Shown: positions 1 through 64,000 of the stretch, piece by piece
Layout of the letters: every line of letters starts with the position of its first letter
Position numbering within the stretch: position 1 is the stretch's first letter
IMG/VR virus record: IMGVR_UViG_3300021442_000581
Coordinates: 1-64,000 of that record
Source: a virus
Strand: one strand, 5' to 3'
Length of the DNA: 64,000 bases
Position numbers and translations under genes: made by a program
The notes under the pieces: model-generated
Seen by the model: only the letters and a program-made list of their open reading frames with translations
Databases searched by the model: none
What the model was told of the DNA's origin: nothing

Positions 1-7
1 TTCAGAA

Positions 8-946
8 ATGAATGAAACAATTAAAACTGAGTTTGGAGGAAAGGGTGCAGAGAGACCACCCTGGTTATCTGCTCTTAGTGGACCAGCAAAGGACGGCGCT
101 AGAGATCTTGGTAAGAAAAAGACATATGCAATTGGAAGACAGGGAATGATGCCAGTTGGTGTGGATGATGCAGATAAGGTGGTATCTGTTGATGGTAAAG
201 CTAACATTAATAAGGTTGATGGCAAATATATTAATGATTATGTAGATAAAGTTAATGCTATTCCGTACGGTTCTAGAGAATGGGGTCCGGATAAAACTGA
301 CGTAGAAGATTTAGATTTTATTCCTTTAATTTTTCATGATTTATGGAATAAGAAGGATATAGTTTTTAGAACTATGAATTTAGGAGCTATTACGGATACT
401 GTTACACCAGAATGGACAGAACAGGATTTTATTGGAAGGAGTGTTCCAGCAGCCACTTACAGTAAAACTGATAGAAAATTTTCTTTTGATTTTGATGTAT
501 ATCCAAAGACACGACAAGAATTTCCTATACTATTAGAGAAGGTTAATTATTTAGTTGGTTTATGTTATCCAAATTTAGATAAGTTTATGAGACAAGCAGG
601 ACCACTTATTAAGTTAACTGTTGGTGATATTTTAAGATCTCAAATGGGATATTTAACTGGATGTACAGTAACGTTTCCAGATGATAGTCCATGGGAAATT
701 GATAAAGGTTTAAGATTTACAAAGAGAATAAACCTGTCGATAGATTTTACGTACATAGGTGGATACATTCCAATTGCGACTGGTAAACATTATGGATTGA
801 GTTGGTTGGATGGGCAATCAATGGCAGCTACTGGTGTAGGGTATGAGAAGTTTCCTGGTAGAAATAAGGGAACGGTAAATCCGGATGAAGATGGAAATAA
901 AATACCAGGCATAAATAATCTATTCGCAGAATTGGGTCAAGAATAA
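8..946 (+). CDS. Putative tail-tube/baseplate junction protein
   Basis: A 312-residue protein followed directly by a LysM tail protein and a very large hub-like protein. A flexible, charged first 80 residues precede a core (about 100-270) with the pattern TRQEFPILLEKVNYLVGL..YP, a KLTVGDI segment and FTYIGGYIPIATGKHY. I associate this pattern with phage proteins at the tail tube/baseplate boundary (gp48-like), but that is recall, not a search. It overlaps the next gene by one base (A of ATG shared with TAATG). The frame is open to the window edge, so an earlier start cannot be excluded. Structural role fairly likely, exact role uncertain. Confidence 0.5.
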   Translation: MNETIKTEFGGKGAERPPWLSALSGPAKDGARDLGKKKTYAIGRQGMMPVGVDDADKVVSVDGKANINKVDGKYINDYVDKVNAIPYGSREWGPDKTDVEDLDFIPLIFHDLWNKKDIVFRTMNLGAITDTVTPEWTEQDFIGRSVPAATYSKTDRKFSFDFDVYPKTRQEFPILLEKVNYLVGLCYPNLDKFMRQAGPLIKLTVGDILRSQMGYLTGCTVTFPDDSPWEIDKGLRFTKRINLSIDFTYIGGYIPIATGKHYGLSWLDGQSMAATGVGYEKFPGRNKGTVNPDEDGNKIPGINNLFAELGQE

Positions 947-1251
947 TGTACAACAGATATAAAGAAGCAAGTATTAAAATACACAAAGATAATAGAAAAC
1001 GATATTATAAGCCTTCGTTGTATCCTGATATTCCAGAAAAAGATACGGACATAATTCACATGGTAAAACCCGGTGAAAGGTTAGATCTTTTAGCACACCG
1101 GTATTACGGTGATGTTGGTTTATGGTGGGTAATAAGTAGAGCAAATAGACTTGATCCGTCAGACGTTGGATTAGATGCTGCGATCGAGCTTAGAATACCG
1201 AAAGACGTGGGAGAAGTATTACGTTCGTACAAAGCTTTAAATTTAGGTTAG
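946..1251 (+). CDS. LysM-domain baseplate wedge protein (gp53-like)
   Basis: 101 residues. Residues 40-90 carry a LysM-like stretch: VKPGERLDLLAHRYYGD, then LWWVISRANRLDP and a terminal ELRIP. This is how the LysM-containing T4 gp53 baseplate wedge subunit and small LysM tail proteins look. It is probably a baseplate component. It is translationally coupled to the preceding gene through the TAATG overlap and sits four bases upstream of the hub-like gene. Confidence 0.65.
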   Translation: MYNRYKEASIKIHKDNRKRYYKPSLYPDIPEKDTDIIHMVKPGERLDLLAHRYYGDVGLWWVISRANRLDPSDVGLDAAIELRIPKDVGEVLRSYKALNLG

Positions 1252-1255
1252 TTTA

Positions 1256-4200
1256 ATGGCCGGTTTTAGAAAAAATATTCATAAAAATATAAAAATAGGA
1301 TTAGATGCAAGAGTAAAGGCGTTATCTAACTATTCAAAAACCTCTAGTGGAGAATTACGTTCTCCATTATTGGGTCCTGTATCTGATAGTGATGATTATG
1401 CGTTAACGTATGAGGAGCAAACTTCAAAGAGTCCGTACGTTAGAATGATTTCTCCAGGTACTGTAACAACACAAGTTTTATACGGAACGTTTAACGCTAC
1501 ATTAAAACAGGAAGTAGAAGATGCCTTTACTGGACTTTCTACTGGTGGAGATTCTCCTGATTTTTTTGAAAGTGTTCAAGATAGAATAGGACCCTCGGAT
1601 ACATCATATTATAATATGGATCCGGAAAAACATACTGGAGATATGGCTTTCGGTCGACCAAAACCAGGAATTACAAGTGCAAAGGTGGAGTTTATAAAGT
1701 ACGGTGGAGCAGTTAGAAAAGCAACCGTTAACTGGGTTTGTTTCTCTTTAGACGAATTACAAATGTATACAGAAGGTTCTTTTTTATCAGCTGGAAGAAA
1801 TATTATACTTGATTGGGGATGGGTTAGAAGTGGTAAGGGTAGTGAACAAGTTCCAAAGATTTTAATGGTAGAAAACGATAAGATTGTTTTAGACAGTAGA
1901 TTATTTTCTCCTGATATAGTAGAAAGCAATACAGAGGGTGGAAAAAAGAAAGTAAAAAATCATCCTTCTTCATGGGATATGCTATGGAAGGAACATTATG
2001 GAGATTGGGGTGGAATGATTGGAATTATTTCTAACTTTAGTTGGACTATGAATACTGATGGAAGTTTTGGGTGCATGACAGAAATAATGGCAAAAGGATC
2101 AAGTGTTTTTGATCAACCGATTCCTAGCCCGAAAAAAGAACAGATGAGTGAATTACCTATGGGTCAACAGACTTTTGATAGGTTTATGGTAGATTTGATG
2201 AAGGATGCGGCAGATGGTAAAGTTGATGCTGATATATTAGCAGGTCCGGCTCTTAATATTAAAGAGAGATGTAATACTTTAGATATTGAAATATTAACAA
2301 AATGTTTTGGTAACGTTTTAGAAGCTAAAGCAATAATGAGACAAGCTGTATCGGATGCTCAAAACTCCGGTGAAGATGTAGATCAGGCTATAGAAGATTT
2401 AGAAGTAATAGAATTACCTTGTGTTCGTTCAGCAGAGAAGAATAATATAGTTATCATTTTACGTCCTACGAAATCCGGAACTCTACCGGAAGCAGCCGGA
2501 GGAGATCTACAAATTTTAGAATATTTTGATGAAGATCCTGATACGTTAGAATTTGAAAAGGCAGTAAAAAAAGCTGGAGACATATCTACGGATATTTGGG
2601 TTAGGTGGGGCTGGTTTGAAGATAATGTTGTATCTTACTATGCAGTAGAAAGAACTAAAGAATCAGATTGTGCAGAAGCTGAGTTTAGATCGGTATCCAC
2701 CACAGCAGATGAAACTGGACAGTTGAATTCTGTTGTGATAGCAAATTCAGAAAATTTATACACTATTGATCCAAACGTTTGTCTACTTCCAGGACAGTAT
2801 CCTGCAAGTTGGCATCAAAAACCACCTGATGAGATAGACGGAGTTTCACGGGCAGAAATAGCAGAAAAGCAAATATATTACGAATTAGCTGCGCATATTA
2901 ATGCTAATTGTGAAAAATTTGCAGTAGATTCGGATGATTGGAATAAGGGCGGTTATCTTAGAAATATAATGGTTAATTTATCTCAAATTCAAGCCGCATT
3001 TTCAGGTCCTGGAGAATCTATTCAAAGTGCCATGCTTAAGTTGGCGAATAGTTTAAATGCTGGAGTAAAAGTTTGGAATTTTGACGTTGATAAGTCTGAT
3101 CCTGGAGATGGTCCAACTACTGCAATAACAACTTATTTTATTCATACTCCTGATAGTGGACCTGAGGAAGAAGAAGTTGTTGAAGATAATAGTAAGCCAG
3201 AAAATTCATACGTTTTTGAAAATAATGGATTTAATTCTCTAGTAACTGATATTAATATGTCGTCTACTCTTCCAGATAAATTTGCAATGATGGCTGGATA
3301 CGGACAAACTAGAGCAGAAGAGGATTCTAAACCTTCTGCACAAACAAATCCAGATATTGTTAGAGCATTGTTAAGAGATAGAGGAGATACGTCCGAAGAA
3401 GCCAAACAAGCTAAAGCTATGGGAGAATTTTTCTCTAATCCAAAGAATAAACAAGTTATAGGAACTTTACAAAAAACTCAATCTGAATACGCTGAGTACG
3501 GCCATTTAGATGGTAAAAATAAGATTGGTGAATTACATGAGACGGGATTGTCTTTAGAGAACGGTGGTAGTCAATGGAATCACACCTTTGGAGATACTCT
3601 TATAGCATTGAATCCAACTTCTAAAGCAAATTACGCTAAGCAGTTCGAATCGAAATACATAGATTCTGTGTCTGCTGGACAATCACAAATAGTAGCTACA
3701 CAAGGTGGAGAAATTAAGGCATTGTCCGAACAGAAAGATTTAAATATTATGGCTTGGCCGTCTACAGATGCCAATGATCCTCTAAATAAAAAATTAAGAT
3801 TAGAATTTAAAAAACCTTACGATCAAACTGGAAAATTAAGATCTCATTTTATATCTACTATTAAGTGGTACCATGAGGATTCTCCACTTACGAAAGTAGG
3901 AGCTAATTCAAAAACACTAACGTTACCTATAACTTTAAGCATGACAATAGATGGATGTTCCGGCTTATTTGCCGGCAACATGTTTAGGTTGTCGTATTTA
4001 CCAGCTGAAATGTATGGTCAAACTGATATGAATTCAGGAGCTAGAGTTGGATCACCACCGAAATCGTATTTCCACATGAATGGAGTATCTCATGATATTT
4101 CTGCTACTGGTTGGAAAACTGAAATAGATGCAACATTGAATAAGTATAATCCAGGTAATGTAGATCAGGAAAATGCAGACAAACAAGCGTTGGCCAAATG

Positions 4201-4312
4201 GAAAGAGAAAAATGCGAAAAAATTAAAAGTAAAATTTGCAGAAAATTTAAGAAAGATGGCAATACCTGATGAGAATGAAGCTACTGGAATAGAGATTGTT
4301 GAAGGAGGATAA
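1256..4312 (+). CDS. Large baseplate hub-like structural protein
   Basis: 1018 residues, the largest protein in the window. The N-terminal half contains beta-rich segments (for example VNWVCFSLDELQMY and LDWGWV). The C-terminal part (about 890-970) has a LPITLSMTIDG..GLFAGNMF segment followed by YFHMNGVSHDISATGW.TEIDATL. That ending resembles hub and late-control-protein families, in which the last beta domain closes with a 'V.H.I...GW.T.L.A.L' pattern. A Gly/Glu-rich linker lies near 640-660. Position between a gp53-like protein and another structural candidate supports a baseplate hub. Weak start context (GTTTAATGG), but it is the first ATG after the upstream stop. Confidence 0.5.
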   Translation: MAGFRKNIHKNIKIGLDARVKALSNYSKTSSGELRSPLLGPVSDSDDYALTYEEQTSKSPYVRMISPGTVTTQVLYGTFNATLKQEVEDAFTGLSTGGDSPDFFESVQDRIGPSDTSYYNMDPEKHTGDMAFGRPKPGITSAKVEFIKYGGAVRKATVNWVCFSLDELQMYTEGSFLSAGRNIILDWGWVRSGKGSEQVPKILMVENDKIVLDSRLFSPDIVESNTEGGKKKVKNHPSSWDMLWKEHYGDWGGMIGIISNFSWTMNTDGSFGCMTEIMAKGSSVFDQPIPSPKKEQMSELPMGQQTFDRFMVDLMKDAADGKVDADILAGPALNIKERCNTLDIEILTKCFGNVLEAKAIMRQAVSDAQNSGEDVDQAIEDLEVIELPCVRSAEKNNIVIILRPTKSGTLPEAAGGDLQILEYFDEDPDTLEFEKAVKKAGDISTDIWVRWGWFEDNVVSYYAVERTKESDCAEAEFRSVSTTADETGQLNSVVIANSENLYTIDPNVCLLPGQYPASWHQKPPDEIDGVSRAEIAEKQIYYELAAHINANCEKFAVDSDDWNKGGYLRNIMVNLSQIQAAFSGPGESIQSAMLKLANSLNAGVKVWNFDVDKSDPGDGPTTAITTYFIHTPDSGPEEEEVVEDNSKPENSYVFENNGFNSLVTDINMSSTLPDKFAMMAGYGQTRAEEDSKPSAQTNPDIVRALLRDRGDTSEEAKQAKAMGEFFSNPKNKQVIGTLQKTQSEYAEYGHLDGKNKIGELHETGLSLENGGSQWNHTFGDTLIALNPTSKANYAKQFESKYIDSVSAGQSQIVATQGGEIKALSEQKDLNIMAWPSTDANDPLNKKLRLEFKKPYDQTGKLRSHFISTIKWYHEDSPLTKVGANSKTLTLPITLSMTIDGCSGLFAGNMFRLSYLPAEMYGQTDMNSGARVGSPPKSYFHMNGVSHDISATGWKTEIDATLNKYNPGNVDQENADKQALAKWKEKNAKKLKVKFAENLRKMAIPDENEATGIEIVEGG

Positions 4313-5052
4313 TGGCAAATACTGCACAAAATACTGATGGTACCCTTCCTCCAATCTTTGAAGATGGTGGAAGTGAATTAGTATCAAAATTGAATAAAGC
4401 TCCTTCATCAATAGAGGAGCGAAAAATAGAAAGATCAGAAGGACCATTTATGACACAGATTGGTGAGTTTGGATACTGGGAAGATAAAGGCACTTTAGTT
4501 AGAAAGGATCAACCGTATCATATTCATTACTTAAAAAATAAGAAAGTTATTTACGAGTTAGATGTTAATGGTCAGAGAATAGTACGTGACAGACGAGTAC
4601 CTCAAGAAGTTTATTACTCTGTTCATAATAAACGAAGGGACGAATATCCAAGCAAGTCTTTCCCAACAGCAAAAAATTTACCGTTTAAACAGAAATATAT
4701 TACTAGGGTATTCGCTCAAAATAAATTATATCCTGAAGCCGAAGTTATGGAAGTTAAAAGAAAAACTAAGACGAATTCGTATAGATTTACTAGCATTAAA
4801 TGGCAAATTTCTGGAAGTCCAGGTAAGGCAGAATTATTTAATAAAAAACAGTTGATGATGGCTTCAAGAGTGTTTCCAGATTTAGCAGAACGCATTCCAT
4901 TGTTACAGCTTCATGAATCTAAAGTACTTAGAACTGAAACATCCATTGATATGCTGTTAATAAATCCGAATTATAGTGGAAGTATGCTAGATTATCACGA
5001 ATGGAACACACCACCTCCATCTCTAGATCTAGATAAAGAATTTGGTCTCTAA
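4312..5052 (+). CDS. Conserved-looking structural protein, unknown
   Basis: 246 residues, starting at the ATG that overlaps the stop of the hub-like gene (GGATAATGG). A GAAGGAGG ribosome-binding site lies just upstream. No signal peptide or membrane segment. The protein is basic in the middle and has a proline-rich tail (NTPPPSLDLD). I do not recognise the family. Its place as the last gene of the tail block, before a promoter, suggests a virion or baseplate assembly protein. Confidence 0.55.
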   Translation: MANTAQNTDGTLPPIFEDGGSELVSKLNKAPSSIEERKIERSEGPFMTQIGEFGYWEDKGTLVRKDQPYHIHYLKNKKVIYELDVNGQRIVRDRRVPQEVYYSVHNKRRDEYPSKSFPTAKNLPFKQKYITRVFAQNKLYPEAEVMEVKRKTKTNSYRFTSIKWQISGSPGKAELFNKKQLMMASRVFPDLAERIPLLQLHESKVLRTETSIDMLLINPNYSGSMLDYHEWNTPPPSLDLDKEFGL

Positions 5053-5063
5053 TTGATGAAAAA

Positions 5064-5100
5064 TTGACTTTTCACGTGTAATTGTTATATATATTATTAA
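5064..5100 (+). promoter_or_regulatory. Candidate promoter before the polA-like gene, possibly leaderless
   Basis: TTGACT at 5064-5069 matches a sigma-70 -35 box well. An AT-rich -10 candidate (TATATA, 5086-5091, or TATATT, 5090-5095) follows, and the ATG at 5101 comes only 5-9 bases later. No Shine-Dalgarno sequence is visible. The transcript may therefore start at or almost at the start codon. Confidence 0.5.
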
Positions 5101-6369
5101 ATGGTTATAGAAAACAATAAGCAATATTCTACGCTTATAGATTTGATTCGTGGTAAAGATGTAGCAATAGTTGTAATTCGAGATGACTACAGAATACATC
5201 CCAGAAAATCTAAGGCTATTGTTGCGTCGTTATGTTGTGGATCAGAAAAATACGATATAATATTTAGCCATTCAGAATCTACTTCGAATTTACATCCTGC
5301 AAACATTCAAGAATTAAATGTTGCAAAGAGATTTTGGGTTGATGATGCTAAGCAATTTTATCATTTAACCGGGTTTAAAAATATCTATGATGTTAAAATT
5401 ATGAATTGGGCTAATGATAAAGAATATCCTGATTTACCGATACCGGGTGTTTTTGATTTTGTATACAATAGAGCTAAAAAGGATGGAAATAAAATAGTAC
5501 CATTGATGAAGGTTTTAGAGTATTCTAGAGATCGTTTACTAAATTTGGGAAAGATGAGCGATGAACTAAGCATTACACGGTCTGCTTTAAAGTATAATAG
5601 GTCATCAATTTATTTGGCGAATATTGAATCTGTTGGTATGAAAACAATTGATGATTATTGGTATTCAAACTATAATATGTATACTTCAACTGGAAGACCG
5701 TCAAATACTTTCGGCGGAATAAATTTTGCAGCGTTACCAAAGGAAGATGGAACAAGAAAACAAATAATTTCTAGACATGAATCCGGAATGTTAATAGAAT
5801 TTGATTATGATGCATACCATTTAAGATTGTTGGGAAATGTGTTAGATTATAAATTTCAATTTGATAAGTCCTTACATCAATATTTTGCAGATGAAGTCTA
5901 TCATTGTACGTATGAAGAAGCAAAAACTAAATCATTTCAAATTTTGTATGGAAATTTACCAATAGATGAAAAAAGAAATCCGTTTTTTTACGGAGTTGAT
6001 AGACTTGCTCATGCTATCCAAGATGAGTTTAGTAAGTACAAATGCTTCAAATCTCATATTTATAAGAAACCGTTTGGAATGGAGAGCGTAATTGACGTCA
6101 ATAAAAATAAACTGCTTAATTATTACACTCAGTCATACGAAACCGAACGAAATATGGAAGTTATTGGTAAAATCCAATACTATTTAAGGGAGAAGAAAAC
6201 AAAAATGATTTTGTATACTTACGATAGTTTCCTATTTGATTTTGATATAAAAGAAGGATTAGATATTATTAAAGAGCTTAAAAAAATATCAGAAATAGAT
6301 TCGTTTCCAGTTAGGGTAAAAGCTGGATCAGACTACGATTCACTGAAAGATATAACAGCGAGGTTATAA
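5101..6369 (+). CDS. Minimal family A DNA polymerase-like protein
   Basis: 422 residues. The order of motifs is that of a Pol I palm/fingers. A TGRPSN...GGINFAALPK segment is followed by the motif A equivalent IEFDYDAYHLRLLG, which keeps the metal-binding Asp of DYSQIELR. Then comes motif B (EEAKTKSFQILYGN, the K...F..YG pattern) and a motif C equivalent YTYDSF in place of the usual HDE. There is no room for a complete 3'-5' exonuclease domain, and the size is well below a normal Pol I. Divergence in motif C (Tyr-Asp-Ser) means activity is uncertain. A complete family B polymerase is encoded at 22855, so this is a second polymerase-like protein. It may serve repair or gap filling, or be degenerate. 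Confidence 0.65.
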   Translation: MVIENNKQYSTLIDLIRGKDVAIVVIRDDYRIHPRKSKAIVASLCCGSEKYDIIFSHSESTSNLHPANIQELNVAKRFWVDDAKQFYHLTGFKNIYDVKIMNWANDKEYPDLPIPGVFDFVYNRAKKDGNKIVPLMKVLEYSRDRLLNLGKMSDELSITRSALKYNRSSIYLANIESVGMKTIDDYWYSNYNMYTSTGRPSNTFGGINFAALPKEDGTRKQIISRHESGMLIEFDYDAYHLRLLGNVLDYKFQFDKSLHQYFADEVYHCTYEEAKTKSFQILYGNLPIDEKRNPFFYGVDRLAHAIQDEFSKYKCFKSHIYKKPFGMESVIDVNKNKLLNYYTQSYETERNMEVIGKIQYYLREKKTKMILYTYDSFLFDFDIKEGLDIIKELKKISEIDSFPVRVKAGSDYDSLKDITARL

Positions 6370-9077
6370 TGGACATAAAACAAATAATAAGTAATGCAAT
6401 AGACGAAGTATCATACAAAACTTCAGACGGTATGGTTAATCTTCATGACACGTATCACATGTATATGGTTCAAGAAGAATTAAAAAAGCATATCGATCCA
6501 GATGTTGTTAATTTGATTTTAGAGAAGGATGAAGAAAAAAAGCCAGCCAAAGAACAAGATCCAGAAAAGTATCAATCTATTGGTGGATCAGGATATGCTC
6601 TTAAAGCAAAACTTGGTAAGGATTGGAAAATAGGAGATGATGTTCCTGCTGGAATTCAAAGGTTTACTAAAGATGATAGCGGCAAATTCGTTCCTCAGGG
6701 TGAGAAAGAAGATCCTGAAGCGGGTGCAGGTGGAGAAAAAATGGATTTTACTCCGTCCGATGAGAAGGAAGAGGAAGAAGCAGATTTACAAAATGCAGAT
6801 TTCGATCCTAAAAATGCTGATATAGAAACAAATCCAAGAACTAGAAATAGTTTAGCCGATAAACTAGATTCAGTTGTTACACAAATTCCGTTTGAAAGTG
6901 ATGAAGATAAAGCTGCGTTTCAAAGGGTTATAGATGCCATTAGAAGTGGAGAAGAACCTTCAGAAGAAGATTGGAAAATATTTAACAAGTATGCTCGTGT
7001 TAAGGAAACTAGCGGCCAGTCAACCCCAGAATTTGCGATATACATTTGCAATACTACTCCAGGTGATTTTAGACAGGGTAGAAGAATTAAGGTTGAAATG
7101 CATACTAGTAAGAATGCACATGATCTACGAAGAAAGATGGAAGCTCAAGGTGCAAAGGCTGCTTCTGCAAGTACTACTGCTGGGAAGGCTCCACCAAAAT
7201 TAGCGGGAAAATTAATAACTATGACTAAGATGGCTAAGTCTAAACACGGTGGTGGAGTAAAAGAACATAAAGTTACCCGAAAACCAAAAACTGGTGGACC
7301 AGTACAGGAAGTTAGATTTGGAAATAGAGTTTTAAAGAGAATTCCAGAACCGGATGAAGACAAGTTAATTGCTGAAGTATTGGATAGGTTTGTTGAAATA
7401 ATGAAAGGACCGCCCAAACGTAGTAAAAAGGATGCGACAAGATTAGCTAAGAAAAGAATCAAGACTATCAGACGAAATAACAAAAATATAGATCAGTACG
7501 AAAATATTGATGTAGTTGAAGAAGCTAGATTAGTTAAGTTCGACCCGGATGATCAGGATTCTAGTACTCCGGAAGGAAGAGCAAAAGTTGCTAAAGAAGG
7601 ACCTAAAAATTTAGCCGCTATGATGAGAGAGGAAATGGAAAAACATGGTCCTCTTACTGAAGCTGAAGAAGCAATGTTGAAACGATTAGAGGCATTGGGT
7701 GATATAGACGATCCAGCAGAATACGAAAAAGAGGCTATGAAATTATTAGCAGATATGCAAAAAGTTGAAAGTATGAGAAAGGGTGTTCCGGATATAGCTG
7801 AAGGCGTTATTATGTGTGTTATGAATAAGAAAGGTTTAGACTGTATAGCACCAGCTGGAGAAACGTATAAGGTAGCTGATTTGATTGTGTTCCCACCAGC
7901 AGATGATCCTGAGAATCCAAATTCGGCAGAATACATAGTTTGGTTGGAAAGTACAGGTGGATTAAGTGTTAAGTGGAAAGGTGGAGCGGCTTCAGGAGCG
8001 AGAGCAAAAATTGAAGTAACGGCATTTCAACATGAAGAGACACAAGAACGGTGCACAAAGCTTTTAGATTTACATAATAATTTTATGGGAACTGCATCGC
8101 AACCATTAACACGAAAAAGAATTGATGATGGAAAAGCAGAATTAGACGAACAAGAAAAATGGGCTAGAGAAAATGATTTACTAAATGATGATGATTACGA
8201 TGAAAACGGTGATTTATTAATTCCACCCGCTAAAACTAAAACTTGTAAACAGTGGGCAAAGGATTCAATAGCGGATTGGCAAGCTAAAGGTAAATTACCG
8301 GCTGACTGTACACCAGCATTAAAAGCAATGCGTCCGGAGGTAGAATGTTTAACTGCAGAGAATAAGAAATTACTTGAAGATGGATTAGAACAGTATTGTA
8401 GGGGTGGAGTAATGTTATCTCACATACACAATAGGGATTTAGATTTTCAACCATACGGTAACGCAAATGGTACTGCTGATTCGTTAGAATTATCAAATGG
8501 AATAGACTGCGTAAATCACATGCACTTTCAACCAAATCCAGGTTTTGGCTTTAAAAAGGACGACAATGGAAATCACATTGTTAGACCCAATGCAGTTTAT
8601 GCTGGACATTTAGAGAAAGTTTGTGATGAAAAACCAACTGTTGAAACAAAACCATATTCAGAACAACAGGCTTTAGATGAAACAGGAGAATATTTTGAAA
8701 ATGATGGAGCTTATAACGCAATGCCTGGTTTAGCAGAGGATGAGGATGATTTAGCTCAACAAATTCAAAATGCTCCTGAAGAAATTCTGTCCGATGATGA
8801 TTTAAGAAACTTGATTAACAGCGATGCTGGAGATGTATTAGATGCGGATGATCCCATGGCACATGCTGAAAAGAAAGCTATAGAATATGAAAAGAGCTGG
8901 GATTATATAACAAAAAATATTAAGAGTGGGAAACCACAAGAGGCACCAATAGTTGTAAGAGATAAGACAGGTCAAATGTGGTTATTAGCAGGAAATACTA
9001 GATTAATGGCTCAGACCGGCCATGGAAATAGAATACCAGTAAAAATAATTGATTATGATGGGGTGTTTAAAACATGA
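6369..9077 (+). CDS. 902-aa acidic protein with C-terminal ParB-like domain
   Basis: A long mosaic protein. It has an acidic low-complexity region around 115-150 (EDPEAGAGG, DEKEEEEAD) and a basic middle region near 290-380 (KRSKKDATRLAKKRIKTIRR). A Cys/His-containing segment (about 620-760) includes HIHNRDLDFQPYG and HMHFQPNPGFGF. The last 60 residues read PIVVRDKTGQMWLLAGNTR, a ParB/sulfiredoxin-like nucleotide-binding motif common in phage proteins. Overall role unknown; candidates are a DNA-associated or virion-packaged protein. It overlaps the polA-like gene by one base and the Nudix gene by four. Confidence 0.5.
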   Translation: MDIKQIISNAIDEVSYKTSDGMVNLHDTYHMYMVQEELKKHIDPDVVNLILEKDEEKKPAKEQDPEKYQSIGGSGYALKAKLGKDWKIGDDVPAGIQRFTKDDSGKFVPQGEKEDPEAGAGGEKMDFTPSDEKEEEEADLQNADFDPKNADIETNPRTRNSLADKLDSVVTQIPFESDEDKAAFQRVIDAIRSGEEPSEEDWKIFNKYARVKETSGQSTPEFAIYICNTTPGDFRQGRRIKVEMHTSKNAHDLRRKMEAQGAKAASASTTAGKAPPKLAGKLITMTKMAKSKHGGGVKEHKVTRKPKTGGPVQEVRFGNRVLKRIPEPDEDKLIAEVLDRFVEIMKGPPKRSKKDATRLAKKRIKTIRRNNKNIDQYENIDVVEEARLVKFDPDDQDSSTPEGRAKVAKEGPKNLAAMMREEMEKHGPLTEAEEAMLKRLEALGDIDDPAEYEKEAMKLLADMQKVESMRKGVPDIAEGVIMCVMNKKGLDCIAPAGETYKVADLIVFPPADDPENPNSAEYIVWLESTGGLSVKWKGGAASGARAKIEVTAFQHEETQERCTKLLDLHNNFMGTASQPLTRKRIDDGKAELDEQEKWARENDLLNDDDYDENGDLLIPPAKTKTCKQWAKDSIADWQAKGKLPADCTPALKAMRPEVECLTAENKKLLEDGLEQYCRGGVMLSHIHNRDLDFQPYGNANGTADSLELSNGIDCVNHMHFQPNPGFGFKKDDNGNHIVRPNAVYAGHLEKVCDEKPTVETKPYSEQQALDETGEYFENDGAYNAMPGLAEDEDDLAQQIQNAPEEILSDDDLRNLINSDAGDVLDADDPMAHAEKKAIEYEKSWDYITKNIKSGKPQEAPIVVRDKTGQMWLLAGNTRLMAQTGHGNRIPVKIIDYDGVFKT

Positions 9078-9481
9078 TTAAGTTAAAGGATATACTTATG
9101 TTTGAACAAAAAGTTTCAGATACGGCCGGGATTATTTTAAAGAATGATACTGCCGGAATAGTTTTATGTAAAGAAGAAGAGTGGTGGGGAATTCCTAAGG
9201 GAAGAGTGGATCCTGGGGAAACACCGCTTGAAGCTGCAGTTCGGGAAGTTTTAGAGGAGGTTTCTATTTTGTTGTCTCCTCATGGTTCGCACGTTAATGA
9301 ACCAATAAAATTGAAAACAGTAGAAGAAAATAGTAGAGGTGGAAAATTTTATATTTTTAAATGCTATGTTAAACTTCCAATGGTACTAAAGAAAAGTGCT
9401 GAACATGAAGCAGTCGGATGGTTTATGACCCATCGAAATATGCCAGATAATATCGATCCACGAATTAAGGGGCTAATATAA
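9074..9481 (+). CDS. Nudix hydrolase
   Basis: 135 residues. A near-complete Nudix box spans residues about 50-72: G-RVDPG-E-TPLEAAV-REV-L-EE, matching GX5EX7REUXEEXGU except that the final Gly is Ser. The box is preceded by EEWWGIPK, where the substrate-flanking strand normally lies. Nudix enzymes cleave nucleoside diphosphates linked to another group. In phages these include nucleotide sanitation (MutT-like), ADP-ribose or RNA-cap-type substrates, and the sequence alone does not choose. ATGA overlap with the upstream gene. Confidence 0.85.
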   Translation: MIKLKDILMFEQKVSDTAGIILKNDTAGIVLCKEEEWWGIPKGRVDPGETPLEAAVREVLEEVSILLSPHGSHVNEPIKLKTVEENSRGGKFYIFKCYVKLPMVLKKSAEHEAVGWFMTHRNMPDNIDPRIKGLI

Positions 9482-9870
9482 TGAAAACTCAACTTCTTTG
9501 TACTTTTTGTAAGACGTATGATTTTGATGATACAGTAGATCTTATTAAAATGGCTGCGAATGTTGTTTTTGAAAAGATTTACGTTTTTCAACATGTTGAT
9601 GATCAAGAATCTTTGATTTGTACGTATAATGTAGAAAAAACGGAAGATTTTGTTCAGAATAATAAGACTATGGCAATTCATAGAAAAAAGGAAACTAATA
9701 CTTTGTATACTATCAATGCGTTAAATGAAGCAATTCGAAAGGATAACGACGGAATATTAGATAAGAAATTTTCTTTGGAGTGGAGTCAATATCAAAATAG
9801 TTTATTGCTCACTAATGATGCAGGACTTAACGTAGTTAGAACTAAACTGTATAAAATAGTAAATGTTTAA
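9481..9870 (+). CDS. Hypothetical phage protein
   Basis: 129 residues, no membrane segment, an N-terminal CTFCKTYDF with a CxxC pair. Rich in beta-type segments (VFEKIYVFQHVDD, LICTYNVEKTEDF). It overlaps the Nudix gene by one base (TAATG) and so is probably in the same operon. I do not recognise the family. Confidence 0.5.
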   Translation: MKTQLLCTFCKTYDFDDTVDLIKMAANVVFEKIYVFQHVDDQESLICTYNVEKTEDFVQNNKTMAIHRKKETNTLYTINALNEAIRKDNDGILDKKFSLEWSQYQNSLLLTNDAGLNVVRTKLYKIVNV

Positions 9871-9912
9871 ATATTTATATTAAATTGAAACTGTGTTTAA
9901 GCGAGAATTGCA

Positions 9913-10383
9913 ATGAATAAAAAACAAATACTTAGAAAAATAATTAGAGAAGAAATTAAGAAAGTTATTACTGAAGGAACTAGAGCACTAGTTGGTGTAG
10001 AGGCTCCTAATGGTAAAGTAACTGTTTTCTATACTCATTATGATGGTTACCCACAACATACTGGAAAAATGCTTAAGAAACATTATAGCAATTCTGGAAT
10101 TGTTAAAAAACTCATGGCTCTCGGAAAACATGGTGTATCTTTCTTAGATAAGAGTATTAAAGGTGGTCCTGATCATAGCTTTAAAGATCCTAAAAAGGGT
10201 GAAACTATTTTCTACGGAAGAGATAGAGGCGAAAATGACAGAATGACATTCTCTTTTAGAGACAGGGAAAAAGCTGATTTTGATTGGGGTACTGAATATA
10301 TGTATATTTGGAATATGAAAGAAAAGAAGTGGTACTATAAATCAGCCCATTCAAATCCACGAGATTGGACAGAGTTGAAATAA
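9913..10383 (+). CDS. Hypothetical protein with basic N-terminal helix
   Basis: 156 residues. It starts with a lysine-rich helix (KKQILRKIIREEIKKVITEG), of the type seen at the N-termini of many T4-like phage virion or processed proteins. A globular Tyr/Gly/His-rich domain follows (TVFYTHYDGYPQHTGKMLKKHY). The domain repeats a 'KHY..SG.V..LMALG' pattern that I cannot place. The gene ends directly against the SelW-like reading frame: its TAA is the codon before the TTG start of the next gene, in the same frame. Confidence 0.5.
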   Translation: MNKKQILRKIIREEIKKVITEGTRALVGVEAPNGKVTVFYTHYDGYPQHTGKMLKKHYSNSGIVKKLMALGKHGVSFLDKSIKGGPDHSFKDPKKGETIFYGRDRGENDRMTFSFRDREKADFDWGTEYMYIWNMKEKKWYYKSAHSNPRDWTELK

Positions 10384-10662
10384 TTGGCTTCTACAACCCA
10401 AAACATTAACGTTACACAAAACTCCATAATAAAATTTGCAATTGAATATTGTATGCAGTGAAGTTATGAACCAAGAGCTTTCAGTTTGAGAGATGAATTA
10501 AGTACAGCATATTCAGAATCAGAAATAGAAATGATTGAAAGCAGCGGTGGAGTGTACAACGTATACGTTAACAATGATCAGATCTTCGATAAAATAGCAT
10601 CAGATAGATTTCCAAATGATGGAGAGATTTTAGCATTAGTCGAACGATTTAATTTTATTTAA
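10384..10662 (+). CDS. SelW/Rdx-family selenoprotein with in-frame TGA (Sec)
   Basis: If TGA at 10459-10461 is read as selenocysteine, 92 residues are encoded from TTG 10384 to TAA 10662. The redox motif is exactly Cys-Met-Gln-Sec (TGT ATG CAG TGA, residues 23-26), in the context EYCMQU-SYEPRA. The SelW/SelT/Rdx thioredoxin-like family places its CxxU/CxxC here. The rest of the family pattern continues after the TGA: SYEPRAFSLRDEL, SSGGVYNVYVNN, QIFDKIASDRFPND-GEI. Homology therefore extends across the stop codon, which argues against chance. The start is inferred: TTG directly follows the upstream stop, and no ATG precedes the motif. Rdx proteins are small oxidoreductases that interact with thiols. 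A hairpin suited to a bacterial SECIS follows the TGA. The alternative is a Cys codon mutated or misread as TGA. Confidence 0.8.
10478..10492 (+). promoter_or_regulatory. Candidate bacterial SECIS hairpin
   Basis: CTTTC (10478-10482) can pair with GAGAG (10488-10492) around a five-base loop AGTTT. The loop starts 22 nt after the TGA. A bacterial SECIS is a small hairpin in the coding region just after the UGA, with G in the first two loop positions and usually followed by U; this one has AGU. The stem is short (five pairs, one G-U) and cannot be extended cleanly, so this is suggestive only. Confidence 0.45.
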
Positions 10663-10663
10663 A

Positions 10664-10716
10664 AAAGTTATAAAAAAATCACATTTTGAGAATTTTACAG
10701 TATATATATTTTATAG
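10664..10716 (+). promoter_or_regulatory. Candidate promoter (TTGAGA-N13-TATATT family)
   Basis: An AT-rich tract is followed by TTTTGAGA (10684-10691) and, 13 bases later, TATATT (10705-10710). The same arrangement occurs before the SSB gene (11349-11373). The two regions are alignable over about 50 bases, including an upstream TTATAAAAAAAT tract. It would drive the structured RNA that follows. The spacing is not that of sigma-70, so the true -10 may be shifted within the AT run, or a phage factor may be needed. Confidence 0.45.
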
Positions 10717-10740
10717 AATATATATTATTCTATATGTTTT

Positions 10741-11269
10741 TTGAAAATTTGGAAAATGAAAGTGTGTGAGTTGATCGCTTGCACATGGGATTGACAGAAA
10801 AAATCCTTTCCAGAAGAGGGGGTTATTGTTGAGTAAATTCACCCGTGGTGGGTTCCTAAAGGCCGAAGTGCTGGCTCAAATGTGAGTAATAGGAAAACGA
10901 CAGTTTAGAATTGAAAGATATGTCATGAACTATACGAAAAGAGCTACTTTTCTGCTTCATTCTGAGAGAGTGATAGAAATATCGAGATTCTCAGCCTAGT
11001 GTTACCTAAAAACCCGTGAGTGATGGGGAAGGTGTAATGACAGGAGTTGTGTCCACTCCAGCGAAGTTAACCACTTTAAGGAGTAACCGATCGTAACTGA
11101 TTGGGTTGTTAGCATGAAGTCAAATAAAATCATTCATGACCCGTGACATTTGTAAGTGTATGCAAATCTTACATCCCCAATATATTTTCCAATTTTATAG
11201 AGATTGCCGTACTAGCGTTTTAGTCTCCACTATATAATGACTTAAAAACCTTTGCGGCAATCTTTTATA
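10741..11269 (+). ncRNA. Large structured non-coding RNA (about 530 nt), class unassigned
   Basis: This stretch has no plausible coding frame and is richer in G+C than neighbouring gaps. It folds by eye into many local helices: GGATT/AATCC (10788-10792/10802-10806); TTCCTA/TAGGAA (10853-10858/10890-10895), enclosing GCC/GGC and TCA/TGA hairpins as a three-way junction; and CTGAGA/TCTCAG (10962-10967/10989-10994), enclosing GATA-GAAA-TATC with a GNRA tetraloop. Further right are a CCC/GGG hairpin near 11013, GGAGT/ACTCC (11043-11047/11055-11059), CATGAA/TTCATG (11113-11118/11133-11138) and TGTAAG/CTTACA (11151-11156/11168-11173). It ends in a terminator-like helix. Size, ornateness and a phage setting recall the GOLLD and ROOL classes, but I could not match their conserved cores. 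No RNase P, tmRNA or intron core was recognised. Confidence 0.7.
11201..11266 (+). terminator. Terminal helix/terminator of the structured RNA
   Basis: AGATTGCCG (11201-11209) pairs perfectly over nine bases with CGGCAATCT (11255-11263), followed by TTT. The 45-base loop is unusually long for an intrinsic terminator, so the helix may equally close the 3' domain of the RNA. Confidence 0.5.
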
Positions 11270-11328
11270 CATGAAAAGCTATTATTTTCCATGAAAAACA
11301 GTTACAAGTCAACAACAAATATGAAAAA

Positions 11329-11376
11329 AATTATAAAAAAATTAACTTTTGAGATTGTTCAAGAATATATATTTAT
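11329..11376 (+). promoter_or_regulatory. Candidate promoter for the SSB operon
   Basis: TTTTGAGA (11347-11354) followed 13 bases later by TATATT (11368-11373), with an upstream ATTATAAAAAAATT tract. This is nearly the same sequence as 10664-10716. The SSB ATG at 11423 has its own AAGGAG site, so the transcript has a leader of about 40 nt. Confidence 0.5.
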
Positions 11377-11422
11377 GTATTGAACATTAACTATTAACTA
11401 ATAAAAAATAAGGAGAAATGTT

Positions 11423-12199
11423 ATGGACATTGCCGCAATCAAAGCACGATTAGGCCAACTTCAACAATCAGCAAACAAGACTTCTTCCCTTTGGAAGCCA
11501 AGTCCTGGAAAATCTCAAATTCGAATCGTTCCGAATAAAGCAAATAAGGACAATCCGTTTATTGAGTTGTACTTTCATTATGATATGGGTGATAAATTTT
11601 ATCTATCACCGATTTCGTTTGGAAGACCTGATCCAATTGAAGAGTTCGCAATTAAACTTAAAACATCCGGTAACGGGGATGATTACAAATTAGGAAGAAA
11701 AATCGAAGCCAAAATGCGTACATACGCCCCAGTAGTTGTACGTGGTGAAGAGAATGAAGGTGTAAGGTTTTGGGGTTTTGGTAAAATGGTTTACCAAGAA
11801 CTTTTAAGCATCATTGCTGATCCTGATTATGGTGATATTACTGATCCCGTTAATGGTAGAGACGTTGTAGTAGAATTTAAAACCAGTGAAGAAACTGGTC
11901 GTTCTTTTCCAACGACAACAATACGTGTTAAACCGAATCAAACACCGGTTACTGATAATCCAGATGTCATGAAGACAATTAAGGATACTCAGAAGAATAT
12001 CACGGAAATCTACCAGGAGATGAGTTACGATGATCTACATAAAGTACTTTCTGAATGGTTGAATCAAGATGGAGAAGGCGAAGATGATTCAGTTAGCGCT
12101 AAAAAAGTAGCGATTCCAGCGAAGTCGACGAATGATAAGGTTAAAGAAGCTGCTACCACCGATGTGAGCAGTGCATTTGACGAATTATTCAATAACTAG
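11423..12199 (+). CDS. 32: Single-stranded DNA-binding protein, gp32-type
   Basis: 258 residues. It has a basic N-terminal region, an OB-fold-like core (KSQIRIVPNKANKDNPFIELYFHY, then PISFGRPDP) and an acidic C-terminal end (DVSSAFDELFNN), the classic partner-binding tail of gp32 proteins. It coats ssDNA and organises the replisome. No cysteine is present, so the zinc-binding module of T4 gp32 is absent. A strong AAGGAG site lies upstream and a GC-rich terminator downstream, so it can be expressed as a single highly transcribed unit. UvsX follows immediately, as expected for a T4-like replication/recombination block. Confidence 0.85.
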   Translation: MDIAAIKARLGQLQQSANKTSSLWKPSPGKSQIRIVPNKANKDNPFIELYFHYDMGDKFYLSPISFGRPDPIEEFAIKLKTSGNGDDYKLGRKIEAKMRTYAPVVVRGEENEGVRFWGFGKMVYQELLSIIADPDYGDITDPVNGRDVVVEFKTSEETGRSFPTTTIRVKPNQTPVTDNPDVMKTIKDTQKNITEIYQEMSYDDLHKVLSEWLNQDGEGEDDSVSAKKVAIPAKSTNDKVKEAATTDVSSAFDELFNN

Positions 12200-12223
12200 C
12201 ACACGATAATACAACAATATAAT

Positions 12224-12249
12224 GGGCCCGGTGGTCCGGGTCCATTTTT
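12224..12249 (+). terminator. Rho-independent terminator after the SSB gene
   Basis: GGGCCCGG (12224-12231) pairs with CCGGGTCC (12236-12243; one G-U) around a TGGT tetraloop, then ATTTTT. It is the most GC-rich hairpin in the region. It probably lets the SSB be made in excess over the downstream recombination genes. Confidence 0.85.
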
Positions 12250-12264
12250 AGATAGGGGAAATTT

Positions 12265-13359
12265 ATGTCCAAAGACATACTGGCTTCAGAACTTGCTGAT
12301 AGCCTAAATTCAAAATTCAAGGGCCAAAAGGTTGCATACTTTTTGGATGGTTCTCACGATTCACCAACAGATATTAAAGATTTTATTTCTACTGGTTCAT
12401 CTATATTAGATTTAGCAATATCAAATAAACCAAAGGGTGGAATTGCAGTTGGTAGGATTACAGAAATAAATGGATTAACTTCTACAGGTAAGTCACTCTT
12501 AGGTGCTCATATTTTAGCTGAGACGCAAAAGAGAGATGGAGTTGCAGTTTATATCGATACTGAAACATCAGTTAGTCGACAATTTTTAGAAGCAATTGGT
12601 TGTGATGTTGGAAATTTATTATATCTTCATATTGAAACCGTAGAAGAAATATTTCAGGCGATTGAAGATATTATCTTAAAAATTAGAGAATCAAATAAAA
12701 ACAAACATGTTACTATACTTGTAGATAGTTTAGCCGCAGCTTCAACTAAAGTAGAAATGGAAGCTGATTATGAAAAAGATGGTTGGGCTACTTCTAAAGC
12801 AATTATTATTTCTAAAGCAATGCGTAAAATCACTCAAATGATAGGACGCAATAAAATTACATTGGTATTTACAAATCAACTTCGTCAAAAAATGGGAGTT
12901 ATGTTTGGAGATCCTTATACAACAAGTGGTGGTTTAGCACTGCCATTCCATTCGTCAACTAGAATTAGGTTGAAAAATATGGGACAGATAAAAGATAAGG
13001 ACGGAAATACAATCGGTGTAAAGTGTAGAGCACAGGTTATAAAAAATAGAATCGGTCCTCCAATGAGAAATGCAGATTATGATATGTATTTTGATCGTGG
13101 AATTGATGATGAAGGTGGGTGGTTACAAGTTTTAAAAGATTTGGGTATAGCTACCAATAAAGGTGCTTGGTACACTATTGAGTTCAACGGTAAAGAAAAG
13201 AAATTCTTGTCTAAAGATTTTGTAAGTCAACTTGAAGATAAAAAGTTTAAAGATTTTTTATATGAAAAGATATGTGAAAATAGCATTCTTGAATATGAAA
13301 ATGAACGTGGAATTGATGATGTTGAATTTACCGACGAAGTCATGAACGAAGATGCGTAG
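12265..13359 (+). CDS. uvsX: RecA-like recombinase UvsX
   Basis: 364 residues. Walker A is GLTSTGKS (about 70-77). Walker B is in the HVTILVDSLAAAS strand, and the motif FTNQLRQKMGVMFGDPYTTSGG.ALPFHSS corresponds to the RecA/UvsX L2 region and following strand. The protein forms an ATP-dependent filament on gp32-coated ssDNA and drives strand exchange and recombination-dependent replication. The C-terminus is acidic (ENERGIDDVEFTDEVMNEDA). The next gene starts eight bases before its stop. Confidence 0.92.
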   Translation: MSKDILASELADSLNSKFKGQKVAYFLDGSHDSPTDIKDFISTGSSILDLAISNKPKGGIAVGRITEINGLTSTGKSLLGAHILAETQKRDGVAVYIDTETSVSRQFLEAIGCDVGNLLYLHIETVEEIFQAIEDIILKIRESNKNKHVTILVDSLAAASTKVEMEADYEKDGWATSKAIIISKAMRKITQMIGRNKITLVFTNQLRQKMGVMFGDPYTTSGGLALPFHSSTRIRLKNMGQIKDKDGNTIGVKCRAQVIKNRIGPPMRNADYDMYFDRGIDDEGGWLQVLKDLGIATNKGAWYTIEFNGKEKKFLSKDFVSQLEDKKFKDFLYEKICENSILEYENERGIDDVEFTDEVMNEDA

Positions 13360-14368
13360 CAATTACGCACAAATTTTAGACCAACTCAAAGACAACGTAT
13401 CAAAGCCACAAAGTGTTAATGATCATGTCTTAATTGTAGACGGTCTAAATAACTTCATTAGAGCTTGGTCTGCTTCCCCTGCGACTAATTCTGATGGAGT
13501 TCATATCGGTGGAATGATAGGGTTTTTACAAAGCGTCGGCTTAGCAGTAAGAACCCTTCTTCCAACGAGAGTTATAATAGTATTTGATGGTGCAGGTGGT
13601 TCTCAAAGAAGACGTAAAATTTACAGTGAATATAAGGGAAATCGTAAACCACCAAAACGTCCTCATAGATTTCAGGGTATGGATGGAGAAAATGATGCTA
13701 CAAGTATGCGCAGACAAATTAATAGATTGGCTCAATATTTGTTATTGCTTCCAGTAAACACAATTTCAATTGAAAAGATAGAGGCTGATGATAGTATAGG
13801 TTATATTACTACTAAATTATTACCGGATTCTAAGATTTCTATTATGTCTTCTGATAAGGATTTTTTACAACTGGTAAATGATAAGGTTTCAGTATGGTCT
13901 CCAACAAAAAAGATATTATACGATAGAACAAGAGTAGAAGAAGAATTCGAAATGCCTCCAGAAAATATGATTTATTACAGAATAGTAGATGGTGATAAGT
14001 CAGATAATATACCAGGAATTAGAGGATTTGCTCTTAAAACTATTTTGAAAAAAAATCCATTTTTGAAAAGTGAGAAGATAAGTAATATAGAAGAATATAT
14101 ACAAAGGTCAGGTTTTGATAGTTATGAAGATTTACTACGTAGAAATTACACATTGATGCAATTGGATGATGTGAATATTTCTGGTAGTGCTAAATTAAAA
14201 ATACTGGATGTAGTTAATTTGCTCCCTCATAGGTTGATAAAATACAAGATTCATAGGTTGTTTTTAGAAGATAAAATAAATCAAGCTATTAGAAATCCTG
14301 ATGTATGGTTACAAAATACGTTTAATAGGTTAGACATGGTTATTGAAAATGACTCCTCCAATAAGTGA
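13352..14368 (+). CDS. rnh: RNase H / 5'-3' exonuclease (FEN family)
   Basis: 338 residues with the acidic motifs of the FEN/5'-nuclease family: VLIVDGLNNFIRAW (first Asp near 30), VIIVFDGAGGSQRRRKIYSEYKGNRKPP, EADDSIGYI, SSDKDFLQL, and the helix-hairpin-helix lead-in YRIVDGDKSDNIPGIRG. T4 RNase H of this family removes RNA primers from Okazaki fragments. It overlaps UvsX and the helicase gene, so the three are one translational unit. Confidence 0.88.
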   Translation: MRSNYAQILDQLKDNVSKPQSVNDHVLIVDGLNNFIRAWSASPATNSDGVHIGGMIGFLQSVGLAVRTLLPTRVIIVFDGAGGSQRRRKIYSEYKGNRKPPKRPHRFQGMDGENDATSMRRQINRLAQYLLLLPVNTISIEKIEADDSIGYITTKLLPDSKISIMSSDKDFLQLVNDKVSVWSPTKKILYDRTRVEEEFEMPPENMIYYRIVDGDKSDNIPGIRGFALKTILKKNPFLKSEKISNIEEYIQRSGFDSYEDLLRRNYTLMQLDDVNISGSAKLKILDVVNLLPHRLIKYKIHRLFLEDKINQAIRNPDVWLQNTFNRLDMVIENDSSNK

Positions 14369-15725
14369 TTCATTAACAAAATACGGAAGTAGTTTCCAAA
14401 CTAAGATTATTACAAGTCTTTTAGTTAAGGAAGAATTTATTCAAACAATATATGATTTAATTCAACCTGAACAATTAGATACAGAAAGTAAGCAATGGTT
14501 AGTTAGAGAAATAAAGGCATATTTTTATGAGTATAAGGTTTTACCAACATTAGATTCTTTAAAGGTAAAGATTACTCCAATAACAAATGAAATATTAAAA
14601 GAATCAATTGTTGATGAATTACGTGAGGTAATGAAATATGTTGAAGCTACTGATTTAGATTTTATTCAAAATGAAACTATACAATTCTGTAAAAATCAAG
14701 CATTAAAGAGTGCAATTGTACAGTCTGTAGACCTCCTTCAACGGGGAGAATATGACAACATCAAAAGAATTATAGACAATGCTATGAGAGCTGGTACCAG
14801 AAGGGATATAGGTTTAGAATATGTTAAGGATTTTGATACAATTATAGATCAAGTTGCTAGAGACACAGTTAGTACTGGTTTTATGGCAGTAGATGAAATA
14901 ACCGATGGTGGATTGGCTGGTGGAGAACTTGGAATTGTTGTTGCTCCATCTGGTATTGGTAAGAGTTGGGTTTTACAGGCTTTAGGTGCCAATGCTTTAA
15001 GAGCTGGAATGAATGTAATGCACTACACTTTAGAATTAAATCAAGCCTATGTTGGACTGAGATACGGTGCTATATTTTCTAAGATTGAAACTTCTATGAT
15101 ACCAGATAAGCGAGATAAAGTAAAGAAAATGATAGAGGACCAATGTAAGGGTGAACTATTAATAAAATATTATCCATCGAAAGCAGCTAGTGTACAGACT
15201 ATTTATACACATTTAAAAACCGTTGAATTAATGGGTCATTCCCCAGATATAATTTTGTTAGATTATGCTGATTTGTTAACTGATACATCAGGAATTGGAG
15301 AGTTACGACATCAATTGGGAAACATATATGAAGAATTACGTGGACTAAGTGGTGAGTTTGGAATTCCAGTATGGACGGCATCTCAATCAAATAGGTCAAG
15401 TTTGGAAGAAAACGTTATTGGTGCAGAAAAAATTGCAGAATCGTACAGTAAGGTCATGACGGCTGACTTTGTAATGAGTTTATCTCGAAAAATTGAAGAT
15501 AAGGTTGCTAATACTGGACGTATACACATAATTAAGAACAGGTTCGGACCGGATGGATTAACTTTTCCCACTACTATGAATACAGCCATCGGTCAAATAG
15601 AAGTGTATGAATCGGGAACCTCCAGTGGAATGACCGTCCAAAACAGGATGGATAATGGAAACGAATATGTCAGAAAATTGCTTAAAAAGCGCTACGATGA
15701 ATTTGAAACTCAGCAATCGGATTAA
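14349..15725 (+). CDS. 41: Replicative DNA helicase, DnaB/gp41 type
   Basis: About 458 residues. An N-terminal all-helical domain is followed by a RecA-like motor: Walker A VVAPSGIGKSWVLQALG (near 200), a DnaB H1a-like YTLELNQAYVGLRYGA, Walker B ILLDYADLL, and motif H3 PVWTASQSNRSS. It is a ring-shaped 5'-3' helicase for fork unwinding. The reading frame also opens at TTG 14343. I chose ATG 14349; either way it overlaps the RNase H gene. No primase gene is recognised in the window. Confidence 0.9.
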   Translation: MTPPISDSLTKYGSSFQTKIITSLLVKEEFIQTIYDLIQPEQLDTESKQWLVREIKAYFYEYKVLPTLDSLKVKITPITNEILKESIVDELREVMKYVEATDLDFIQNETIQFCKNQALKSAIVQSVDLLQRGEYDNIKRIIDNAMRAGTRRDIGLEYVKDFDTIIDQVARDTVSTGFMAVDEITDGGLAGGELGIVVAPSGIGKSWVLQALGANALRAGMNVMHYTLELNQAYVGLRYGAIFSKIETSMIPDKRDKVKKMIEDQCKGELLIKYYPSKAASVQTIYTHLKTVELMGHSPDIILLDYADLLTDTSGIGELRHQLGNIYEELRGLSGEFGIPVWTASQSNRSSLEENVIGAEKIAESYSKVMTADFVMSLSRKIEDKVANTGRIHIIKNRFGPDGLTFPTTMNTAIGQIEVYESGTSSGMTVQNRMDNGNEYVRKLLKKRYDEFETQQSD

Positions 15726-15740
15726 TTTATAGGAGTTATA

Positions 15741-17714
15741 ATGGCCGAGCCATTTGTTTTATCAGAAGGATTTATAAAGAAATATAAATTAAAAAAACCA
15801 CCATTTGGGTTTAATGGTCTTGGGGAATTAGTTTATATGCGAACATATTCTAGAATTAAAAAAGACGGTAAAAATGAAATGTGGTGGGAAACTGTCCGAA
15901 GAGTTGTAGAAGGCACATATACCATGCAAAAAAATCATATTGATAGTTATCAGCTTGGATGGAATCCATGGCAAGCGCAGAGATCAGCTCAAGAAATGTA
16001 TGATAGAATGTTTAATATGAAGTTCTTACCACCTGGTCGTGGATTGTGGGCGATGGGTACTTCTATTACATCTGAAAGAGGTTTATACGCTGCATTAAAT
16101 AATTGTGCATTTGTTTCAACTGCTACTATAAAGGATGATTACGCAAAACCATTTACTTTTTTAATGGACGCAAGCATGTTGGGTGTAGGAGTTGGTTTTG
16201 ATACAAAGGGTGCAGATCAAATTTTAGTTAAAGGTCCAAATAAAGATAGGACCGATGATGAATACATAATACCAGATACTAGAGAGGGCTGGGTTGAATC
16301 ATTAAGATTATTGATGGAGAGTTACTTTCATGCGACTGCTCCTATGGAATTTGATTATTCAAAAATTAGATCAGAAGGCGAACCAATAAGGGGTTTTGGT
16401 GGAGTTTCAAGCGGTCCTGAGCCGCTTATAGAATTACATGAAACAGTTAGAAAGGTTTTAGATTCACAATTAGGTGAACCAATTTCAGTTACAACAATCG
16501 TAGATGTAATGAATCTCATTGGTAAATGCGTAGTAGCGGGAAATGTTCGTAGAACTGCTGAAATAGTTTTTGGTGACCCGAACTCAGATGAATATTTAGA
16601 TTTAAAAAATTATGATGTCAATCCACACAGGGAACAATATGGTTGGACTTCAAATAATTCAGTATATGCAGAATTAGGTATGGATTATACGGAAACGTGT
16701 GCACGTATTATAAAAAATGGAGAACCTGGATTTGCATGGTTAAAAAATATGAAAAAGTATTCTCGTATGAAAAATGGCGGAGATAACAAAGATCATAGAG
16801 CATCTGGTGGAAATCCATGTTTAGAACAAACGTTAGAATCGTATGAGTTATGTTGTCTTGTAGAAACATTTCCAAACAATCATGATTCATTAGATGATTA
16901 TAAACGGACATTAAAATATGCATATTTATATGCCAAAACAGTAACACTTGGTAAAACTCATTGGTCAGAAACAAATAGAGTTATGTTAAGAAATAGACGA
17001 ATTGGATGTTCAGTAAGTGGTGTTGCACAATTTATTACCAACAGAGGATTAGATACACTAAAGAGGTGGCTAAATAAAGGATATGACGTAATACAGGAGT
17101 GGGATTGTATGTATTCAGATTGGTTTGCAATTCCTAAATCAATAAAAACTACTTCAGTAAAACCTTCAGGTACAGTTTCATTATTAGCAGGAGCGACTCC
17201 AGGATTACATTACCCTGAGAGTCGTTTTTATATTAGACGGGTACGGTTGGCTAAAAATTCAGATTTATTAGAACCATTGAAAAAAGCAAATTATAATATT
17301 GAACCAGCTTTTGGATCTGAAAGATCGACGGTTGTTGTTGAAGTACCCATAGATTGTGGAGATGGTATAAGAACGGCTCCAGAATTAACAGTATGGGAAC
17401 AATTCAGTTTAGCCGCGTTTTTACAACGACATTGGGCAGATAACCAAGTAAGTTGTACTGTAACGTTTGATCCAGAAACAGAAGGAAATCAATTACCAGC
17501 TGTGTTAAATTATTTTCAATATCATTTAAAGGGTATAAGCATGCTTCCAAGGTTAGATACTGGAGCATATAAACAAATGCCTTATGAATCAATTGATGAA
17601 AAAACATATAAGAAAATGTTATTAAAATTAAAAAAATTAAGTTTTCGAAAGGTTAAAGGAAACGAAGCCATTGTTGAACGATTTTGCGATGGTGATGTTT
17701 GCGAGGTCTTATAA
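15741..17714 (+). CDS. nrdJ: Class II (B12-dependent) ribonucleotide reductase
   Basis: 657 residues, single polypeptide. Reductase landmarks: NNCAFVSTATI (first substrate-reducing Cys), NPCLEQTLESYELCCLVE (the N-x-C-x-E active-site loop with the radical-site Cys and the second reducing Cys) and SVKPSGTVSLLAGATPGLHYPES (substrate-phosphate loop). A C-terminal FCDGDVCEVL carries the CxxxxC pair that rereduces the active site. Size and lack of a small-subunit partner fit the monomeric adenosylcobalamin-dependent RTPR type. It makes dNTPs and needs cobalamin from the host. AGGAG lies seven bases before the ATG. The TonB-dependent receptor gene follows directly. Confidence 0.88.
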   Translation: MAEPFVLSEGFIKKYKLKKPPFGFNGLGELVYMRTYSRIKKDGKNEMWWETVRRVVEGTYTMQKNHIDSYQLGWNPWQAQRSAQEMYDRMFNMKFLPPGRGLWAMGTSITSERGLYAALNNCAFVSTATIKDDYAKPFTFLMDASMLGVGVGFDTKGADQILVKGPNKDRTDDEYIIPDTREGWVESLRLLMESYFHATAPMEFDYSKIRSEGEPIRGFGGVSSGPEPLIELHETVRKVLDSQLGEPISVTTIVDVMNLIGKCVVAGNVRRTAEIVFGDPNSDEYLDLKNYDVNPHREQYGWTSNNSVYAELGMDYTETCARIIKNGEPGFAWLKNMKKYSRMKNGGDNKDHRASGGNPCLEQTLESYELCCLVETFPNNHDSLDDYKRTLKYAYLYAKTVTLGKTHWSETNRVMLRNRRIGCSVSGVAQFITNRGLDTLKRWLNKGYDVIQEWDCMYSDWFAIPKSIKTTSVKPSGTVSLLAGATPGLHYPESRFYIRRVRLAKNSDLLEPLKKANYNIEPAFGSERSTVVVEVPIDCGDGIRTAPELTVWEQFSLAAFLQRHWADNQVSCTVTFDPETEGNQLPAVLNYFQYHLKGISMLPRLDTGAYKQMPYESIDEKTYKKMLLKLKKLSFRKVKGNEAIVERFCDGDVCEVL

Positions 17715-17808
17715 TAAAATTCACATACAAAGCGGACAGGCAGTTGACGCACCTGTGGAAAAATGCGTCTTAACTTCGTTAACGAACGGAAAAAGAAGGA
17801 GAACGTTT
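17715..17808 (+). promoter_or_regulatory. Leader with hairpin, palindrome and possible promoter before the receptor gene
   Basis: The 94-base gap holds TTGACG (17744-17749), usable as a -35 box, but its expected -10 is poor. A hairpin GACGCA/TGCGTC (17746-17751/17764-17769) and a perfect 12-base palindrome TTCGTTAACGAA (17775-17786) follow. The receptor's AAGGAG site is at 17796-17801. It is far too short for a cobalamin riboswitch. It may allow the receptor to be controlled separately from the reductase. Confidence 0.4.
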
Positions 17809-20538
17809 ATGAAACGTAATCTAATAGTATCACTTATGATGATGACTGGATTGTTTGCTCAATCTGTTGTTGGAGTTGTAACTGATGCGAACTCAAATCC
17901 ATTGGCTGGAGCAAACGTAGTAGTCGAGGGTACAGATAACGGTGGTGTAACCGATGTAGATGGAAAATACACCATTGATGTAGGTGCTTCTGGCGACTAC
18001 GATTTAACTGCTTCATTCATTGGATATTCAACAGTAACTAATGCAGTTACCGTTGATGACATAGTTGGAACAGTTAATTTCCTGTTGGAAATTGACGCTG
18101 TTTCAATGTCAGCATTGGAAGTCTTGGCTTCTAGGGCTGACGAAAATACACCGGTTGCATATACTACCGTGGGTAAAGAGGAAATGGAAATGAGACTAGG
18201 TTCTCAAGACATTCCAATGTCTCTTAATATGACACCTAGTGTCTATGCTACTCAACAAGGTGGTGGTGCGGGCGATGCTCGTATAAATGTGAGAGGTTTT
18301 AATCAGCGAAATGTTGCGGTTATGATCAACGGTGTTCCACAAAATGATATGGAAAATGGTTGGGTTTACTGGTCTAATTGGGATGGAGTTGCAGACGCAG
18401 CGCATTCAATTCAGATGCAAAGAGGTTTGTCTGCAGTAAATTTAGCTACCCCTTCCATTGGTGGAACTATGAACATCTTAACCGATCCTGCATCCCATGA
18501 TAAGGGAGGCAAGTTCAAACAAGAAGCTGGTGAAGGTGGTTTTTTAAAGACTACCCTTAATTACAACTCTGGTCTTATTGATGATAAGTTAGCTATAAGC
18601 GGAACAATCGTACGTAAGACTGGTGATGGGATTGTTGATGGTACTTGGACAGATGCGTGGGCATATTACTTAGGTAGTAGCTACCAGATGAACGAAGATC
18701 ATCGACTAGAACTGTACGCGATAGGTGCACCACAACGACATGGTCACAACCTATACAAACAGAATATTGCTACTTATTCTCAAGAGTTAGCTGGAAGTAT
18801 CGATGGATATGATGCTACCGCTTTCGCAGAAGGTGAGAAATTCGAGCATGAAGCTGGTAGGTTGTTCAACCAAAACGTGGCACCAGTCGATGCATCATAT
18901 AGTGGACAACAGTATTACTATATGTACGGTGCAAAGACTGTTGATAGGCACGATCCAAATTCTCTAAATGAAAGAGAGAATTTTTTCCATAAGCCTTTAG
19001 TCAACTTAAACCATTTTTGGTCGATAAGTGATGACGCAAGGTTAAGTTCAGTAGCATATTGGAGCGGTGGTTCCGGTGGTGGTACAGGAACTTATGGTAG
19101 CGTAAGTAGATTCCCTGCGGTAGAAGACAATGCTTGGTACGCAAGCTCTCCGTGGACTTGGGACTGGAATGGCGAAATTGCTCAAAACTCAGCAAACGTT
19201 GATTCAGCTTGGTCTGATACAGAGAACAGGTCAACAGGCATACTTCGTAACAGTATCAATCGTCAGAATACTTACGGCTTGATTTCTAAACTAAGTTACG
19301 ATGTTAGTGACGAGTTAGAAATCCAAGTGGGTATTGACTGGAGAGCTGCCGGTATAGAACACGCACGTGAAGTCCGTGATCTACTCGGTGGTGATTACTA
19401 TGTAGACTATGCTGATGATAACTTTGAAGACGGTAAAGTTGTTAAGTTAGGTGATGAGATCGCCTATCATAATGAGACTACTGTTGATTGGTTTGGTACA
19501 TTTGCACAGGGTAAGTACACGACTGATAAGTTTAATGTATATGGTATGGGCGGTTTGTCCACAATCAAATACTCTTATCAGGATCACTTCACTGTTGCAG
19601 ATGAGAAGATCGAAGCAGATGCTATTACAACTTTTCAATTGAAAGGTGGAGGGGTGTATAACCTCGACGATAGAATGTCAGCATTCGTAAATGCTGGATA
19701 CGTTCAGAAACCGCCTATCATGGATAATGTAATCTACTACGATGGAACAGTTTCATCAGATCCAGACAATGAGAAGTATCAAAGCTTCGAATTTGGTGGT
19801 AAGTACAATAGCGACAAAGTTAATGTCAAGCTAAGTTCATATAATACTAAGTGGATTGACAGAAACATTGTTAAAAATGTATCTACCGGACAAGGTGATA
19901 GTGGTGATACTGATCTTATCTTCCTGCGTGGTGTTAAACAAGATCACAGCGGTTGGGAAGTTGAAGGTAAAGTAGCACTTCATGACATGGTTGATCTAGA
20001 TCTTGTACTCAGTAAAGGCAAATGGGAATTTGTTGATGATGCAGAAGGTTCATACGAAGAGCAAGAGTTTAATGAAAACGGTGAAGTCATTGGTATGATG
20101 TCAACCGATTACGCATACGCTCTTAAGGGACTTATGGTTGGTGATATGCCACAAACAGCTTATGCTGGTGGTTTAACAGTAAAGCCAATGGCAGGTCTAG
20201 AGATACAAGGACTATACAGAATGTATGATGACAATTATGCAGATTGGAGTCCTGATTCACGTGAGATCGATGGTGATGCAGATAGAGATCAAGTTTGGAA
20301 AGCTCCAGGGTACGGAAGATTAGATCTTCATGCCTCATACAGGCTTCCAAAAATTGCTGGTCTTGATATGACAATATCAGCACATGTTTTCAATGCATTG
20401 GATGAAGTATATGTTCAGGATGCAGTTGATAACAGTCAGTACAATGGGTTTGGTGATAAAATGCACCTAGCTCATAACGCGGAAGTATTTCTTGGGACAC
20501 CAAGATACGCTAACGTAGGAATTTCAGTTAACTTTTAG
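17809..20538 (+). CDS. TonB-dependent outer-membrane receptor with CarboxypepD-reg-like domain
   Basis: 909 residues from ATG 17809, chosen because AAGGAG lies seven bases before it and a signal peptide (MKRNLIVSLMMMTGLFAQ) starts there; the frame is open 46 codons further up. Domain order: signal 1-18; carboxypeptidase-regulatory-like domain about 20-100 (VVGVVTDANSNPLAGANVVV, then VDGKYTIDV); plug about 115-235 (RINVRGFNQRNVAVMINGVP, LSAVNLATPSIGGTMNI); a 22-strand-type beta barrel to the end; final residue Phe as in BAM-folded proteins. Such receptors import vitamins, siderophores or glycans using TonB. This architecture is typical of Bacteroidota and related FCB lineages. Codon choice looks more G+C-rich by eye than in the flanking phage genes, suggesting transfer from a host. 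Ligand unknown. Confidence 0.92.
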   Translation: MKRNLIVSLMMMTGLFAQSVVGVVTDANSNPLAGANVVVEGTDNGGVTDVDGKYTIDVGASGDYDLTASFIGYSTVTNAVTVDDIVGTVNFLLEIDAVSMSALEVLASRADENTPVAYTTVGKEEMEMRLGSQDIPMSLNMTPSVYATQQGGGAGDARINVRGFNQRNVAVMINGVPQNDMENGWVYWSNWDGVADAAHSIQMQRGLSAVNLATPSIGGTMNILTDPASHDKGGKFKQEAGEGGFLKTTLNYNSGLIDDKLAISGTIVRKTGDGIVDGTWTDAWAYYLGSSYQMNEDHRLELYAIGAPQRHGHNLYKQNIATYSQELAGSIDGYDATAFAEGEKFEHEAGRLFNQNVAPVDASYSGQQYYYMYGAKTVDRHDPNSLNERENFFHKPLVNLNHFWSISDDARLSSVAYWSGGSGGGTGTYGSVSRFPAVEDNAWYASSPWTWDWNGEIAQNSANVDSAWSDTENRSTGILRNSINRQNTYGLISKLSYDVSDELEIQVGIDWRAAGIEHAREVRDLLGGDYYVDYADDNFEDGKVVKLGDEIAYHNETTVDWFGTFAQGKYTTDKFNVYGMGGLSTIKYSYQDHFTVADEKIEADAITTFQLKGGGVYNLDDRMSAFVNAGYVQKPPIMDNVIYYDGTVSSDPDNEKYQSFEFGGKYNSDKVNVKLSSYNTKWIDRNIVKNVSTGQGDSGDTDLIFLRGVKQDHSGWEVEGKVALHDMVDLDLVLSKGKWEFVDDAEGSYEEQEFNENGEVIGMMSTDYAYALKGLMVGDMPQTAYAGGLTVKPMAGLEIQGLYRMYDDNYADWSPDSREIDGDADRDQVWKAPGYGRLDLHASYRLPKIAGLDMTISAHVFNALDEVYVQDAVDNSQYNGFGDKMHLAHNAEVFLGTPRYANVGISVNF

Positions 20539-20547
20539 TTGAGATTA

Positions 20548-20620
20548 GGGGCTGTAGCTCATTTGGGAGAGCGCCGCACTTGCACTGCGGAGGTAGTAGG
20601 TTCGATCCCTATCAGCTCCA
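20548..20620 (+). tRNA. tRNA-Ala (anticodon TGC)
   Basis: Full cloverleaf: acceptor GGGGCTG (20548-20554) with CAGCTCC (20613-20619), D arm GCTC...GAGC, anticodon stem CCGCA/TGCGG with loop CTTGCAC (anticodon TGC), T arm with TTCGATC. Discriminator A; CCA is not encoded. Confidence 0.95.
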
Positions 20621-20625
20621 CTATT

Positions 20626-20697
20626 GACCCCGTCGTCTAGTGGTTAGGACATCAGGTTTTCATCCTGGGAACAGCAGTTCGATTCTGCTCGGGGTTA
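20626..20697 (+). tRNA. tRNA-Glu (anticodon TTC)
   Basis: Acceptor GACCCCG (20626-20632) with CGGGGTT (20690-20696; first pair G-U). Anticodon stem TCAGG/CCTGG with loop TTTTCAT gives TTC. T arm AGCAG-TTCGATT-CTGCT. Discriminator A; no encoded CCA. Five bases after tRNA-Ala, so probably one precursor. Confidence 0.94.
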
Positions 20698-20699
20698 CA

Positions 20700-20764
20700 A
20701 AAAAAGTTATAAAAAGTGAAAAAAAGCATGTACTTATATAGTAAAAAAGGTGTATATTCTTAGT
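20700..20764 (+). promoter_or_regulatory. Phage promoter, CATGTAC-N19-TATATT family
   Basis: CATGTAC (20727-20733) is separated by 19 bases from TATATT (20753-20758), with an A-rich tract (AAGTGAAAAAAAG) just upstream. The same pair with the same spacing occurs at 48146, 55750 and 58590. Six bases (CTTAGT) separate TATATT from the ATG at 20765, so the predicted transcription start is the A of the start codon. Confidence 0.7.
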
Positions 20765-21244
20765 ATGGAAAAGATAGTTATATTTGATTTAGATGGAACT
20801 CTTGCAATTATCGATAGACGAATGCAATTGGCTACCGGTGGTAAGAGTACCGAATCTGATTACAAGAAAATAAATTGGGATGTGTTACACGATCCAGCTA
20901 ACGTTCAACTTGATGTACCTAATGTACCAATTGTAAAAATTTGTCAGTTATTTGCAGAAAATGGTTACACTATTTACATTTTTTCTGGAAGATCTGATAG
21001 AACCGAAAGAACTACTAGATCTTGGTTAGCACATAATCGTATACCATTTCATAAATTGGTTATGAGACCGCATACTAAACAAGAGATGTATACCCCAGAT
21101 GAGGTGTTAAAGAAGCGTATGTTAGATAAACATATAGCGGATAAAAATGATGTTTTATGTGTATATGATGACAGACAAAAGGTAGTAGATATGTGGAGAA
21201 GTGAAGGATTGCTTTGTTGTCAGGTTGCACCCGGTAATTTTTAG
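20765..21244 (+). CDS. HAD-family polynucleotide 3'-phosphatase-like protein
   Basis: About 160 residues. HAD motif I is FDLDGTLAIIDRR. Motif II lies in YIFSGRSDRTERTT. The C-terminal part (VMRPHTK...DEVLKKRMLDKHI, then VYDDRQKVVDMWRSEGLLCCQVA) is the signature of the phosphatase domain of T4-type polynucleotide kinase. The kinase domain is missing, so it would act only as a 3'-phosphatase on nucleic acid ends. ATG 20765 is preferred over GTG 20750, which lies inside the promoter -10. No Shine-Dalgarno sequence is seen, consistent with a leaderless message. Confidence 0.8.
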   Translation: MEKIVIFDLDGTLAIIDRRMQLATGGKSTESDYKKINWDVLHDPANVQLDVPNVPIVKICQLFAENGYTIYIFSGRSDRTERTTRSWLAHNRIPFHKLVMRPHTKQEMYTPDEVLKKRMLDKHIADKNDVLCVYDDRQKVVDMWRSEGLLCCQVAPGNF

Positions 21245-21252
21245 GAGAAGCT

Positions 21253-22119
21253 ATGAAAAATAGATATAAGAATCTCAATAATTCATTTTATTGGGTTGTT
21301 AGTGACGTACTAAAAAAAGGTATGACAGTAAATTCTAGAGGATCAGAACAGAAAGAATTATGTTTTTATAAAACGATAATTGAAGATCCTACTGATATAT
21401 TAATAAATTATCCTAGTCGTAAGTTTAATCCAAATTATGCGTTTACTGAGTGGCTTTGGTATTTGTCACAAGTAAAAAATACTAATAATATTGGTAAGAT
21501 GGCAAAAATATGGGATATGATTAAAGACGAGAATGGTGAATGTGAATCAAATTATGGTTCGTATATGTTTCCAATTGAACAATGGTCTTGGGTTGCTAAT
21601 GAGCTTATTAGTGACGTTGATTCTAGACGAGCAACAATTGCTATTAATCAACCATACCATAAAAATCAAAACTTAAAGGATATTCCATGTACACAATATG
21701 TACAATTTTTTATTCGTAATGGTTATCTTGATATGGGTGTGTATATGAGATCAAATGATGTTATCTTTGGTTTTTGTAATGATGTGTTTACATTTGGATT
21801 GTTTCATCAATTAATGTTTAATGATTTACTGGAACATTATCCAGATTTACAACTTGGTGAATATCATCATCATGCGGGTAGTATGCACATTTATGAACGT
21901 CACTATAAAATGGCAGAAAAGATTATGAAAGATGGGGCAGGTTGGTATAAAAAAGATTTGGAAAAGATAAAGTTGAGGGATAGAATTACTTCAACTTATA
22001 TTTTGGGTAGAGAGTATTATCTTCCAAGAAAGGAATTAACAAAAGAACAAATTCAATTAGCAACACAAAATTTAGCGGTTGCAATGTTGGATTTTGAAGG
22101 AGCGTGTCCAATTGGCTAA
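21253..22119 (+). CDS. ThyA-family enzyme, dCMP (hydroxymethyl)transferase-like
   Basis: 288 residues. Thymidylate-synthase fold motifs: catalytic Cys in DIPCTQYVQFF, phosphate-binding MRSNDV, and HIYERH near the end. In thymidylate synthase the Asn of RSxDVFLGLPFN selects dUMP. Here the equivalent position is Asp (RSNDVIFGFCND, 12th residue from Arg). Asn-to-Asp at this site is the known change in phage dCMP hydroxymethylases, so dCMP rather than dUMP is the likely substrate. The product would be 5-hydroxymethyl- or 5-methyl-dCMP. AGGAG lies nine bases before the ATG. A DUF6378 protein and dUTPase follow. Confidence 0.75.
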   Translation: MKNRYKNLNNSFYWVVSDVLKKGMTVNSRGSEQKELCFYKTIIEDPTDILINYPSRKFNPNYAFTEWLWYLSQVKNTNNIGKMAKIWDMIKDENGECESNYGSYMFPIEQWSWVANELISDVDSRRATIAINQPYHKNQNLKDIPCTQYVQFFIRNGYLDMGVYMRSNDVIFGFCNDVFTFGLFHQLMFNDLLEHYPDLQLGEYHHHAGSMHIYERHYKMAEKIMKDGAGWYKKDLEKIKLRDRITSTYILGREYYLPRKELTKEQIQLATQNLAVAMLDFEGACPIG

Positions 22120-22444
22120 AAAAGAATCAATATTAAACCGAGCAGAAAAAATTATTAATGATAGATCTGAAGAGAAAGAACGAATGTATGGTCCATTTTC
22201 TGAAGGTATGCGTAGAGCTGCGATGATTGCAACTGGTATGACTGGTAAAGAGTTTACTGGTTCAGATATTTACGCAGCAATGGTTGCATTAAAATTAAGT
22301 CGTCATTCTTATTCGTATAGACAAGATAATTTACTAGATGCTTGTGCGTATTTGGGTGCATTAGAAAATTATGTAGAAGAGTTTGGTTATAAAGATACAG
22401 AAAAACCTGTTGAATTAGGAGAAAATTCAAATGAAAATAAGTAA
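22112..22444 (+). CDS. DUF6378-type phage protein
   Basis: 110 residues from TTG 22112, chosen because AAGGAG (22097-22102) is correctly spaced from it and it overlaps the end of the previous gene by eight bases. Helical protein with the pattern ERMYGPFSEGMRRAAMIATGMTG followed by AAMVALKLSRHSY and DNLLDACAYLGALE, which I associate with DUF6378. The residues resemble all-alpha nucleotide-handling proteins (conserved Glu, Lys, Arg, Asp). It lies among nucleotide metabolism genes. Function unproven. Confidence 0.65.
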   Translation: MAKKESILNRAEKIINDRSEEKERMYGPFSEGMRRAAMIATGMTGKEFTGSDIYAAMVALKLSRHSYSYRQDNLLDACAYLGALENYVEEFGYKDTEKPVELGENSNENK

Positions 22445-22874
22445 AGTTAGAAAGGTTCGTACTCCTCAAAGAGCGAATAAAAACGATGCTGGTATAGATT
22501 TCTTTATACCGGATGATTTTAATGATGGTAAAATTCAGTATCTCAATCCTGGAGAAAGTGTTTTGATACCAAGTGGTATACATGTTAATGTTCCAGATAA
22601 TCATGCTTTAATAGCATTCAATAAATCTGGAATTGCAGTAAAAAAGACGTTACTAGCAGGAGCTGCGGTTGTAGATGAAGGTTATCAAGGAGAAATGCAC
22701 ATTCATATTATTAATGTGGGTGATAAGTCACATCCAATATCACCAGGAGATAAGATAATGCAGTTCATTTTAATTCCAATGTTTTATGATTCTGTAGAAG
22801 AAGTACCCTATGAAAAATTATATGAAGAACAATCAAGCAGAGGAGATGGTGGATTTGGCTCAACCGGAGTTTAA
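22431..22874 (+). CDS. dut: dUTPase
   Basis: 147 residues with all five motifs of trimeric dUTPase: NDAGIDFF (I), AFNKSGIAV (II), GAAVVDEGYQGEM (III), GDKIMQFILIP (IV) and the C-terminal RGDGGFGSTG (V). It hydrolyses dUTP to dUMP, limiting uracil in DNA and supplying dUMP. The start ATG follows an AGGAG (TTAGGAGAAAATTCAAATG) and overlaps the DUF6378 gene. Confidence 0.95.
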   Translation: MKISKVRKVRTPQRANKNDAGIDFFIPDDFNDGKIQYLNPGESVLIPSGIHVNVPDNHALIAFNKSGIAVKKTLLAGAAVVDEGYQGEMHIHIINVGDKSHPISPGDKIMQFILIPMFYDSVEEVPYEKLYEEQSSRGDGGFGSTGV

Positions 22875-25308
22875 GCTTTCTAGAGTCTGCTCTTCTTTTA
22901 ATAGGGGACAGTGGAAAATACATTTATTTGGTTATGATGGTGATAATAGACCACAAAAGAAGATTGCTATTTTTGATGATTATTTTTATTATTCTAAAAA
23001 ACATATAGCCGATGTTAGTGGTATTAGAGGTTTTACCGTAGAAGATGGTAAATCGTATAAAAGTTTGTATGATGATGAAGTAGTTAAGGTAACTTACAGA
23101 TCTATTAAAACTAAAAACGAATTTGTTAAGAGTCATCCAGAAAGAATTCATGAAGCGGATGTTCTTCCAGAACAAAAGTATATTTTAGATAATAAAATTG
23201 AATGGTCTGAGTACAGAAATATCATGTATTTTGATATTGAAACGTGGTATGATGATGAAGATCCAAAGGGAAATATGCCAGATGCGGCAAGAATGCCAAT
23301 CACAGCCATTGTTGGTTACTCTACATTTGATCAAGAATATTTTGTATTCTCATGGAATCCAGAAAAAACCAAAGACTTTATAGAACCAAAACTTGTTACG
23401 AAGGATAACATAAATTATAGTTTCTTTGCAAACGAAGAAGACATGTTATTTTCATTTATTGAATTTGTTAAGTTATCTCATGTTGATGTTTTAACTGGTT
23501 GGTATTCCGGACAATACGATTTGCCTTATATTATTAATAGATCAAAAGCATTGGGTATGGATTCTAGAAAAATATCGCCAATTACTGAGTTGAAAATGTA
23601 TAAGAAGGGAGATTATTTCAGAATTTATATGAAGGGCCTTGATCACGTTGATATGCAAGATGCACTTCAAGATTTAGGTTATAATTTACCAAATTGGAAA
23701 TTAGCCACAGCTGCTGAAGTTATTCTAAAAGATCCAGATGTTGAGAAATTAAAGGTTGCAACATGGAAAAATTGGTTAGATGATTATACGGGATTTTTAG
23801 AATACGCAGTACGAGATGTAGAGATATTGGTTGAGATAGAGAAAAAATTAAAAATATTTGAATTGTATAATACATTACAAGCCACAGCCGGCTTAGTTAA
23901 TATGAGTTTGGTTATGATGAAATCTGTAGTTGTAGATTCGTTTATCTTATCATCGTTTCATAATAAAATAATATTCCCAACTAGAGTAACAGCTCCAAGA
24001 CAGAATTATACTGGAGCAGTAGTTTTAGATCCAATGGAACCAGGTGTACATCGTGACATGTGCATTTTAGATTATACATCACTGTATCCTACAACAATTA
24101 TGACATTTAATATTTCTCCAGAAACGTATATCGTTAGTGCAGATGATTGTAAAAAGGTGGGTATGAAAATTGAAGATGTTATGAAGTCTCTAACCGATGA
24201 TGGAATAGGCTATATTGATACTGGTTATCACGAGGATCTGTTTGGTGGACGTTATTTATTTTATGATCATAAACATAAGCTTGGTCTTATGCCGTTTCTA
24301 CTTAAAAAATTATTTCTTACTAGAGTTGAAGCAAACGAAAAGTTAAAGTTGAGTACTACTCCAGAAGAGGAAAGGTTATCACTAAATGTTAAACAACGTG
24401 CACTTAAATTGATATTGAATTCTGCTTATGGTGCTATGGGTTTTAATTACTTTAGATTGTATAAACCAGAGTGTGCAGACGCAATTACATTTTTTGCAAG
24501 AGAAGCATTAAAATATGCAGTTGTTAAATTTCACACTGAATTAAAGCATCCAGTAATTTATGGTGATACTGATTCTATTTTTGTTAAGCAGAATGGTTAT
24601 ACTATTAGTCAAATTATGGATAAATTAGATGATTTTAGGGGAATGTTAAGGAATGATTTTGCTAAGAAATACATACAACGTGTAGATGATGATTATTTTT
24701 ATATGGATCTTAAGTTCGAAATGGATTTAGATTACATGTATTTTAGTAATGCTAAAAAACGATATTATGCGATTGAAAGAAATAGTCAAAAATCATATAT
24801 TAAAGGTTTAAACATTATTAGAAAAGATGCACCGAAATATGCTAAACTTAAACTTGATGATTTAGCTGAAAAGGCAGTTAGACAAACATTGACAGTTGAT
24901 GAGTTAGTTGATCTTAGAAAGGAAATAGAAATTACACCGTATACGGAATTGGGAATAACTAAATCTTTTACTAAAAAGTTTTTTGCGTATACTAAGAATA
25001 AACCCCAACATTTGACTGCGGCTTTATGGGTAAATGACATCCTAAATGCGGGAATAGATCACATGGATAAACCATTGTTATTTTATGTCATATCTAATTG
25101 CCAAAATGACTTAAAACCTAGAGAAAGAAATACGGCTATATGTTTAAATGAGGAACAGTTAAATTTAATTGACGAAAATCCGGACAAGTTTAAATTGGAT
25201 TATGATACATTTTTTCAAAAACAAATATTAGATCAGATAGAAGAGTTTGATCAAATACCGTCCGTTAAAAAAGTAGTTGAAGAATATAAGGAGATAATAA
25301 ATGGCTAG
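22855..25308 (+). CDS. 43: DNA polymerase, family B (gp43-type)
   Basis: About 817 residues. Exonuclease motif I is YFDIETW. Polymerase motif A is DYTSLYPTTIM, motif B NSAYGAMGFNYF, motif C YGDTDSIFVK. The C-terminal PSVKKVVEEY region fits the clamp-binding end of T4-like polymerases. It is the replicative polymerase with proofreading. The frame opens at 22810 inside dut. AGAGGAG at 22839-22845 abuts ATG 22846 but is nine bases from TTG 22855, so TTG is my preferred start. No inteins or insertions are seen. Confidence 0.93.
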   Translation: MAQPEFKLSRVCSSFNRGQWKIHLFGYDGDNRPQKKIAIFDDYFYYSKKHIADVSGIRGFTVEDGKSYKSLYDDEVVKVTYRSIKTKNEFVKSHPERIHEADVLPEQKYILDNKIEWSEYRNIMYFDIETWYDDEDPKGNMPDAARMPITAIVGYSTFDQEYFVFSWNPEKTKDFIEPKLVTKDNINYSFFANEEDMLFSFIEFVKLSHVDVLTGWYSGQYDLPYIINRSKALGMDSRKISPITELKMYKKGDYFRIYMKGLDHVDMQDALQDLGYNLPNWKLATAAEVILKDPDVEKLKVATWKNWLDDYTGFLEYAVRDVEILVEIEKKLKIFELYNTLQATAGLVNMSLVMMKSVVVDSFILSSFHNKIIFPTRVTAPRQNYTGAVVLDPMEPGVHRDMCILDYTSLYPTTIMTFNISPETYIVSADDCKKVGMKIEDVMKSLTDDGIGYIDTGYHEDLFGGRYLFYDHKHKLGLMPFLLKKLFLTRVEANEKLKLSTTPEEERLSLNVKQRALKLILNSAYGAMGFNYFRLYKPECADAITFFAREALKYAVVKFHTELKHPVIYGDTDSIFVKQNGYTISQIMDKLDDFRGMLRNDFAKKYIQRVDDDYFYMDLKFEMDLDYMYFSNAKKRYYAIERNSQKSYIKGLNIIRKDAPKYAKLKLDDLAEKAVRQTLTVDELVDLRKEIEITPYTELGITKSFTKKFFAYTKNKPQHLTAALWVNDILNAGIDHMDKPLLFYVISNCQNDLKPRERNTAICLNEEQLNLIDENPDKFKLDYDTFFQKQILDQIEEFDQIPSVKKVVEEYKEIING

Positions 25309-25690
25309 AGTAATAAAGGATACTCCGGGTTCACAAGAGAAGAAATACAATACTTCTACTTTTGTGGATTATTTAGAGGATCAGTATCCAGCAATGACAT
25401 CAGAATTTAAGAGATTACAAAAGCAACAGTATGAGTTGTTTTGTAGGAAACAGCATGATTACGGTCCAGGAAATATTGCAGTTGGAACTCAGTTGCAAAC
25501 AGAAGATGAGATAAAACTATCTCTTACTGGATTATGGTTTCGTATGAATGATAAAATTCAAAGATTAAAGAATATGCTTCTTAGTGGTAGAGAATCTGCA
25601 GTGGATGAACCATTAGAGGATGCATACTTGGATGTTTCTAATTATGGTATTATGGCAACTATAGTAAAAAACGGAAAATGGGGAAGATAA
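25301..25690 (+). CDS. Nucleotide modification-associated domain 1 (DUF1599) protein
   Basis: 129 residues: YELFCRKQHDYGPGNIAVG, then LTGLWFRMNDKIQRLKNML and VDEPLEDAYLDVSNYGIMA. This Asp/His/Asn pattern is that of the DUF1599 family, named for its association with phage and bacterial nucleotide modification systems and thought to be related to all-alpha NTP pyrophosphohydrolases. It may remove or prepare a nucleotide pool for the modified base suggested by the ThyA/HMase-like gene. Overlaps the polymerase gene by eight bases. Confidence 0.75.
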   Translation: MARVIKDTPGSQEKKYNTSTFVDYLEDQYPAMTSEFKRLQKQQYELFCRKQHDYGPGNIAVGTQLQTEDEIKLSLTGLWFRMNDKIQRLKNMLLSGRESAVDEPLEDAYLDVSNYGIMATIVKNGKWGR

Positions 25691-25950
25691 TGGACGAACC
25701 GCTTGACCTAAATAAAAAAAGATCAGGTCCATGGGACGATTCAGAAAAAAACAATGTGTACAAGGCAGATGTTGAAGAAAATATCAGAGGTGAATTGTAT
25801 GTTAATTTGCCAAAGAAATTGATGGAAAATCTAAATTGGCATCCAGGAGATGTACTGATTTGGGAAGAAACTGAAGTATTGGGAGATTATTCTGATTACA
25901 GTGCGGCACTTATTAGCAAGAAAACACATTGGAGTGAAAATAAGAAATGA
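25690..25950 (+). CDS. AbrB-like small protein
   Basis: 86 residues from ATG 25690 (TAATGG overlap). The central segment RGELYVNLPKKLMENLNWHPGDVLIWEE has the swapped-hairpin SpoVT/AbrB pattern. AbrB-fold proteins bind DNA as dimers and often act as transition-state regulators; widespread versions in T4-like marine phages are uncharacterised. A role in regulating phage transcription is possible. Confidence 0.6.
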   Translation: MDEPLDLNKKRSGPWDDSEKNNVYKADVEENIRGELYVNLPKKLMENLNWHPGDVLIWEETEVLGDYSDYSAALISKKTHWSENKK

Positions 25951-26258
25951 ATAGATATACACCGACAATAGTATTTTTGGTATTGTGCTTAGTGATTTGT
26001 TTAATTAATTGGAACTGTAGTTCTACTAATCAACATGGTGTGGAGGAAACTCATTATCCATTAATAGATACTCGTCTTAAAGTGCACAAATATAAAGACA
26101 ATATACAGTGGATGCTATTTCCAAAGAACAATACAAAATTAACTCAATATTGTTCTGTGCATTTTGAGTGGGAAGATATAACCCCAGTATACAGACAAAT
26201 AAATGAAGAGTATAAGTGGGTTTATCAAGTAAAGAAAAACAAGAAAAGTTTTAAATAA
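25947..26258 (+). CDS. Membrane-anchored or lipoprotein-like small protein
   Basis: 103 residues. A hydrophobic segment (TIVFLVLCLVICLINW) at 7-22 is followed by NCSS. The Cys is placed like a lipoprotein cysteine, but the preceding residues (NWN) do not fit a lipobox. The rest is hydrophilic with a lysine-rich tail and would lie outside the inner membrane or in the cytoplasm. Function unknown. ATGA overlap with the AbrB-like gene. Confidence 0.5.
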   Translation: MNRYTPTIVFLVLCLVICLINWNCSSTNQHGVEETHYPLIDTRLKVHKYKDNIQWMLFPKNNTKLTQYCSVHFEWEDITPVYRQINEEYKWVYQVKKNKKSFK

Positions 26259-26268
26259 GGAGACTACA

Positions 26269-26520
26269 ATGGCCGGAAGACCTAGAAAATATGTCAGACC
26301 AAAAATTAGAAGAAAATGTCATCATTGCGGAAAAATGGCGAATCAACCGTATTCTAGAACTATAGTTCCAAGTTTTAGTCAGTTTGATGATATTAAACCA
26401 TGGACTAGAGGTAGTATAAAAACAGATAGAATAGATTTAAAGGGAAATAGAAAGGTTAAAATATCCCATTATTGTAACCAAGAGTGTTATCAAAGGGCAG
26501 AAGGATTATGGGAAGAATAA
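26269..26520 (+). CDS. Small zinc-finger protein
   Basis: 83 residues, very basic N-terminus (GRPRKYVRPKIRRKCHHCGKMA) with CxxC, and a C-terminal HYCNQECYQ with a second Cys pair. The four cysteines suggest a treble-clef or zinc-ribbon fold. Nucleic acid binding is plausible. It has an AGGAG site and overlaps the nuclease gene start. Confidence 0.55.
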   Translation: MAGRPRKYVRPKIRRKCHHCGKMANQPYSRTIVPSFSQFDDIKPWTRGSIKTDRIDLKGNRKVKISHYCNQECYQRAEGLWEE

Positions 26521-27374
26521 GCTGGTCTCAAGTTACTTCATGGAAGAGTTGCCCGTATAAGTGGAAACTTGGATACATTGATGGCCTTCGTCAATTTAAA
26601 GATTCAATATACACAGTTTATGGTAAAGCTTTTCATGCAACTATGCAAACATATCTGGAAGAGATGTACAATGAATCAATAGTAAAGGCTGATACGTTAG
26701 ATCTTCCAAACATGTTACTAGATAGATTAAAATTTTATTATTCTGAAGGTGTGAAAGCAGCTGATGGTGTACATTTTTCAACTCAAAAGGAATTGACTGA
26801 ATTTTGTGTACAGGGTGCAAAGGCATTAACGTGGTTTAAAAAGCATAGAGGAGATTATTTTCAAAAGAAAAATTGGGAGTTGGTTGGTGTAGAAGTTGAA
26901 TTGAATGAAAAATACAAATACGTTGATGTTTTAGGTTATATTGATGTATTAATGAGAAACACCAAGACAGGAAAGTATAAGGTTATTGATATAAAAACAT
27001 CAACCAGAGGTTGGAAATATGAGAAGAAGGATCCTATGAAACGGGGTCAACTTATATTTTATAAGAAGTTTGTTGCTGAAAAATATGGTGTAGATATTAA
27101 TGATATTGATATTGAATTTATAATTGTTAAAAGATTATTGTGGGAAAAATCTGATTTTGCTCAAAAGTATATTCAAAGATGGGAACCTCCTTCGGCTCAA
27201 GTATCAATTAATAAGACTTTTAAAGATGTTGACGTATTTATAGATGAATGTTTCAATGAAGACGGAAGTTATAAGGTTGATGCTACATATAAGAAGCTTG
27301 GTTTACAAAACAAGTGTAAATGGTGCGAATTTATAGATAGACCAGACTTGTGTGATAAAAAGGAGGAAGTATGA
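26508..27374 (+). CDS. PD-(D/E)XK nuclease with Fe-S cluster cysteines
   Basis: 288 residues from ATG 26508. The N-terminal SQVTSWKSCPYKWKLGYI and TVYGKAFHATMQTYLEE, and the core GYIDVLMRNTKTGKYKVIDIKTS (Asp then D-x-K), are the RecB-like nuclease motifs. One Cys at the N-terminus plus three at the C-terminus (KCKWCEF....LC) match the 4Fe-4S latch of AddB/Cas4-type nucleases. It probably processes DNA ends during recombination or repair, fitting its place next to the polymerase genes. The upstream GAAGGATT provides a weak ribosome-binding site. Confidence 0.82.
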   Translation: MGRISWSQVTSWKSCPYKWKLGYIDGLRQFKDSIYTVYGKAFHATMQTYLEEMYNESIVKADTLDLPNMLLDRLKFYYSEGVKAADGVHFSTQKELTEFCVQGAKALTWFKKHRGDYFQKKNWELVGVEVELNEKYKYVDVLGYIDVLMRNTKTGKYKVIDIKTSTRGWKYEKKDPMKRGQLIFYKKFVAEKYGVDINDIDIEFIIVKRLLWEKSDFAQKYIQRWEPPSAQVSINKTFKDVDVFIDECFNEDGSYKVDATYKKLGLQNKCKWCEFIDRPDLCDKKEEV

Positions 27375-27835
27375 TTCCTACAGTTAGAATTAATGCAGAG
27401 GATTTTATAGGTACAGATTTTGAACCTGCAATATGGAAGGTTATTAAAAAAACGAAAACAGAAAATCGTCAAGAATTCAAATTAAGTTTTTATGTTAAAA
27501 AACATGTAGATATTCAAACCGTTATGGATTCCATTGCTAGTCATGATGATGCATTACAGTTAAAAACAACAATAAAAACAGAAGAGAAAGCAGCAAAAGA
27601 GTGGGTGTTTTTAGATGTATGTAGTAAGGATCAGAAAGATTATGGTTCTTCTAGGTTTAAATTTGTTGCTGATCCTCCTGCAAATATTATTGGAGCTATG
27701 CAATTTTTAACTGATCATTTCAATTTTGTTAAGGATATTGAAATTAAACGAGATACTTCTTCTCTTTCCTCTGCTTTTAGAAGTACTCAAAAAAGACAGA
27801 AGAGAAATGATTCTTCCTCATTCAACAAAAATTAA
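27371..27835 (+). CDS. Hypothetical protein in the replication block
   Basis: 154 residues. A mixed alpha/beta core (FKLSFYVKKHVDIQTVMDSI, AKEWVFLDVCSKDQKDYGSSRFKFV) is followed by a basic, serine-rich, probably disordered tail (SSAFRSTQKRQKRND). No recognised motif. ATGA overlap with the nuclease gene, last gene before the promoter at 27848. Confidence 0.5.
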   Translation: MIPTVRINAEDFIGTDFEPAIWKVIKKTKTENRQEFKLSFYVKKHVDIQTVMDSIASHDDALQLKTTIKTEEKAAKEWVFLDVCSKDQKDYGSSRFKFVADPPANIIGAMQFLTDHFNFVKDIEIKRDTSSLSSAFRSTQKRQKRNDSSSFNKN

Positions 27836-27847
27836 ATAGCATCTTTA

Positions 27848-27876
27848 TTGATTTACACAATATATATGTATATATA
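27848..27876 (+). promoter_or_regulatory. Sigma-70-like promoter
   Basis: TTGATT (27848-27853), 17-base spacer, TATATA (27871-27876), in an AT-rich gap. The next ATG (27895) has AAGGA upstream. Confidence 0.55.
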
Positions 27877-27894
27877 AATATAAGGAATGTTATA

Positions 27895-28110
27895 ATGAAA
27901 AACACTACAAACAATCAACCATGGCAACTGACTTCAATTAAGGTCTTATCCGAAATTTATGGTCAGTTTAAAGTTGAAGGCAGAAATGCAAATGTAACTC
28001 TACAAAAATTAGTAAATAGAGCTATGTATTTGTATTCTACTAATGAAGAGTTTCGAAATAAGATAAAAGATATCGAAACGCTTAGTGAAAATTACAAAAT
28101 TGGTTATTAA
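27895..28110 (+). CDS. Small ribbon-helix-helix-like phage protein
   Basis: 71 residues. The pattern WQLTSIKVLSEIYGQFKVEG.....TLQKLVNRAMYLY is a strand followed by two helices, as in Arc/MetJ-type DNA-binding dimers; similar small proteins occur in T4-like marine phages. It is the first gene after a promoter and ahead of the glycosyltransferases, so a regulatory role is possible but unproven. Confidence 0.55.
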   Translation: MKNTTNNQPWQLTSIKVLSEIYGQFKVEGRNANVTLQKLVNRAMYLYSTNEEFRNKIKDIETLSENYKIGY

Positions 28111-28125
28111 ACAATAGGAGTTTTA

Positions 28126-29640
28126 ATGCTTAAAGTCGGTGATATTCGTAATGGATACGAGATTCTACCGCAAGATGAACGCAAAACTGTTCTTCTCCTA
28201 AGTGACGATTTAAGAATGACATCAGGGGTTGGCAACGTTTCTCGCGACTTTGTCTTGGGTACTGTTCATAGATTTAATTGGATTCAGGTTGGTGGAGCTA
28301 TTAATCATCCTGAAGATGGTAAAAATGTAGACATGGGTGATGATGTTGCTAAAAGAACCGGTGTTCCGGATCCAATGGTAAAGGTTCATCCTACTAGTGG
28401 ATATGGAAATCAGTTTATAATTCGAAATATTATTAACCACTATAATCCTGATGCTCTTATGATCTATACAGATCCACGGTTTTGGGAATGGTTATTTCAA
28501 ATGGAACAGGAAATTAGAGCGACGACTCCAATATTTTACTACAATATATGGGATTCATTACCCTATCCAATGTGGAATAGAAAATATTATGACTCCGTGG
28601 ATGCGTTATTTAATATAACGAAACAGACCACAAATCTAGTTAAACAGGTTAGGTCATCTTATGAAGATTGGCAAGTGACGTATATTCCTCATGGTATTAG
28701 TACAGAAGATTTTTATCCATTGCCAAAGAAGTATGATAAGCAAAAAGAGTATGACGAGTTTGCAAGTAAACTTCCTCAAAATAAGGATTTCATATTGTTT
28801 TATAATGCTAGAAATATTAGGAGGAAATTGCCTGCTGATATGATTTTAGCATATAGAACTTTTTGTGATTCTATTCCAAAGGAAGATGCAGATAGATGTT
28901 TATTTTTAATGCACACTTCTCCTCAAGATCCAAATGGAACGGATCTTCCAATGGTAACTAAAGATTTATGTCCAGATTATGATGTAATTTTTTCTCAAGA
29001 TAAAATCGATAGGGAACAATTAAATTGGTTGTACAATATGGCAGATTGTTCGATTTTAATAAGCTCTAATGAGGGATTTGGATTAATGGGTGTTGAAACC
29101 CTGATGACCGGTACTCCATTAATTGTTAATGTTTCAGGAGGAATGCAAGATTATTGTGGATTTAAAAAGAAAGTAGCTACAGATTGGGATTCCGATGGTA
29201 ACACAACTAGAGAAAAATTTGAATATTTAACAGTTGATGATTATACTGCAGAATGGGGATCAAATCATGATGGTCGATATAAAGATCATGGTGAATGGGT
29301 CTTTCCAGTTTATCCGTCTAATCGTTCTGTACAGGGTTCTTTACCTACTCCGTACATTTCGGATGATAGGCCAGATTTTCAAGATGTTGCTAAACAGATG
29401 AAAGCGGCCTGGTCAGAACGTGGAGCTAAGCTTGAAAAACGGGGTAAAGCAGGTAGAAAATTCGTATTAGATCCAGTTAATGGATTTACAGGTGAAGAAA
29501 TGTGTAGACGATTTACACACGATATGGAACAAGCTTGGGATAATTTTAAACCTCGTGGAAGAATGACTATGGATAATGCTACTGTATGGGAAAGAGAAAA
29601 ACCAAAGTTTAACGGTCTTACATTGAATAAGGAGATATAA
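28126..29640 (+). CDS. GT-B glycosyltransferase
   Basis: 504 residues. The N-terminal Rossmann region (TVLLLSDDLRMTSGVGNVSRDF) is followed by the linker VTYIPHGISTEDFYPLP and a C-terminal donor domain. The donor-binding site is EGFGLMGVETLMTGTPLIVN, the E-x7-E pattern of GT4-like enzymes. It would transfer a sugar from a nucleotide donor. The acceptor may be a surface glycan, a virion protein or hydroxymethylated DNA; the sequence does not say. An AGGAG site precedes the ATG. Confidence 0.8.
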   Translation: MLKVGDIRNGYEILPQDERKTVLLLSDDLRMTSGVGNVSRDFVLGTVHRFNWIQVGGAINHPEDGKNVDMGDDVAKRTGVPDPMVKVHPTSGYGNQFIIRNIINHYNPDALMIYTDPRFWEWLFQMEQEIRATTPIFYYNIWDSLPYPMWNRKYYDSVDALFNITKQTTNLVKQVRSSYEDWQVTYIPHGISTEDFYPLPKKYDKQKEYDEFASKLPQNKDFILFYNARNIRRKLPADMILAYRTFCDSIPKEDADRCLFLMHTSPQDPNGTDLPMVTKDLCPDYDVIFSQDKIDREQLNWLYNMADCSILISSNEGFGLMGVETLMTGTPLIVNVSGGMQDYCGFKKKVATDWDSDGNTTREKFEYLTVDDYTAEWGSNHDGRYKDHGEWVFPVYPSNRSVQGSLPTPYISDDRPDFQDVAKQMKAAWSERGAKLEKRGKAGRKFVLDPVNGFTGEEMCRRFTHDMEQAWDNFKPRGRMTMDNATVWEREKPKFNGLTLNKEI

Positions 29641-30932
29641 TGTCGTATAAGCCAACGTGTTTAATTACCGCTCCAGTAGCTACTAGATCTGGATATGGAG
29701 CTCGGTCTAGAGATATAGCTCGAGCAATAATCAATATGAATAGGTATAATGTACAAATCCAACCGGTAAGTTGGGGATCAACACCTCAAAATGCATTGGT
29801 AGAGGATGAGCCTAAGGATATAATGATTATTGACAGACTGATTGATACTCCGGAAATTAAACCTGGAAGTATTGATTTGCATATTCATATTGTAACTCCT
29901 GCTGAATTTGTACCATTTGGAAAATATAATATCGGCATCACAGCCGGCTTAGAGTGTACAGTAGTTCCAATGAGTTGGATAGAAGGAATGAATAAAATGG
30001 ATTTGGTACTAGCGAGCTCTAATTTCGGTGCTGAAGTTTTAAGAGCAACTCAATATACTAATAAAGAAACCGGCCAGGTTATAAGGACAGATACTCCAGT
30101 TGATGTAATATTTGAGGGAGCAGATCTTGATACGTATCATTTGACTAGGACGTGTTCTAAACCCCTAAATGATTGTATGATGCAAGTAAAGGAAGATTGG
30201 AATTTTTTGTTTTGTGGACACTGGTTACAAGGACCGGTTGGACATGATAGAAAAGATGTAGGAATATTGATCAGAGAATTTTTGATAAATTATAAATCGT
30301 CTATGGGAATAGGTTTAATACTTAAGACTAACGGAGCCAGTACATGCGTAATGGATAGGGATAACATTCTTCAAAAAATACATGATATAAAAACACAATG
30401 TCGTGCATTTAATGATGATTTACCAAACGTTTATTTACTACATGCAGATTTACATGATTCTGAAGTCAATGACTTGTATAATCATCCAAAGGTTAAGGCT
30501 CATATAACGTATACACATGGAGAAGGGTATGGTCGTCCATTACTTGAAGCAACTATGTCAGAAAAACCAGTAATTGCTCCAAACTGGAGTGGGCATACTG
30601 ATTTTTTACATAAGAATCACAGTGTTCTTCTTCCAGGTGGAATGATAGACGTACATCCAGATGCACTTCAAGAAGGAATTAAATGTGATGGACAACAGTG
30701 GTTTGCAGTTGATCACAGTAAAGCTAGAGGCATGATCTTTGATGTTAAGCGAAATTACAGAAAATATAAACTTAAAGCTAGGAAGCAAGCTAAACTTAAT
30801 AGACAACGATTTTCATTTGTGGCTATGCAAAATAAGTTAAGTAAATTATTGGATACTAATGTACCACCATTTACTCAAACTGTTGAAGCCGCTATGCCAA
30901 CATTGAAATTACCAAAATTGGAAAAAGTATAA
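29640..30932 (+). CDS. GT-B glycosyltransferase
   Basis: 430 residues, overlapping the previous glycosyltransferase by one base. The N-terminus has APVATRSGYGARSRDIARAI. The donor site region is YTHGEGYGRPLLEATMSEKPVIAP, again with the Glu pair of GT4-like transferases. The two genes probably arose by duplication or act in sequence on the same acceptor. Confidence 0.8.
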   Translation: MSYKPTCLITAPVATRSGYGARSRDIARAIINMNRYNVQIQPVSWGSTPQNALVEDEPKDIMIIDRLIDTPEIKPGSIDLHIHIVTPAEFVPFGKYNIGITAGLECTVVPMSWIEGMNKMDLVLASSNFGAEVLRATQYTNKETGQVIRTDTPVDVIFEGADLDTYHLTRTCSKPLNDCMMQVKEDWNFLFCGHWLQGPVGHDRKDVGILIREFLINYKSSMGIGLILKTNGASTCVMDRDNILQKIHDIKTQCRAFNDDLPNVYLLHADLHDSEVNDLYNHPKVKAHITYTHGEGYGRPLLEATMSEKPVIAPNWSGHTDFLHKNHSVLLPGGMIDVHPDALQEGIKCDGQQWFAVDHSKARGMIFDVKRNYRKYKLKARKQAKLNRQRFSFVAMQNKLSKLLDTNVPPFTQTVEAAMPTLKLPKLEKV

Positions 30933-31144
30933 TGATGCAATTGGGATCAACATTGTTAAAAGCAATACGACAAAAAATAGAAGGTGAAATAGCCGTACAC
31001 AAGGTAAACATTCAGGTTTTGTTAGAAAATCATGTAGGAGTTGCAGAACATCCTGATATAACAAAAACTATTGAAGATGAATTAGGAATTATTGCTAGCT
31101 GTGAAGATAAGTTAACAGTATTAAAACAACATTTTAGTGGGTAA
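30932..31144 (+). CDS. Small helical hypothetical protein
   Basis: 70 residues, probably two long helices (LLKAIRQKIEGEIAVHKVNIQVLLEN, EDELGIIASCEDKLTVLKQHF). It may form a coiled coil. TAATG overlap with the glycosyltransferase gene. Not recognised. Confidence 0.5.
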   Translation: MMQLGSTLLKAIRQKIEGEIAVHKVNIQVLLENHVGVAEHPDITKTIEDELGIIASCEDKLTVLKQHFSG

Positions 31145-31147
31145 GAT

Positions 31148-31261
31148 ATGATTTCAGTAATACCGGTATTTATGCAAAATTTTGAATTGGTTTATTTTTG
31201 CCTGTTTTGTCTTTTTTTAATAGAAGTAACAGAGTGGATAGATAACAAATGGAAAAAGTAG
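31148..31261 (+). CDS. 37-aa membrane peptide
   Basis: ATG 31148 to TAG 31261. One hydrophobic segment (LVYFCLFCLFLIEV) is followed by a charged end (TEWIDNKWKK). It overlaps the next gene by 13 bases. The start has only a weak GGGTAAG upstream, so expression is uncertain; the membrane pattern and tight packing make it plausible. Confidence 0.4.
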   Translation: MISVIPVFMQNFELVYFCLFCLFLIEVTEWIDNKWKK

Positions 31262-31719
31262 TACAGTGCTTCGTATGTGATGATAATAACATGTGCTTTG
31301 AAGAAGTTCAAGATGAGACTAGCAGTTATATGTGTTTTTGTTGTGGATTTATGAGCGATTCTAGGTTTACAAAAGACAACGAAGGAAAGGTTAGACAAGA
31401 TTCATCAATTTTAATAAACAAATTAAAAACATTTGATAGTGATAGAGAAATATATTGGTACCCCTCAGTAGTTAATATGGGAAAATTGGGAATAATTTAT
31501 CCAGAAGGAGATGAATCAAATTGGGTTTGGAAGTATGCAAAAACAGTTGAAATTCCTGAAGAAAAACGCGCAGCATTTGGAAATCATTCAATGAGATTGG
31601 ATACAGATAATGCAGAAGAATTTCTTGCTACTGATTTTATTAGTGCATGCAAATCTATGGGTATAGCTAAAGATTTAAATACAGCAACCGGTTCTTTAGA
31701 AATTCCTTTAGAGAAATAG
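31249..31719 (+). CDS. Zinc-ribbon hypothetical protein
   Basis: 156 residues. Two cysteine pairs (CFVCDD at 7-10 and CFCCGF near 29-32) form a probable N-terminal zinc ribbon. The rest is a globular domain with WYPSVVNMGKLGIIYP. Similar proteins are common in marine T4-like phages without known function. Confidence 0.55.
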   Translation: MEKVVQCFVCDDNNMCFEEVQDETSSYMCFCCGFMSDSRFTKDNEGKVRQDSSILINKLKTFDSDREIYWYPSVVNMGKLGIIYPEGDESNWVWKYAKTVEIPEEKRAAFGNHSMRLDTDNAEEFLATDFISACKSMGIAKDLNTATGSLEIPLEK

Positions 31720-31720
31720 T

Positions 31721-32224
31721 ATGGCTAAATCACGAATTTCATGGGGTAAAATCAGAGCCGGAGATGTAGTTGAATTTCGTTATAAGGGTCAAAAACTAGG
31801 TGCTAAATCAAGATACAGAACTGCTTTAATTTTAAATGAACGACACATGTACAAAAGAGTAGATGGACATCGAGTAAGATTAGTTCATGCTATGGAATTC
31901 AGTGCTATACCAAGAAGGTCGGGATCTGTTATACTAAGAGAAGCTCACATAAAAAAGTTACTTAAAAAGGCCGGTAAAGTAGAATTAAGAGAAGGAGCTG
32001 ACTCTGATTATTTTGCAATTAAAGGTACCAGAATGACGGCTAAAAGACAGTACAACAAACTAAGAAATTTAGTAACACAGCATGCAAATTACAGAACTTA
32101 CAGTTGGGCAAGATTAAAAACTAGAGCGTGTTTTATATCTGAGGACTTTCAATGGCCAGATGAACTTGTAAAGGATGTTCTAGAGAATGCTCGTGATCCA
32201 GAAATAGATGAGGCAGAATTATAG
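31721..32224 (+). CDS. Hypothetical protein with SH3-like N-terminus
   Basis: 167 residues, strongly basic. The N-terminal SWGKIRAGDVVEFRYKG..GAKSRYRTALILNE looks like a small beta barrel (KOW/SH3-like). The remainder is helical (KKLLKKAGKVEL, RQYNKLRNLVTQHANY). Possible nucleic acid binding; family not recognised. Confidence 0.5.
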   Translation: MAKSRISWGKIRAGDVVEFRYKGQKLGAKSRYRTALILNERHMYKRVDGHRVRLVHAMEFSAIPRRSGSVILREAHIKKLLKKAGKVELREGADSDYFAIKGTRMTAKRQYNKLRNLVTQHANYRTYSWARLKTRACFISEDFQWPDELVKDVLENARDPEIDEAEL

Positions 32225-32225
32225 A

Positions 32226-32858
32226 ATGGTTGAAATAAGTTACGCGGTTACAACACACAATGAACATAAAGAGATAGAAAAGCTTATACCCTTTATACTC
32301 GAGCATAAAGATAAAGAAGATGAGCTTGTAATAATAGATGATTATTCAGATTATCAATGCTGGAGAATATTTGATGAATACATTCATGACTCTGAAAATA
32401 ATATAAAATTTTGTGAGCATGCACTGAACAGTAATTTTTCTGTGCACAAGAATTTTATGAATGATCAGTGCTCTGGAGATTGGATATTCAATATTGATGC
32501 TGATGAGAAACCTCACGAAAATTTGATTGCTAATGTAAAACCTCTTATAGAGACAAACCCAGAAGTAGAATTATATTGGGTACCAAGAATTAATACGGTT
32601 GATGGAATGACACAAGATCATGCGGCTCAATTTGGCTGGAGATTAAACGATAAGAATTGGGTAAATTATCCGGATCCTCAACAAAGAATTTATAAAAATG
32701 CATCACATATACGGTGGAATTTTGCAGTTCATGAGAGATTAGAAGGTGCGAAAGTGGATACTTTATTACCTAGAGAAGAAGAGTGGTCTATATATCATCA
32801 TAAAACATTGGAAAAACAAATAGAACAAAATAAAAAATATCAAGGAATTAAAAGATGA
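32226..32858 (+). CDS. Family 2 glycosyltransferase
   Basis: 210 residues from ATG 32226, directly after the upstream stop. GT-A motifs: YAVTTHNEHKEIEKLIPFI, DELVIIDDYSDYQC, and NIDADEKPHENL with the D-x-D-type metal site. It ends with HHKTLEKQIEQNKKY. Short compared with typical GT2 enzymes but complete in the catalytic core. Confidence 0.8.
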   Translation: MVEISYAVTTHNEHKEIEKLIPFILEHKDKEDELVIIDDYSDYQCWRIFDEYIHDSENNIKFCEHALNSNFSVHKNFMNDQCSGDWIFNIDADEKPHENLIANVKPLIETNPEVELYWVPRINTVDGMTQDHAAQFGWRLNDKNWVNYPDPQQRIYKNASHIRWNFAVHERLEGAKVDTLLPREEEWSIYHHKTLEKQIEQNKKYQGIKR

Positions 32859-33832
32859 AAGCATTGGTTACAGGAGGAGCAGGATTTGTAGGTACTAATT
32901 TGGTTAATCGATTATTAAGTGATGGACACGACGTAATATCAATGGATAATTATTCAACTGGATCTACTAAAAATCATCAAAAGGGATGTCGCTACCTGGA
33001 TTTTGATTGCACTGATACAGAATCATGGAAACAAGCTGATGAATTTTGGGAAGGAAATGTACCAGATGTTATATTTCACATGGCTGCGTTAGCTAGAATA
33101 CAGCCTTCCATAAAAGATCCCATTCCGGCTATTCGTAATAATTTTGATAGTACATTGAACATATTAGAATACGCTAGGATTAACGATATAAAAGTAGTTT
33201 TTGCAGGATCGAGTTCTTATCATCACGGCTTATACGAAAGCCCTTATGCATGGTCTAAACATTCTGGTGAACAACTTTGTAAGCTGTACAGTAATGTGTA
33301 TGATGTTAGTACTGTAATATGTAGATTTTATAATGTATATGGAAATCATCAGATTCTTACTGGAGAGTATGCTACTGTTATTGGAATATTTTGTGATCAG
33401 TATTTTAATGAGAAACCATTAACAATAGTTGGAGATGGAGAACAGCGTAGAGATTTTACTCATGTTGATGATATAGTAGATGGTATAGTTAAGGCATCTA
33501 AAGGAACATGGAAAGCTGAAACGTTTGAACTGGGAACTGGCCATAATTATTCTATAAATGAAATAGCAAAGTATTACGGAAAAGATTATCCAGTTAAGTA
33601 TATTCCAGCCCGTCCGGGTGAATATGATGTTACATTATGTGATTACTTTAAAGCCCATAATGAATTAGGGTATCAGCCAACTGGTAATATACAATTATGG
33701 ATTAGGGAGTTTATACAAGAAGTTGAACATGTTGGTCCACTTGTAATTAGTGAAGGGAAATTTAACTATGATCATGTAGTTGATGATGCTGGTGTTGATA
33801 TAAAAACTGGTAAGTATGTAGGTGATGCATGA
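32855..33832 (+). CDS. NAD-dependent sugar epimerase/dehydratase
   Basis: 325 residues, extended SDR fold. Nucleotide-binding TGGAGFVGTNL at 7-17. Catalytic SSSYHHGLYESPYAWSK includes the YxxxK pair. Substrate-binding FYNVYGNHQI and GDGEQRRDFTHVDD follow. It resembles UDP-glucose 4-epimerase-type enzymes that supply nucleotide sugars. ATGA overlap with the glycosyltransferase before it. Confidence 0.85.
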   Translation: MKALVTGGAGFVGTNLVNRLLSDGHDVISMDNYSTGSTKNHQKGCRYLDFDCTDTESWKQADEFWEGNVPDVIFHMAALARIQPSIKDPIPAIRNNFDSTLNILEYARINDIKVVFAGSSSYHHGLYESPYAWSKHSGEQLCKLYSNVYDVSTVICRFYNVYGNHQILTGEYATVIGIFCDQYFNEKPLTIVGDGEQRRDFTHVDDIVDGIVKASKGTWKAETFELGTGHNYSINEIAKYYGKDYPVKYIPARPGEYDVTLCDYFKAHNELGYQPTGNIQLWIREFIQEVEHVGPLVISEGKFNYDHVVDDAGVDIKTGKYVGDA

Positions 33833-34671
33833 GAGAAATAAAATTGGTTACAAATTGTGAGAGACCTCCAAATTATCTTATGGATTATTGTTTAAAATAC
33901 TGGTTAGATAGTGGATTTAAACCTGAAAATTTAATTTTTCTAGTTAATAACATTTCAAAATTTGATATGGTTAGATCTCTAAAGAATCGATATGGAATAG
34001 ATGCAGTACGAGTAGAATCAGAAGAAGACATTTATAGAAAAGATCAGTGTGTGGTATGGGATGATTTAGAAGAGTATGATTACGGTGCTTACCATGATAG
34101 AGAACGGGATATTATTAATAGAGTACAACATCGGTTATTAGATAACGGAGTTGATGTAGTAATATTTTTAGATAGAGATGAAGTGCTCTATCATAATAAT
34201 TTGATGGAAGTCTTACAAAATTTTGATGAAGAAGTTATACGACCAAGAGGGATAGAGGTTATTCAAGAAGGAAACGAATATGCTTTAGATGTTAGGAGAC
34301 CAATTCATGAACAGAGATCTTACGTACGTTATTATCCGTCTAAAAGTAAAGCTTGTATTACTACAATACCAATAAATTGGATGGTTGGAAGACACGGAAC
34401 TTTAGATGGCAGATGGCCACATGCAGATGATAGACACTTTGAAGTCGGTGGAAATAGAGATGAGTATCCTGGGTTGTATTTGTTTCATATTGATAAGGTA
34501 GATATGAATTTAGTCTATAGGTTACGAATAGAAAGTCAGAAAATTTTTACTAGTAATGATAGACATACTGGAGTCGTAGATCAAAATGAATTTACAGAAT
34601 GGTTTACTGAAGCACAAAGAGACGGTGAACTTTACAAAGATAAAAAATTATTAAAAGAAATAGGAATGTAA
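33829..34671 (+). CDS. Glycosyltransferase-like (GT92/GT2-type) protein
   Basis: 280 residues. NYLMDYCLKYWLDSGFKPENLIFLVNN and VVIFLDRDEVLYHNNLMEVLQ have the arrangement of a GT-A protein in which a DRDE replaces the D-x-D motif. A later WMVGRHGTLDGRWPHADDRHFEVGG is His/Asp rich. Placement inside the glycan cluster supports transfer of a sugar, but the family call is by pattern only. Confidence 0.55.
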   Translation: MREIKLVTNCERPPNYLMDYCLKYWLDSGFKPENLIFLVNNISKFDMVRSLKNRYGIDAVRVESEEDIYRKDQCVVWDDLEEYDYGAYHDRERDIINRVQHRLLDNGVDVVIFLDRDEVLYHNNLMEVLQNFDEEVIRPRGIEVIQEGNEYALDVRRPIHEQRSYVRYYPSKSKACITTIPINWMVGRHGTLDGRWPHADDRHFEVGGNRDEYPGLYLFHIDKVDMNLVYRLRIESQKIFTSNDRHTGVVDQNEFTEWFTEAQRDGELYKDKKLLKEIGM

Positions 34672-34672
34672 T

Positions 34673-35218
34673 ATGCAAGTAAGAACAACTAAATTTGGAT
34701 CGGTTAAAATGTTTGTACCGGATGTACACGTTGATGAAAGAGGGTTTTTTATGGAATCTTTTAACAACGAAATACAGAGTAAACTAGGAGTGGATTTTAG
34801 ACAGGATAACCATTCTAAATCATATAAAAATGTATTGCGTGGATTGCATTATCAGTGGGCTCCACCAATGGGAAAATTATTAAGAGTCGTTAAGGGATCC
34901 GGATTGGATTGTGTTGTCGATATAAGACAGGAATCTCGAACATTTGGTGAACATGAAATATTCTTGTTAACAGAAAATAATTATTATGAATTATGGGTAC
35001 CACCGGGATTTGCACAGGGATTTTTAGCATTGGAGGATGACACTCATTTATGTTACAAAGCATCGGCTTTATACAATGGTGATGCTGAAGGAGCATTAAA
35101 CCCGTTAGACATGCAATTGGATATTAATTGGGGCATTGAACATGACCAGATTATCTTATCCGACAAAGATAAAGCTGCACAATCATTTGGAGATTATCTT
35201 GAAAACCCAAAGTTTTAA
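34673..35218 (+). CDS. rmlC: dTDP-4-dehydrorhamnose 3,5-epimerase-like (RmlC)
   Basis: 181 residues, cupin fold. Motifs: DERGFFMESFN, RQDNHSKSYKNVLRGLHYQ with the catalytic His, and WVPPGFAQGFLALED. RmlC epimerises C3 and C5 of a dTDP-4-keto sugar. RmlA and RmlB are not seen here, so the host may supply the substrate, or the enzyme acts on a related keto-sugar with the epimerases next door. Confidence 0.88.
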   Translation: MQVRTTKFGSVKMFVPDVHVDERGFFMESFNNEIQSKLGVDFRQDNHSKSYKNVLRGLHYQWAPPMGKLLRVVKGSGLDCVVDIRQESRTFGEHEIFLLTENNYYELWVPPGFAQGFLALEDDTHLCYKASALYNGDAEGALNPLDMQLDINWGIEHDQIILSDKDKAAQSFGDYLENPKF

Positions 35219-35498
35219 CGAATACTACAAATATTATTTAACGTTACATAAAAACCCGCACACGAGGTTACTACATTTTATAGGTCAATTGGTTACGATT
35301 CTTTATGCCGCAATTGTTGTACTACATCAACACTGGTATTTAGCACCGTTTATTCCAGTTATTGTATATCCATTTGCATGGAGTGGACATTATTTCTTTG
35401 AACAGAATAAACCAGCGGCTTGGTCAAATCCAGTGTGGGCTAAAGCTTGTGATTGGGTTATGTTTTGGGACATAATTAGAGGACGAATAAAGCTATGA
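35199..35498 (+). CDS. DUF962/Mpo1-like small membrane protein
   Basis: 99 residues from TTG 35199, chosen because GGAG (35189-35192) is properly spaced and a longer start would overlap rmlC by 83 bases. Motifs: SFNEYYKYYLTLHKNPHTRLLHFIGQ and WSGHYFFEQNKPAAW, around two hydrophobic segments (LVTILYAAIVVL, WYLAPFIPVIVYPFAW). This is the Mpo1-like pattern with conserved His residues; yeast Mpo1 is an iron-dependent dioxygenase of 2-hydroxy fatty acids. In a glycan cluster it may alter a lipid. Function in phage unknown. Confidence 0.7.
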   Translation: MKTQSFNEYYKYYLTLHKNPHTRLLHFIGQLVTILYAAIVVLHQHWYLAPFIPVIVYPFAWSGHYFFEQNKPAAWSNPVWAKACDWVMFWDIIRGRIKL

Positions 35499-36454
35499 AA
35501 AAAATATTAATCGCAGGTGGAGCAGGTTATATAGGTACTAGGTTTTGTGAACAATACGATCGTCATTATGATATAACAGTTTTAGATCCATTTTGGTTTG
35601 GAGATAATATTAGGACCGATAATGTAAGAAAATGGAAAGGTGAAATACTAGATCTTGATGTAGACACCCTTAAGGAATACGATGCGGTGTTATTTATGGG
35701 AGGATTGTCAAACGATCCAATGGTTAATTTCAGACCAGATATGAATTTTACAGAGAATAGTGCTATACCAACTTATTTGGCATGGTTAACTAAAGAAGCT
35801 GGCATTAAGAAATTTATAGGTGCCAGCTCATGCAGCGTATACGGATTTACCAGAAATAAGACGTTAACTGAAAATTCACCAATAAAGCCGTATTATCCGT
35901 ATGGAATAGCTAAGCTTCAACTTGAAAAGGGTATTTCTATTTTAGAAGATGAAAATTTTAGACCTGTTTTATTTCGTAAAGGAACTGTTGGAGGTTGGAG
36001 TAATAGAATGCGGTATGATTTGGTGGTTAATACTATGTTTATGACCGCAATTACTACTGGCAAAATTACTGTTAATAGCCCAATGTTGTGGAGGCCGCTG
36101 ATTGATATTAGAGACGTTATTAATGGTTACCGATTAGCATTAGAAGTTGATGAAGAAGTTTCAGGAATTTATAATTTATCAGGAGTTAATATGACAATTG
36201 GTTCTCTTGGAAAATTAATCAAAAAACAATTGAATGCGTATGTTGATGTTGAACTTAGTATTTTAGATGTTAAGGATGTAAGAAACTATAAAGTTAATTG
36301 CGATAAAGCTGCAGATGAATTAGAATTTAAAGCAAAGTATAAACCGGCAGATTCTATACGAGAAATTTTAGAAAATATCGAAGATTTTAACACTTACGAC
36401 TTTTCAAAAGATATATATTATAATATAAACGTATTTAAGGAAGTTACAAAATGA
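35495..36454 (+). CDS. NAD-dependent epimerase/dehydratase
   Basis: 319 residues, extended SDR. AGGAGYIGTRF at the N-terminus, GASSCSVYGFTRN with the Ser, and YYPYGIAKLQLEK with the catalytic YxxxK. Closest in feel to UDP-glucuronate/NAD-dependent sugar epimerases. Overlaps both neighbours by four bases. Confidence 0.82.
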   Translation: MKKILIAGGAGYIGTRFCEQYDRHYDITVLDPFWFGDNIRTDNVRKWKGEILDLDVDTLKEYDAVLFMGGLSNDPMVNFRPDMNFTENSAIPTYLAWLTKEAGIKKFIGASSCSVYGFTRNKTLTENSPIKPYYPYGIAKLQLEKGISILEDENFRPVLFRKGTVGGWSNRMRYDLVVNTMFMTAITTGKITVNSPMLWRPLIDIRDVINGYRLALEVDEEVSGIYNLSGVNMTIGSLGKLIKKQLNAYVDVELSILDVKDVRNYKVNCDKAADELEFKAKYKPADSIREILENIEDFNTYDFSKDIYYNINVFKEVTK

Positions 36455-37179
36455 AGGTTTTAATTACTGGTGGAAGTGGATTACTTGGCGGTTACATACA
36501 AGATGAGTTAGAAAATCATGTGAACCCTCTAAGTTATGAGAGTGTAGAATATTACGCGCCCTCTTCTCATGAATGTAATGTTATGAGTAAAGAGTCTGTA
36601 AGTCGTTCATTTTATTCTTATAATCCTGATATTGTTATTCACTGTGCTGCGATTGCAAAATTTAAAGATGTAGATAAGAATCCACAAAAAGCTTTGATGG
36701 TGAATGTTACTGGAACATGTAACATTATAGGTCAATGTGAAGCTGGTAGTTTGGGAAGAACGGATGATGGTGTTAAGTTAGTTTACATTTCTACCGATCA
36801 TGTGTTTGATGGTATGGGAGGTTTGTATGATACACATGAAAAGATAAATCCAATATCAAGGTATGCTAAGATGAAGGCAGCCGGAGAATTGTCCGTATTA
36901 ACATACAGAAATCCGTTAGTAATTAGAACATCGTTTTGTCCGGAAAAATTTCCATTTGATACTGCGTATGTTGATAAGTATACGTCTCAAGATTACGTTG
37001 ATTTGGTGGCTCCTAAAATTGTAGATGCCGCTCTGAGCGATCAAACTGGAATAATTAATATAGGTCATAAACGTAGATCATTTTATGAATTAGCAAAGGA
37101 AAGAAATCCAAACATTAAGAAAGGCAGTATTAGCGAAGTGATGGGTCCAGTTTTAATAGACACAAGTTTAAAGGTTTAG
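36451..37179 (+). CDS. RmlD-like sugar reductase (SDR)
   Basis: 242 residues. ITGGSGLLGGYIQDEL nucleotide-binding site, HCAAIAKFKDVDKNP, VYISTDHVFDGMGGLY and SRYAKMKAAGE (YxxxK). This order is that of dTDP-4-dehydrorhamnose reductase and related synthetases. Shorter than RmlD (about 300), lacking part of the C-terminal substrate domain. Confidence 0.75.
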   Translation: MKVLITGGSGLLGGYIQDELENHVNPLSYESVEYYAPSSHECNVMSKESVSRSFYSYNPDIVIHCAAIAKFKDVDKNPQKALMVNVTGTCNIIGQCEAGSLGRTDDGVKLVYISTDHVFDGMGGLYDTHEKINPISRYAKMKAAGELSVLTYRNPLVIRTSFCPEKFPFDTAYVDKYTSQDYVDLVAPKIVDAALSDQTGIINIGHKRRSFYELAKERNPNIKKGSISEVMGPVLIDTSLKV

Positions 37180-37180
37180 A

Positions 37181-38614
37181 ATGCTTAACATAGAAAACAT
37201 AGACGAAAAATTTTATAAGACTTTTAACAGTGATCAATGGAAAGAATTTCAAGATAAGTTTAATGATTGCGATGATATTTTTATTCTTGGTCACGGTGGT
37301 AATTTAGCCGTAGCAGATCATTCGGCAATAGACATAACACGATTGAGTAATGGAACAAAGAATGCTCAATGTCCAGGGAGTGCTACTGTTGTTACGTCTT
37401 TAATTAACGATACAAATTTTGATCAGTGGATGGTTCAATGGTTGAAACATGTTACGTCAACAAAAACTGAAGCTCAAATGAAAAAATGTTTAATATACGG
37501 AATCTCTTCATCAGGTGAATCTAGAGATTTGATTAAGGCTTTTCAGTGGGGACATGCAAATGGTCTACAGCTTGGTTGTGTAACAGCTAAACCGTTAACG
37601 GAAAGAATACCGAAGTTAACAGAGGTAGTTTTAGATTGTGAATATTATCATACGGCTGAAGTGTTATCGTTGTTATTACAGTATGAATTAACACACGGAT
37701 CTGGAAAGGTTTGTCCACCAATTGGAGGTAATAAGCCAGAGGATATTGCACACTATTCCACACAGGAAATACGAGAGCATAGTTTTCCGGACGAAATTAA
37801 AAATATTTGTGTTGATTTTGATGGAGTAATTCATAAAAATAGTAAGGGTTATTACGATGGAACTGTGTATGATGAACCGGTTGAGGGTTCAAAAGAGGCT
37901 TTAGAAAAATTATCTAAAAAATATGATGTGGTTATATGTTCAGCTAAGGCTAAATCAGATAGGGGATTGGTGAACGGTAAGACTGGAACTCAATTGGTAT
38001 GGGAATGGTTGAAAGAACACAAGATGGATAAGTTTGTAACTAAGGTTACAGCTGAAAAACCAAGAGCAGTTTTATATGTTGATGATAAGGGATTAAAATT
38101 TGATAATTGGAATGAAGCATTAGGAGAAATATTACCCGGAGAAAAAATTGAAGATTCGGATAGTGCCTTATATGTGTATGATTCTAATGTTGTAAATGTT
38201 TTAAAGGATGATGGAGTTGAGGATACAAATTGGGAAATCCTACAAAAATACGAAAATCAAACAACAGTTAGTCTAGAACAATTGAGATCAGATTTGGGTT
38301 CTGGATCATGGGCTGTTAGATTAGCATACAATGATTTGTTTGGTGGAGTTGTTATTCAACAGCATCCAGGTGAGGGTAACAGAAAACACATGCATACTGA
38401 AGCGGATGAAAATTGGGTGATATTAGATGGTGTATGGGAATGGTGGATAGACGGAAAGGGTACAAGTACAGTTGAGACGGGTGATTTTGTTTATGTTCCG
38501 AAAAACACTTGGCACCAGATAACGTGCATTGAAGGTCCAGCAGTTAGATACGCAATAACTAAACCCGATGTAGAACACATTTATTTACCAGAGGATATGA
38601 ATGGCGAGAGCTGA
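37181..38614 (+). CDS. SIS-HAD-cupin three-domain sugar-phosphate enzyme
   Basis: 477 residues in three blocks. Residues about 1-195: SIS domain of the phosphoheptose-isomerase (GmhA) type (FILGHGGNLAVADHSAIDIT, YGISSSGESRDLI). Residues about 205-310: HAD-like domain (ICVDFDGVIHKN, VVICSAKAK, LYVDDKGLKF). Residues about 360-470: cupin (QQHPGEGNRKHMHTEADENW, GDFVYVPKNTWHQI) with the metal-binding His pattern. The first two activities would isomerise and dephosphorylate a sugar phosphate; the cupin may isomerise a keto-sugar or bind the product. I know no standard enzyme with this fusion. Last 14 bases overlap the SDR gene. Confidence 0.75.
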   Translation: MLNIENIDEKFYKTFNSDQWKEFQDKFNDCDDIFILGHGGNLAVADHSAIDITRLSNGTKNAQCPGSATVVTSLINDTNFDQWMVQWLKHVTSTKTEAQMKKCLIYGISSSGESRDLIKAFQWGHANGLQLGCVTAKPLTERIPKLTEVVLDCEYYHTAEVLSLLLQYELTHGSGKVCPPIGGNKPEDIAHYSTQEIREHSFPDEIKNICVDFDGVIHKNSKGYYDGTVYDEPVEGSKEALEKLSKKYDVVICSAKAKSDRGLVNGKTGTQLVWEWLKEHKMDKFVTKVTAEKPRAVLYVDDKGLKFDNWNEALGEILPGEKIEDSDSALYVYDSNVVNVLKDDGVEDTNWEILQKYENQTTVSLEQLRSDLGSGSWAVRLAYNDLFGGVVIQQHPGEGNRKHMHTEADENWVILDGVWEWWIDGKGTSTVETGDFVYVPKNTWHQITCIEGPAVRYAITKPDVEHIYLPEDMNGES

Positions 38615-39272
38615 AATAAAGGGGTTTAATGCAGTAGTTACGGGTGGATCTAAAGGAATCGGTAAAGCTACAGTTGAATTATTGAAGGAATGTGGTTATA
38701 ATGTATTAGCCGGTGATAGCAAAATGGGAGATCTATCTAACGAAAATGGAATAAACCAATTCATTGATTTTATAGATTTCGATCAGATTGATGTGTTAGT
38801 TAATAACGCAGGTTATACAAAGTATGTTGATTCTTCATCGTGGTATAATGTTGATGATACTTTATTTGATAAAATTATGAATGTTAATGTTAAAGCACCA
38901 TTTAAATTGATTAAAAAGTTGAGAGATAGATTTGTTGATACATCGTGTATCATCAATGTAGCATCAGTTGCTGGAATAACTGGTAATGGTAGTAATGTTG
39001 CATATTGTGCGTCTAAAGCTGCAGTAATAAATATGACTAAAGCGTTGGCAAGAAATATGGCACCAATTAGGGTAAATTCTGTAAGTCCAGGATTAATTAA
39101 AACTGGGTTCGTTAAATTTCCAGATGAATATTATGAAAAAACTGTTGATCAAACTCCAGTTGGTATAATGGGTCAACCTATTCATGTTGCAACAGCTATA
39201 TTAAATTTAATAAACTGTGAGTATAGTAGCGGCATTGATGTTATAGTAGATGGTGGAAGGATTTTAAATTAA
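38601..39272 (+). CDS. Short-chain dehydrogenase/reductase
   Basis: 223 residues, classical SDR: VVTGGSKGIGKATVE, LVNNAGYT, INVASVAGITGNGSNVAYCASK (Ser, YxxxK), VNSVSPGLIKT. It resembles FabG-type 3-oxoacyl reductases but is probably used here for a sugar intermediate. Confidence 0.85.
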   Translation: MARAEIKGFNAVVTGGSKGIGKATVELLKECGYNVLAGDSKMGDLSNENGINQFIDFIDFDQIDVLVNNAGYTKYVDSSSWYNVDDTLFDKIMNVNVKAPFKLIKKLRDRFVDTSCIINVASVAGITGNGSNVAYCASKAAVINMTKALARNMAPIRVNSVSPGLIKTGFVKFPDEYYEKTVDQTPVGIMGQPIHVATAILNLINCEYSSGIDVIVDGGRILN

Positions 39273-39940
39273 TGGATATTTGCGCACTTATAATGGCACG
39301 AGGTGGCTCCAAACGGGTACCAAATAAAAACATTAGACCGTTTGCATATTCATCGTTGTTGGAATTAAAAATAGATCAACTTACAGATGAAGAATTAACT
39401 GTATATGTGAATTCAGATTCTGATGAAATACTAGAGATTGCGAATTTAGCCGGAGCAAAGTGTATTAAGAGAGAACCACAGTATGCTACAGATGATGTTT
39501 CAATAAATGATGTCTATAAAAATTTAGCACAAAGTGTGGAGCATGAACATATTTTATTTGCTCATGCTACAAGTCCACTAGTTAGCAGAGAATCACTAAT
39601 AGATTGTCTGTCTAGGTACGGAGAAATTGCCGCATTAGATTTTCCAGAGTATGATTCATTGGCAACAGTTACATATTTGCATAAGTTTTTATGGTTTGAG
39701 GATATGGCAATAAACTATGATCCTAGTGAAATGCCAAGATCTCAAGATTTACCAGATTATTACATATTAAATTTTGCATTTAATATATTACCTAGACAAT
39801 TAATGATAGATAGCGAAAATATTGTTGGTAAGAATTTTTATCCGTATGAATTAAATGAACTTGAAGCGTATGATGTTGATACTGAAGTAGAATTTCGTAT
39901 AGCAGAATCAATATACACGGATTTTTATGGCAGAAATTAA
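39272..39940 (+). CDS. CMP-sugar synthetase (NeuA/PseF-like)
   Basis: 222 residues. N-terminal ALIMARGGSKRVPNKNIRPFA is the CTP-binding loop of acylneuraminate cytidylyltransferases; VYVNSDSDEILEIA and LFAHATSPLVS follow in order. It activates a nonulosonic or KDO-like acid as its CMP-sugar. Taken with KdsA (51290) and GT29-like proteins it suggests an acidic sugar is made and transferred. Confidence 0.82.
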   Translation: MDICALIMARGGSKRVPNKNIRPFAYSSLLELKIDQLTDEELTVYVNSDSDEILEIANLAGAKCIKREPQYATDDVSINDVYKNLAQSVEHEHILFAHATSPLVSRESLIDCLSRYGEIAALDFPEYDSLATVTYLHKFLWFEDMAINYDPSEMPRSQDLPDYYILNFAFNILPRQLMIDSENIVGKNFYPYELNELEAYDVDTEVEFRIAESIYTDFYGRN

Positions 39941-40826
39941 AGTATTAGTTACCGGTGGATCTGGTTTTATAGGTGGTAATTTAGTTAAACGATTAAATGA
40001 ATTAGGTTATATTGTAAGGACTATGGATTTTCACAGCGAGGATTATCCGTGTGATATTTCGTATCTTGATAGTTTTGAACCAGTTTATGAGTGGGAACCA
40101 GATATTATTTATCATTTAGCTGGACAATCGTACGGTAGGGGTGGATTACTTGATCCGTATAAAGATTTAAATTGGAATGCTAAAGGTACTTTAAATGTAT
40201 GTGAATTTACTAAAAAATTAGGAACAGTTCACAGAATTATTTATACATCTACTATGGCAGTATACGGTGATGAAGAATTATCAGAAGAGATTGATCTTCC
40301 AAATCCACTATCAAATTACGGTACAACAAAATTAACTGGAGAACACTACATAAAACAATTAGATCAGCACGGCATAGGGTATACAATTTTTAGGTTATTT
40401 AACACGTATGGTCCAGGTCAAGATCTTGCTCATACTATGAAGGGTTTAGTTTCAGCTATGTTATCTCAAGTTCTTAATGGGTTTACAATTAATGTTACCG
40501 GTCATCTATCTAGATTTAGAGATTTGACATACATTGATGATTGTGTAGATGCATTAATTATGGGAATGGAATATGATACTCATAATGAAACGTTTAATCT
40601 GTGTAGCGGGAGAAAAACTACAGTTGATGATTTGATTAATATGCTAATTGATATTTCAGGAAAAGAGCATGAATTGTTTGATATAAAAAATACTGGAAGT
40701 CATTATGGAGATCAATATGGAAATACAGGAAATAACACAAAATTGACAACAGTAGGATGGAAACCAAAGGTTACGTTAGAAGAAGGTCTTAAGAAATTTT
40801 ATAAGTATGCAGAAGAGAATGTATGA
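39927..40826 (+). CDS. NAD-dependent epimerase/dehydratase
   Basis: 299 residues, extended SDR: VTGGSGFIGGNLVKRL, YTSTMAVYGDEELSE, LSNYGTTKLTGEHY (YxxxK), FRLFNTYGPGQDL and SRFRDLTYIDDCVDA. A typical nucleotide-sugar 4-epimerase or 4,6-dehydratase. Overlaps the CMP-sugar synthetase gene by 14 bases. Confidence 0.85.
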   Translation: MAEIKVLVTGGSGFIGGNLVKRLNELGYIVRTMDFHSEDYPCDISYLDSFEPVYEWEPDIIYHLAGQSYGRGGLLDPYKDLNWNAKGTLNVCEFTKKLGTVHRIIYTSTMAVYGDEELSEEIDLPNPLSNYGTTKLTGEHYIKQLDQHGIGYTIFRLFNTYGPGQDLAHTMKGLVSAMLSQVLNGFTINVTGHLSRFRDLTYIDDCVDALIMGMEYDTHNETFNLCSGRKTTVDDLINMLIDISGKEHELFDIKNTGSHYGDQYGNTGNNTKLTTVGWKPKVTLEEGLKKFYKYAEENV

Positions 40827-41524
40827 AGCCGATTGTAGTTTTAGCTAAGGGACCAAGTGCACGAGAAATAAAACCCGGTGATAAGTACGATGTAGCTACT
40901 GCGAACAATACTATCTGGTTATGTCCGAATCCAACGTATGCTTTTTTCAATGATGTTGATTTAATATGGTTGACAAGAAAGGAACACTTTAAAGAAGTTA
41001 CACTAATGGTTATTCCATCTTATTTGCATTCTCATTGGGGTAGAGTAGAGGGTACAGTTGATTGTTCTGAAGACGAAACACATTTTCATGAGTTAGCCAA
41101 AATATTTCCAGGATGGTTGGATCATGTGAATTTACGTGTATACGAATTACATGCTGGAGATAATGAAAGACCGGAAGAACAAGAAAGATCAGGTCTTCAA
41201 AATTCTGGTTGTCCAGCTTTGGATGAGTGGCCAATGTCAACCGGTGGTACAGCAATATCATGGTTATCAAAATTTGGAGGATATAGAGATTTCATACTTG
41301 CAGGGTTTGATGCAGGAGGAGGTTATCACCCAATGTTTGTAGGCGGAGGTCATCCAGATGGAGAGAAGGGGTTTAATGGACAAGGTACTGCTCCGCAGAG
41401 ACCCGATCAGTATCAAAACAATTGGGATGTATGTGCTAGGTTTGCAGGTAGATATGGTGGAACCATTAGACACATAGATGATATTGATGATGAAGAACTA
41501 CGAGATCTTGGAATAGTCGAATGA
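40823..41524 (+). CDS. Putative glycosyltransferase, GT29/DUF115-like
   Basis: 233 residues. It begins PIVVLAKGPSAREIKPGDKYDVATANNT, a nucleotide-sugar-binding-like loop, and later has MSTGGTAISWLSKFGGYRDFILAGFDAGGG, which parallels the S-motif region of GT29-like proteins (compare the gene at 50353). It may use the CMP-sugar made upstream. Family assignment is tentative. Confidence 0.5.
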   Translation: MKPIVVLAKGPSAREIKPGDKYDVATANNTIWLCPNPTYAFFNDVDLIWLTRKEHFKEVTLMVIPSYLHSHWGRVEGTVDCSEDETHFHELAKIFPGWLDHVNLRVYELHAGDNERPEEQERSGLQNSGCPALDEWPMSTGGTAISWLSKFGGYRDFILAGFDAGGGYHPMFVGGGHPDGEKGFNGQGTAPQRPDQYQNNWDVCARFAGRYGGTIRHIDDIDDEELRDLGIVE

Positions 41525-42078
41525 TAGTTACGATACACCAACCCAATTTTATTCCATGGATGCCATTTTTTGAAAAGATAGATCAAGCCGATGTTTATGT
41601 ATGCTTGACACATTGTCAGTTTGAAAAGAATGGATTTCAAAACAGATTTAATCATGATGGAAAGTGGTATACGATGAGTGTAAAAAAGGGAAATATCCCC
41701 ATTCGGAAAAAGAAATACATTGACGCAATCGAAAATTGGGAAAAGATAAAAAAAAGTCTCCCAGTTTATGAAGATTTCCTAAGCATGTTTGATCATAGAA
41801 TTTCAAATAATTTAATGCTAACAAATTTAGGTATAATAAAGTCAGTTCTGTACTTGAGAAACATAAAGACCGAAGTAGTGCTAGATTGGAAAACGCATTT
41901 AAAATCAACAGAAAGATTGGTAGACATTTGTATACAGTATGGAGCAACAAAATATTTGTCAGGTATAGGAGCAAAAAATTATTTAGATGAGTCTTTATTT
42001 GAAAAAGAAAATATAGAAGTGATATATCAAGAACCAAAAAATAAGGTAAGTTTATTAGATGAAATTTCTAGGATTTGA
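41521..42078 (+). CDS. WbqC-like family protein
   Basis: 185 residues beginning IVTIHQPNFIPWMPFFEKIDQADVYV, with CQFEKNGFQNRF, KYLSGIGAKNYLDESLF and VIYQEP. This is the WbqC pattern found in O-antigen and nonulosonate clusters; its biochemical role is not firmly known. Overlaps both neighbours. Confidence 0.82.
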   Translation: MIVTIHQPNFIPWMPFFEKIDQADVYVCLTHCQFEKNGFQNRFNHDGKWYTMSVKKGNIPIRKKKYIDAIENWEKIKKSLPVYEDFLSMFDHRISNNLMLTNLGIIKSVLYLRNIKTEVVLDWKTHLKSTERLVDICIQYGATKYLSGIGAKNYLDESLFEKENIEVIYQEPKNKVSLLDEISRI

Positions 42079-42682
42079 TAGGGTTTTGTGTATATCTCCC
42101 CATCCAGATGATGTGGAGTATAGTATGATGGGTACAATATTGAAATTCTTGGATACAAAGTTTGTTATATTGAATTTGTGTCAAGGTGGAGATTTGGATT
42201 CAACTACTGGGAAAACTAGATTAGAAGAAGTTCACAAGGTTTGGGGATCTCCTCCGAATGTACTACTAAGATTTACTGATCATGTGTATATGAGATCTTT
42301 AAGAGAAGAGCAGTGGATTAATTTAATAGAGAAAGAAATGGAAGATGCGCTAATAGATGCAATTTGTTTACCAAATGAATGCGATTCTCATTTCGAACAT
42401 AGACTTATAGCCGGATTTGGACAAGCTTTAGTACGTTCCCAATCGACAGCCCTTATACAGTATAAGACGCCCAGTACGGATAACACATGGATACCAAATT
42501 TATTTGTTGATATAACAGAAGAATACAACTTTAAAGTAAAATCTTTAGAGGAATTTAAAAGTCAACAGCACAGATACTATTTTAGACCTGATGTTTTACG
42601 TGCTTTTCATTCAGATTATCAGAGTGCTAAGAAGGGGAAACATTTTATAGAACAATTTAAGGCGGTGGATTTATATGCATAA
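42059..42682 (+). CDS. PIG-L/LmbE-type deacetylase
   Basis: 207 residues. SPHPDDVEYSMMGTIL is the zinc-binding HPDD motif; NECDSHFEHRLI carries the later His. PIG-L enzymes remove N-acetyl groups from GlcNAc-type sugars. Here it would create a free amine for further modification of the sugar. Confidence 0.85.
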   Translation: MKFLGFDRVLCISPHPDDVEYSMMGTILKFLDTKFVILNLCQGGDLDSTTGKTRLEEVHKVWGSPPNVLLRFTDHVYMRSLREEQWINLIEKEMEDALIDAICLPNECDSHFEHRLIAGFGQALVRSQSTALIQYKTPSTDNTWIPNLFVDITEEYNFKVKSLEEFKSQQHRYYFRPDVLRAFHSDYQSAKKGKHFIEQFKAVDLYA

Positions 42683-43472
42683 GTTGGTATTATTTATAAA
42701 GTCGTATGCGGGGCATTTAGAGTATACAAAACAGTTAATAGAAACAATAAAGAAATTTAATGTAGATAATTTACCAACATATCTGTCAGTTCCTCGTGAT
42801 CAAATTGGATTGTTTGACGATAATGTTGATACTGATTATGCGACGTTAATGAATGATGATGAGATAGTCGGCAATCCAGTTATGTCAGATAATTGGTATG
42901 GTCAACAGCTTGTAAAAATGTCATTTAGTCAAACTGAATTATGTGAGAATTATTTATGGATAGATGCAGATTCTTATTTTATACGGGAATTTGGTACTCA
43001 TGATTTTATGGCGAATGAAGATACACCGTATACTAATATTACAGAGTGTAAAGATTTACTTACTTGGTGTGCAATTAGACCGGATAAGGCTCATGTATTT
43101 CAATCCTTTGCAAGTGATAGATTAAAGGTTATGGAATTATTTCAAAGAACGGGTAAGTTATTTGATTCTGTTTGTCCAAATTTGTGGTCTTCTAAAGTAT
43201 TGACTCACATGAAGAAGAATTACTTAGAGCCAAATAATATGCATTTTGAAACACTTTTACAGCAAGTACCGGGTGAATTGATTTGGTATACTGAATATTT
43301 ATTGGCGACTAAGGTTATTGATGTTGTACCATGTGAAGGATGGTTTAAAGCATTTCACTATTTAGATCAGATGAATGATTGTAAGGCACAAGGAAATACA
43401 GAGGAAACATTGGCATACAACTATTTAGGTATTGTTATGCCAAGTAAAGAAACACAGGAATTAAGATTTTAA
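42675..43472 (+). CDS. DUF6492-type putative glycosyltransferase
   Basis: 265 residues. KLVLFIKSYAGHLEYTKQLIETIKKFN at the N-terminus and YLWIDADSYFIREF with a D-x-D-type motif match the DUF6492 group of GT-A-like proteins. It ends with SKETQELRF. Likely transferase in the same cluster. Confidence 0.65.
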   Translation: MHKLVLFIKSYAGHLEYTKQLIETIKKFNVDNLPTYLSVPRDQIGLFDDNVDTDYATLMNDDEIVGNPVMSDNWYGQQLVKMSFSQTELCENYLWIDADSYFIREFGTHDFMANEDTPYTNITECKDLLTWCAIRPDKAHVFQSFASDRLKVMELFQRTGKLFDSVCPNLWSSKVLTHMKKNYLEPNNMHFETLLQQVPGELIWYTEYLLATKVIDVVPCEGWFKAFHYLDQMNDCKAQGNTEETLAYNYLGIVMPSKETQELRF

Positions 43473-43473
43473 T

Positions 43474-44202
43474 ATGTTATTAAGCACACTCAATCACAAT
43501 GTTCCGGATTTAACTGATAATTTAATACATCAATTAAGAAAAGATCCAATAACAAATGATATGGAATTTATGGTAGTTGATAATGGTTCATCAGAACCAC
43601 TAGCAAAACAGACTACTCATAAGTTAGAGACTAATGCTTATTTTGGCGGAGGATTTAATGTGATCCTAGAGTATTTCTTGAGCACGGGTCATGATTACCT
43701 TGCGATGTTGAATAATGATCTGATATTCCACGGATATAGTTTTGTTAGTAATGTTTTGAGCGAAATGAAAGAGAATGATTCTGCAGTATATAGTCCATCG
43801 GTTATCAATGCAGAAATATCACAATGCAATTGGAAACAAATGTATAATTGGGGATCTAACACTGTTAGAGAAGTTAGGTGGATTGATTTTCAATGTCCTA
43901 TTTTAAGAAGAGATATTTGTGAAATAATACATCAGTTTCCTGATAAGTTAGTATACGGATGGGGATTGGATTTTTATGCAGGTGTTATGGCTGAAACTCA
44001 TGGATTGAAGACACACGTAAGTGATAAGCAAGCAGTGGCTCATTTAAATTCACAGACATTCCGTAGGGGTAAGATTAACATTGGAGTTGAAGAATTTTGT
44101 AGAAGAGCAGAATTTGGATTACACGATTATTTTTCTAATTCTGATTATAATGAATTATACTATGACTTAAGAAATTGGGGAGAAGATTATGAATACAAGT
44201 AA
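43474..44202 (+). CDS. Family 2 glycosyltransferase
   Basis: 242 residues: STLNHNVPDLTDNLIHQL, MEFMVVDNGSSEPLA, AYFGGGFNVILEYFLSTG, YLAMLNNDLIFHG (N-N-D metal motif), and YGWGLDFYAGVMAE as the acceptor-site segment. Resembles rhamnosyltransferase-like GT2 enzymes. Confidence 0.82.
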   Translation: MLLSTLNHNVPDLTDNLIHQLRKDPITNDMEFMVVDNGSSEPLAKQTTHKLETNAYFGGGFNVILEYFLSTGHDYLAMLNNDLIFHGYSFVSNVLSEMKENDSAVYSPSVINAEISQCNWKQMYNWGSNTVREVRWIDFQCPILRRDICEIIHQFPDKLVYGWGLDFYAGVMAETHGLKTHVSDKQAVAHLNSQTFRRGKINIGVEEFCRRAEFGLHDYFSNSDYNELYYDLRNWGEDYEYK

Positions 44203-45049
44203 TAACTCACCGATGACGTTTTGTATTTCAACATACAATAATTTGAAGTATTTAAAAATTGCAGTAGATTCTGTTCGAACGAATTCATACTATGCTGAAT
44301 CACCGTTTATAGTTCATGCAGAGAATTGTGATGATGGTACGGATGAGTGGTTAATTAATAATAGCGAAAAATATGAGTTAGAATTTTATATAGATAAAAA
44401 TAAACCGGCATTGGGTATTGGTGGAGGAATGAATTTTTGTGCTGATAAGGTAAAAACTAAGTACATTAATTTTTTGCATTCTGATTTCTATGTAACTAAA
44501 AATTGGGATAAAGCTCTATTAGATGTACATGAAAAATATCCAGATGAAAAATTATGGGTTAATTCTCATAGGGTTGAACCTAAAATGTTTGCAACAACTG
44601 AATCTAGACCTGGAACTGTTGTTGTACCACAAGAGGTATTCGGTGCATACTATGATGATTTTAATACAAAAACTTTTGATGCGTGGGCAGAGGAATTTGT
44701 AGATGGGAATGATTTTGAGATTGCTAAAGGCGAAGGGGTTAGTGGATTGATACGAAAGAGAGATTGGGACGAAATTGGTGGTAATGACCCGTTGTTTGCG
44801 CCGGCAAGCTGGGAGGACATGGATTTATTTTTGCGAATGTTGCAGAATGGATTTAGATTTATACTACCAACTACTTCTTTAATATGGCATTTCGGAGCAA
44901 GAGGAAGTCATAGATTAGAAGAGAATGATGGAAAGACAGCGGAACGTCAGCTCAGAGCAGAACGAGATAATCAACAGAAGTGGGTTAAGAAATGGGGAAG
45001 ATTACCTAAATTTGATGAGGTAGGATTTATATGCGGATTAATCGACTAA
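44189..45049 (+). CDS. Family 2 glycosyltransferase
   Basis: 286 residues: FCISTYNNLKYLKIAVDSVR, GIGGGMNFCADKVKTKYINFLHSDFYVTKNWD (D-x-hydrophobic metal region), and FAPASWEDMDLFLRMLQNG (the E-D acceptor-site motif of GT2). It overlaps the previous GT by 14 bases and the SET gene by 19. Confidence 0.85.
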   Translation: MNTSNNSPMTFCISTYNNLKYLKIAVDSVRTNSYYAESPFIVHAENCDDGTDEWLINNSEKYELEFYIDKNKPALGIGGGMNFCADKVKTKYINFLHSDFYVTKNWDKALLDVHEKYPDEKLWVNSHRVEPKMFATTESRPGTVVVPQEVFGAYYDDFNTKTFDAWAEEFVDGNDFEIAKGEGVSGLIRKRDWDEIGGNDPLFAPASWEDMDLFLRMLQNGFRFILPTTSLIWHFGARGSHRLEENDGKTAERQLRAERDNQQKWVKKWGRLPKFDEVGFICGLID

Positions 45050-45429
45050 AGGTTCTTGATTTTGGAACCATGAAGGGATGCGTAGCATCTGAAAATATTA
45101 AAACTAATGAAACAATATACGAGTTTACAGGAAAAAAGATACCATTTCCAACACGAACGTCGATTGAATCAATATATGGTCATGTTGAAGATGAAATGGG
45201 TCAATACTTAAACCATAATTGTAAGCCGAATTCAAATCTAGTTAATTTTATGTCAAAGGAATGGACAGGAATGAAGGTGGTTGCAATACAAAATATTGAT
45301 AAGGGAACAGAAATTACATTTGATTATAATTGTACTGAAGGTGAATTATCTAATCCATTTGAATGTAACTGTTGTAATAAACTAATTAAAGGAAGAAACC
45401 ATGTTATCGCTAGTCGTACCAAGTTATAA
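45031..45429 (+). CDS. SET-domain protein methyltransferase
   Basis: 132 residues. SET motifs are MGQYLNHNCKPNSNLVNF (NHxCxPN) and GTEITFDYNCTEGE (ELTFDY). A post-SET-like CNCCNKLIKGR (CxC...xxxG) follows. SET enzymes transfer a methyl group from SAM to lysine. A target cannot be deduced; bacterial host or phage proteins are possible. It is odd within a glycosyltransferase run. Overlaps the next gene by 29 bases. Confidence 0.8.
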   Translation: MRINRLKVLDFGTMKGCVASENIKTNETIYEFTGKKIPFPTRTSIESIYGHVEDEMGQYLNHNCKPNSNLVNFMSKEWTGMKVVAIQNIDKGTEITFDYNCTEGELSNPFECNCCNKLIKGRNHVIASRTKL

Positions 45430-46615
45430 TAATTTAAGACACTTAAAAAATTTATTTGCTTCATACGTGAACAATACAAAACCAGGTGAAGTAGAACTAA
45501 TTATAATAGATGATTGTAGTACTGATGGCACTCAGGAATGGATGGAAAGTATATTTCATAGTCATCCACTTAGTTTTGAGTATAATCAGATACAGTGCAT
45601 TTATAGCAAAAAACGAGTAGGACATACTGTATTGTATGATACAGGGTTTGAAAGAGCTACTAATGATTTTGTTGGAATATTACATGCAGATATGTACATT
45701 GCTCCAAATTATGTAGAAAATATGATGAAGCATGCAAAGAAGGGAACTGTCGTCTGTGCTACTAGGATTGAACCACCTCTACATCCACCTCAACCAATTG
45801 TAAAAATAATAAAGGATTTTGGATTAGATTTTGATACGTTAGATATTGATGCGTATGAAAAATTTGCAATTGCGCAAGCTAAGATTGACAAGGACAAGAC
45901 ATCAACAGGTATGTTTGCTCCATGGATGTTGCATAAAGAAGATTATTTTAAATGTAATGGGCATGATCATAACTTTGCTCCATTTCCGTATGAAGATTCA
46001 GACATATTTCAAAGATGGATGTTAGGTGGTTTAGAACTGATGCAGAGTAGAGATGCATTTGTGTATCATCTTACATGTAGAGGTCATAAATGGACTAAAG
46101 AAATAGGAGTGTATGATGATGAATTTGATGGATTTGAAGTAAAAGCTAGGCGGAATTGGCTTAGAAAATGGGGATCTTGGATAGAGAATGATCAAGAACA
46201 ACGCCCTATAATTTATCCAAAATACGATATTGGGTTTGTAATTGATAATTGTGATAGTAAAAAAGTATATGAATTAGAACCATGGTGCAATGACATGTAC
46301 GGAGATTTTGTTGGTCATAAAGGATTTCATATTAACAAGTACATTAAAACTGAACAAAAAACTACGTTTTATGATCTGTCAAAGAAATTCCATACTAGAT
46401 ATATTGAGCCGACTAATGATGTAGTAGTTGAATTTGACGTAGAAAAGTTACGTGAAGCTGATTTTAATATACTAATTAACCTAAATAAGATAATTCAAGA
46501 CTCTGGACAGGTCGGAAAATTTCAAATTGGTATATTTAATATTACAATACATAGAATGGTTAATCAAATTCCGCACTTAAAGCACGCATTTAAACTTAGT
46601 GAGGAATATTTATAA
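45401..46615 (+). CDS. Family 2 glycosyltransferase with C-terminal extension
   Basis: 404 residues. GT-A domain about 1-270: LSLVVPSYNNLRHLKNLF, VELIIIDDCSTDGTQEW, VGILHADMYIAPNYVE (D-x-D-type), APFPYEDSDIFQRWMLGG. The remaining 130 residues carry a separate domain of unknown role (TFYDLSKKFHTRYIEP). Last gene of the glycosyltransferase run before the nuclease. Confidence 0.85.
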   Translation: MLSLVVPSYNNLRHLKNLFASYVNNTKPGEVELIIIDDCSTDGTQEWMESIFHSHPLSFEYNQIQCIYSKKRVGHTVLYDTGFERATNDFVGILHADMYIAPNYVENMMKHAKKGTVVCATRIEPPLHPPQPIVKIIKDFGLDFDTLDIDAYEKFAIAQAKIDKDKTSTGMFAPWMLHKEDYFKCNGHDHNFAPFPYEDSDIFQRWMLGGLELMQSRDAFVYHLTCRGHKWTKEIGVYDDEFDGFEVKARRNWLRKWGSWIENDQEQRPIIYPKYDIGFVIDNCDSKKVYELEPWCNDMYGDFVGHKGFHINKYIKTEQKTTFYDLSKKFHTRYIEPTNDVVVEFDVEKLREADFNILINLNKIIQDSGQVGKFQIGIFNITIHRMVNQIPHLKHAFKLSEEYL

Positions 46616-46633
46616 ATGTAATGGAGAATTTAA

Positions 46634-47155
46634 ATGGCTAAGAAAGCAGCATCATTTGAGTATAATGGTACATTAATCAAAGTATTAGATGGTGATACAA
46701 TTGATTGTTGGATCGATTTAGGATTTGATCTAAAAATTAAAAAAAGAATTAGATATATGGGTATTGATACTTGGGAATCACGTACTAAAAACCTAGATGA
46801 AAAGAAATTGGGTCTAGCAGCGAAAGCACGAAACAAAGAGTTGTTAGAGGGTGGAGTTTTTAAGATAGTTTCTCATGGTACTGGAAAATTTGGCCGAGTT
46901 TTAGGAGAGATTTTCGTACAGGAAGAAGCCGTAGGTGATTCAGTACCTGAGGGTGTAGACAGAAGCGCAGATGGATTAGTTAGTATTAATGACATATTAA
47001 TGGCAGAAGGTCATGCTTACGAATATCATGGTGAAAAGAAGAAAGATTTTAAAGCAGAAGTACTAGCAGAGAAAAAAGCAGCGTTAAGTGCAGTGTACAC
47101 TCCAGCAGTCGATCAACCCGATTATGAGGATAAACAGGTATTGTATAAATCATAG
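46634..47155 (+). CDS. Thermonuclease (SNase) family nuclease
   Basis: 173 residues: IKVLDGDTIDCWIDLGF (calcium-binding DGDT), RYMGIDTWESR, and GKFGRVLGEIFV with the catalytic Arg of the SNase fold, followed by INDILMAEGHAYEY. It has no signal peptide, so it acts in the phage-infected cytoplasm or in the virion. It may degrade host nucleic acid. GGAG precedes the start. Confidence 0.88.
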   Translation: MAKKAASFEYNGTLIKVLDGDTIDCWIDLGFDLKIKKRIRYMGIDTWESRTKNLDEKKLGLAAKARNKELLEGGVFKIVSHGTGKFGRVLGEIFVQEEAVGDSVPEGVDRSADGLVSINDILMAEGHAYEYHGEKKKDFKAEVLAEKKAALSAVYTPAVDQPDYEDKQVLYKS

Positions 47156-47163
47156 AGGATTAA

Positions 47164-48135
47164 ATGTACAATTTAGGTTATTTACGTCAAATAGACGTTA
47201 ACATTACAGACCTCTGTAATAAAACATGTAGTTTTTGTCCTAGACATAGCAAAGACGTATATCCAAACAACAACGAAAACATTTCTATTGAGCTTTTTAC
47301 TAAAATAATAGACGAGTGTAACGAGCAAGGATTTGAAGGGGATATTATGTTATGTGGTAGAAGCGAACCAACTATGCATCCTCAATACGAAGAAATATTT
47401 GATCTTCTTACTCAAGACGGAAAAACTTGGAATGCGTGTATAACAACAAATGGTTATAAACTAGAAAAATATTGGGATAGATACTACAATAAATTAGATG
47501 GTATGATTTTGAATACATACACTACTAGACGGGATTACGAAGATAGAGTACAAAAATACGGTTATGATTTAAAAAGCAATCACAAGAGATTTGGAGTTGA
47601 ACAGTATTTCAAACCCGATGGTCAAACTGTTCAAGAAATAAATTCTAGTGCAAATAGGTTTCAAATTCCAGATGGACCAGGACGCTGGTATAAGCATGAC
47701 TTTAATAGCAGATGTGGCATACAGGAACATTCAGAAAAGGCTGATACTAGATGGCGTAAATTGCCGTGTAGTCATACTTTAGACTTGTTATTTTTAAACT
47801 TTGATGGTAAAATTCACATGTGTTGCAATGATTGGGGTCCAGGTGGAGGTAAGGGTCAGACAGAAGTCGGAGAGTATGTTACAAAAAATATTTTTTATGC
47901 TTATAGAAAAAATAAAAAACGAGCTGAAATTACGCATCATCTTTTAAACGGAAGACGGAACATGATGGAAGCTTGTACTAACTGTACTATGACCACAGAT
48001 TCTCAAGAACACTGTAAGAGTGCTAAAGAAGATTGGCAATTACAAAATTATATGGCTAAATTAATACAGTCGAAGGATGAATATTACCACGATGAGGATT
48101 CTCTAAAGGTGATACCATGGGGTGATGAAAAATAA
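47164..48135 (+). CDS. Radical SAM enzyme with C-terminal Cys-rich (SPASM-like) domain
   Basis: 323 residues. The 4Fe-4S SAM motif is DLCNKTCSFCPRHS (CxxxCxxC). GDIMLCGRSEPTMHP corresponds to the SAM-binding GGEP-like strand. C-terminal cysteines (LPCSHTL, HMCCND, ACTNCTM, HCKSA) suggest auxiliary Fe-S binding. Such enzymes modify peptides, sugars or small molecules. Neighbouring glycan genes make a sugar-related role possible; a second radical SAM gene lies at 57125. Confidence 0.85.
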   Translation: MYNLGYLRQIDVNITDLCNKTCSFCPRHSKDVYPNNNENISIELFTKIIDECNEQGFEGDIMLCGRSEPTMHPQYEEIFDLLTQDGKTWNACITTNGYKLEKYWDRYYNKLDGMILNTYTTRRDYEDRVQKYGYDLKSNHKRFGVEQYFKPDGQTVQEINSSANRFQIPDGPGRWYKHDFNSRCGIQEHSEKADTRWRKLPCSHTLDLLFLNFDGKIHMCCNDWGPGGGKGQTEVGEYVTKNIFYAYRKNKKRAEITHHLLNGRRNMMEACTNCTMTTDSQEHCKSAKEDWQLQNYMAKLIQSKDEYYHDEDSLKVIPWGDEK

Positions 48136-48183
48136 TGAAAAAAAGCATGTACATGTACCGGTTTTTTGTATTATATTCAAGCT
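48130..48183 (+). promoter_or_regulatory. Phage promoter, CATGTAC-N19-TATATT family
   Basis: CATGTAC (48146-48152), 19 bases including ACCGGTTTTTTG, TATATT (48172-48177). Six bases (CAAGCT) then separate it from the ATG at 48184, the same spacing as at 20765, so the message should be leaderless. CATGTAC overlaps a 10-base palindrome GTACATGTAC. Confidence 0.75.
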
Positions 48184-48429
48184 ATGAATACATATTATAT
48201 ATTATTAACTGATGATGGGCCGGATGAATTAATGTTTGATAGTAATATATTGGGTCAAGAGAGTTTTGGTACATTCTATGCAGAAAGAGGAATGAAATCA
48301 CTGTATGATATATTGGATAAGCATCCAGAATTGGTTTCTGAAGTTGAAATAGTTACAGATACAGGTGTACATTTTACTATTACAGAGTTTATGGATAAAT
48401 TAAATGATTGGCGGTTACTATTTAATTAG
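48184..48429 (+). CDS. Small hypothetical protein, probably leaderless message
   Basis: 81 residues, acidic (TYYILLTDDGPDELMFDSN, HPELVSEVEIVTDTG). The start ATG 48184 lies where transcription from the promoter is expected to begin; the frame opens 18 bases earlier inside the promoter, which I reject. No Shine-Dalgarno. Family not recognised. Confidence 0.55.
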   Translation: MNTYYILLTDDGPDELMFDSNILGQESFGTFYAERGMKSLYDILDKHPELVSEVEIVTDTGVHFTITEFMDKLNDWRLLFN

Positions 48430-48438
48430 GAGAATGCA

Positions 48439-48609
48439 ATGAACCAACATTGGCAAAAATATGCAGAAGAATTTGAAGACTTAGAAGAACGTGAAATAAG
48501 AAAAGCGTATAAAAATAGGCCTGGTAAAAAATTAGATCATAAACAAGAAAAGAAACTAAAGGAGAGAAAGAAAAATGAAGTTCAATATCCTAAAAAATCT
48601 AAGCGTTAG
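48439..48609 (+). CDS. 56-aa highly charged small protein
   Basis: ATG 48439 has AGGAG nine bases upstream. The product is almost all Glu, Lys and Arg (EEFEDLEEREIRKAYKNR, KQEKKLKERKK), predicted to be one long helix. It overlaps the lipoprotein gene by 35 bases and carries that gene's ribosome-binding site (AAAGGAGAG). Likely real but of unknown role. Confidence 0.5.
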   Translation: MNQHWQKYAEEFEDLEEREIRKAYKNRPGKKLDHKQEKKLKERKKNEVQYPKKSKR

Positions 48610-49090
48610 TGCGATATTACTGCTTACAATCGGTTGTGAGAAAGAACAACCATACGAACCGGTTGATGATTTACATGGAACAGTATATGTTACAGTTGAA
48701 TATGTAGATGAGATCGTATTAAACACTAATTCGTGGCAGACTCTAAAAACTATTTGGGGAATATTAGAGTCTGACATGGATGTATCGTATGTAAGGGTTG
48801 AGTGGAGCTCTAACATGTTTTGGGTTATAGGTGATACTACTGGTTATTTTAAGACTGACTGTAGAACGTGCAATACCGGTACTTGGTATGATACTGATGG
48901 AACTACTGAGTACATGAGTTACGATTTTAATTCTATGTCACCAGTTACAAATCAAATATCTATTGCAGATAATTTGGGGCAATTCGGAAATGTATTGGCT
49001 CCAGTTCGATCGATGAAAGGGGATGTTATGACGCTTTGGTGGAACATTGGAACTTCATATATTGATTCAATGGAGGTAGCATTAAATTGA
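48575..49090 (+). CDS. Lipoprotein
   Basis: 171 residues. The N-terminus (KFNILKNLSVSAILLLTIGCEKE) is a basic start, hydrophobic core and lipobox LTIGC, so the mature protein would be lipid-anchored at Cys21. The mature part is beta-rich with one Cys pair (CRTCNTG). An envelope protein in a phage suggests a surface function such as superinfection exclusion or host cargo. Ligand unknown. Confidence 0.72.
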   Translation: MKFNILKNLSVSAILLLTIGCEKEQPYEPVDDLHGTVYVTVEYVDEIVLNTNSWQTLKTIWGILESDMDVSYVRVEWSSNMFWVIGDTTGYFKTDCRTCNTGTWYDTDGTTEYMSYDFNSMSPVTNQISIADNLGQFGNVLAPVRSMKGDVMTLWWNIGTSYIDSMEVALN

Positions 49091-49350
49091 CATTTGTATT
49101 AATAGACAAGCAAGGTAATATAGTTGATCGGTATAATACATCAACAAAAGATGAAGCTAAGCATTATTTTGTAGGAAGAAAACAATTAGAGGAAAAAGCA
49201 TTTGACAAGCTTTGGAATGTAATATCCGATGAAGAACACGAATCAAGAGTGAGAAGTGGATTATACAAAAAATTAAAAGGTGAACCCAACCGGTACAATA
49301 AACTTGGTGATGGGGAATTTGGAGACTGGTTAGATATGGAGAAATCATAA
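49087..49350 (+). CDS. Hypothetical protein
   Basis: 87 residues from TTG 49087, which overlaps the TGA of the lipoprotein gene (ATTGA) with GGAGG about ten bases upstream. Contents: VLIDKQGNIVDRYNTSTKDEAKHYFVG, a strand-turn-helix pattern, then a charged half. Not recognised. Confidence 0.5.
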   Translation: MTFVLIDKQGNIVDRYNTSTKDEAKHYFVGRKQLEEKAFDKLWNVISDEEHESRVRSGLYKKLKGEPNRYNKLGDGEFGDWLDMEKS

Positions 49351-49706
49351 TGTATAATGTGGCAGGTAAAGTGTGGGGTAAAACTGCAGAAATATTTTCA
49401 AATCATAATTTTGAAGTACATAGAATAGAAGTCAATAAGGGTGGTTTTTGCTCTAAGCATAAACATGTTCATAAGTTTAATGCATTTTATATGGAGAAGG
49501 GTACTTTAGAAATTACTGTTTATAAGAATGATTATGATTTAGTTGATAAAACAGTTATTAATACGGGTCAAATAGCGATAGCAAAACCTGGAGAGTTTCA
49601 CGAATTTAAAGCACTAACAGATTGTATTTGTTATGAAATTTATTGGGTAGAATTAAATCATCAAGACATTGAACGTGAATCTGTTGGTGGCATACCTAAA
49701 AAATGA
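49350..49706 (+). CDS. Cupin-fold protein
   Basis: 118 residues: RIEVNKGGFCSKHKHVHKFNAFYMEKGTLEI and INTGQIAIAKPGEFHEFKAL are the two cupin motifs with the His/Glu metal ligands. Small cupins in sugar clusters are often isomerases or epimerases. It is similar in kind to the cupin domain of the fusion at 37181. Confidence 0.75.
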   Translation: MYNVAGKVWGKTAEIFSNHNFEVHRIEVNKGGFCSKHKHVHKFNAFYMEKGTLEITVYKNDYDLVDKTVINTGQIAIAKPGEFHEFKALTDCICYEIYWVELNHQDIERESVGGIPKK

Positions 49707-50380
49707 AAATTTTTATAGGGTTTGATTCCAACTACCCGCATGTTTATCAAGTATGTCGAAGATCTATTGAAAGATATTCTGCTGAACATGAAATAATTCC
49801 AATTAGTAGACAAAAATTAATTGATGATGGATTATATTGGAGAGATCCGGTTTCTGGAGAGTCTACGGAATTTGCATTCACTAGATTTTTAGTACCATAT
49901 TTATCAAATTACGAAGGTACGTCTTTATTTTGTGATCATGATTTTATGTGGAGATGTGATCCGGAGGAACTTACTAGATTTTGGCCTCGCAGACGAGATG
50001 TGGGTCAGCATGATGTAGATTTAATGATGGTTAAGCATCAATTATCAGATAAGGTTATTTACGAAGAAAAAATGAGTGGAATATCTAATAAGTCATATCC
50101 AAAAAAATGTTGGACTTCATTAATGTTTTTTAAGAATAAGAGATTTACGCACATGACACCCGAATATGTTAACACTACTTCACCGTCTGATTTACATGAG
50201 GTGGCTTGGTGCGATGAGGGTAAGATTGCGGATTTACCATTGAGTTACAATTATTTAGTTGGATATTATGAAATGAAAAATCCAAGAGCAGTGCATTATA
50301 CCAATGGAGGTCCATGGTTGAATGAATATAAAACTGAGGAATTTGCAAAAGAATGGTTCGAGATTTCAAAAAGCTTATAA
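49703..50380 (+). CDS. Putative GT8-like glycosyltransferase
   Basis: 225 residues: KIFIGFDSNYPHVYQVCRRSIERYS, then FTRFLVPYLSNYEGTSLFCDHDFMWRCDP with a D-x-D (DHD) motif and HYTNGGPWLNEY with the late His. The arrangement is that of GT8-type enzymes. ATGA overlap upstream and 28-base overlap with the GT29-like gene. Confidence 0.65.
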   Translation: MKIFIGFDSNYPHVYQVCRRSIERYSAEHEIIPISRQKLIDDGLYWRDPVSGESTEFAFTRFLVPYLSNYEGTSLFCDHDFMWRCDPEELTRFWPRRRDVGQHDVDLMMVKHQLSDKVIYEEKMSGISNKSYPKKCWTSLMFFKNKRFTHMTPEYVNTTSPSDLHEVAWCDEGKIADLPLSYNYLVGYYEMKNPRAVHYTNGGPWLNEYKTEEFAKEWFEISKSL

Positions 50381-51114
50381 AAAATAAGAAAATACTACTT
50401 GTTGGTAATTCTGTTGAAATGATGAAACATAGAAAGGGTGGAAACCTCGGAAGATGGATAGATGATTTTCCAGGACCGGTCCTCAGGTTTGGTATGGGTT
50501 TACCTGTGTCAGACACGGTGATCGATGCAACTGGTAGACGAACAGATATATGGGTTGCCGGTGCATTTAGACTTGGAATGTGGTATCAATATGGCAATAC
50601 ACTTTTAAAGGATACATTTGTACTTTTTAATCGCAATCGTATTCATTTAGATAAGAGTGCTGATCGGGATTGGGAAAATGGTAGACGTGGTCCAGGAACC
50701 ATACGTAATATACCGTATATGGATACGTGGAGTGATGAAGAGTTGCTGGATATTTATAAGGAATTTGGATATACTCCAAATGTTGGTAATGCAGTAAGAC
50801 CGTCTAGTGGATTTTTGACAATACTGTGGTTTATACGGAAGATGAAAATTTATAAGCAGTTACATTTGATAGGTTTTGATGCGTTTGCTAAGGTTACTGA
50901 AAAAATAAGACATCCGAATACTAAGTCTCCTCCATTCAGTTGGCATTTACCAATATCAACAGGAGAACATCCACATAATGCGCCATTAGAAAAGCATGTA
51001 TTGACCAAGTTACGAGATGATAATGAATTGAAGTGGCACATACTTTCAGATTTAAAGGACGAGAAAATAACATATTCTCAATGGCATCCATTAGACAAGA
51101 GGGCTAAAAAGTGA
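50353..51114 (+). CDS. GT29-like (sialyltransferase-type) glycosyltransferase
   Basis: 253 residues. ILLVGNSVEMMKHRKGGNLGRWID is L-motif-like. RPSSGFLTILWFIRKMKIYK and HLIGFDAF match the sialyl-motif S pattern (PS/TGF...L.GFD). EHPHNAPLEKHVLTKL supplies a late His. GT29 enzymes use CMP-sugars, and this cluster has a CMP-sugar synthetase and KdsA. Sequence similarity to true sialyltransferases is by eye only. Confidence 0.65.
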   Translation: MVRDFKKLIKNKKILLVGNSVEMMKHRKGGNLGRWIDDFPGPVLRFGMGLPVSDTVIDATGRRTDIWVAGAFRLGMWYQYGNTLLKDTFVLFNRNRIHLDKSADRDWENGRRGPGTIRNIPYMDTWSDEELLDIYKEFGYTPNVGNAVRPSSGFLTILWFIRKMKIYKQLHLIGFDAFAKVTEKIRHPNTKSPPFSWHLPISTGEHPHNAPLEKHVLTKLRDDNELKWHILSDLKDEKITYSQWHPLDKRAKK

Positions 51115-51293
51115 AAAAAATAAGACATAGTAGATTACCAATTACATTAGAAAGCTCAGATAGATTAACAACCGATATGCTAGAGGCTATCGAATTTAAT
51201 ATCTCATTAGGGTGGGATAAATGGGTTGATGAATATGGAGAATGGTTTAATCCGTATAAACTAGATCCAAATCAATTGGAGTTATTTAAATGA
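51111..51293 (+). CDS. Small hypothetical protein
   Basis: 60 residues from GTG 51111, overlapping the TGA of the GT29-like gene. Mixed helix, Trp-rich end (GWDKWVDEYGEWFNPYKLDP). No recognised family. Confidence 0.45.
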   Translation: MKKIRHSRLPITLESSDRLTTDMLEAIEFNISLGWDKWVDEYGEWFNPYKLDPNQLELFK

Positions 51294-52006
51294 AAATAAT
51301 AGCAGGACCATGTGCAATAGAAAGTAGTGATATGGCTCAGATTACAGCTGACTATATTTCACTAATAGCAGATGAATTTCCAGAACACGAATTCGTATAC
51401 AAATCATCTTATGATAAAGCAAATCGTACGAGTATAGATTCTAAACGTGGTATAGGAATGGACGAAGGTCTTAGGATACTTGAAGATGTTGGAAATAAAT
51501 TTGATCTTAAGTTGACCACTGATGTTCATGAAACTGATCAAGTTGAAGCGGTTGCTCAAGTTGTAGATGAGATTCAAATTCCGGCTTTACTAAGTAGACA
51601 GACGGATTTGATTGTTACATCAGCTAAAACTGGAAAGTGGGTTAATATTAAGAGATCACAATCTGCATCTGGAATGGACGCAGCAACAATGATAGAAAAA
51701 TGTCATAGAGTAGACAACGAAAATGTACAGATGATCGAAAGAGGAAGTTCAGTTTTAAACGATTTGGTTATAGATTGGAGAAATGTAATTGACATGCAAT
51801 TATTAAAAAATTGTAAAGTTATTGTAGATATAACACATCCTCATGGTCCAATGTATGCATCGTATTATGCGAAAATGGCGAATGCTTTGGATGTAGACGG
51901 GTTATTTATGGAAGTTCATCCGGATCCATTAAAGGGACATTCTGATGGTACAAAAATGATAGATTTTGATATGTTTAAAGATATTGTTCAAAGTGTTACA
52001 GTGTAA
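51290..52006 (+). CDS. kdsA: KDO-8-phosphate synthase-like (KdsA)
   Basis: 238 residues (host KdsA is about 280). It has AGPCAIES, the PEP-site YKSSYDKANRTSIDSKRG, TDVHETDQVEAVAQVVDEIQIPALLSRQTDLIV, VNIKRSQSASGMD, and IVDITHPHGPMYAS. It condenses arabinose-5-phosphate with PEP to give KDO-8-phosphate, or a related higher sugar. Slightly short, but every catalytic block is in place. The 15-base palindrome that may regulate the pilin cassette begins inside its last codons. Confidence 0.87.
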   Translation: MKIIAGPCAIESSDMAQITADYISLIADEFPEHEFVYKSSYDKANRTSIDSKRGIGMDEGLRILEDVGNKFDLKLTTDVHETDQVEAVAQVVDEIQIPALLSRQTDLIVTSAKTGKWVNIKRSQSASGMDAATMIEKCHRVDNENVQMIERGSSVLNDLVIDWRNVIDMQLLKNCKVIVDITHPHGPMYASYYAKMANALDVDGLFMEVHPDPLKGHSDGTKMIDFDMFKDIVQSVTV

Positions 52007-52042
52007 CAAAACTTAACACTCAAGTGTAACAGTAATGTTACA
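51994..52042 (+). promoter_or_regulatory. Two TGTTACA/TGTAACA inverted repeats (possible activator sites)
   Basis: Site 1: TGTTACA-G-TGTAACA (51994-52008), a perfect palindrome. Site 2: TGTAACA-GTAA-TGTTACA (52025-52042). Both use the same 7-mer and its complement. They lie 137-200 bases upstream of the sigma-54-type promoter, a normal distance for enhancer-binding activators. Confidence 0.55.
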
Positions 52043-52061
52043 GTCATAAAATGTTAAAATA

Positions 52062-52087
52062 ACGGAAGCTTAAAAACTTCCGTTTTT
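52062..52087 (+). terminator. Rho-independent terminator after kdsA
   Basis: ACGGAAG (52062-52068) pairs with CTTCCGT (52077-52083) over seven bases, followed by TTTT. It separates the glycan operon from the pilin cassette. Confidence 0.85.
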
Positions 52088-52178
52088 GGTTTTTATTCGA
52101 AAATAAATCACTCCCTAAATCCAATATTATCAAACATATATAACTTCATAAAAAAATAATTCCCCCAGGAGTAGGCTT

Positions 52179-52194
52179 TGGCATACTTTTTGCA
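52179..52194 (+). promoter_or_regulatory. Sigma-54-type promoter for the pilin genes
   Basis: TGGCATACTTTTTGCA (52179-52194) matches the -24/-12 consensus TGGCAYRN4TTGCW. GG (52180-52181) and GC (52192-52193) are exactly ten bases apart. No comparable site was seen elsewhere. It would need the host RpoN and an activator; two inverted repeats lie at the right distance upstream. Confidence 0.75.
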
Positions 52195-52259
52195 TCCTAT
52201 ACTATAGGAAGAGACAATTAAAGTCGCTTCAAATTAACAAAAGTCATAGGAGAACAAAA

Positions 52260-52898
52260 ATGTTCAAAAACCTACTTAAAAAAATAAAGAGTACCAGAGG
52301 TAATTCACTTGCTGAATTTGCTGTTACTACCGCAATGATGGCTACATTAGCAACAACTGCAGCTCCAAAATTTGGTGGTGTGGGTGCTGGTGCTAAAGAG
52401 AAAAAATCAATGAATAACATTGATAAGATCCTTACAGTGGCCAATAATTTTTATAACCAAACATTATCTGAAGAAGGAAAAGGTCGGTTTCCTGGTCAAT
52501 CTAAGTACGATTCACCTGTAGGTGGAATTGAGCTAGAAGACGGACAATCAACTGATGAAGCTCTAGAAGCATATATTGAAACAATTCTTGAAGACAAAGT
52601 ATCATATACATCTGAGCTTGGTGAATTCGTTTACGTATTCTCAACTGCAGCTGATGATGAAGATGCTTTACAAGGTGACTGGATGAACTTAGAAACATCT
52701 GTTGTTTATGATTCTGACGGTGCTTTGGATATTAAAAAGAATTTTGGTAACTCAGGTATGAAATCACCATTTCAGGACGGTTCATACGCTTACTTAGTTA
52801 TTCCAGGTTCTGGTTCAGGTACATCTGCACAATCACCAGCAATGGTAGTGATAGATACTGAAAATCCATCTTCATTAAAGAAAACATTAGTTCCTTAA
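52260..52898 (+). CDS. Type IV pilin-like protein 1
   Basis: 212 residues. The leader MFKNLLKKIKSTRG ends in Gly, then NSLAEFAVTTAMMATLATTAAPKF follows with Glu at position +5: a class III prepilin signal cut by PilD-type peptidase. The hydrophobic helix is less oily than usual and lacks the classic FTLIEL. The mature domain is acidic with a Gly/Ser-rich end (GSGSGTSAQSPAM). AGGAG lies seven bases before the ATG. It probably assembles into, or interferes with, host type IV pili. Unusual in a phage genome. Confidence 0.78.
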   Translation: MFKNLLKKIKSTRGNSLAEFAVTTAMMATLATTAAPKFGGVGAGAKEKKSMNNIDKILTVANNFYNQTLSEEGKGRFPGQSKYDSPVGGIELEDGQSTDEALEAYIETILEDKVSYTSELGEFVYVFSTAADDEDALQGDWMNLETSVVYDSDGALDIKKNFGNSGMKSPFQDGSYAYLVIPGSGSGTSAQSPAMVVIDTENPSSLKKTLVP

Positions 52899-52951
52899 GA
52901 CATAAGATTTTTTTAACCAACCAAATTGAACAATAGTTCAGGAAAGGAATC

Positions 52952-53392
52952 ATGAAGAACATATTAAAAAACACACAGAAGGGTTTCACATTGATTGAGC
53001 TCGTAATGGTCACGATCATTCTTGGAATCTTAGCAGCTGTAGCGATACCACGGTATCAAAACACGGTTGATTCTGCAGAAGAAGCAACTGAAAAGGCATT
53101 TGTTGATCTGATATGGGCTGGTTTGGAACAAGAAGCAAGTAAGAGATTAATGGCAACAGGTGTAGAATCCTGGCCGTATAATCCATTATCTGTAATAGGA
53201 AGAAGTCGCAATGTTATTGTAACGTTGTATGATGGAACCCCAGATGAAGATGATGAGTGGCAGTTTAGTGTTGACGCAGTAAGCGTTCCCTCACTATTTC
53301 ATCACAGACGTAACGATGAAATCTATTACTACACTTATGACTCAACCACGTTTGAATTGGCTGAATTGCCAGTTTTATACACTAACGAGTAA
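52952..53392 (+). CDS. Type IV pilin-like protein 2
   Basis: 146 residues with a textbook prepilin: an 11-residue leader ending KG, then FTLIELVMVTIILGILAAVAIPRY with Glu at +5. The C-terminal part (about 85 residues) is a small acidic beta domain with no Cys pair. It has an AGGAAAGGA site, follows pilin 1 by 53 bases, and is closed by a strong terminator. It is either a minor or a major pilin of the same pilus. Confidence 0.92.
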   Translation: MKNILKNTQKGFTLIELVMVTIILGILAAVAIPRYQNTVDSAEEATEKAFVDLIWAGLEQEASKRLMATGVESWPYNPLSVIGRSRNVIVTLYDGTPDEDDEWQFSVDAVSVPSLFHHRRNDEIYYYTYDSTTFELAELPVLYTNE

Positions 53393-53395
53393 TTA

Positions 53396-53431
53396 ATAGG
53401 GGATTTGGTCTCCCTTATCCCCTATTTTTTT
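53396..53431 (+). terminator. Strong terminator closing the pilin cassette
   Basis: ATAGGGGAT (53396-53404) pairs perfectly with ATCCCCTAT (53417-53425), followed by six T. Together with the terminator at 52062 it insulates the cassette. Confidence 0.9.
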
Positions 53432-53452
53432 ATAGTTATTTATGTGAGACCA

Positions 53453-53959
53453 ATGCACACATATAGAGCACGAAACGATAACGAAAGAAAAATGAATACA
53501 AAATTAGGATATTTTCCGCAAAATAAACAAGAAGATAAAGAAGTCTTTATTGAAATAGGTTTAATAGCCGCAATCGTAATAGTACTAGGAATAACATTTT
53601 TAGGCGAAAAACATGAAGGTTCAGTAGGATTAGAACCTTCCATGGAAGAATTTTATGAACATCCACTGCAGGCTTGGCAGTCTACGGACAGTAAAGGTCA
53701 AGTTGTTAGAGTTCGGTATGCTGTACAGAGAGAAAACACTAAATTGTACATGGTTAATACTGCTGGAAAAGTTGTTCACAAACAACCATTATCATTGAAC
53801 CGATACAAAGATGGTAGAGATAGGATTGAAACGTATGTTTGGAGATTATACAGAACAGAGTGGACCGATAATATTAGTCCAGGATCATATCAAATAATAG
53901 TTGGTACTACATCTGATGGTTATAGAAATGGTCTTAGGACTGAAATAAACATACAATGA
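53453..53959 (+). CDS. Single-pass membrane protein, extracytoplasmic domain
   Basis: 168 residues from ATG 53453 (an alternative ATG at 53492 gives 155). A cytoplasmic basic segment is followed by a membrane helix (EIGLIAAIVIVLGITFLG). A periplasmic beta-rich domain ends ...PGSYQIIVGTTSDGYRNG. Ribosome-binding sites are weak for both starts. Overlaps the next secreted protein by four bases. Unknown function; may anchor something in the envelope. Confidence 0.5.
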   Translation: MHTYRARNDNERKMNTKLGYFPQNKQEDKEVFIEIGLIAAIVIVLGITFLGEKHEGSVGLEPSMEEFYEHPLQAWQSTDSKGQVVRVRYAVQRENTKLYMVNTAGKVVHKQPLSLNRYKDGRDRIETYVWRLYRTEWTDNISPGSYQIIVGTTSDGYRNGLRTEINIQ

Positions 53960-54546
53960 AATATTTAGCACTTATATTTCTAATAAGTGTTATGTTCCCA
54001 CAAGAAAAATACAATGGGCATTTTAGAGGACGTCCATGTGATGATACAGAGGTCAGAGGATATTCAGGATTACCTGCTTGGAAAAACTATGGTGAATGGT
54101 TAAGTGAATGTGATTCGATAGCATCGGCTTGGGAAGATTCTACATTTGCTATTATTCTTAAAGAACGGAACATAAAACGATTAGAAGAAGAAAAACGTCG
54201 CGAAGAAGAAATCGCAGCTATTGATCTTGATGCAGAATTAGATATGGATGCTATGTGGGATAATACTGTTTGGAACGAGATTACAGAGATTGGTGAAGAA
54301 TATGTTGGTGAGGTAGAACAGATAACAGCAGTCGCTGGTGTACGGGGAGCAGAAGCAGAAGATGAAGCGTTACATCATTTGTATTATCGGCGAAGTATGA
54401 GGGGAATTTCACAAGCAGACTATAGAAAGGCTTACGGTAAGTTACGAAACAAAAGAGATGTGTTATACGAAAAAAATCCAGAACATCCCAAATTGGAACG
54501 AATAGATTTATTACTTTTAGAGTTGAAAAATAAAATACAAGTGTAG
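53956..54546 (+). CDS. Secreted/periplasmic coiled-coil protein
   Basis: 196 residues. A short signal peptide (MKYLALIFLISVMFPQ) precedes EKYNGHFRGRPCDD. An acidic/basic helical region follows (ILKERNIKRLEEEKRREEEIAAID) and a helical C-terminal half. The FPQ-E cleavage site resembles that of the receptor (FAQ). Its stop lies two bases from the convergent minus-strand gene. Confidence 0.6.
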   Translation: MKYLALIFLISVMFPQEKYNGHFRGRPCDDTEVRGYSGLPAWKNYGEWLSECDSIASAWEDSTFAIILKERNIKRLEEEKRREEEIAAIDLDAELDMDAMWDNTVWNEITEIGEEYVGEVEQITAVAGVRGAEAEDEALHHLYYRRSMRGISQADYRKAYGKLRNKRDVLYEKNPEHPKLERIDLLLLELKNKIQV

Positions 54547-54547
54547 A

Positions 54548-54736
54548 TTATTTAAGATACTTGTTTATTTTGTTTTCTATTTTATCTGCAAGGTCGTATT
54601 TGATGCAAATTAATATAACCATAATGATAATGATTTCTTTTTTCCATGGATCCGGAGGTATGGCTACTTCTAATGCAATAATAGAAGCAGCGCAAATTTG
54701 AAATAATAGTAGTATGTATTTCTTCATATCTTTCAT
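54548..54736 (-). CDS. Small membrane protein (minus strand)
   Basis: 62 residues with two hydrophobic helices (YILLLFQICAASIIALEVAI and EIIIIMVILICIKY) and a basic end (KIENKINKYLK). Start ATG 54736 (or ATG 54727). No clear ribosome-binding site. Convergent with the plus-strand gene ending at 54546. Size and topology fit a holin or antiholin but do not prove it. Confidence 0.5.
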   Translation of the reverse strand: MKDMKKYILLLFQICAASIIALEVAIPPDPWKKEIIIIMVILICIKYDLADKIENKINKYLK

Positions 54737-54750
54737 GCGTATAAATAGTA

Positions 54751-54843
54751 TTATTTTTGCTTTCTAAGATAACTAAAGATCCATATACAAAAGATCATTA
54801 AAGTTATCATTACTATAGCATCCAATTGAGAATGTTGTACCAT
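54751..54843 (-). CDS. 30-aa membrane peptide (minus strand)
   Basis: ATG 54843 to TAA 54751 on the minus strand: a short polar start (MVQHSQLDA) followed by a hydrophobic helix (IVMITLMIFCIWIFSYL) and a basic end RKQK. It fits between the two other minus-strand membrane genes. Too short to be sure, but the helix with positive end is not typical of chance frames. Confidence 0.4.
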   Translation of the reverse strand: MVQHSQLDAIVMITLMIFCIWIFSYLRKQK

Positions 54844-54848
54844 GATAT

Positions 54849-54890
54849 GTGTAGTGGAAGGCGGTGCTACACTGTTAGATGGAGCACCGC
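54849..54890. other. Two mutually exclusive hairpins
   Basis: GTGTAG (54849-54854) pairs with CTACAC (54867-54872). Alternatively GCGGTGCT (54861-54868) pairs with AGCACCGC (54883-54890). The pairings share bases, so only one can form. They lie between two minus-strand genes and lack a T-run on either strand. Confidence 0.45.
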
Positions 54891-54901
54891 TTTAGTCTTC
54901 C

Positions 54902-55123
54902 TTACTTCCGGAACAAACCTACTAACAGCAATAAAGCGACTAATCCAACAAATCCGTTTTCGCCGAATTTTGAGAGAATCGCCATTAGGTTTGCGATAAC
55001 ATTTACGCCGAAAATACCACTGCCAAAGAGGACTTCTGACATGGCTCCGACTGCCACAAAGGACATGAGTAGAGTGACTAAGTCATCTATCCAGCCTTTG
55101 ACAGTTGTTATGATTTCCTTCAT
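54902..55123 (-). CDS. Small two-helix membrane protein (minus strand), holin-like
   Basis: 73 residues from ATG 55123, chosen because GGAG (55130-55133) is six bases upstream. Amphipathic start (MKEIITTVKGWIDDLV), then helix TLLMSFVAVGAMSEVLFG and helix GFVGLVALLLLVGLF, ending in RK. Small proteins of this look are found in marine phages; holin or envelope roles are candidates. It is the first gene after the minus-strand promoter at 55191-55219. Confidence 0.6.
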   Translation of the reverse strand: MKEIITTVKGWIDDLVTLLMSFVAVGAMSEVLFGSGIFGVNVIANLMAILSKFGENGFVGLVALLLLVGLFRK

Positions 55124-55149
55124 TATTATCTCCATTGTTGTTCCAAATG

Positions 55150-55187
55150 AAAAAGACTTGTCACTATCTGAAACGAAGTAACAAGTC
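55150..55187 (-). terminator. Hairpin with U-tract in the leader of the minus-strand operon
   Basis: On the minus strand GACTTGTTAC (55187-55178) pairs with GTGACAAGTC (55164-55155; one G-U), followed by five T. It lies between the promoter and the first gene. It may be an attenuator or a 5' stabilising hairpin; the predicted transcription start falls inside its first strand. Confidence 0.55.
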
Positions 55188-55190
55188 CTC

Positions 55191-55219
55191 ATTATATAAG
55201 TATGTTTCCTCGATTCCAA
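55191..55219 (-). promoter_or_regulatory. Sigma-70 promoter, minus strand
   Basis: TTGGAA (plus 55214-55219) and consensus TATAAT (plus 55191-55196) on the minus strand, separated by exactly 17 bases. It reads toward the small membrane genes. Confidence 0.7.
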
Positions 55220-55233
55220 AAGTATTTATTGAT

Positions 55234-55386
55234 ATGAATAGTGAACATTATAGAAAACTTCATGAAATGATCGCAACAGCTCTTGATGCGCACCAGTTAG
55301 CAGATTGGTCCAATAAAACAGCTAGAGAAATGATTACCAAAATGATAATTAAGAAGTTTAAGGAGTATATGGATGTCTACGAATAA
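55234..55386 (+). CDS. Small helical hypothetical protein
   Basis: 50 residues from ATG 55234 (MNSEHYRKLHEMIATALD, then NKTAREMITKMIIKKFKEYMD). The frame opens earlier but runs over the minus-strand promoter, so the later ATG is preferred. Two amphipathic helices. Overlaps the next gene by 14 bases. Unknown. Confidence 0.45.
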   Translation: MNSEHYRKLHEMIATALDAHQLADWSNKTAREMITKMIIKKFKEYMDVYE

Positions 55387-55630
55387 CAAATTTACTAGAG
55401 ATAGAATCTACATGGTTGATGGTGAAACACTTAACAATTTACATAAAGTATGCGAATATCTAAAGGGATGTAGACCTGAACATAAGGATCTTATAAACAA
55501 ATTAATTCAAGATTTATTGCAGTGTTCTGTTTTTGATTTTGAAGATAGTGAATGGGATTCAATAGATGAATATGAATTTGTTAAAATGCTTCATCATATA
55601 GGAATAGTACCGTATAGCGAACGTAATTAA
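55373..55630 (+). CDS. Hypothetical protein
   Basis: 85 residues: RDRIYMVDGETLNNLHKVCEYLKGCRPEHKDLINKL followed by an acidic segment (FDFEDSEWDSIDEYEFVKML). Soluble, helical, not recognised. The ATG has GGAG upstream (AAGGAGTATATGGATG). Confidence 0.5.
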   Translation: MSTNNKFTRDRIYMVDGETLNNLHKVCEYLKGCRPEHKDLINKLIQDLLQCSVFDFEDSEWDSIDEYEFVKMLHHIGIVPYSERN

Positions 55631-55631
55631 A

Positions 55632-55739
55632 ATGATTCGAAAACTTATCACTTGGTTCAAATTGAAATTACCAAAAAGAAAAGTTTTTCATCATGCGATA
55701 AGTAAAATGCCATATTATGGTGAATTTATCGGAGAATAG
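55632..55739 (+). CDS. 35-aa basic peptide
   Basis: ATG 55632, one base after the upstream stop; basic and amphipathic (IRKLITWFKLKLPKRKVFHHAISK). Its stop touches the promoter at 55741. Coding is plausible from packing but unproven. Confidence 0.4.
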   Translation: MIRKLITWFKLKLPKRKVFHHAISKMPYYGEFIGE

Positions 55740-55740
55740 T

Positions 55741-55781
55741 GAAAATAAACATGTACATTAACCGGTTTTTGTTTGTATATT
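55741..55781 (+). promoter_or_regulatory. Phage promoter, CATGTAC-N19-TATATT family
   Basis: GAAAATAAACATGTAC with CATGTAC at 55750-55756, 19 bases including AACCGGTTTTTG, TATATT at 55776-55781. Here a leader of about 40 nt with a TTGAGG site precedes ATG 55825. Confidence 0.75.
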
Positions 55782-55824
55782 CTACTATAACAATTAACTA
55801 ATAAATAATAAACTTGAGGTTACT

Positions 55825-55917
55825 ATGACAACAATACTTTATATCTTAACAATCATCGCTTATCTGTGGATAGGCATAAAAGATCCTGCTGGATTAATGC
55901 CAAAGGCGGTAAAATAA
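55825..55917 (+). CDS. 30-aa membrane peptide
   Basis: ATG 55825 with GAGG nine bases upstream: a hydrophobic helix (TTILYILTIIAYLWIGI) then KDPAGLMPKAVK. First gene after the promoter; its stop overlaps the next ATG (TAATGG), a coupled arrangement that supports translation. Confidence 0.5.
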   Translation: MTTILYILTIIAYLWIGIKDPAGLMPKAVK

Positions 55918-56258
55918 TGGCTAGAGAACATACATTTTTAAGCCCATGGGGAATTAAGTGGGAATTAACAGGTGATATTCTAGATAGAATTGACGTTTAT
56001 GATCATGTTGAAACTGTAACTGGTTTCGATGAAAAGGGAAATGAATGGGAAGGTTCTGGATTGGTCAGCTGTGGGGATCTTGTAGAGGTTGATGATGCTG
56101 TTGAAATCAAACCAATGGCTACGGTTAATCCTGAATTTGTGAAGGAAGGTTTTGATTGGAACACTCCGATTAAGGATCAAAAATGGTATAATACTGAATT
56201 TGTTTCTACAGAAATAGATCTTGATCGTGATGTTCCACATTCAAGCTTTGATGAATAA
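55917..56258 (+). CDS. Hypothetical protein
   Basis: 113 residues from ATG 55917: EHTFLSPWGIKWELTGDILDRIDVYDHVE, GLVSCGDLVEVDDAVEI, then an acidic tail. Soluble beta-rich. The frame opens upstream at 55866 but the internal ATG is coupled to the peptide gene. Not recognised. Confidence 0.5.
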   Translation: MAREHTFLSPWGIKWELTGDILDRIDVYDHVETVTGFDEKGNEWEGSGLVSCGDLVEVDDAVEIKPMATVNPEFVKEGFDWNTPIKDQKWYNTEFVSTEIDLDRDVPHSSFDE

Positions 56259-56261
56259 TAT

Positions 56262-56334
56262 GTACCGGTACCCGAGTGGCTAAGGGGACGGATTGCAACC
56301 CCGTTATTCGTCAGTTCGATTCTGACCCGGTACT
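56262..56334 (+). tRNA. tRNA-Cys (anticodon GCA)
   Basis: Acceptor GTACCGG/CCGGTAC (56262-56268/56327-56333). D stem CCC/GGG. Anticodon loop TTGCAAC (GCA), with one A-C mismatch at the top of the stem. T arm GTCAG-TTCGATT-CTGAC. Discriminator T (56334) is the identity base of bacterial tRNA-Cys. No encoded CCA. Confidence 0.9.
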
Positions 56335-56338
56335 CAAT

Positions 56339-56418
56339 GAGTGCGTAGCCCGATTTGGAAAGGGGGCGGACTGTAAATCCGTTTAACCATCAAGTAGGTT
56401 CGAATCCTACCGCACTCA
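56339..56418 (+). tRNA. tRNA-Tyr (anticodon GTA)
   Basis: Acceptor GAGTGCG/CGCACTC (56339-56345/56411-56417). Anticodon loop CTGTAAA (GTA). The enlarged variable region of bacterial tRNA-Tyr is present. T arm GTAGG-TTCGAAT-CCTAC. Discriminator A. The next ATG begins two bases later. Confidence 0.92.
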
Positions 56419-56419
56419 C

Positions 56420-56824
56420 ATGAAGAGAAAAATAATTAGACCACTGTTACAAGAAATTTACAAGGATGATCCATGGAAAATGCTTGTTTGTTGCATACTT
56501 CTAAATTTAACTCATAGAAGACAAGTAGATACGATACGTGAAGAACTATTCGATCGTTATCCAAGTCCTCTTCACATGGCTTTCGCTAATGAATCAGAAT
56601 TATCACACAAACTTAAACCATTAGGTTTTTATAATAAGAGAGCTAAAACTTTAAAGCGAATGAGCTTAGAGTATGTTAGGGGATTTAAGAAACCTAAAGA
56701 ATTACATGGTATTGGAAAATACGGTAGTGATTCATGGGAAATATTTCAAAACGAAAATTTTAATATTAGTCCCGAAGATGAAGTATTGAAAGAATATTTA
56801 AATATAATTGGAGAGCGTAAATGA
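56420..56824 (+). CDS. MBD4-like HhH-GPD DNA glycosylase
   Basis: 134 residues: DPWKMLVCCILLNLTHRRQVDTI, LSHKLKPLGFYNKRAKTLKRMS, KELHGIGKYGSDSWEIF and ISPEDEVLKEYL. This follows the catalytic domain of vertebrate-type MBD4 (DPWKLLIATIFLN..., LKPLGLYDLRAKTI, ELHGIGKYGNDSYRIF, ...PEDHKL). The catalytic Asp (PED) is kept. MBD4 removes T or U from G mismatches formed by deamination of modified cytosine. No N-terminal methyl-CpG domain. Fits a phage with altered cytosine. The start lies two bases after tRNA-Tyr, so processing of the tRNA must free the message. Confidence 0.82.
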   Translation: MKRKIIRPLLQEIYKDDPWKMLVCCILLNLTHRRQVDTIREELFDRYPSPLHMAFANESELSHKLKPLGFYNKRAKTLKRMSLEYVRGFKKPKELHGIGKYGSDSWEIFQNENFNISPEDEVLKEYLNIIGERK

Positions 56825-56836
56825 TGTTCGCGATAT

Positions 56837-56881
56837 GGCTCGTCCACTAATGTGGATAAAGGGGAGAAGAGCCTGATCCCC
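56837..56881 (+). ncRNA. Compact pseudoknot-capable RNA element
   Basis: GGCTC (56837-56841) can pair with GAGCC (56869-56873). Between them lies hairpin TCCAC-TAAT-GTGGA (56843-56856). GGGGA (56861-56865) pairs with TCCCC (56877-56881), which crosses the first pairing. This is an H-type pseudoknot with an inserted hairpin, 35 bases before the next ATG. It could be a riboswitch, ribozyme or translational control element; no known class was matched. Confidence 0.45.
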
Positions 56882-56915
56882 ACCAAATTTTAACTCTAAC
56901 TTTGAAAGAAAAATA

Positions 56916-57128
56916 ATGGACGAAAAGAAAAAACCAAAAAAGTCTTCGAAAATAGATAACTTAATAATAGATCTAATACTTGATCATTATAATGTACAAT
57001 CTTTTTCAGGGTTAAGAGAAAATTTGAGTGGGGATCAATTTATGGAATTGGTTGAAAAAGCAGAAGAAATGTATTACAAAAAAATGATACAAAAATACGG
57101 TAGTTTAGATGAAGTAGCTGAAGCATGA
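56916..57128 (+). CDS. Small hypothetical protein
   Basis: 70 residues; lysine-rich start (DEKKKPKKSSKIDN) and a helical remainder (FMELVEKAEEMYYKKMIQKYG). GAAAG is a weak ribosome-binding site. ATGA overlap with the radical SAM gene suggests an accessory role to it. Confidence 0.5.
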   Translation: MDEKKKPKKSSKIDNLIIDLILDHYNVQSFSGLRENLSGDQFMELVEKAEEMYYKKMIQKYGSLDEVAEA

Positions 57129-57940
57129 CATTACCAGGGGAATTTGATTTACACATAATTGATACGTGTAATTTGCATTGTACAGAATGTATTGTCTTGG
57201 ATTATTTAGGAGATAATAGGGTAACCAATCAAAAATACAATCTAAATGATGTCAAAGAGGTTGTGTCTAATTTTAAGAGACTGGATCTAAGAGTAGAAGA
57301 ATTAAAGATTTTAGGTGGTGAACCAACTTTAAGTAACCATTTAGATGAAATTATAAATTATCTACTAGACGTAAAGATTCATGATAAGATAACATTAGTT
57401 ACAAACGGATTAAATTTTACAGAGAAAGTTGTAGATTCATTAATAAAGTTAGATAAACTAATTATTTCTGTTTATCCATTTAAGACAGGCTTAGGAGTTT
57501 TAGGACTAGAATATCAAATACGTACGTCAAAATTGTATGACAAATTAGACCAAAATTTAGAATTAGAATTTCTGTTTCAACTGCATTTTCAACGTTACGG
57601 TCATAAACAACCACATTTAGAGTATTCTCCAGAATTGAATTGGGAACGGTGTTGGCAAAAGGATACTTGTAGAACTATAACGAAGGACAATTTATATAGG
57701 TGTGCAAATACCTACAGTGAGGATAAAGATAAATGTACATGGGAAGATAGACAAAAAGTTATTGATTTCATTATGAGTGATGTTCCATTAAGTCATTGTA
57801 AAGATTGTCCATTCCCACCAGCTGAGAAAGAATGGACTTCAAATGATTTGCCAATTGATATGAAAAATTATAAAAGAGGTTCGGAAATAATTAAAAGTTA
57901 TGGAAAAAGAATACCACACATAAGAGAATTTAATGGTTGA
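57125..57940 (+). CDS. Radical SAM enzyme
   Basis: 271 residues. DTCNLHCTECIVLDYLGDN has the CxxxCxxC motif; ELKILGGEPTLSNHLDE is the GGEP SAM-binding strand. C-terminal cysteines (ERCWQKDTC, RCANTYSEDKDKC, HCKDCPF) may hold auxiliary clusters. Overlaps the 2OG oxygenase gene by eight bases, hinting at two-step oxidative chemistry on one substrate. Substrate unknown. Confidence 0.87.
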   Translation: MTLPGEFDLHIIDTCNLHCTECIVLDYLGDNRVTNQKYNLNDVKEVVSNFKRLDLRVEELKILGGEPTLSNHLDEIINYLLDVKIHDKITLVTNGLNFTEKVVDSLIKLDKLIISVYPFKTGLGVLGLEYQIRTSKLYDKLDQNLELEFLFQLHFQRYGHKQPHLEYSPELNWERCWQKDTCRTITKDNLYRCANTYSEDKDKCTWEDRQKVIDFIMSDVPLSHCKDCPFPPAEKEWTSNDLPIDMKNYKRGSEIIKSYGKRIPHIREFNG

Positions 57941-58562
57941 TGGTTACAAATTACTAGAAAATGTCATTTCTAAAGATGATATAGAATATTTGCAAGAGTA
58001 TACATTATTGGTTAAACGACGTGTTATTCCAAAGATCGGTTTAACTAGATCAGACGGTGGTGGACTGTACTGGAAAGGTATAGATATGGCTTCTAAATTT
58101 GAATTATCTTCAGAAAAAGAGAACAAAAAGTTGTATGATTTTTATACATCAGATTTCATGTATAATATAGCTTGTGATCACATAAAAGAACCATATCTAT
58201 TTAACGATCAAATAGTTGTTAAATTACCGAATGAACGTTTTTGGTTTGAACCTCATTTTGATAACCAATATGGACCATATCCGGATGACAAAGAATTAGT
58301 TACTATTAATTGTATGTTAATTTTAGATGATTTTACAGAAGAAAATGGAGCCATAAGTCTTAAGAGTACAGTATCAAATACATGGAGAACAATCTATCCA
58401 AAGACTGGAGATATATTACTTATCGACGGTAATACTATGCATTCGTCAAAACGCAATAAAACAGACAAAGTAAGACGAGCATACATTTGTGTTTATGCTA
58501 ATAAACCCATCGGGAAGGACTTCAAAAGCGGATATTATTACAAAAAACTTAAAAAAAAGTGA
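57933..58562 (+). CDS. 2-oxoglutarate/Fe(II) oxygenase (PhyH-like)
   Basis: 209 residues: FWFEPHFDNQYGPYP (His-x-Asp iron ligands), then LLIDGNTMHSSKRN (distal His) and KVRRAYICVYA with the Arg that binds 2-oxoglutarate. PhyH-type enzymes hydroxylate small molecules, lipids, sugars or peptides. The operon with the radical SAM enzyme is the only clue to substrate. Confidence 0.8.
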   Translation: MVDGYKLLENVISKDDIEYLQEYTLLVKRRVIPKIGLTRSDGGGLYWKGIDMASKFELSSEKENKKLYDFYTSDFMYNIACDHIKEPYLFNDQIVVKLPNERFWFEPHFDNQYGPYPDDKELVTINCMLILDDFTEENGAISLKSTVSNTWRTIYPKTGDILLIDGNTMHSSKRNKTDKVRRAYICVYANKPIGKDFKSGYYYKKLKKK

Positions 58563-58621
58563 AAAAAAGTGAAAAAAAGTGAAAATAAACATGTACAAGT
58601 ACCGGTTTTTTGTCGTATATT
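58560..58621 (+). promoter_or_regulatory. Phage promoter, CATGTAC-N19-TATATT family, with tandem upstream repeats
   Basis: CATGTAC (58590-58596), 19 bases including ACCGGTTTTTTG, TATATT (58616-58621). Upstream, GTGAAAAAAA-type units repeat in tandem (58559-58585), which may act as an UP element. Drives the CobT-like gene. Confidence 0.78.
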
Positions 58622-58668
58622 CTATTATAACAAATGATTAATAAATAAGCAATTCATAAAAGGTTAAA

Positions 58669-60732
58669 ATGTCAAGAATAAATAAAAACTCAAATTACTG
58701 GATCGGAAACCTCACAGGTTCTTCGGATATGTGGTGGAGAGAAGATGAAGTCAAATCTTCTGGTAAAGATCTAGTTGCTCTAGCTGGTTATCGTAGAGCT
58801 ATTTCAAACTTTGTGAATATCGTTACTAACAAAACAGATATTCCAGTAAAATTCAACACTCACGGTAATAGTCACACTGACGGCAAAACTGTTACTCTTA
58901 GCGCAAGCGTTAAGGAAAATAATTTTGATCCAACTGTCGGACTTGCTCTTCACGAAGGTAGTCACATTGTTCATAGCGATTTCGAACTATTAAAAGAGCT
59001 CAAATCGGTTATAGCTGAGAAAATGGGTGTGGATTTCGGTGGATTAGCTTATAATTCTCCAGAGTGGAAAGCATTTTACACTTCAGTTTCTCGTATTAAA
59101 GACCTTCTAAATTACGTTGAAGATCGTAGAATCGATTATCTAACTTTTAAATCAGCTCCAGGATACAAAAATTATTATCACTCAATGTATGATAAGTATT
59201 TTAATTTTGCAGTAGTTACTAAAGCTTTAAAATCAGGTGAATATCGTGACGCTACAAGTTATGATTCTTATGAATTCCGCGTTATTAACTTTACTAACAA
59301 TGCTACAGATTTAAATGCTCTTCCTGATCTTAGAAAGATTTACAGAGTATTAAATCTTAAGAATATCTCAAGACTTACATCAACAGAAGAGTGTTTAGAT
59401 GTCGCGATTGAAATGTATAAATTAATTATGAATAACGTAATCGATCCTACTCCAAGTAAAGACGGTGAAGAGACACCAGCTGAAGCTGAAGGTAGTAAAG
59501 GTGAAGAATTACTTGACAGTAACCTAGAAGAGAATACACCAGGATCATCATCAGAAATGAGCGAAGGTTCAGACGATGATGAAACTGGTGATTCTGACGG
59601 TGAGTCAACAGAAGCTTCAAGCGGGCGTTCAGGTGAACCAGTTCCAGAGAATGAAGATTTACCAGAATTAACTGAAGCTCAGAAGAAATCTTTAGAGAAT
59701 GCAATCGCAAAACAAAAGAAACTTATTGACGGTAGTATGACAAAGTCAAAGCTTTCTAAAAAAGATGCTGAAACACTTCAAGCAGTTGAGGAATCAGGTG
59801 CGTATACTACAGATGTTGGTACGGGTGAAGAATATTATAACAGAACAGATTGTATTGTAGTTCCAAGACTTGTTGAATCAATGATCCCATCCAGATACGA
59901 AAGAGGTCCTTACGATTTTCTAAGAAAAAGTTACTATCACTCTGATACTAATGAAAATGCTGTATTAGACGGTTTAAGACTTGGTACAGTTCTTGGTAAG
60001 AAATTACAAGTTAGAAATGAAGAAAGAACACTTAAGTGGACTCGTCAAGATTCAGGTCGTATTGACAGAAGATTAATTGCTGAATTAGGTTTTGGTAATG
60101 AGAATGTTTTTCAGTCGACATTTACAGAAAAATATGATGATGCTTTTCTTCATATTTCAATCGATGCATCAGGTTCTATGGGTGGAGAAAAATGGTCAAA
60201 CTCAATGAAATCAGCGGCTGCAATGTGTAAAGCTGCTTCTATGGTTGGTAACATTCATGTTCAAGTTAGTATTCGTACAACACACGGTCGTAGAGAAACT
60301 AAACCTCTTATCGCTATAATTTACGATTCTAAGGTTAACAAGATTGTACACATCAAGAAATTTTGGAAGCATTTAGATGCAACTGGTACTACACCCGAAG
60401 GTCTTTGTTTTGAAGCTATCGAAAAGCAAATAGTTGCTGATTCAAATGGTAGAGACGCATACTTCTTAAATCTTTCAGACGGTATGCCTTACTACGGTGG
60501 TGGTGAAATGTATTACTCAGGTGAAAAAGCTCTTAAGCACACCGCAGATAAAGTTAAGTATTTCAAAAACAACATGATCAAAGTTCTTAGCTTCTTTATC
60601 ACCGATGGATACGATAGAAGAGATACACTAAGAGATTTTAGAAAAATGTACGGTAAAGATGCGGTACAAATTGATCCAACAAGTGTAGTGTCACTAGCAA
60701 AAGTATTAAATGCAAAATTTTTAGAGGCTTAA
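58669..60732 (+). CDS. CobT/VWA-type protein with zincin motif
   Basis: 687 residues. Residues 90-105 read LALHEGSHIVHSD, an HExxH metallopeptidase-like motif (His95, Glu96, His99) with a third His close by. An acidic low-complexity linker lies at about 265-325 (GSKGEELLDSNLEE, SEGSDDDETGDSDGE). The C-terminal domain has DASGSMGGEKW with the MIDAS pattern DxSxS, NLSDGMPYYGGG and FFITDGYDRRD. This is the layout of CobT-like proteins that work with a MoxR/CobS AAA ATPase; cyanophages carry CobS-type genes. No partner ATPase is seen in this window. Codons are richer in C than in neighbouring genes. Confidence 0.78.
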   Translation: MSRINKNSNYWIGNLTGSSDMWWREDEVKSSGKDLVALAGYRRAISNFVNIVTNKTDIPVKFNTHGNSHTDGKTVTLSASVKENNFDPTVGLALHEGSHIVHSDFELLKELKSVIAEKMGVDFGGLAYNSPEWKAFYTSVSRIKDLLNYVEDRRIDYLTFKSAPGYKNYYHSMYDKYFNFAVVTKALKSGEYRDATSYDSYEFRVINFTNNATDLNALPDLRKIYRVLNLKNISRLTSTEECLDVAIEMYKLIMNNVIDPTPSKDGEETPAEAEGSKGEELLDSNLEENTPGSSSEMSEGSDDDETGDSDGESTEASSGRSGEPVPENEDLPELTEAQKKSLENAIAKQKKLIDGSMTKSKLSKKDAETLQAVEESGAYTTDVGTGEEYYNRTDCIVVPRLVESMIPSRYERGPYDFLRKSYYHSDTNENAVLDGLRLGTVLGKKLQVRNEERTLKWTRQDSGRIDRRLIAELGFGNENVFQSTFTEKYDDAFLHISIDASGSMGGEKWSNSMKSAAAMCKAASMVGNIHVQVSIRTTHGRRETKPLIAIIYDSKVNKIVHIKKFWKHLDATGTTPEGLCFEAIEKQIVADSNGRDAYFLNLSDGMPYYGGGEMYYSGEKALKHTADKVKYFKNNMIKVLSFFITDGYDRRDTLRDFRKMYGKDAVQIDPTSVVSLAKVLNAKFLEA

Positions 60733-60764
60733 TAGTGATTGTCTAGATATTTATTATCGATACG

Positions 60765-60816
60765 TTTGGAGTATACATCGTTAATCGGAACGGGTTCAAA
60801 TACTCTACAATCCAAA
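60765..60816 (+). other. Structured 5' leader element
   Basis: TTTGGA-GTAT (60765-60774) pairs with ATAC (60800-60803) and TCCAAA (60811-60816) around an internal hairpin CGTT-AATCGG-AACG (60779-60792). It lies just before the GTG at 60831. Could shape translation of the downstream genes; no known class recognised. Confidence 0.35.
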
Positions 60817-60830
60817 ATTGAGGTATATAC

Positions 60831-61115
60831 GTGAACGCTAAAGATAAACAAGATTTAGAACTAGTACATTATAGGTTAGATGAACTTGATAAGAGAATGC
60901 AAGATATGAAGGTTATTATGAGAGACGATCATAAAGAAGTTATTACAGATTTCAAATTTATTAAAGAAAATTTATTTAATCCAAACGAAGGGTTATGGGC
61001 AGAAACAAAATTAAATACAACATTCAGAATGAATTCACAGAAGTGGAGAGGTGTGGTAGGTACAGGTTTTGTAGCACTGATAATTGAAAGAGTTTGGGGA
61101 ATATTCACGAGTTAA
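60831..61115 (+). CDS. Small coiled-coil, C-terminally membrane-anchored protein
   Basis: 94 residues from GTG 60831, preceded by TGAGG. A long amphipathic helix (LELVHYRLDELDKRMQDMK) is followed by a C-terminal hydrophobic helix (GVVGTGFVALIIERVWGIF). The layout resembles XhlA/holin-associated small phage proteins. It precedes a lipase, suggesting an involvement in lysis. Confidence 0.55.
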   Translation: MNAKDKQDLELVHYRLDELDKRMQDMKVIMRDDHKEVITDFKFIKENLFNPNEGLWAETKLNTTFRMNSQKWRGVVGTGFVALIIERVWGIFTS

Positions 61116-61124
61116 GGAGTCACA

Positions 61125-61925
61125 ATGTACGGTGCAATTAGTTATACACCACCAAAGTGGACGGAGAAAGTTCATTTCGGTTATACGATGGCAAGATGTT
61201 CAGAAATTGCCTATTTAGATAATACAGAAGCAAAAAAAGAGTATAAACGATTAGGGTTTACTGCTCATAGATTTTTTGATGAGGATGGAGCACAGTGTCA
61301 CTGTACGTGGAACGATGAATGGTTTGTTATCGCATTTAGAGGAACACAAGGTAAAGAGTGGAGTGATATTAAAGCAGATCTTAGTGTTGATTCAGTTGAT
61401 GCTAAGGGATTTGTTGGTCGCGTGCAGACTGGATTTCAACATGAGTTGGATAAGCTAATACCAAAATTGTTTAAATTTATAATGAAGAAGTATGATCAGA
61501 ACCGCAAGATCGTATACACCGGTCATTCTTTAGGTGCTGCGATGGCCACACTTGCGGCATCTAGAGCTGAGACACATGTTGATAGTTTATTTACGTACGG
61601 TTCACCACGAGTTGGTAATGAAAAATTTGTAAGTAGTTTGTCTTATTTACCCCATTTTAGATTTGTAAACAATGCTGATACCGTTACAAAGGTACCATTC
61701 AGACATTGGGGATACCGTCACCATGGAGAGTTGAGATATATAGATGCTAAGGGTGATGTTGATGCTAAATCACATGTGTGGTCTAGATTTTGGGATAGAA
61801 TTATTGGAAGATTGGATGGAATATTAAATAGGAATTATTTTGATGGTGTTTCTGATCATTCATGTTCGAATTATTGTGAGCACTTACAAAAGTATGAGGA
61901 AGAGTATATTAAAGGAGAAGTATGA
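61125..61925 (+). CDS. Class 3 lipase-like alpha/beta hydrolase
   Basis: 266 residues. VIAFRGTQGKEWSDI supplies the oxyanion region, YTGHSLGAAMATLAASRAE the nucleophile elbow with Ser, YGSPRVGN and FVNNADTVTKVP the Asp, and DHSCSNY near the end the His. Class 3 lipases act on acylglycerols or phospholipids. No signal peptide. Could help disrupt the envelope at lysis or modify host lipids. Strong AAGGAG start. Confidence 0.85.
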   Translation: MYGAISYTPPKWTEKVHFGYTMARCSEIAYLDNTEAKKEYKRLGFTAHRFFDEDGAQCHCTWNDEWFVIAFRGTQGKEWSDIKADLSVDSVDAKGFVGRVQTGFQHELDKLIPKLFKFIMKKYDQNRKIVYTGHSLGAAMATLAASRAETHVDSLFTYGSPRVGNEKFVSSLSYLPHFRFVNNADTVTKVPFRHWGYRHHGELRYIDAKGDVDAKSHVWSRFWDRIIGRLDGILNRNYFDGVSDHSCSNYCEHLQKYEEEYIKGEV

Positions 61926-62110
61926 TGCCGAAAGCAAAGAAAAAAGCCGGATTTAAGGTTAACGAATCGGATATTAGAATTTCAGCGAAGAGAACATCTA
62001 TAAGACGAGAGACTGCTGATAGAAGAAGGAATAGCAATCCTGGTGATGTCTTTTGGGCAAAGGTCATTAATGGTTTTGAGAATTTCTTAAAATCACCATG
62101 GAGCAAATGA
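61922..62110 (+). CDS. Small basic protein
   Basis: 62 residues, Lys/Arg-rich (PKAKKKAGFKVNESDIRI, TSIRRETADRRRNS) with a hydrophobic end (FWAKVINGFENFLKSPW). ATGA-type overlap with the lipase gene. Unknown. Confidence 0.5.
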   Translation: MMPKAKKKAGFKVNESDIRISAKRTSIRRETADRRRNSNPGDVFWAKVINGFENFLKSPWSK

Positions 62111-62376
62111 TGGCAATTAAAATAGTAGCAGAGAGAGTACCACCTGGAGACAGATGGGTACTTACAGATGAAGTGATCCAACCGCATGATGAACAGGTTG
62201 TGTTAACGTCTCTAACTGATTGTCTGAACGAGATATTTAAGACTACGGGTGATAGAGTTTTTACAGTCGATGCAGGTAAAGGGAATGTTTCTGTTGAAGA
62301 GGAACGAACACGAGGACCAAGAGTGTGGGACTTATACGGTGAAAAATCAGACGACAAAGAAATACTCAGCGGTTGA
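62098..62376 (+). CDS. Hypothetical protein
   Basis: 92 residues: KIVAERVPPGDRWVLTDEVIQ, then VVLTSLTDCLNEIFKTTG and an acidic end. Start ATG 62098 (alternatives at 62107 and 62110). Soluble alpha/beta, not recognised. Confidence 0.45.
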   Translation: MEQMMAIKIVAERVPPGDRWVLTDEVIQPHDEQVVLTSLTDCLNEIFKTTGDRVFTVDAGKGNVSVEEERTRGPRVWDLYGEKSDDKEILSG

Positions 62377-62383
62377 TAAACCA

Positions 62384-62521
62384 ATGTACGTGTTTTCTCT
62401 ACCCGTATTTGAAGACAAAGAAGTTATTGAAGATAGAGATTGGAGAATCTTAGAAGAGTGGGTTATAATGATGTACGAAGATAGATTTGATTTAACAATG
62501 TTAATGTTAGCGAGGGCATAA
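62384..62521 (+). CDS. 45-aa hypothetical protein
   Basis: From ATG 62384: YVFSLPVFEDKEVIEDRDWRIL, then LEEWVIMMYEDRFDLTML. The frame opens at 62249 inside the previous gene, which I reject. Overlaps the next start by one base, supporting translation. Confidence 0.4.
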   Translation: MYVFSLPVFEDKEVIEDRDWRILEEWVIMMYEDRFDLTMLMLARA

Positions 62522-62766
62522 TGAAACATGAAGACTATAGGAAACTGATGAGGACACCTTTCGACGAGTTGTCAGCAGAAGACCAAGAGAAACGAACTAA
62601 TGAATTTCTTAGACGAATGGAATTAGCATCATCGTTTTTATCACAACTTAAAGATGGTAAAATCCATGATGAGTTTGTAGATTTGATAGAAGATGATGAT
62701 CCGATGAAGGAAATGATAGAAGTAGTAAAAATAAAAGCAAATGATAATATAGGAGCAGAAGCATGA
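62521..62766 (+). CDS. Acidic helical hypothetical protein
   Basis: 81 residues: EDYRKLMRTPFDELSAEDQEKR, MELASSFLSQLKDGKIHDEFV and DLIEDDDPMKEMIEV. Coupled on both sides (TAATG and ATGA overlaps). Unknown. Confidence 0.5.
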   Translation: MKHEDYRKLMRTPFDELSAEDQEKRTNEFLRRMELASSFLSQLKDGKIHDEFVDLIEDDDPMKEMIEVVKIKANDNIGAEA

Positions 62767-62963
62767 ATTTGACTTGGTTTTATTTACATGTAGTATTAGC
62801 AACAATAATACTATATAAAGATTACGATGGTACTCTTGAAGAGTCATTAGATAAATTCGAACAGTCGATAGGGTTGTATACACCACCAGATACTATCGAT
62901 GCAACACCACCGTATTACATACCACCAATTAGTGAGGAAGATGAAAATGCAGAACGAAGTTAA
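62763..62963 (+). CDS. Small N-terminally anchored protein
   Basis: 66 residues. A hydrophobic N-terminus (LTWFYLHVVLATIILY) may be a membrane anchor, followed by an acidic, proline-rich tail (YTPPDTIDATPPYYIPPISEEDE). Unknown. Confidence 0.45.
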   Translation: MNLTWFYLHVVLATIILYKDYDGTLEESLDKFEQSIGLYTPPDTIDATPPYYIPPISEEDENAERS

Positions 62964-63168
62964 TGTGAATCAACAACAGTTAGATCCAAGTAAGATGTCT
63001 GTTGTTAAGTGCAAAGAATGTGATCATGATTTGTGGGAACAAAAATTTGAGATACGTAGAGCATCACCTATTACATCACCTACTGGACAGGAAATGTTTG
63101 TACAGATTCCTATGATGGTGTGTAGCAGTTGTGATGTACGGTATCCAGTTAAAGGTGATTTATCGTGA
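62947..63168 (+). CDS. Zinc-ribbon phage protein
   Basis: 73 residues from ATG 62947 (GAGG nine bases upstream; ATG 62941 is also possible). CKECDHDLW and CSSCDVRYP form a four-Cys zinc ribbon. Small zinc-ribbon proteins of this type are common in T4-like marine phages. Overlaps both neighbours. Confidence 0.6.
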   Translation: MQNEVNVNQQQLDPSKMSVVKCKECDHDLWEQKFEIRRASPITSPTGQEMFVQIPMMVCSSCDVRYPVKGDLS

Positions 63169-64000
63169 AATATTCTCCCGAGTACTATGAAAAAATAGAA
63201 CAGTATAAACGTGCTCATACGGAGGGCATGTACACTCGAGGTAGTAGGGACCCAGCCGATAAAATTCCACGAAGAGTAGTTGCACCCGATATAACGATGG
63301 AAGGTGTAGGAATAATGCGGAATGCTAGCTATTTTGCTAACACTACTGTTATTACTCGCATGTTAGGTGGTGAAAGATTTATTAACAGTGTACTAGATTA
63401 CGGTAGTGGAAAGCCAGTTCCACTTACGTTTACACCAGGTAAAGCTGGAGAGTATGACCCTTCACGAGCAGCTTCTGAGGGTAAGAAGACTCGAGACGAT
63501 AAACATGTACAAGATTTTTTATATCCACAAAACCAACAGGATTTTATAGAGTATATCGGTGTTGGTAATAATTTCTATCAGTGGGATCCAGCAATACCAG
63601 GAATAGATGATCCTCTTCCACCAGGTGCACAGTGGGATCAAGTGTGGTGTTCGGATGTTCTAGAACATATACCAGAACAAGATGTGGATGCAGTACTTGA
63701 TGATTTATTTGCTCGAGCTCGTATATCATTAGTGATATTGATTAGTGCTAGTCCAGGAAAGCAGATGTTTAGGGATGATGATTACGAATTCGACTATCAG
63801 GGAATGAGGGAAGAAGGGGAAGATTTATACAATATTCAACACGTTCCTGAATCGGATAGACAATCACTAAAAGCTGGTGATGATCTTCATTGTACGGTAC
63901 GGGATGCTAAATGGTGGATAGATAAGATAAATAAACAAGCAAGGGCAAGGAATTGGCAAGATGCAGACGGAAAGTTTTTAAGATGTTCTATTAAAACTGG
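63165..64000 (+). CDS. SAM-dependent methyltransferase (cut by window end)
   Basis: Reading frame from GTG 63165, coupled to the previous stop, open to the window end (278 codons, incomplete). A SAM-binding motif I, INSVLDYGSGK, lies near 75-85. WCSDVLEHIPEQDVDAVLDDLF is the post-II acidic loop of class I methyltransferases, followed by DDLHCTVRDAKWW. A region after motif I (about 85-115) is inserted compared with a minimal fold. Acceptor unknown; sugars, small molecules or proteins are all possible. Confidence 0.75.
   Translation, partial: MKYSPEYYEKIEQYKRAHTEGMYTRGSRDPADKIPRRVVAPDITMEGVGIMRNASYFANTTVITRMLGGERFINSVLDYGSGKPVPLTFTPGKAGEYDPSRAASEGKKTRDDKHVQDFLYPQNQQDFIEYIGVGNNFYQWDPAIPGIDDPLPPGAQWDQVWCSDVLEHIPEQDVDAVLDDLFARARISLVILISASPGKQMFRDDDYEFDYQGMREEGEDLYNIQHVPESDRQSLKAGDDLHCTVRDAKWWIDKINKQARARNWQDADGKFLRCSIKT

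Follow-up and report, generated by a model that had tools for sequence, protein, structure and literature searches.

Two genes with start codons six bases behind a -10 hexamer

The window analysed here, the first 64,000 nucleotides of the 70-kb virus record IMGVR_UViG_3300021442_000581, carries at 48184 a small gene whose ATG stands directly behind a promoter-like element. The features of this locus are as follows:

48135-48152, + strand: upstream A-tract and -35-type box ATGAAAAAAAGCATGTAC of the 48184 promoter, common to five promoters of the record and to sister phages
48172-48177, + strand: -10 hexamer TATATT of the 48184 promoter, with an equivalent TAGATT, TAGGTT or TATATT in nine of nine lineages
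48184-48429, + strand: predicted leaderless gene of 81 aa, with no Shine-Dalgarno (SD) site, an ATG aligned with residue 1 of its homologs and a predicted mRNA 5' end at 48184
48439-48609, + strand: 56-aa gene that follows in the cluster and has a normal SD site ttaggagaatgcaATG (dG -7.3)

The record belongs to an uncultured T4-like marine phage. T4-type proteins are matched by PHROG (DNA polymerase gp43, UvsX, gp41 helicase, ribonucleotide reductase and a gp25-like baseplate protein) and Pfam (gp32). Identity to cultured phages is low (26% for the polymerase, up to 54% for UvsX, in Microcystis phage Mel-JY01), and a megablast search of a 22-kb part against cultured phages gave no match. Bacterial genome collections contained three sister contigs, and the assignment of two of these to Alphaproteobacteria MAGs is only a hint at the host.

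An earlier note on this DNA had remarked that the ATGs at 48184 and 20765 lie exactly six bases after TATATT. The coordinates are exact: TATATT (48172-48177) is followed by CAAGCT and the ATG at 48184, and TATATT (20753-20758) by CTTAGT and the ATG at 20765. The second locus consists of the following features:

20548-20698, + strand: tRNA-Ala and tRNA-Glu, directly 5' of the 20765 promoter (ARAGORN, Rfam)
20716-20733, + strand: A-tract and -35-type box GTGAAAAAAAGCATGTAC of the promoter of the phosphatase gene, its 16-nt core identical to the box at 48137
20753-20758, + strand: -10 hexamer TATATT of the 20765 promoter, kept in the related contigs L006, L007 and L008
20765-21244, + strand: predicted leaderless gene for a polynucleotide kinase (PNK) 3'-phosphatase (HAD_PNKP), 159 aa, matching PF25109 from residue 3 (E=3e-33)

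The 16-nt box GAAAAAAAGCATGTAC occurs at both sites without a mismatch, exactly 19 nt 5' of TATATT. Three slightly altered copies of the element, two in the window (55739 and 58579) and one beyond it (66328), bring the family promoters of the record to five, four of them within the window; in these five and in the sister phages the A-tract and -35-type box are always found 18-19 nt 5' of the -10 element. An operator palindrome in the CATGTAC...CCGG part was considered and rejected, as the near-palindrome at 48140-48167 is absent from other family members.

Pairing with the 16S tail was scored in kcal/mol for 70 genes, whose median is -5.8 compared with -2.4 at random positions. The two lowest scores of all belong to the gene at 5101 (+1.5, the worst) and to the 48184 gene (+0.9, the second-worst). 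The 20765 gene reaches -3.9 only through an AAGGTG that lies in the promoter spacer and ends 12 nt before the ATG, so that neither 48184 nor 20765 has a usable SD site, as had been claimed.

Both start codons appear to be correctly placed. The 20765 protein has the DLDGT motif of HAD phosphatases close to its N-terminus, and this position, together with the domain match from residue 3, identifies ATG 20765 as the correct start; a GTG 15 nt upstream is conserved in the group, but only as part of the promoter GTGTATATT. Since tRNA genes rather than a reading frame lie upstream, translational coupling is excluded at this gene. At 48184, the alignment with a 52% identical homolog begins at residue 1, and the only upstream in-frame start in the window is a TTG at 48166, inside the promoter. 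Conserved upstream start codons, which the earlier note named as an argument against leaderless initiation, were not found in the 48184 family, as in eight homologs no in-frame start lies between the upstream stop and the ATG.

A promoter family with and without leaders

The earlier note took the identical spacing in two unrelated genes to argue against chance. This holds insofar as both sites belong to one promoter family, but the bare pattern TATATT-N6-ATG is at chance level, with five sites in the window against 2.8 +/- 1.7 in shuffled sequence and hence no significant enrichment. It is therefore the context, one shared promoter family, that gives the spacing its significance, not the pattern itself. 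A 51-nt promoter matrix, applied to the phage and its sisters, scored 27 sites at more than 31 bits and left the range from 12 to 31 bits empty, a gap that identifies the GAAAAAAAGCATGTAC-like element at several loci as a promoter family. Two members in the window are leadered:

55739-55781, + strand: leadered family member, 38.3 bits, with 43 nt between the -10 and the ATG at 55825 and with TTGAGGTTAC; the reading frame at 55825 has fewer than 35 codons
58579-58621, + strand: leadered family member, 37.4 bits, with 47 nt between the -10 and the ATG of the 58669 gene

In a non-circular test, a matrix was trained on 19 leadered promoters alone. Run on eight phage records, it returned 35 strong sites, the leaderless ones included (the 20765 promoter scores 42.3 bits), and 0.6 Mb of shuffled sequence, scanned on one strand, gave none. 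The distances from the -10 to the next ATG are bimodal: nine of the 35 sites have 5-6 nt, a single site has 12 nt and all remaining sites have 22-47 nt. One of the nine, before a 224-aa gene in the phage G018, was removed from the set of clear leaderless sites, as its homologs suggest a later start, probably an internal ATG with its own SD site. Of 20 leadered sites, 16 have an SD site of -5 kcal/mol or better, compared with none of the eight clear leaderless sites (Fisher p = 0.00016). Because some of the sites are orthologs of one another, such p-values overstate their independence. The leaderless sites represent five distinct gene families, namely the 48184 gene, PNK, thymidylate kinase, a 182-aa gene and a 157-aa gene, and make up about a quarter to a third of the family promoters. 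All predicted leaderless starts are AUG. Across 707 ORF starts, TAKATT peaks at 5 nt before the start, with 11 occurrences against about 1.9 expected. Folding of the first 40 nt did not show the predicted leaderless genes to be clearly less structured than others.

Conservation in sister phages

As sole query against viral contigs the 48184 protein found no match, while a two-sequence profile found 27 homologs; cultured phages yielded no homolog. Among the closer homologs, the ATG lies 5-6 nt after a -10 hexamer in nine of nine lineages, that is, in the window and in eight others with genes 52-65% identical to it, one of which comes from a contig of an alphaproteobacterial MAG. The earlier note had proposed to check the spacing in sister phages, and it is thus conserved. 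The hexamer is TAGATT, TAGGTT or TATATT and has a pairwise identity of 92% (40% when shuffled), compared with 41-51% for the upstream 12-nt blocks (30-46% when shuffled). Several phages of this family have CTTT(T/C)AT or CTTTAC where the window has CATGTAC, indicating that the -35 element has turned over while the distance to the ATG has stayed. In four members of the family (L201, L204, L205 and L206) the -35 element is strongly altered; the leadered-trained matrix missed these sites, which were placed by homology alone. More distant homologs, at 36-46% identity, mostly lack the promoter, and their ATG overlaps the upstream stop codon (ATGA), so the leaderless placement is not universal. Within the closer family (52-65% identity) the arrangement is, judged from these sequences, stably maintained.

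The neighbourhood of the gene is also partly shared, with homologs of the 48439 gene following those of the 48184 gene in four sister records. A radical SAM gene (47164-48135) separates the endonuclease gene at 46634 from the 48184 gene; no homolog of it was found in the sister phage G009, where the counterparts of the endonuclease and 48184 genes adjoin.

The six-base spacing at 20765 likewise recurs in a sister phage, as it is kept in L008, a 92% relative in which the discriminator CTTAGT has become CTATAT, half changed with its length kept, and in which the tRNA context differs. The L006 and L007 contigs are identical at this promoter. A remote PNK gene (L016, 47%) is preceded by TTGACT-N18-TAAATT-N6-ATG, and in G009 the PNK gene is located elsewhere and has a leader with its own SD site.

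The gene at 5101

A similarly close arrangement had been noted at 5101, behind a different promoter:

5086-5095, + strand: -10-like TATATATATT of the 5101 promoter, with TTGACT at 5065-5070
5101-6369, + strand: probable leaderless or near-leaderless gene of 422 aa, SD dG +1.5, whose orthologs align from residue 1

Behind TTGACT, the start reads TATATATATT-ATTAA-ATG, and the closeness of the -10 to the ATG, with a promoter type of its own, is indeed found. The description of the gene as polA-like fared less well. It has no Pfam or PHROG match to a family A polymerase, and a single 28% homolog in Flavobacterium phage immuto is annotated as 'DNA polymerase family A'; the clear DNA polymerase of the phage is the 22810 gene. 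In four of five orthologs (49-55% identity) TATATATA(T) lies 4-10 nt 5' of the ATG, and the fifth has a leader. The T4 late promoter TATAAATA is rare directly 5' of starts and TATATATA is more frequent. Given that the 5101 gene sits a few genes 3' of the gp25-like baseplate gene, it is possible that TATATATA is this lineage's counterpart of the T4 late TATAAATA.

Discussion

Why the start codons of a few genes should sit where a leader would be expected is most simply explained if their mRNAs have no leader. We consider it quite probable that these mRNAs are leaderless and arise from phage promoters whose transcription start coincides with the start codon, a proposal of the earlier note that both the sequence and its conservation in sister phages support. 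The placement of the ATG appears real rather than accidental, since distant sisters retain it even though the rest of the promoter has changed. In outline, the strong promoters of this family combine an A-tract with a -35-type box, which reads CATGTAC here and CTTTAC in sisters, and with a -10 of the form TATATT or TAGATT behind a spacer of 18-19 nt. An AT-rich leader and then an SD site come after most copies, whereas at a few genes there is no leader and the start codon would occupy the transcription start. The promoter family, its spacing, the lack of SD sites and the conservation can be read from the sequences themselves, and the point at which transcription begins, the polymerase and the mode of ribosome binding are inferred from them. 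A sigma-70-type RNA polymerase, presumably that of the host, would recognise the -10 and begin the RNA 6-7 nt downstream, at the A of the AUG; where the gap is five bases, transcription must start on the sixth base, because the start codon would be truncated if it began at position 7-8. 70S ribosomes could then bind the 5'-terminal AUG directly and translate without an SD site. Such 5'-AUG leaderless mRNAs do bind 70S ribosomes directly, and efficient leaderless translation in E. coli requires AUG (PMC9031893).

It is possible, albeit unlikely, that translation proceeds mainly from read-through transcripts, by non-SD initiation or coupling, and that the promoter only boosts the downstream genes, its truncated transcripts not being translated from the ATG. 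Read-through transcripts from upstream genes could indeed cover the leaderless genes, the next gene at 48439 has a good SD site, and the mostly promoterless, ATGA-linked homologs at 36-46% identity indicate that the 48184 gene can live by coupling. Coupling is inapplicable at the two sites in the window, however, as the upstream stop lies about 48 nt from 48184 and the 20765 gene comes after tRNA genes. Moreover, such a scheme leaves unexplained why the ATG is held 5-6 nt from the -10 in nine lineages and why an SD site is absent. A very improbable alternative is that the hexamer is not part of a promoter but a translational element in the mRNA, such as a protein- or ribosome-binding site. The hexamer is fixed relative to the ATG even where the -35 box is unrecognisable (in the 48184 family, e.g. 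L201 and L203), as this alternative would predict, but the identical hexamer, with the same -35 box at 18-19 nt, also stands 22-47 nt before leadered genes. That TATATT or TAGATT followed by N5-6 and ATG is mere chance in AT-rich DNA can hardly be maintained: the window shows no enrichment of TATATT-N6-ATG as such, but the shared upstream box, the bimodal distances, the lack of SD sites and the nine conserved lineages speak against chance, and spacing conserved beside divergent flanks already contradicts it.

Leaderless mRNAs are rare in E. coli, and among phages two clear examples can be named. In phage lambda, the cI mRNA made from PRM starts at the A of its AUG. It has been described as leaderless (PMC9031893), and most middle and late transcripts of the Thermus phage phiYS40 have been reported to be leaderless (PMC3594737), so leaderless phage mRNAs as such are already known. 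The likeness to phiYS40 is that phage genes have mRNAs lacking leader and SD site, but there the leaderless state was shown experimentally, in a Thermus host, whereas here it is predicted for a few genes of T4-like marine phages. Nor is a programme of the phiYS40 type apparent, as leaderless sites are a minority of the family promoters, the median SD of the genes is strong and, unlike in phiYS40, one promoter family serves leadered and leaderless genes alike. Lambda cI is a single repressor gene of a temperate phage, whereas here several unrelated genes of T4-like phages are concerned. In bacteria, leaderless genes have a published in silico mark, a TA-like signal located about 12 bp 5' of the start (Zheng 2011, PMC3160421). 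In Caulobacter, of note given the hint at an alphaproteobacterial host, leaderless mRNAs are common, with 375 that are translated as well as leadered ones (PMC4117421). The present sites resemble such TA-led genes in lacking an SD site and in having the first T of the -10 at position -12 (20765 and 48184) or -11 (sisters), in agreement with the distance of about 12 bp, but those surveys concern bacterial and archaeal chromosomes, whereas here phage genes in a mostly leadered promoter family are involved.

As a promoter, the element can be compared with known T4 classes. T4 early promoters have an upstream A-tract, a -35 GTTTAC, a spacer of 17-18 nt and a TATAAT-like -10. The CTTTAC of the sisters resembles this -35, and the A-tract and spacing fit as well; the window differs in its CATGTAC (TGTAC), and the -10 is TATATT or TAGATT. 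Recognition by the host polymerase is putative. In T4 MotA middle promoters the box is centred near -30; the conserved box here extends from about -38 to -32, as expected of a -35 element. What appears new is the existence of conserved, gene-specific leaderless starts within a mostly leadered T4-like promoter family, of which we found no description in an incomplete literature search.

At other genes than 48184 the leaderless state appears to have been gained or lost, for example where a promoter acquired a new neighbouring gene or a gene left its promoter. The promoter that follows the tRNA in G009 serves the thymidylate-synthase gene, which has a leader and SD site there, and in the window PNK lies, leaderless, between the promoter and thymidylate synthase; the two arrangements indicate that the leaderless state can arise when a gene is inserted at a promoter and disappear when one is lost from it. 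Moreover, the consensus discriminator CTAATATAA is one base away from CTAATATGA, and a point mutation could thus create an ATG at the start site. Thymidylate kinase has TAGATT-N5-ATG in two sisters (66% identity), and the 182-aa gene is leaderless in G013 and leadered in its G009 ortholog. A role as a timing or priority device, which the earlier note had suggested, is speculative, and a fixed role is disfavoured by several genes that lack a leader in one phage but have one, or are coupled, in another. A further, rather doubtful, scenario is that leaderless initiation is a selected, gene-specific control trait, the ATG having been kept through promoter turnover for a distinct level or timing of expression. 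Initiation at a 5'-AUG might then matter when infection changes the balance of ribosomes or initiation factors.

One promoter family thus has two outputs, and the leaderless form has been kept across diverged genomes for at least one gene family. Natural pairs of leaderless and leadered orthologs exist in the 182-aa gene (G013/G009) and in PNK (G000/G009), which makes the purpose of leaderless translation in infection directly testable. Gene callers that rely on SD sites may misplace leaderless starts.

Further observations

In the sister phage L107 (3362-3420) a family promoter is followed by five bases, an ATG and a 12-codon frame MEKVYINTTLKA, which may encode a leaderless peptide or represent a gene whose start has decayed. 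The TATATATA motif lies 5' of several genes in sister phages (e.g. L131, L252 and L253), and in G009 and G012 it precedes the ATG of the ortholog of the window's 32229 gene by 4 nt. At the gathering score, an Rfam search found only tRNAs. Below it, the manA RNA motif RF01745 was matched at 11004-11172 (+ strand; 40.4 bits, E=8e-9, gathering score 55.2), in an intergenic stretch of about 0.8 kb 5' of the gp32-like gene 11423. Similar promoter-like stretches (AAAAAAATyACwTTTTGAG ... TATATATwTT) lie on either side of the manA-like RNA, at 10680-10740 and 11337-11375, and may form a second class of promoters, akin to the one at 5101. From 58669 onward the phage is continued, at about 100% protein identity, by IMGVR_UViG_3300032130_000001 (G007), a 53-kb contig of a different metagenome. 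Finally, the sister phage L237 encodes at 13582-14487 a single protein that joins a thymidylate kinase to a thymidylate synthase-like segment at its C-terminus.
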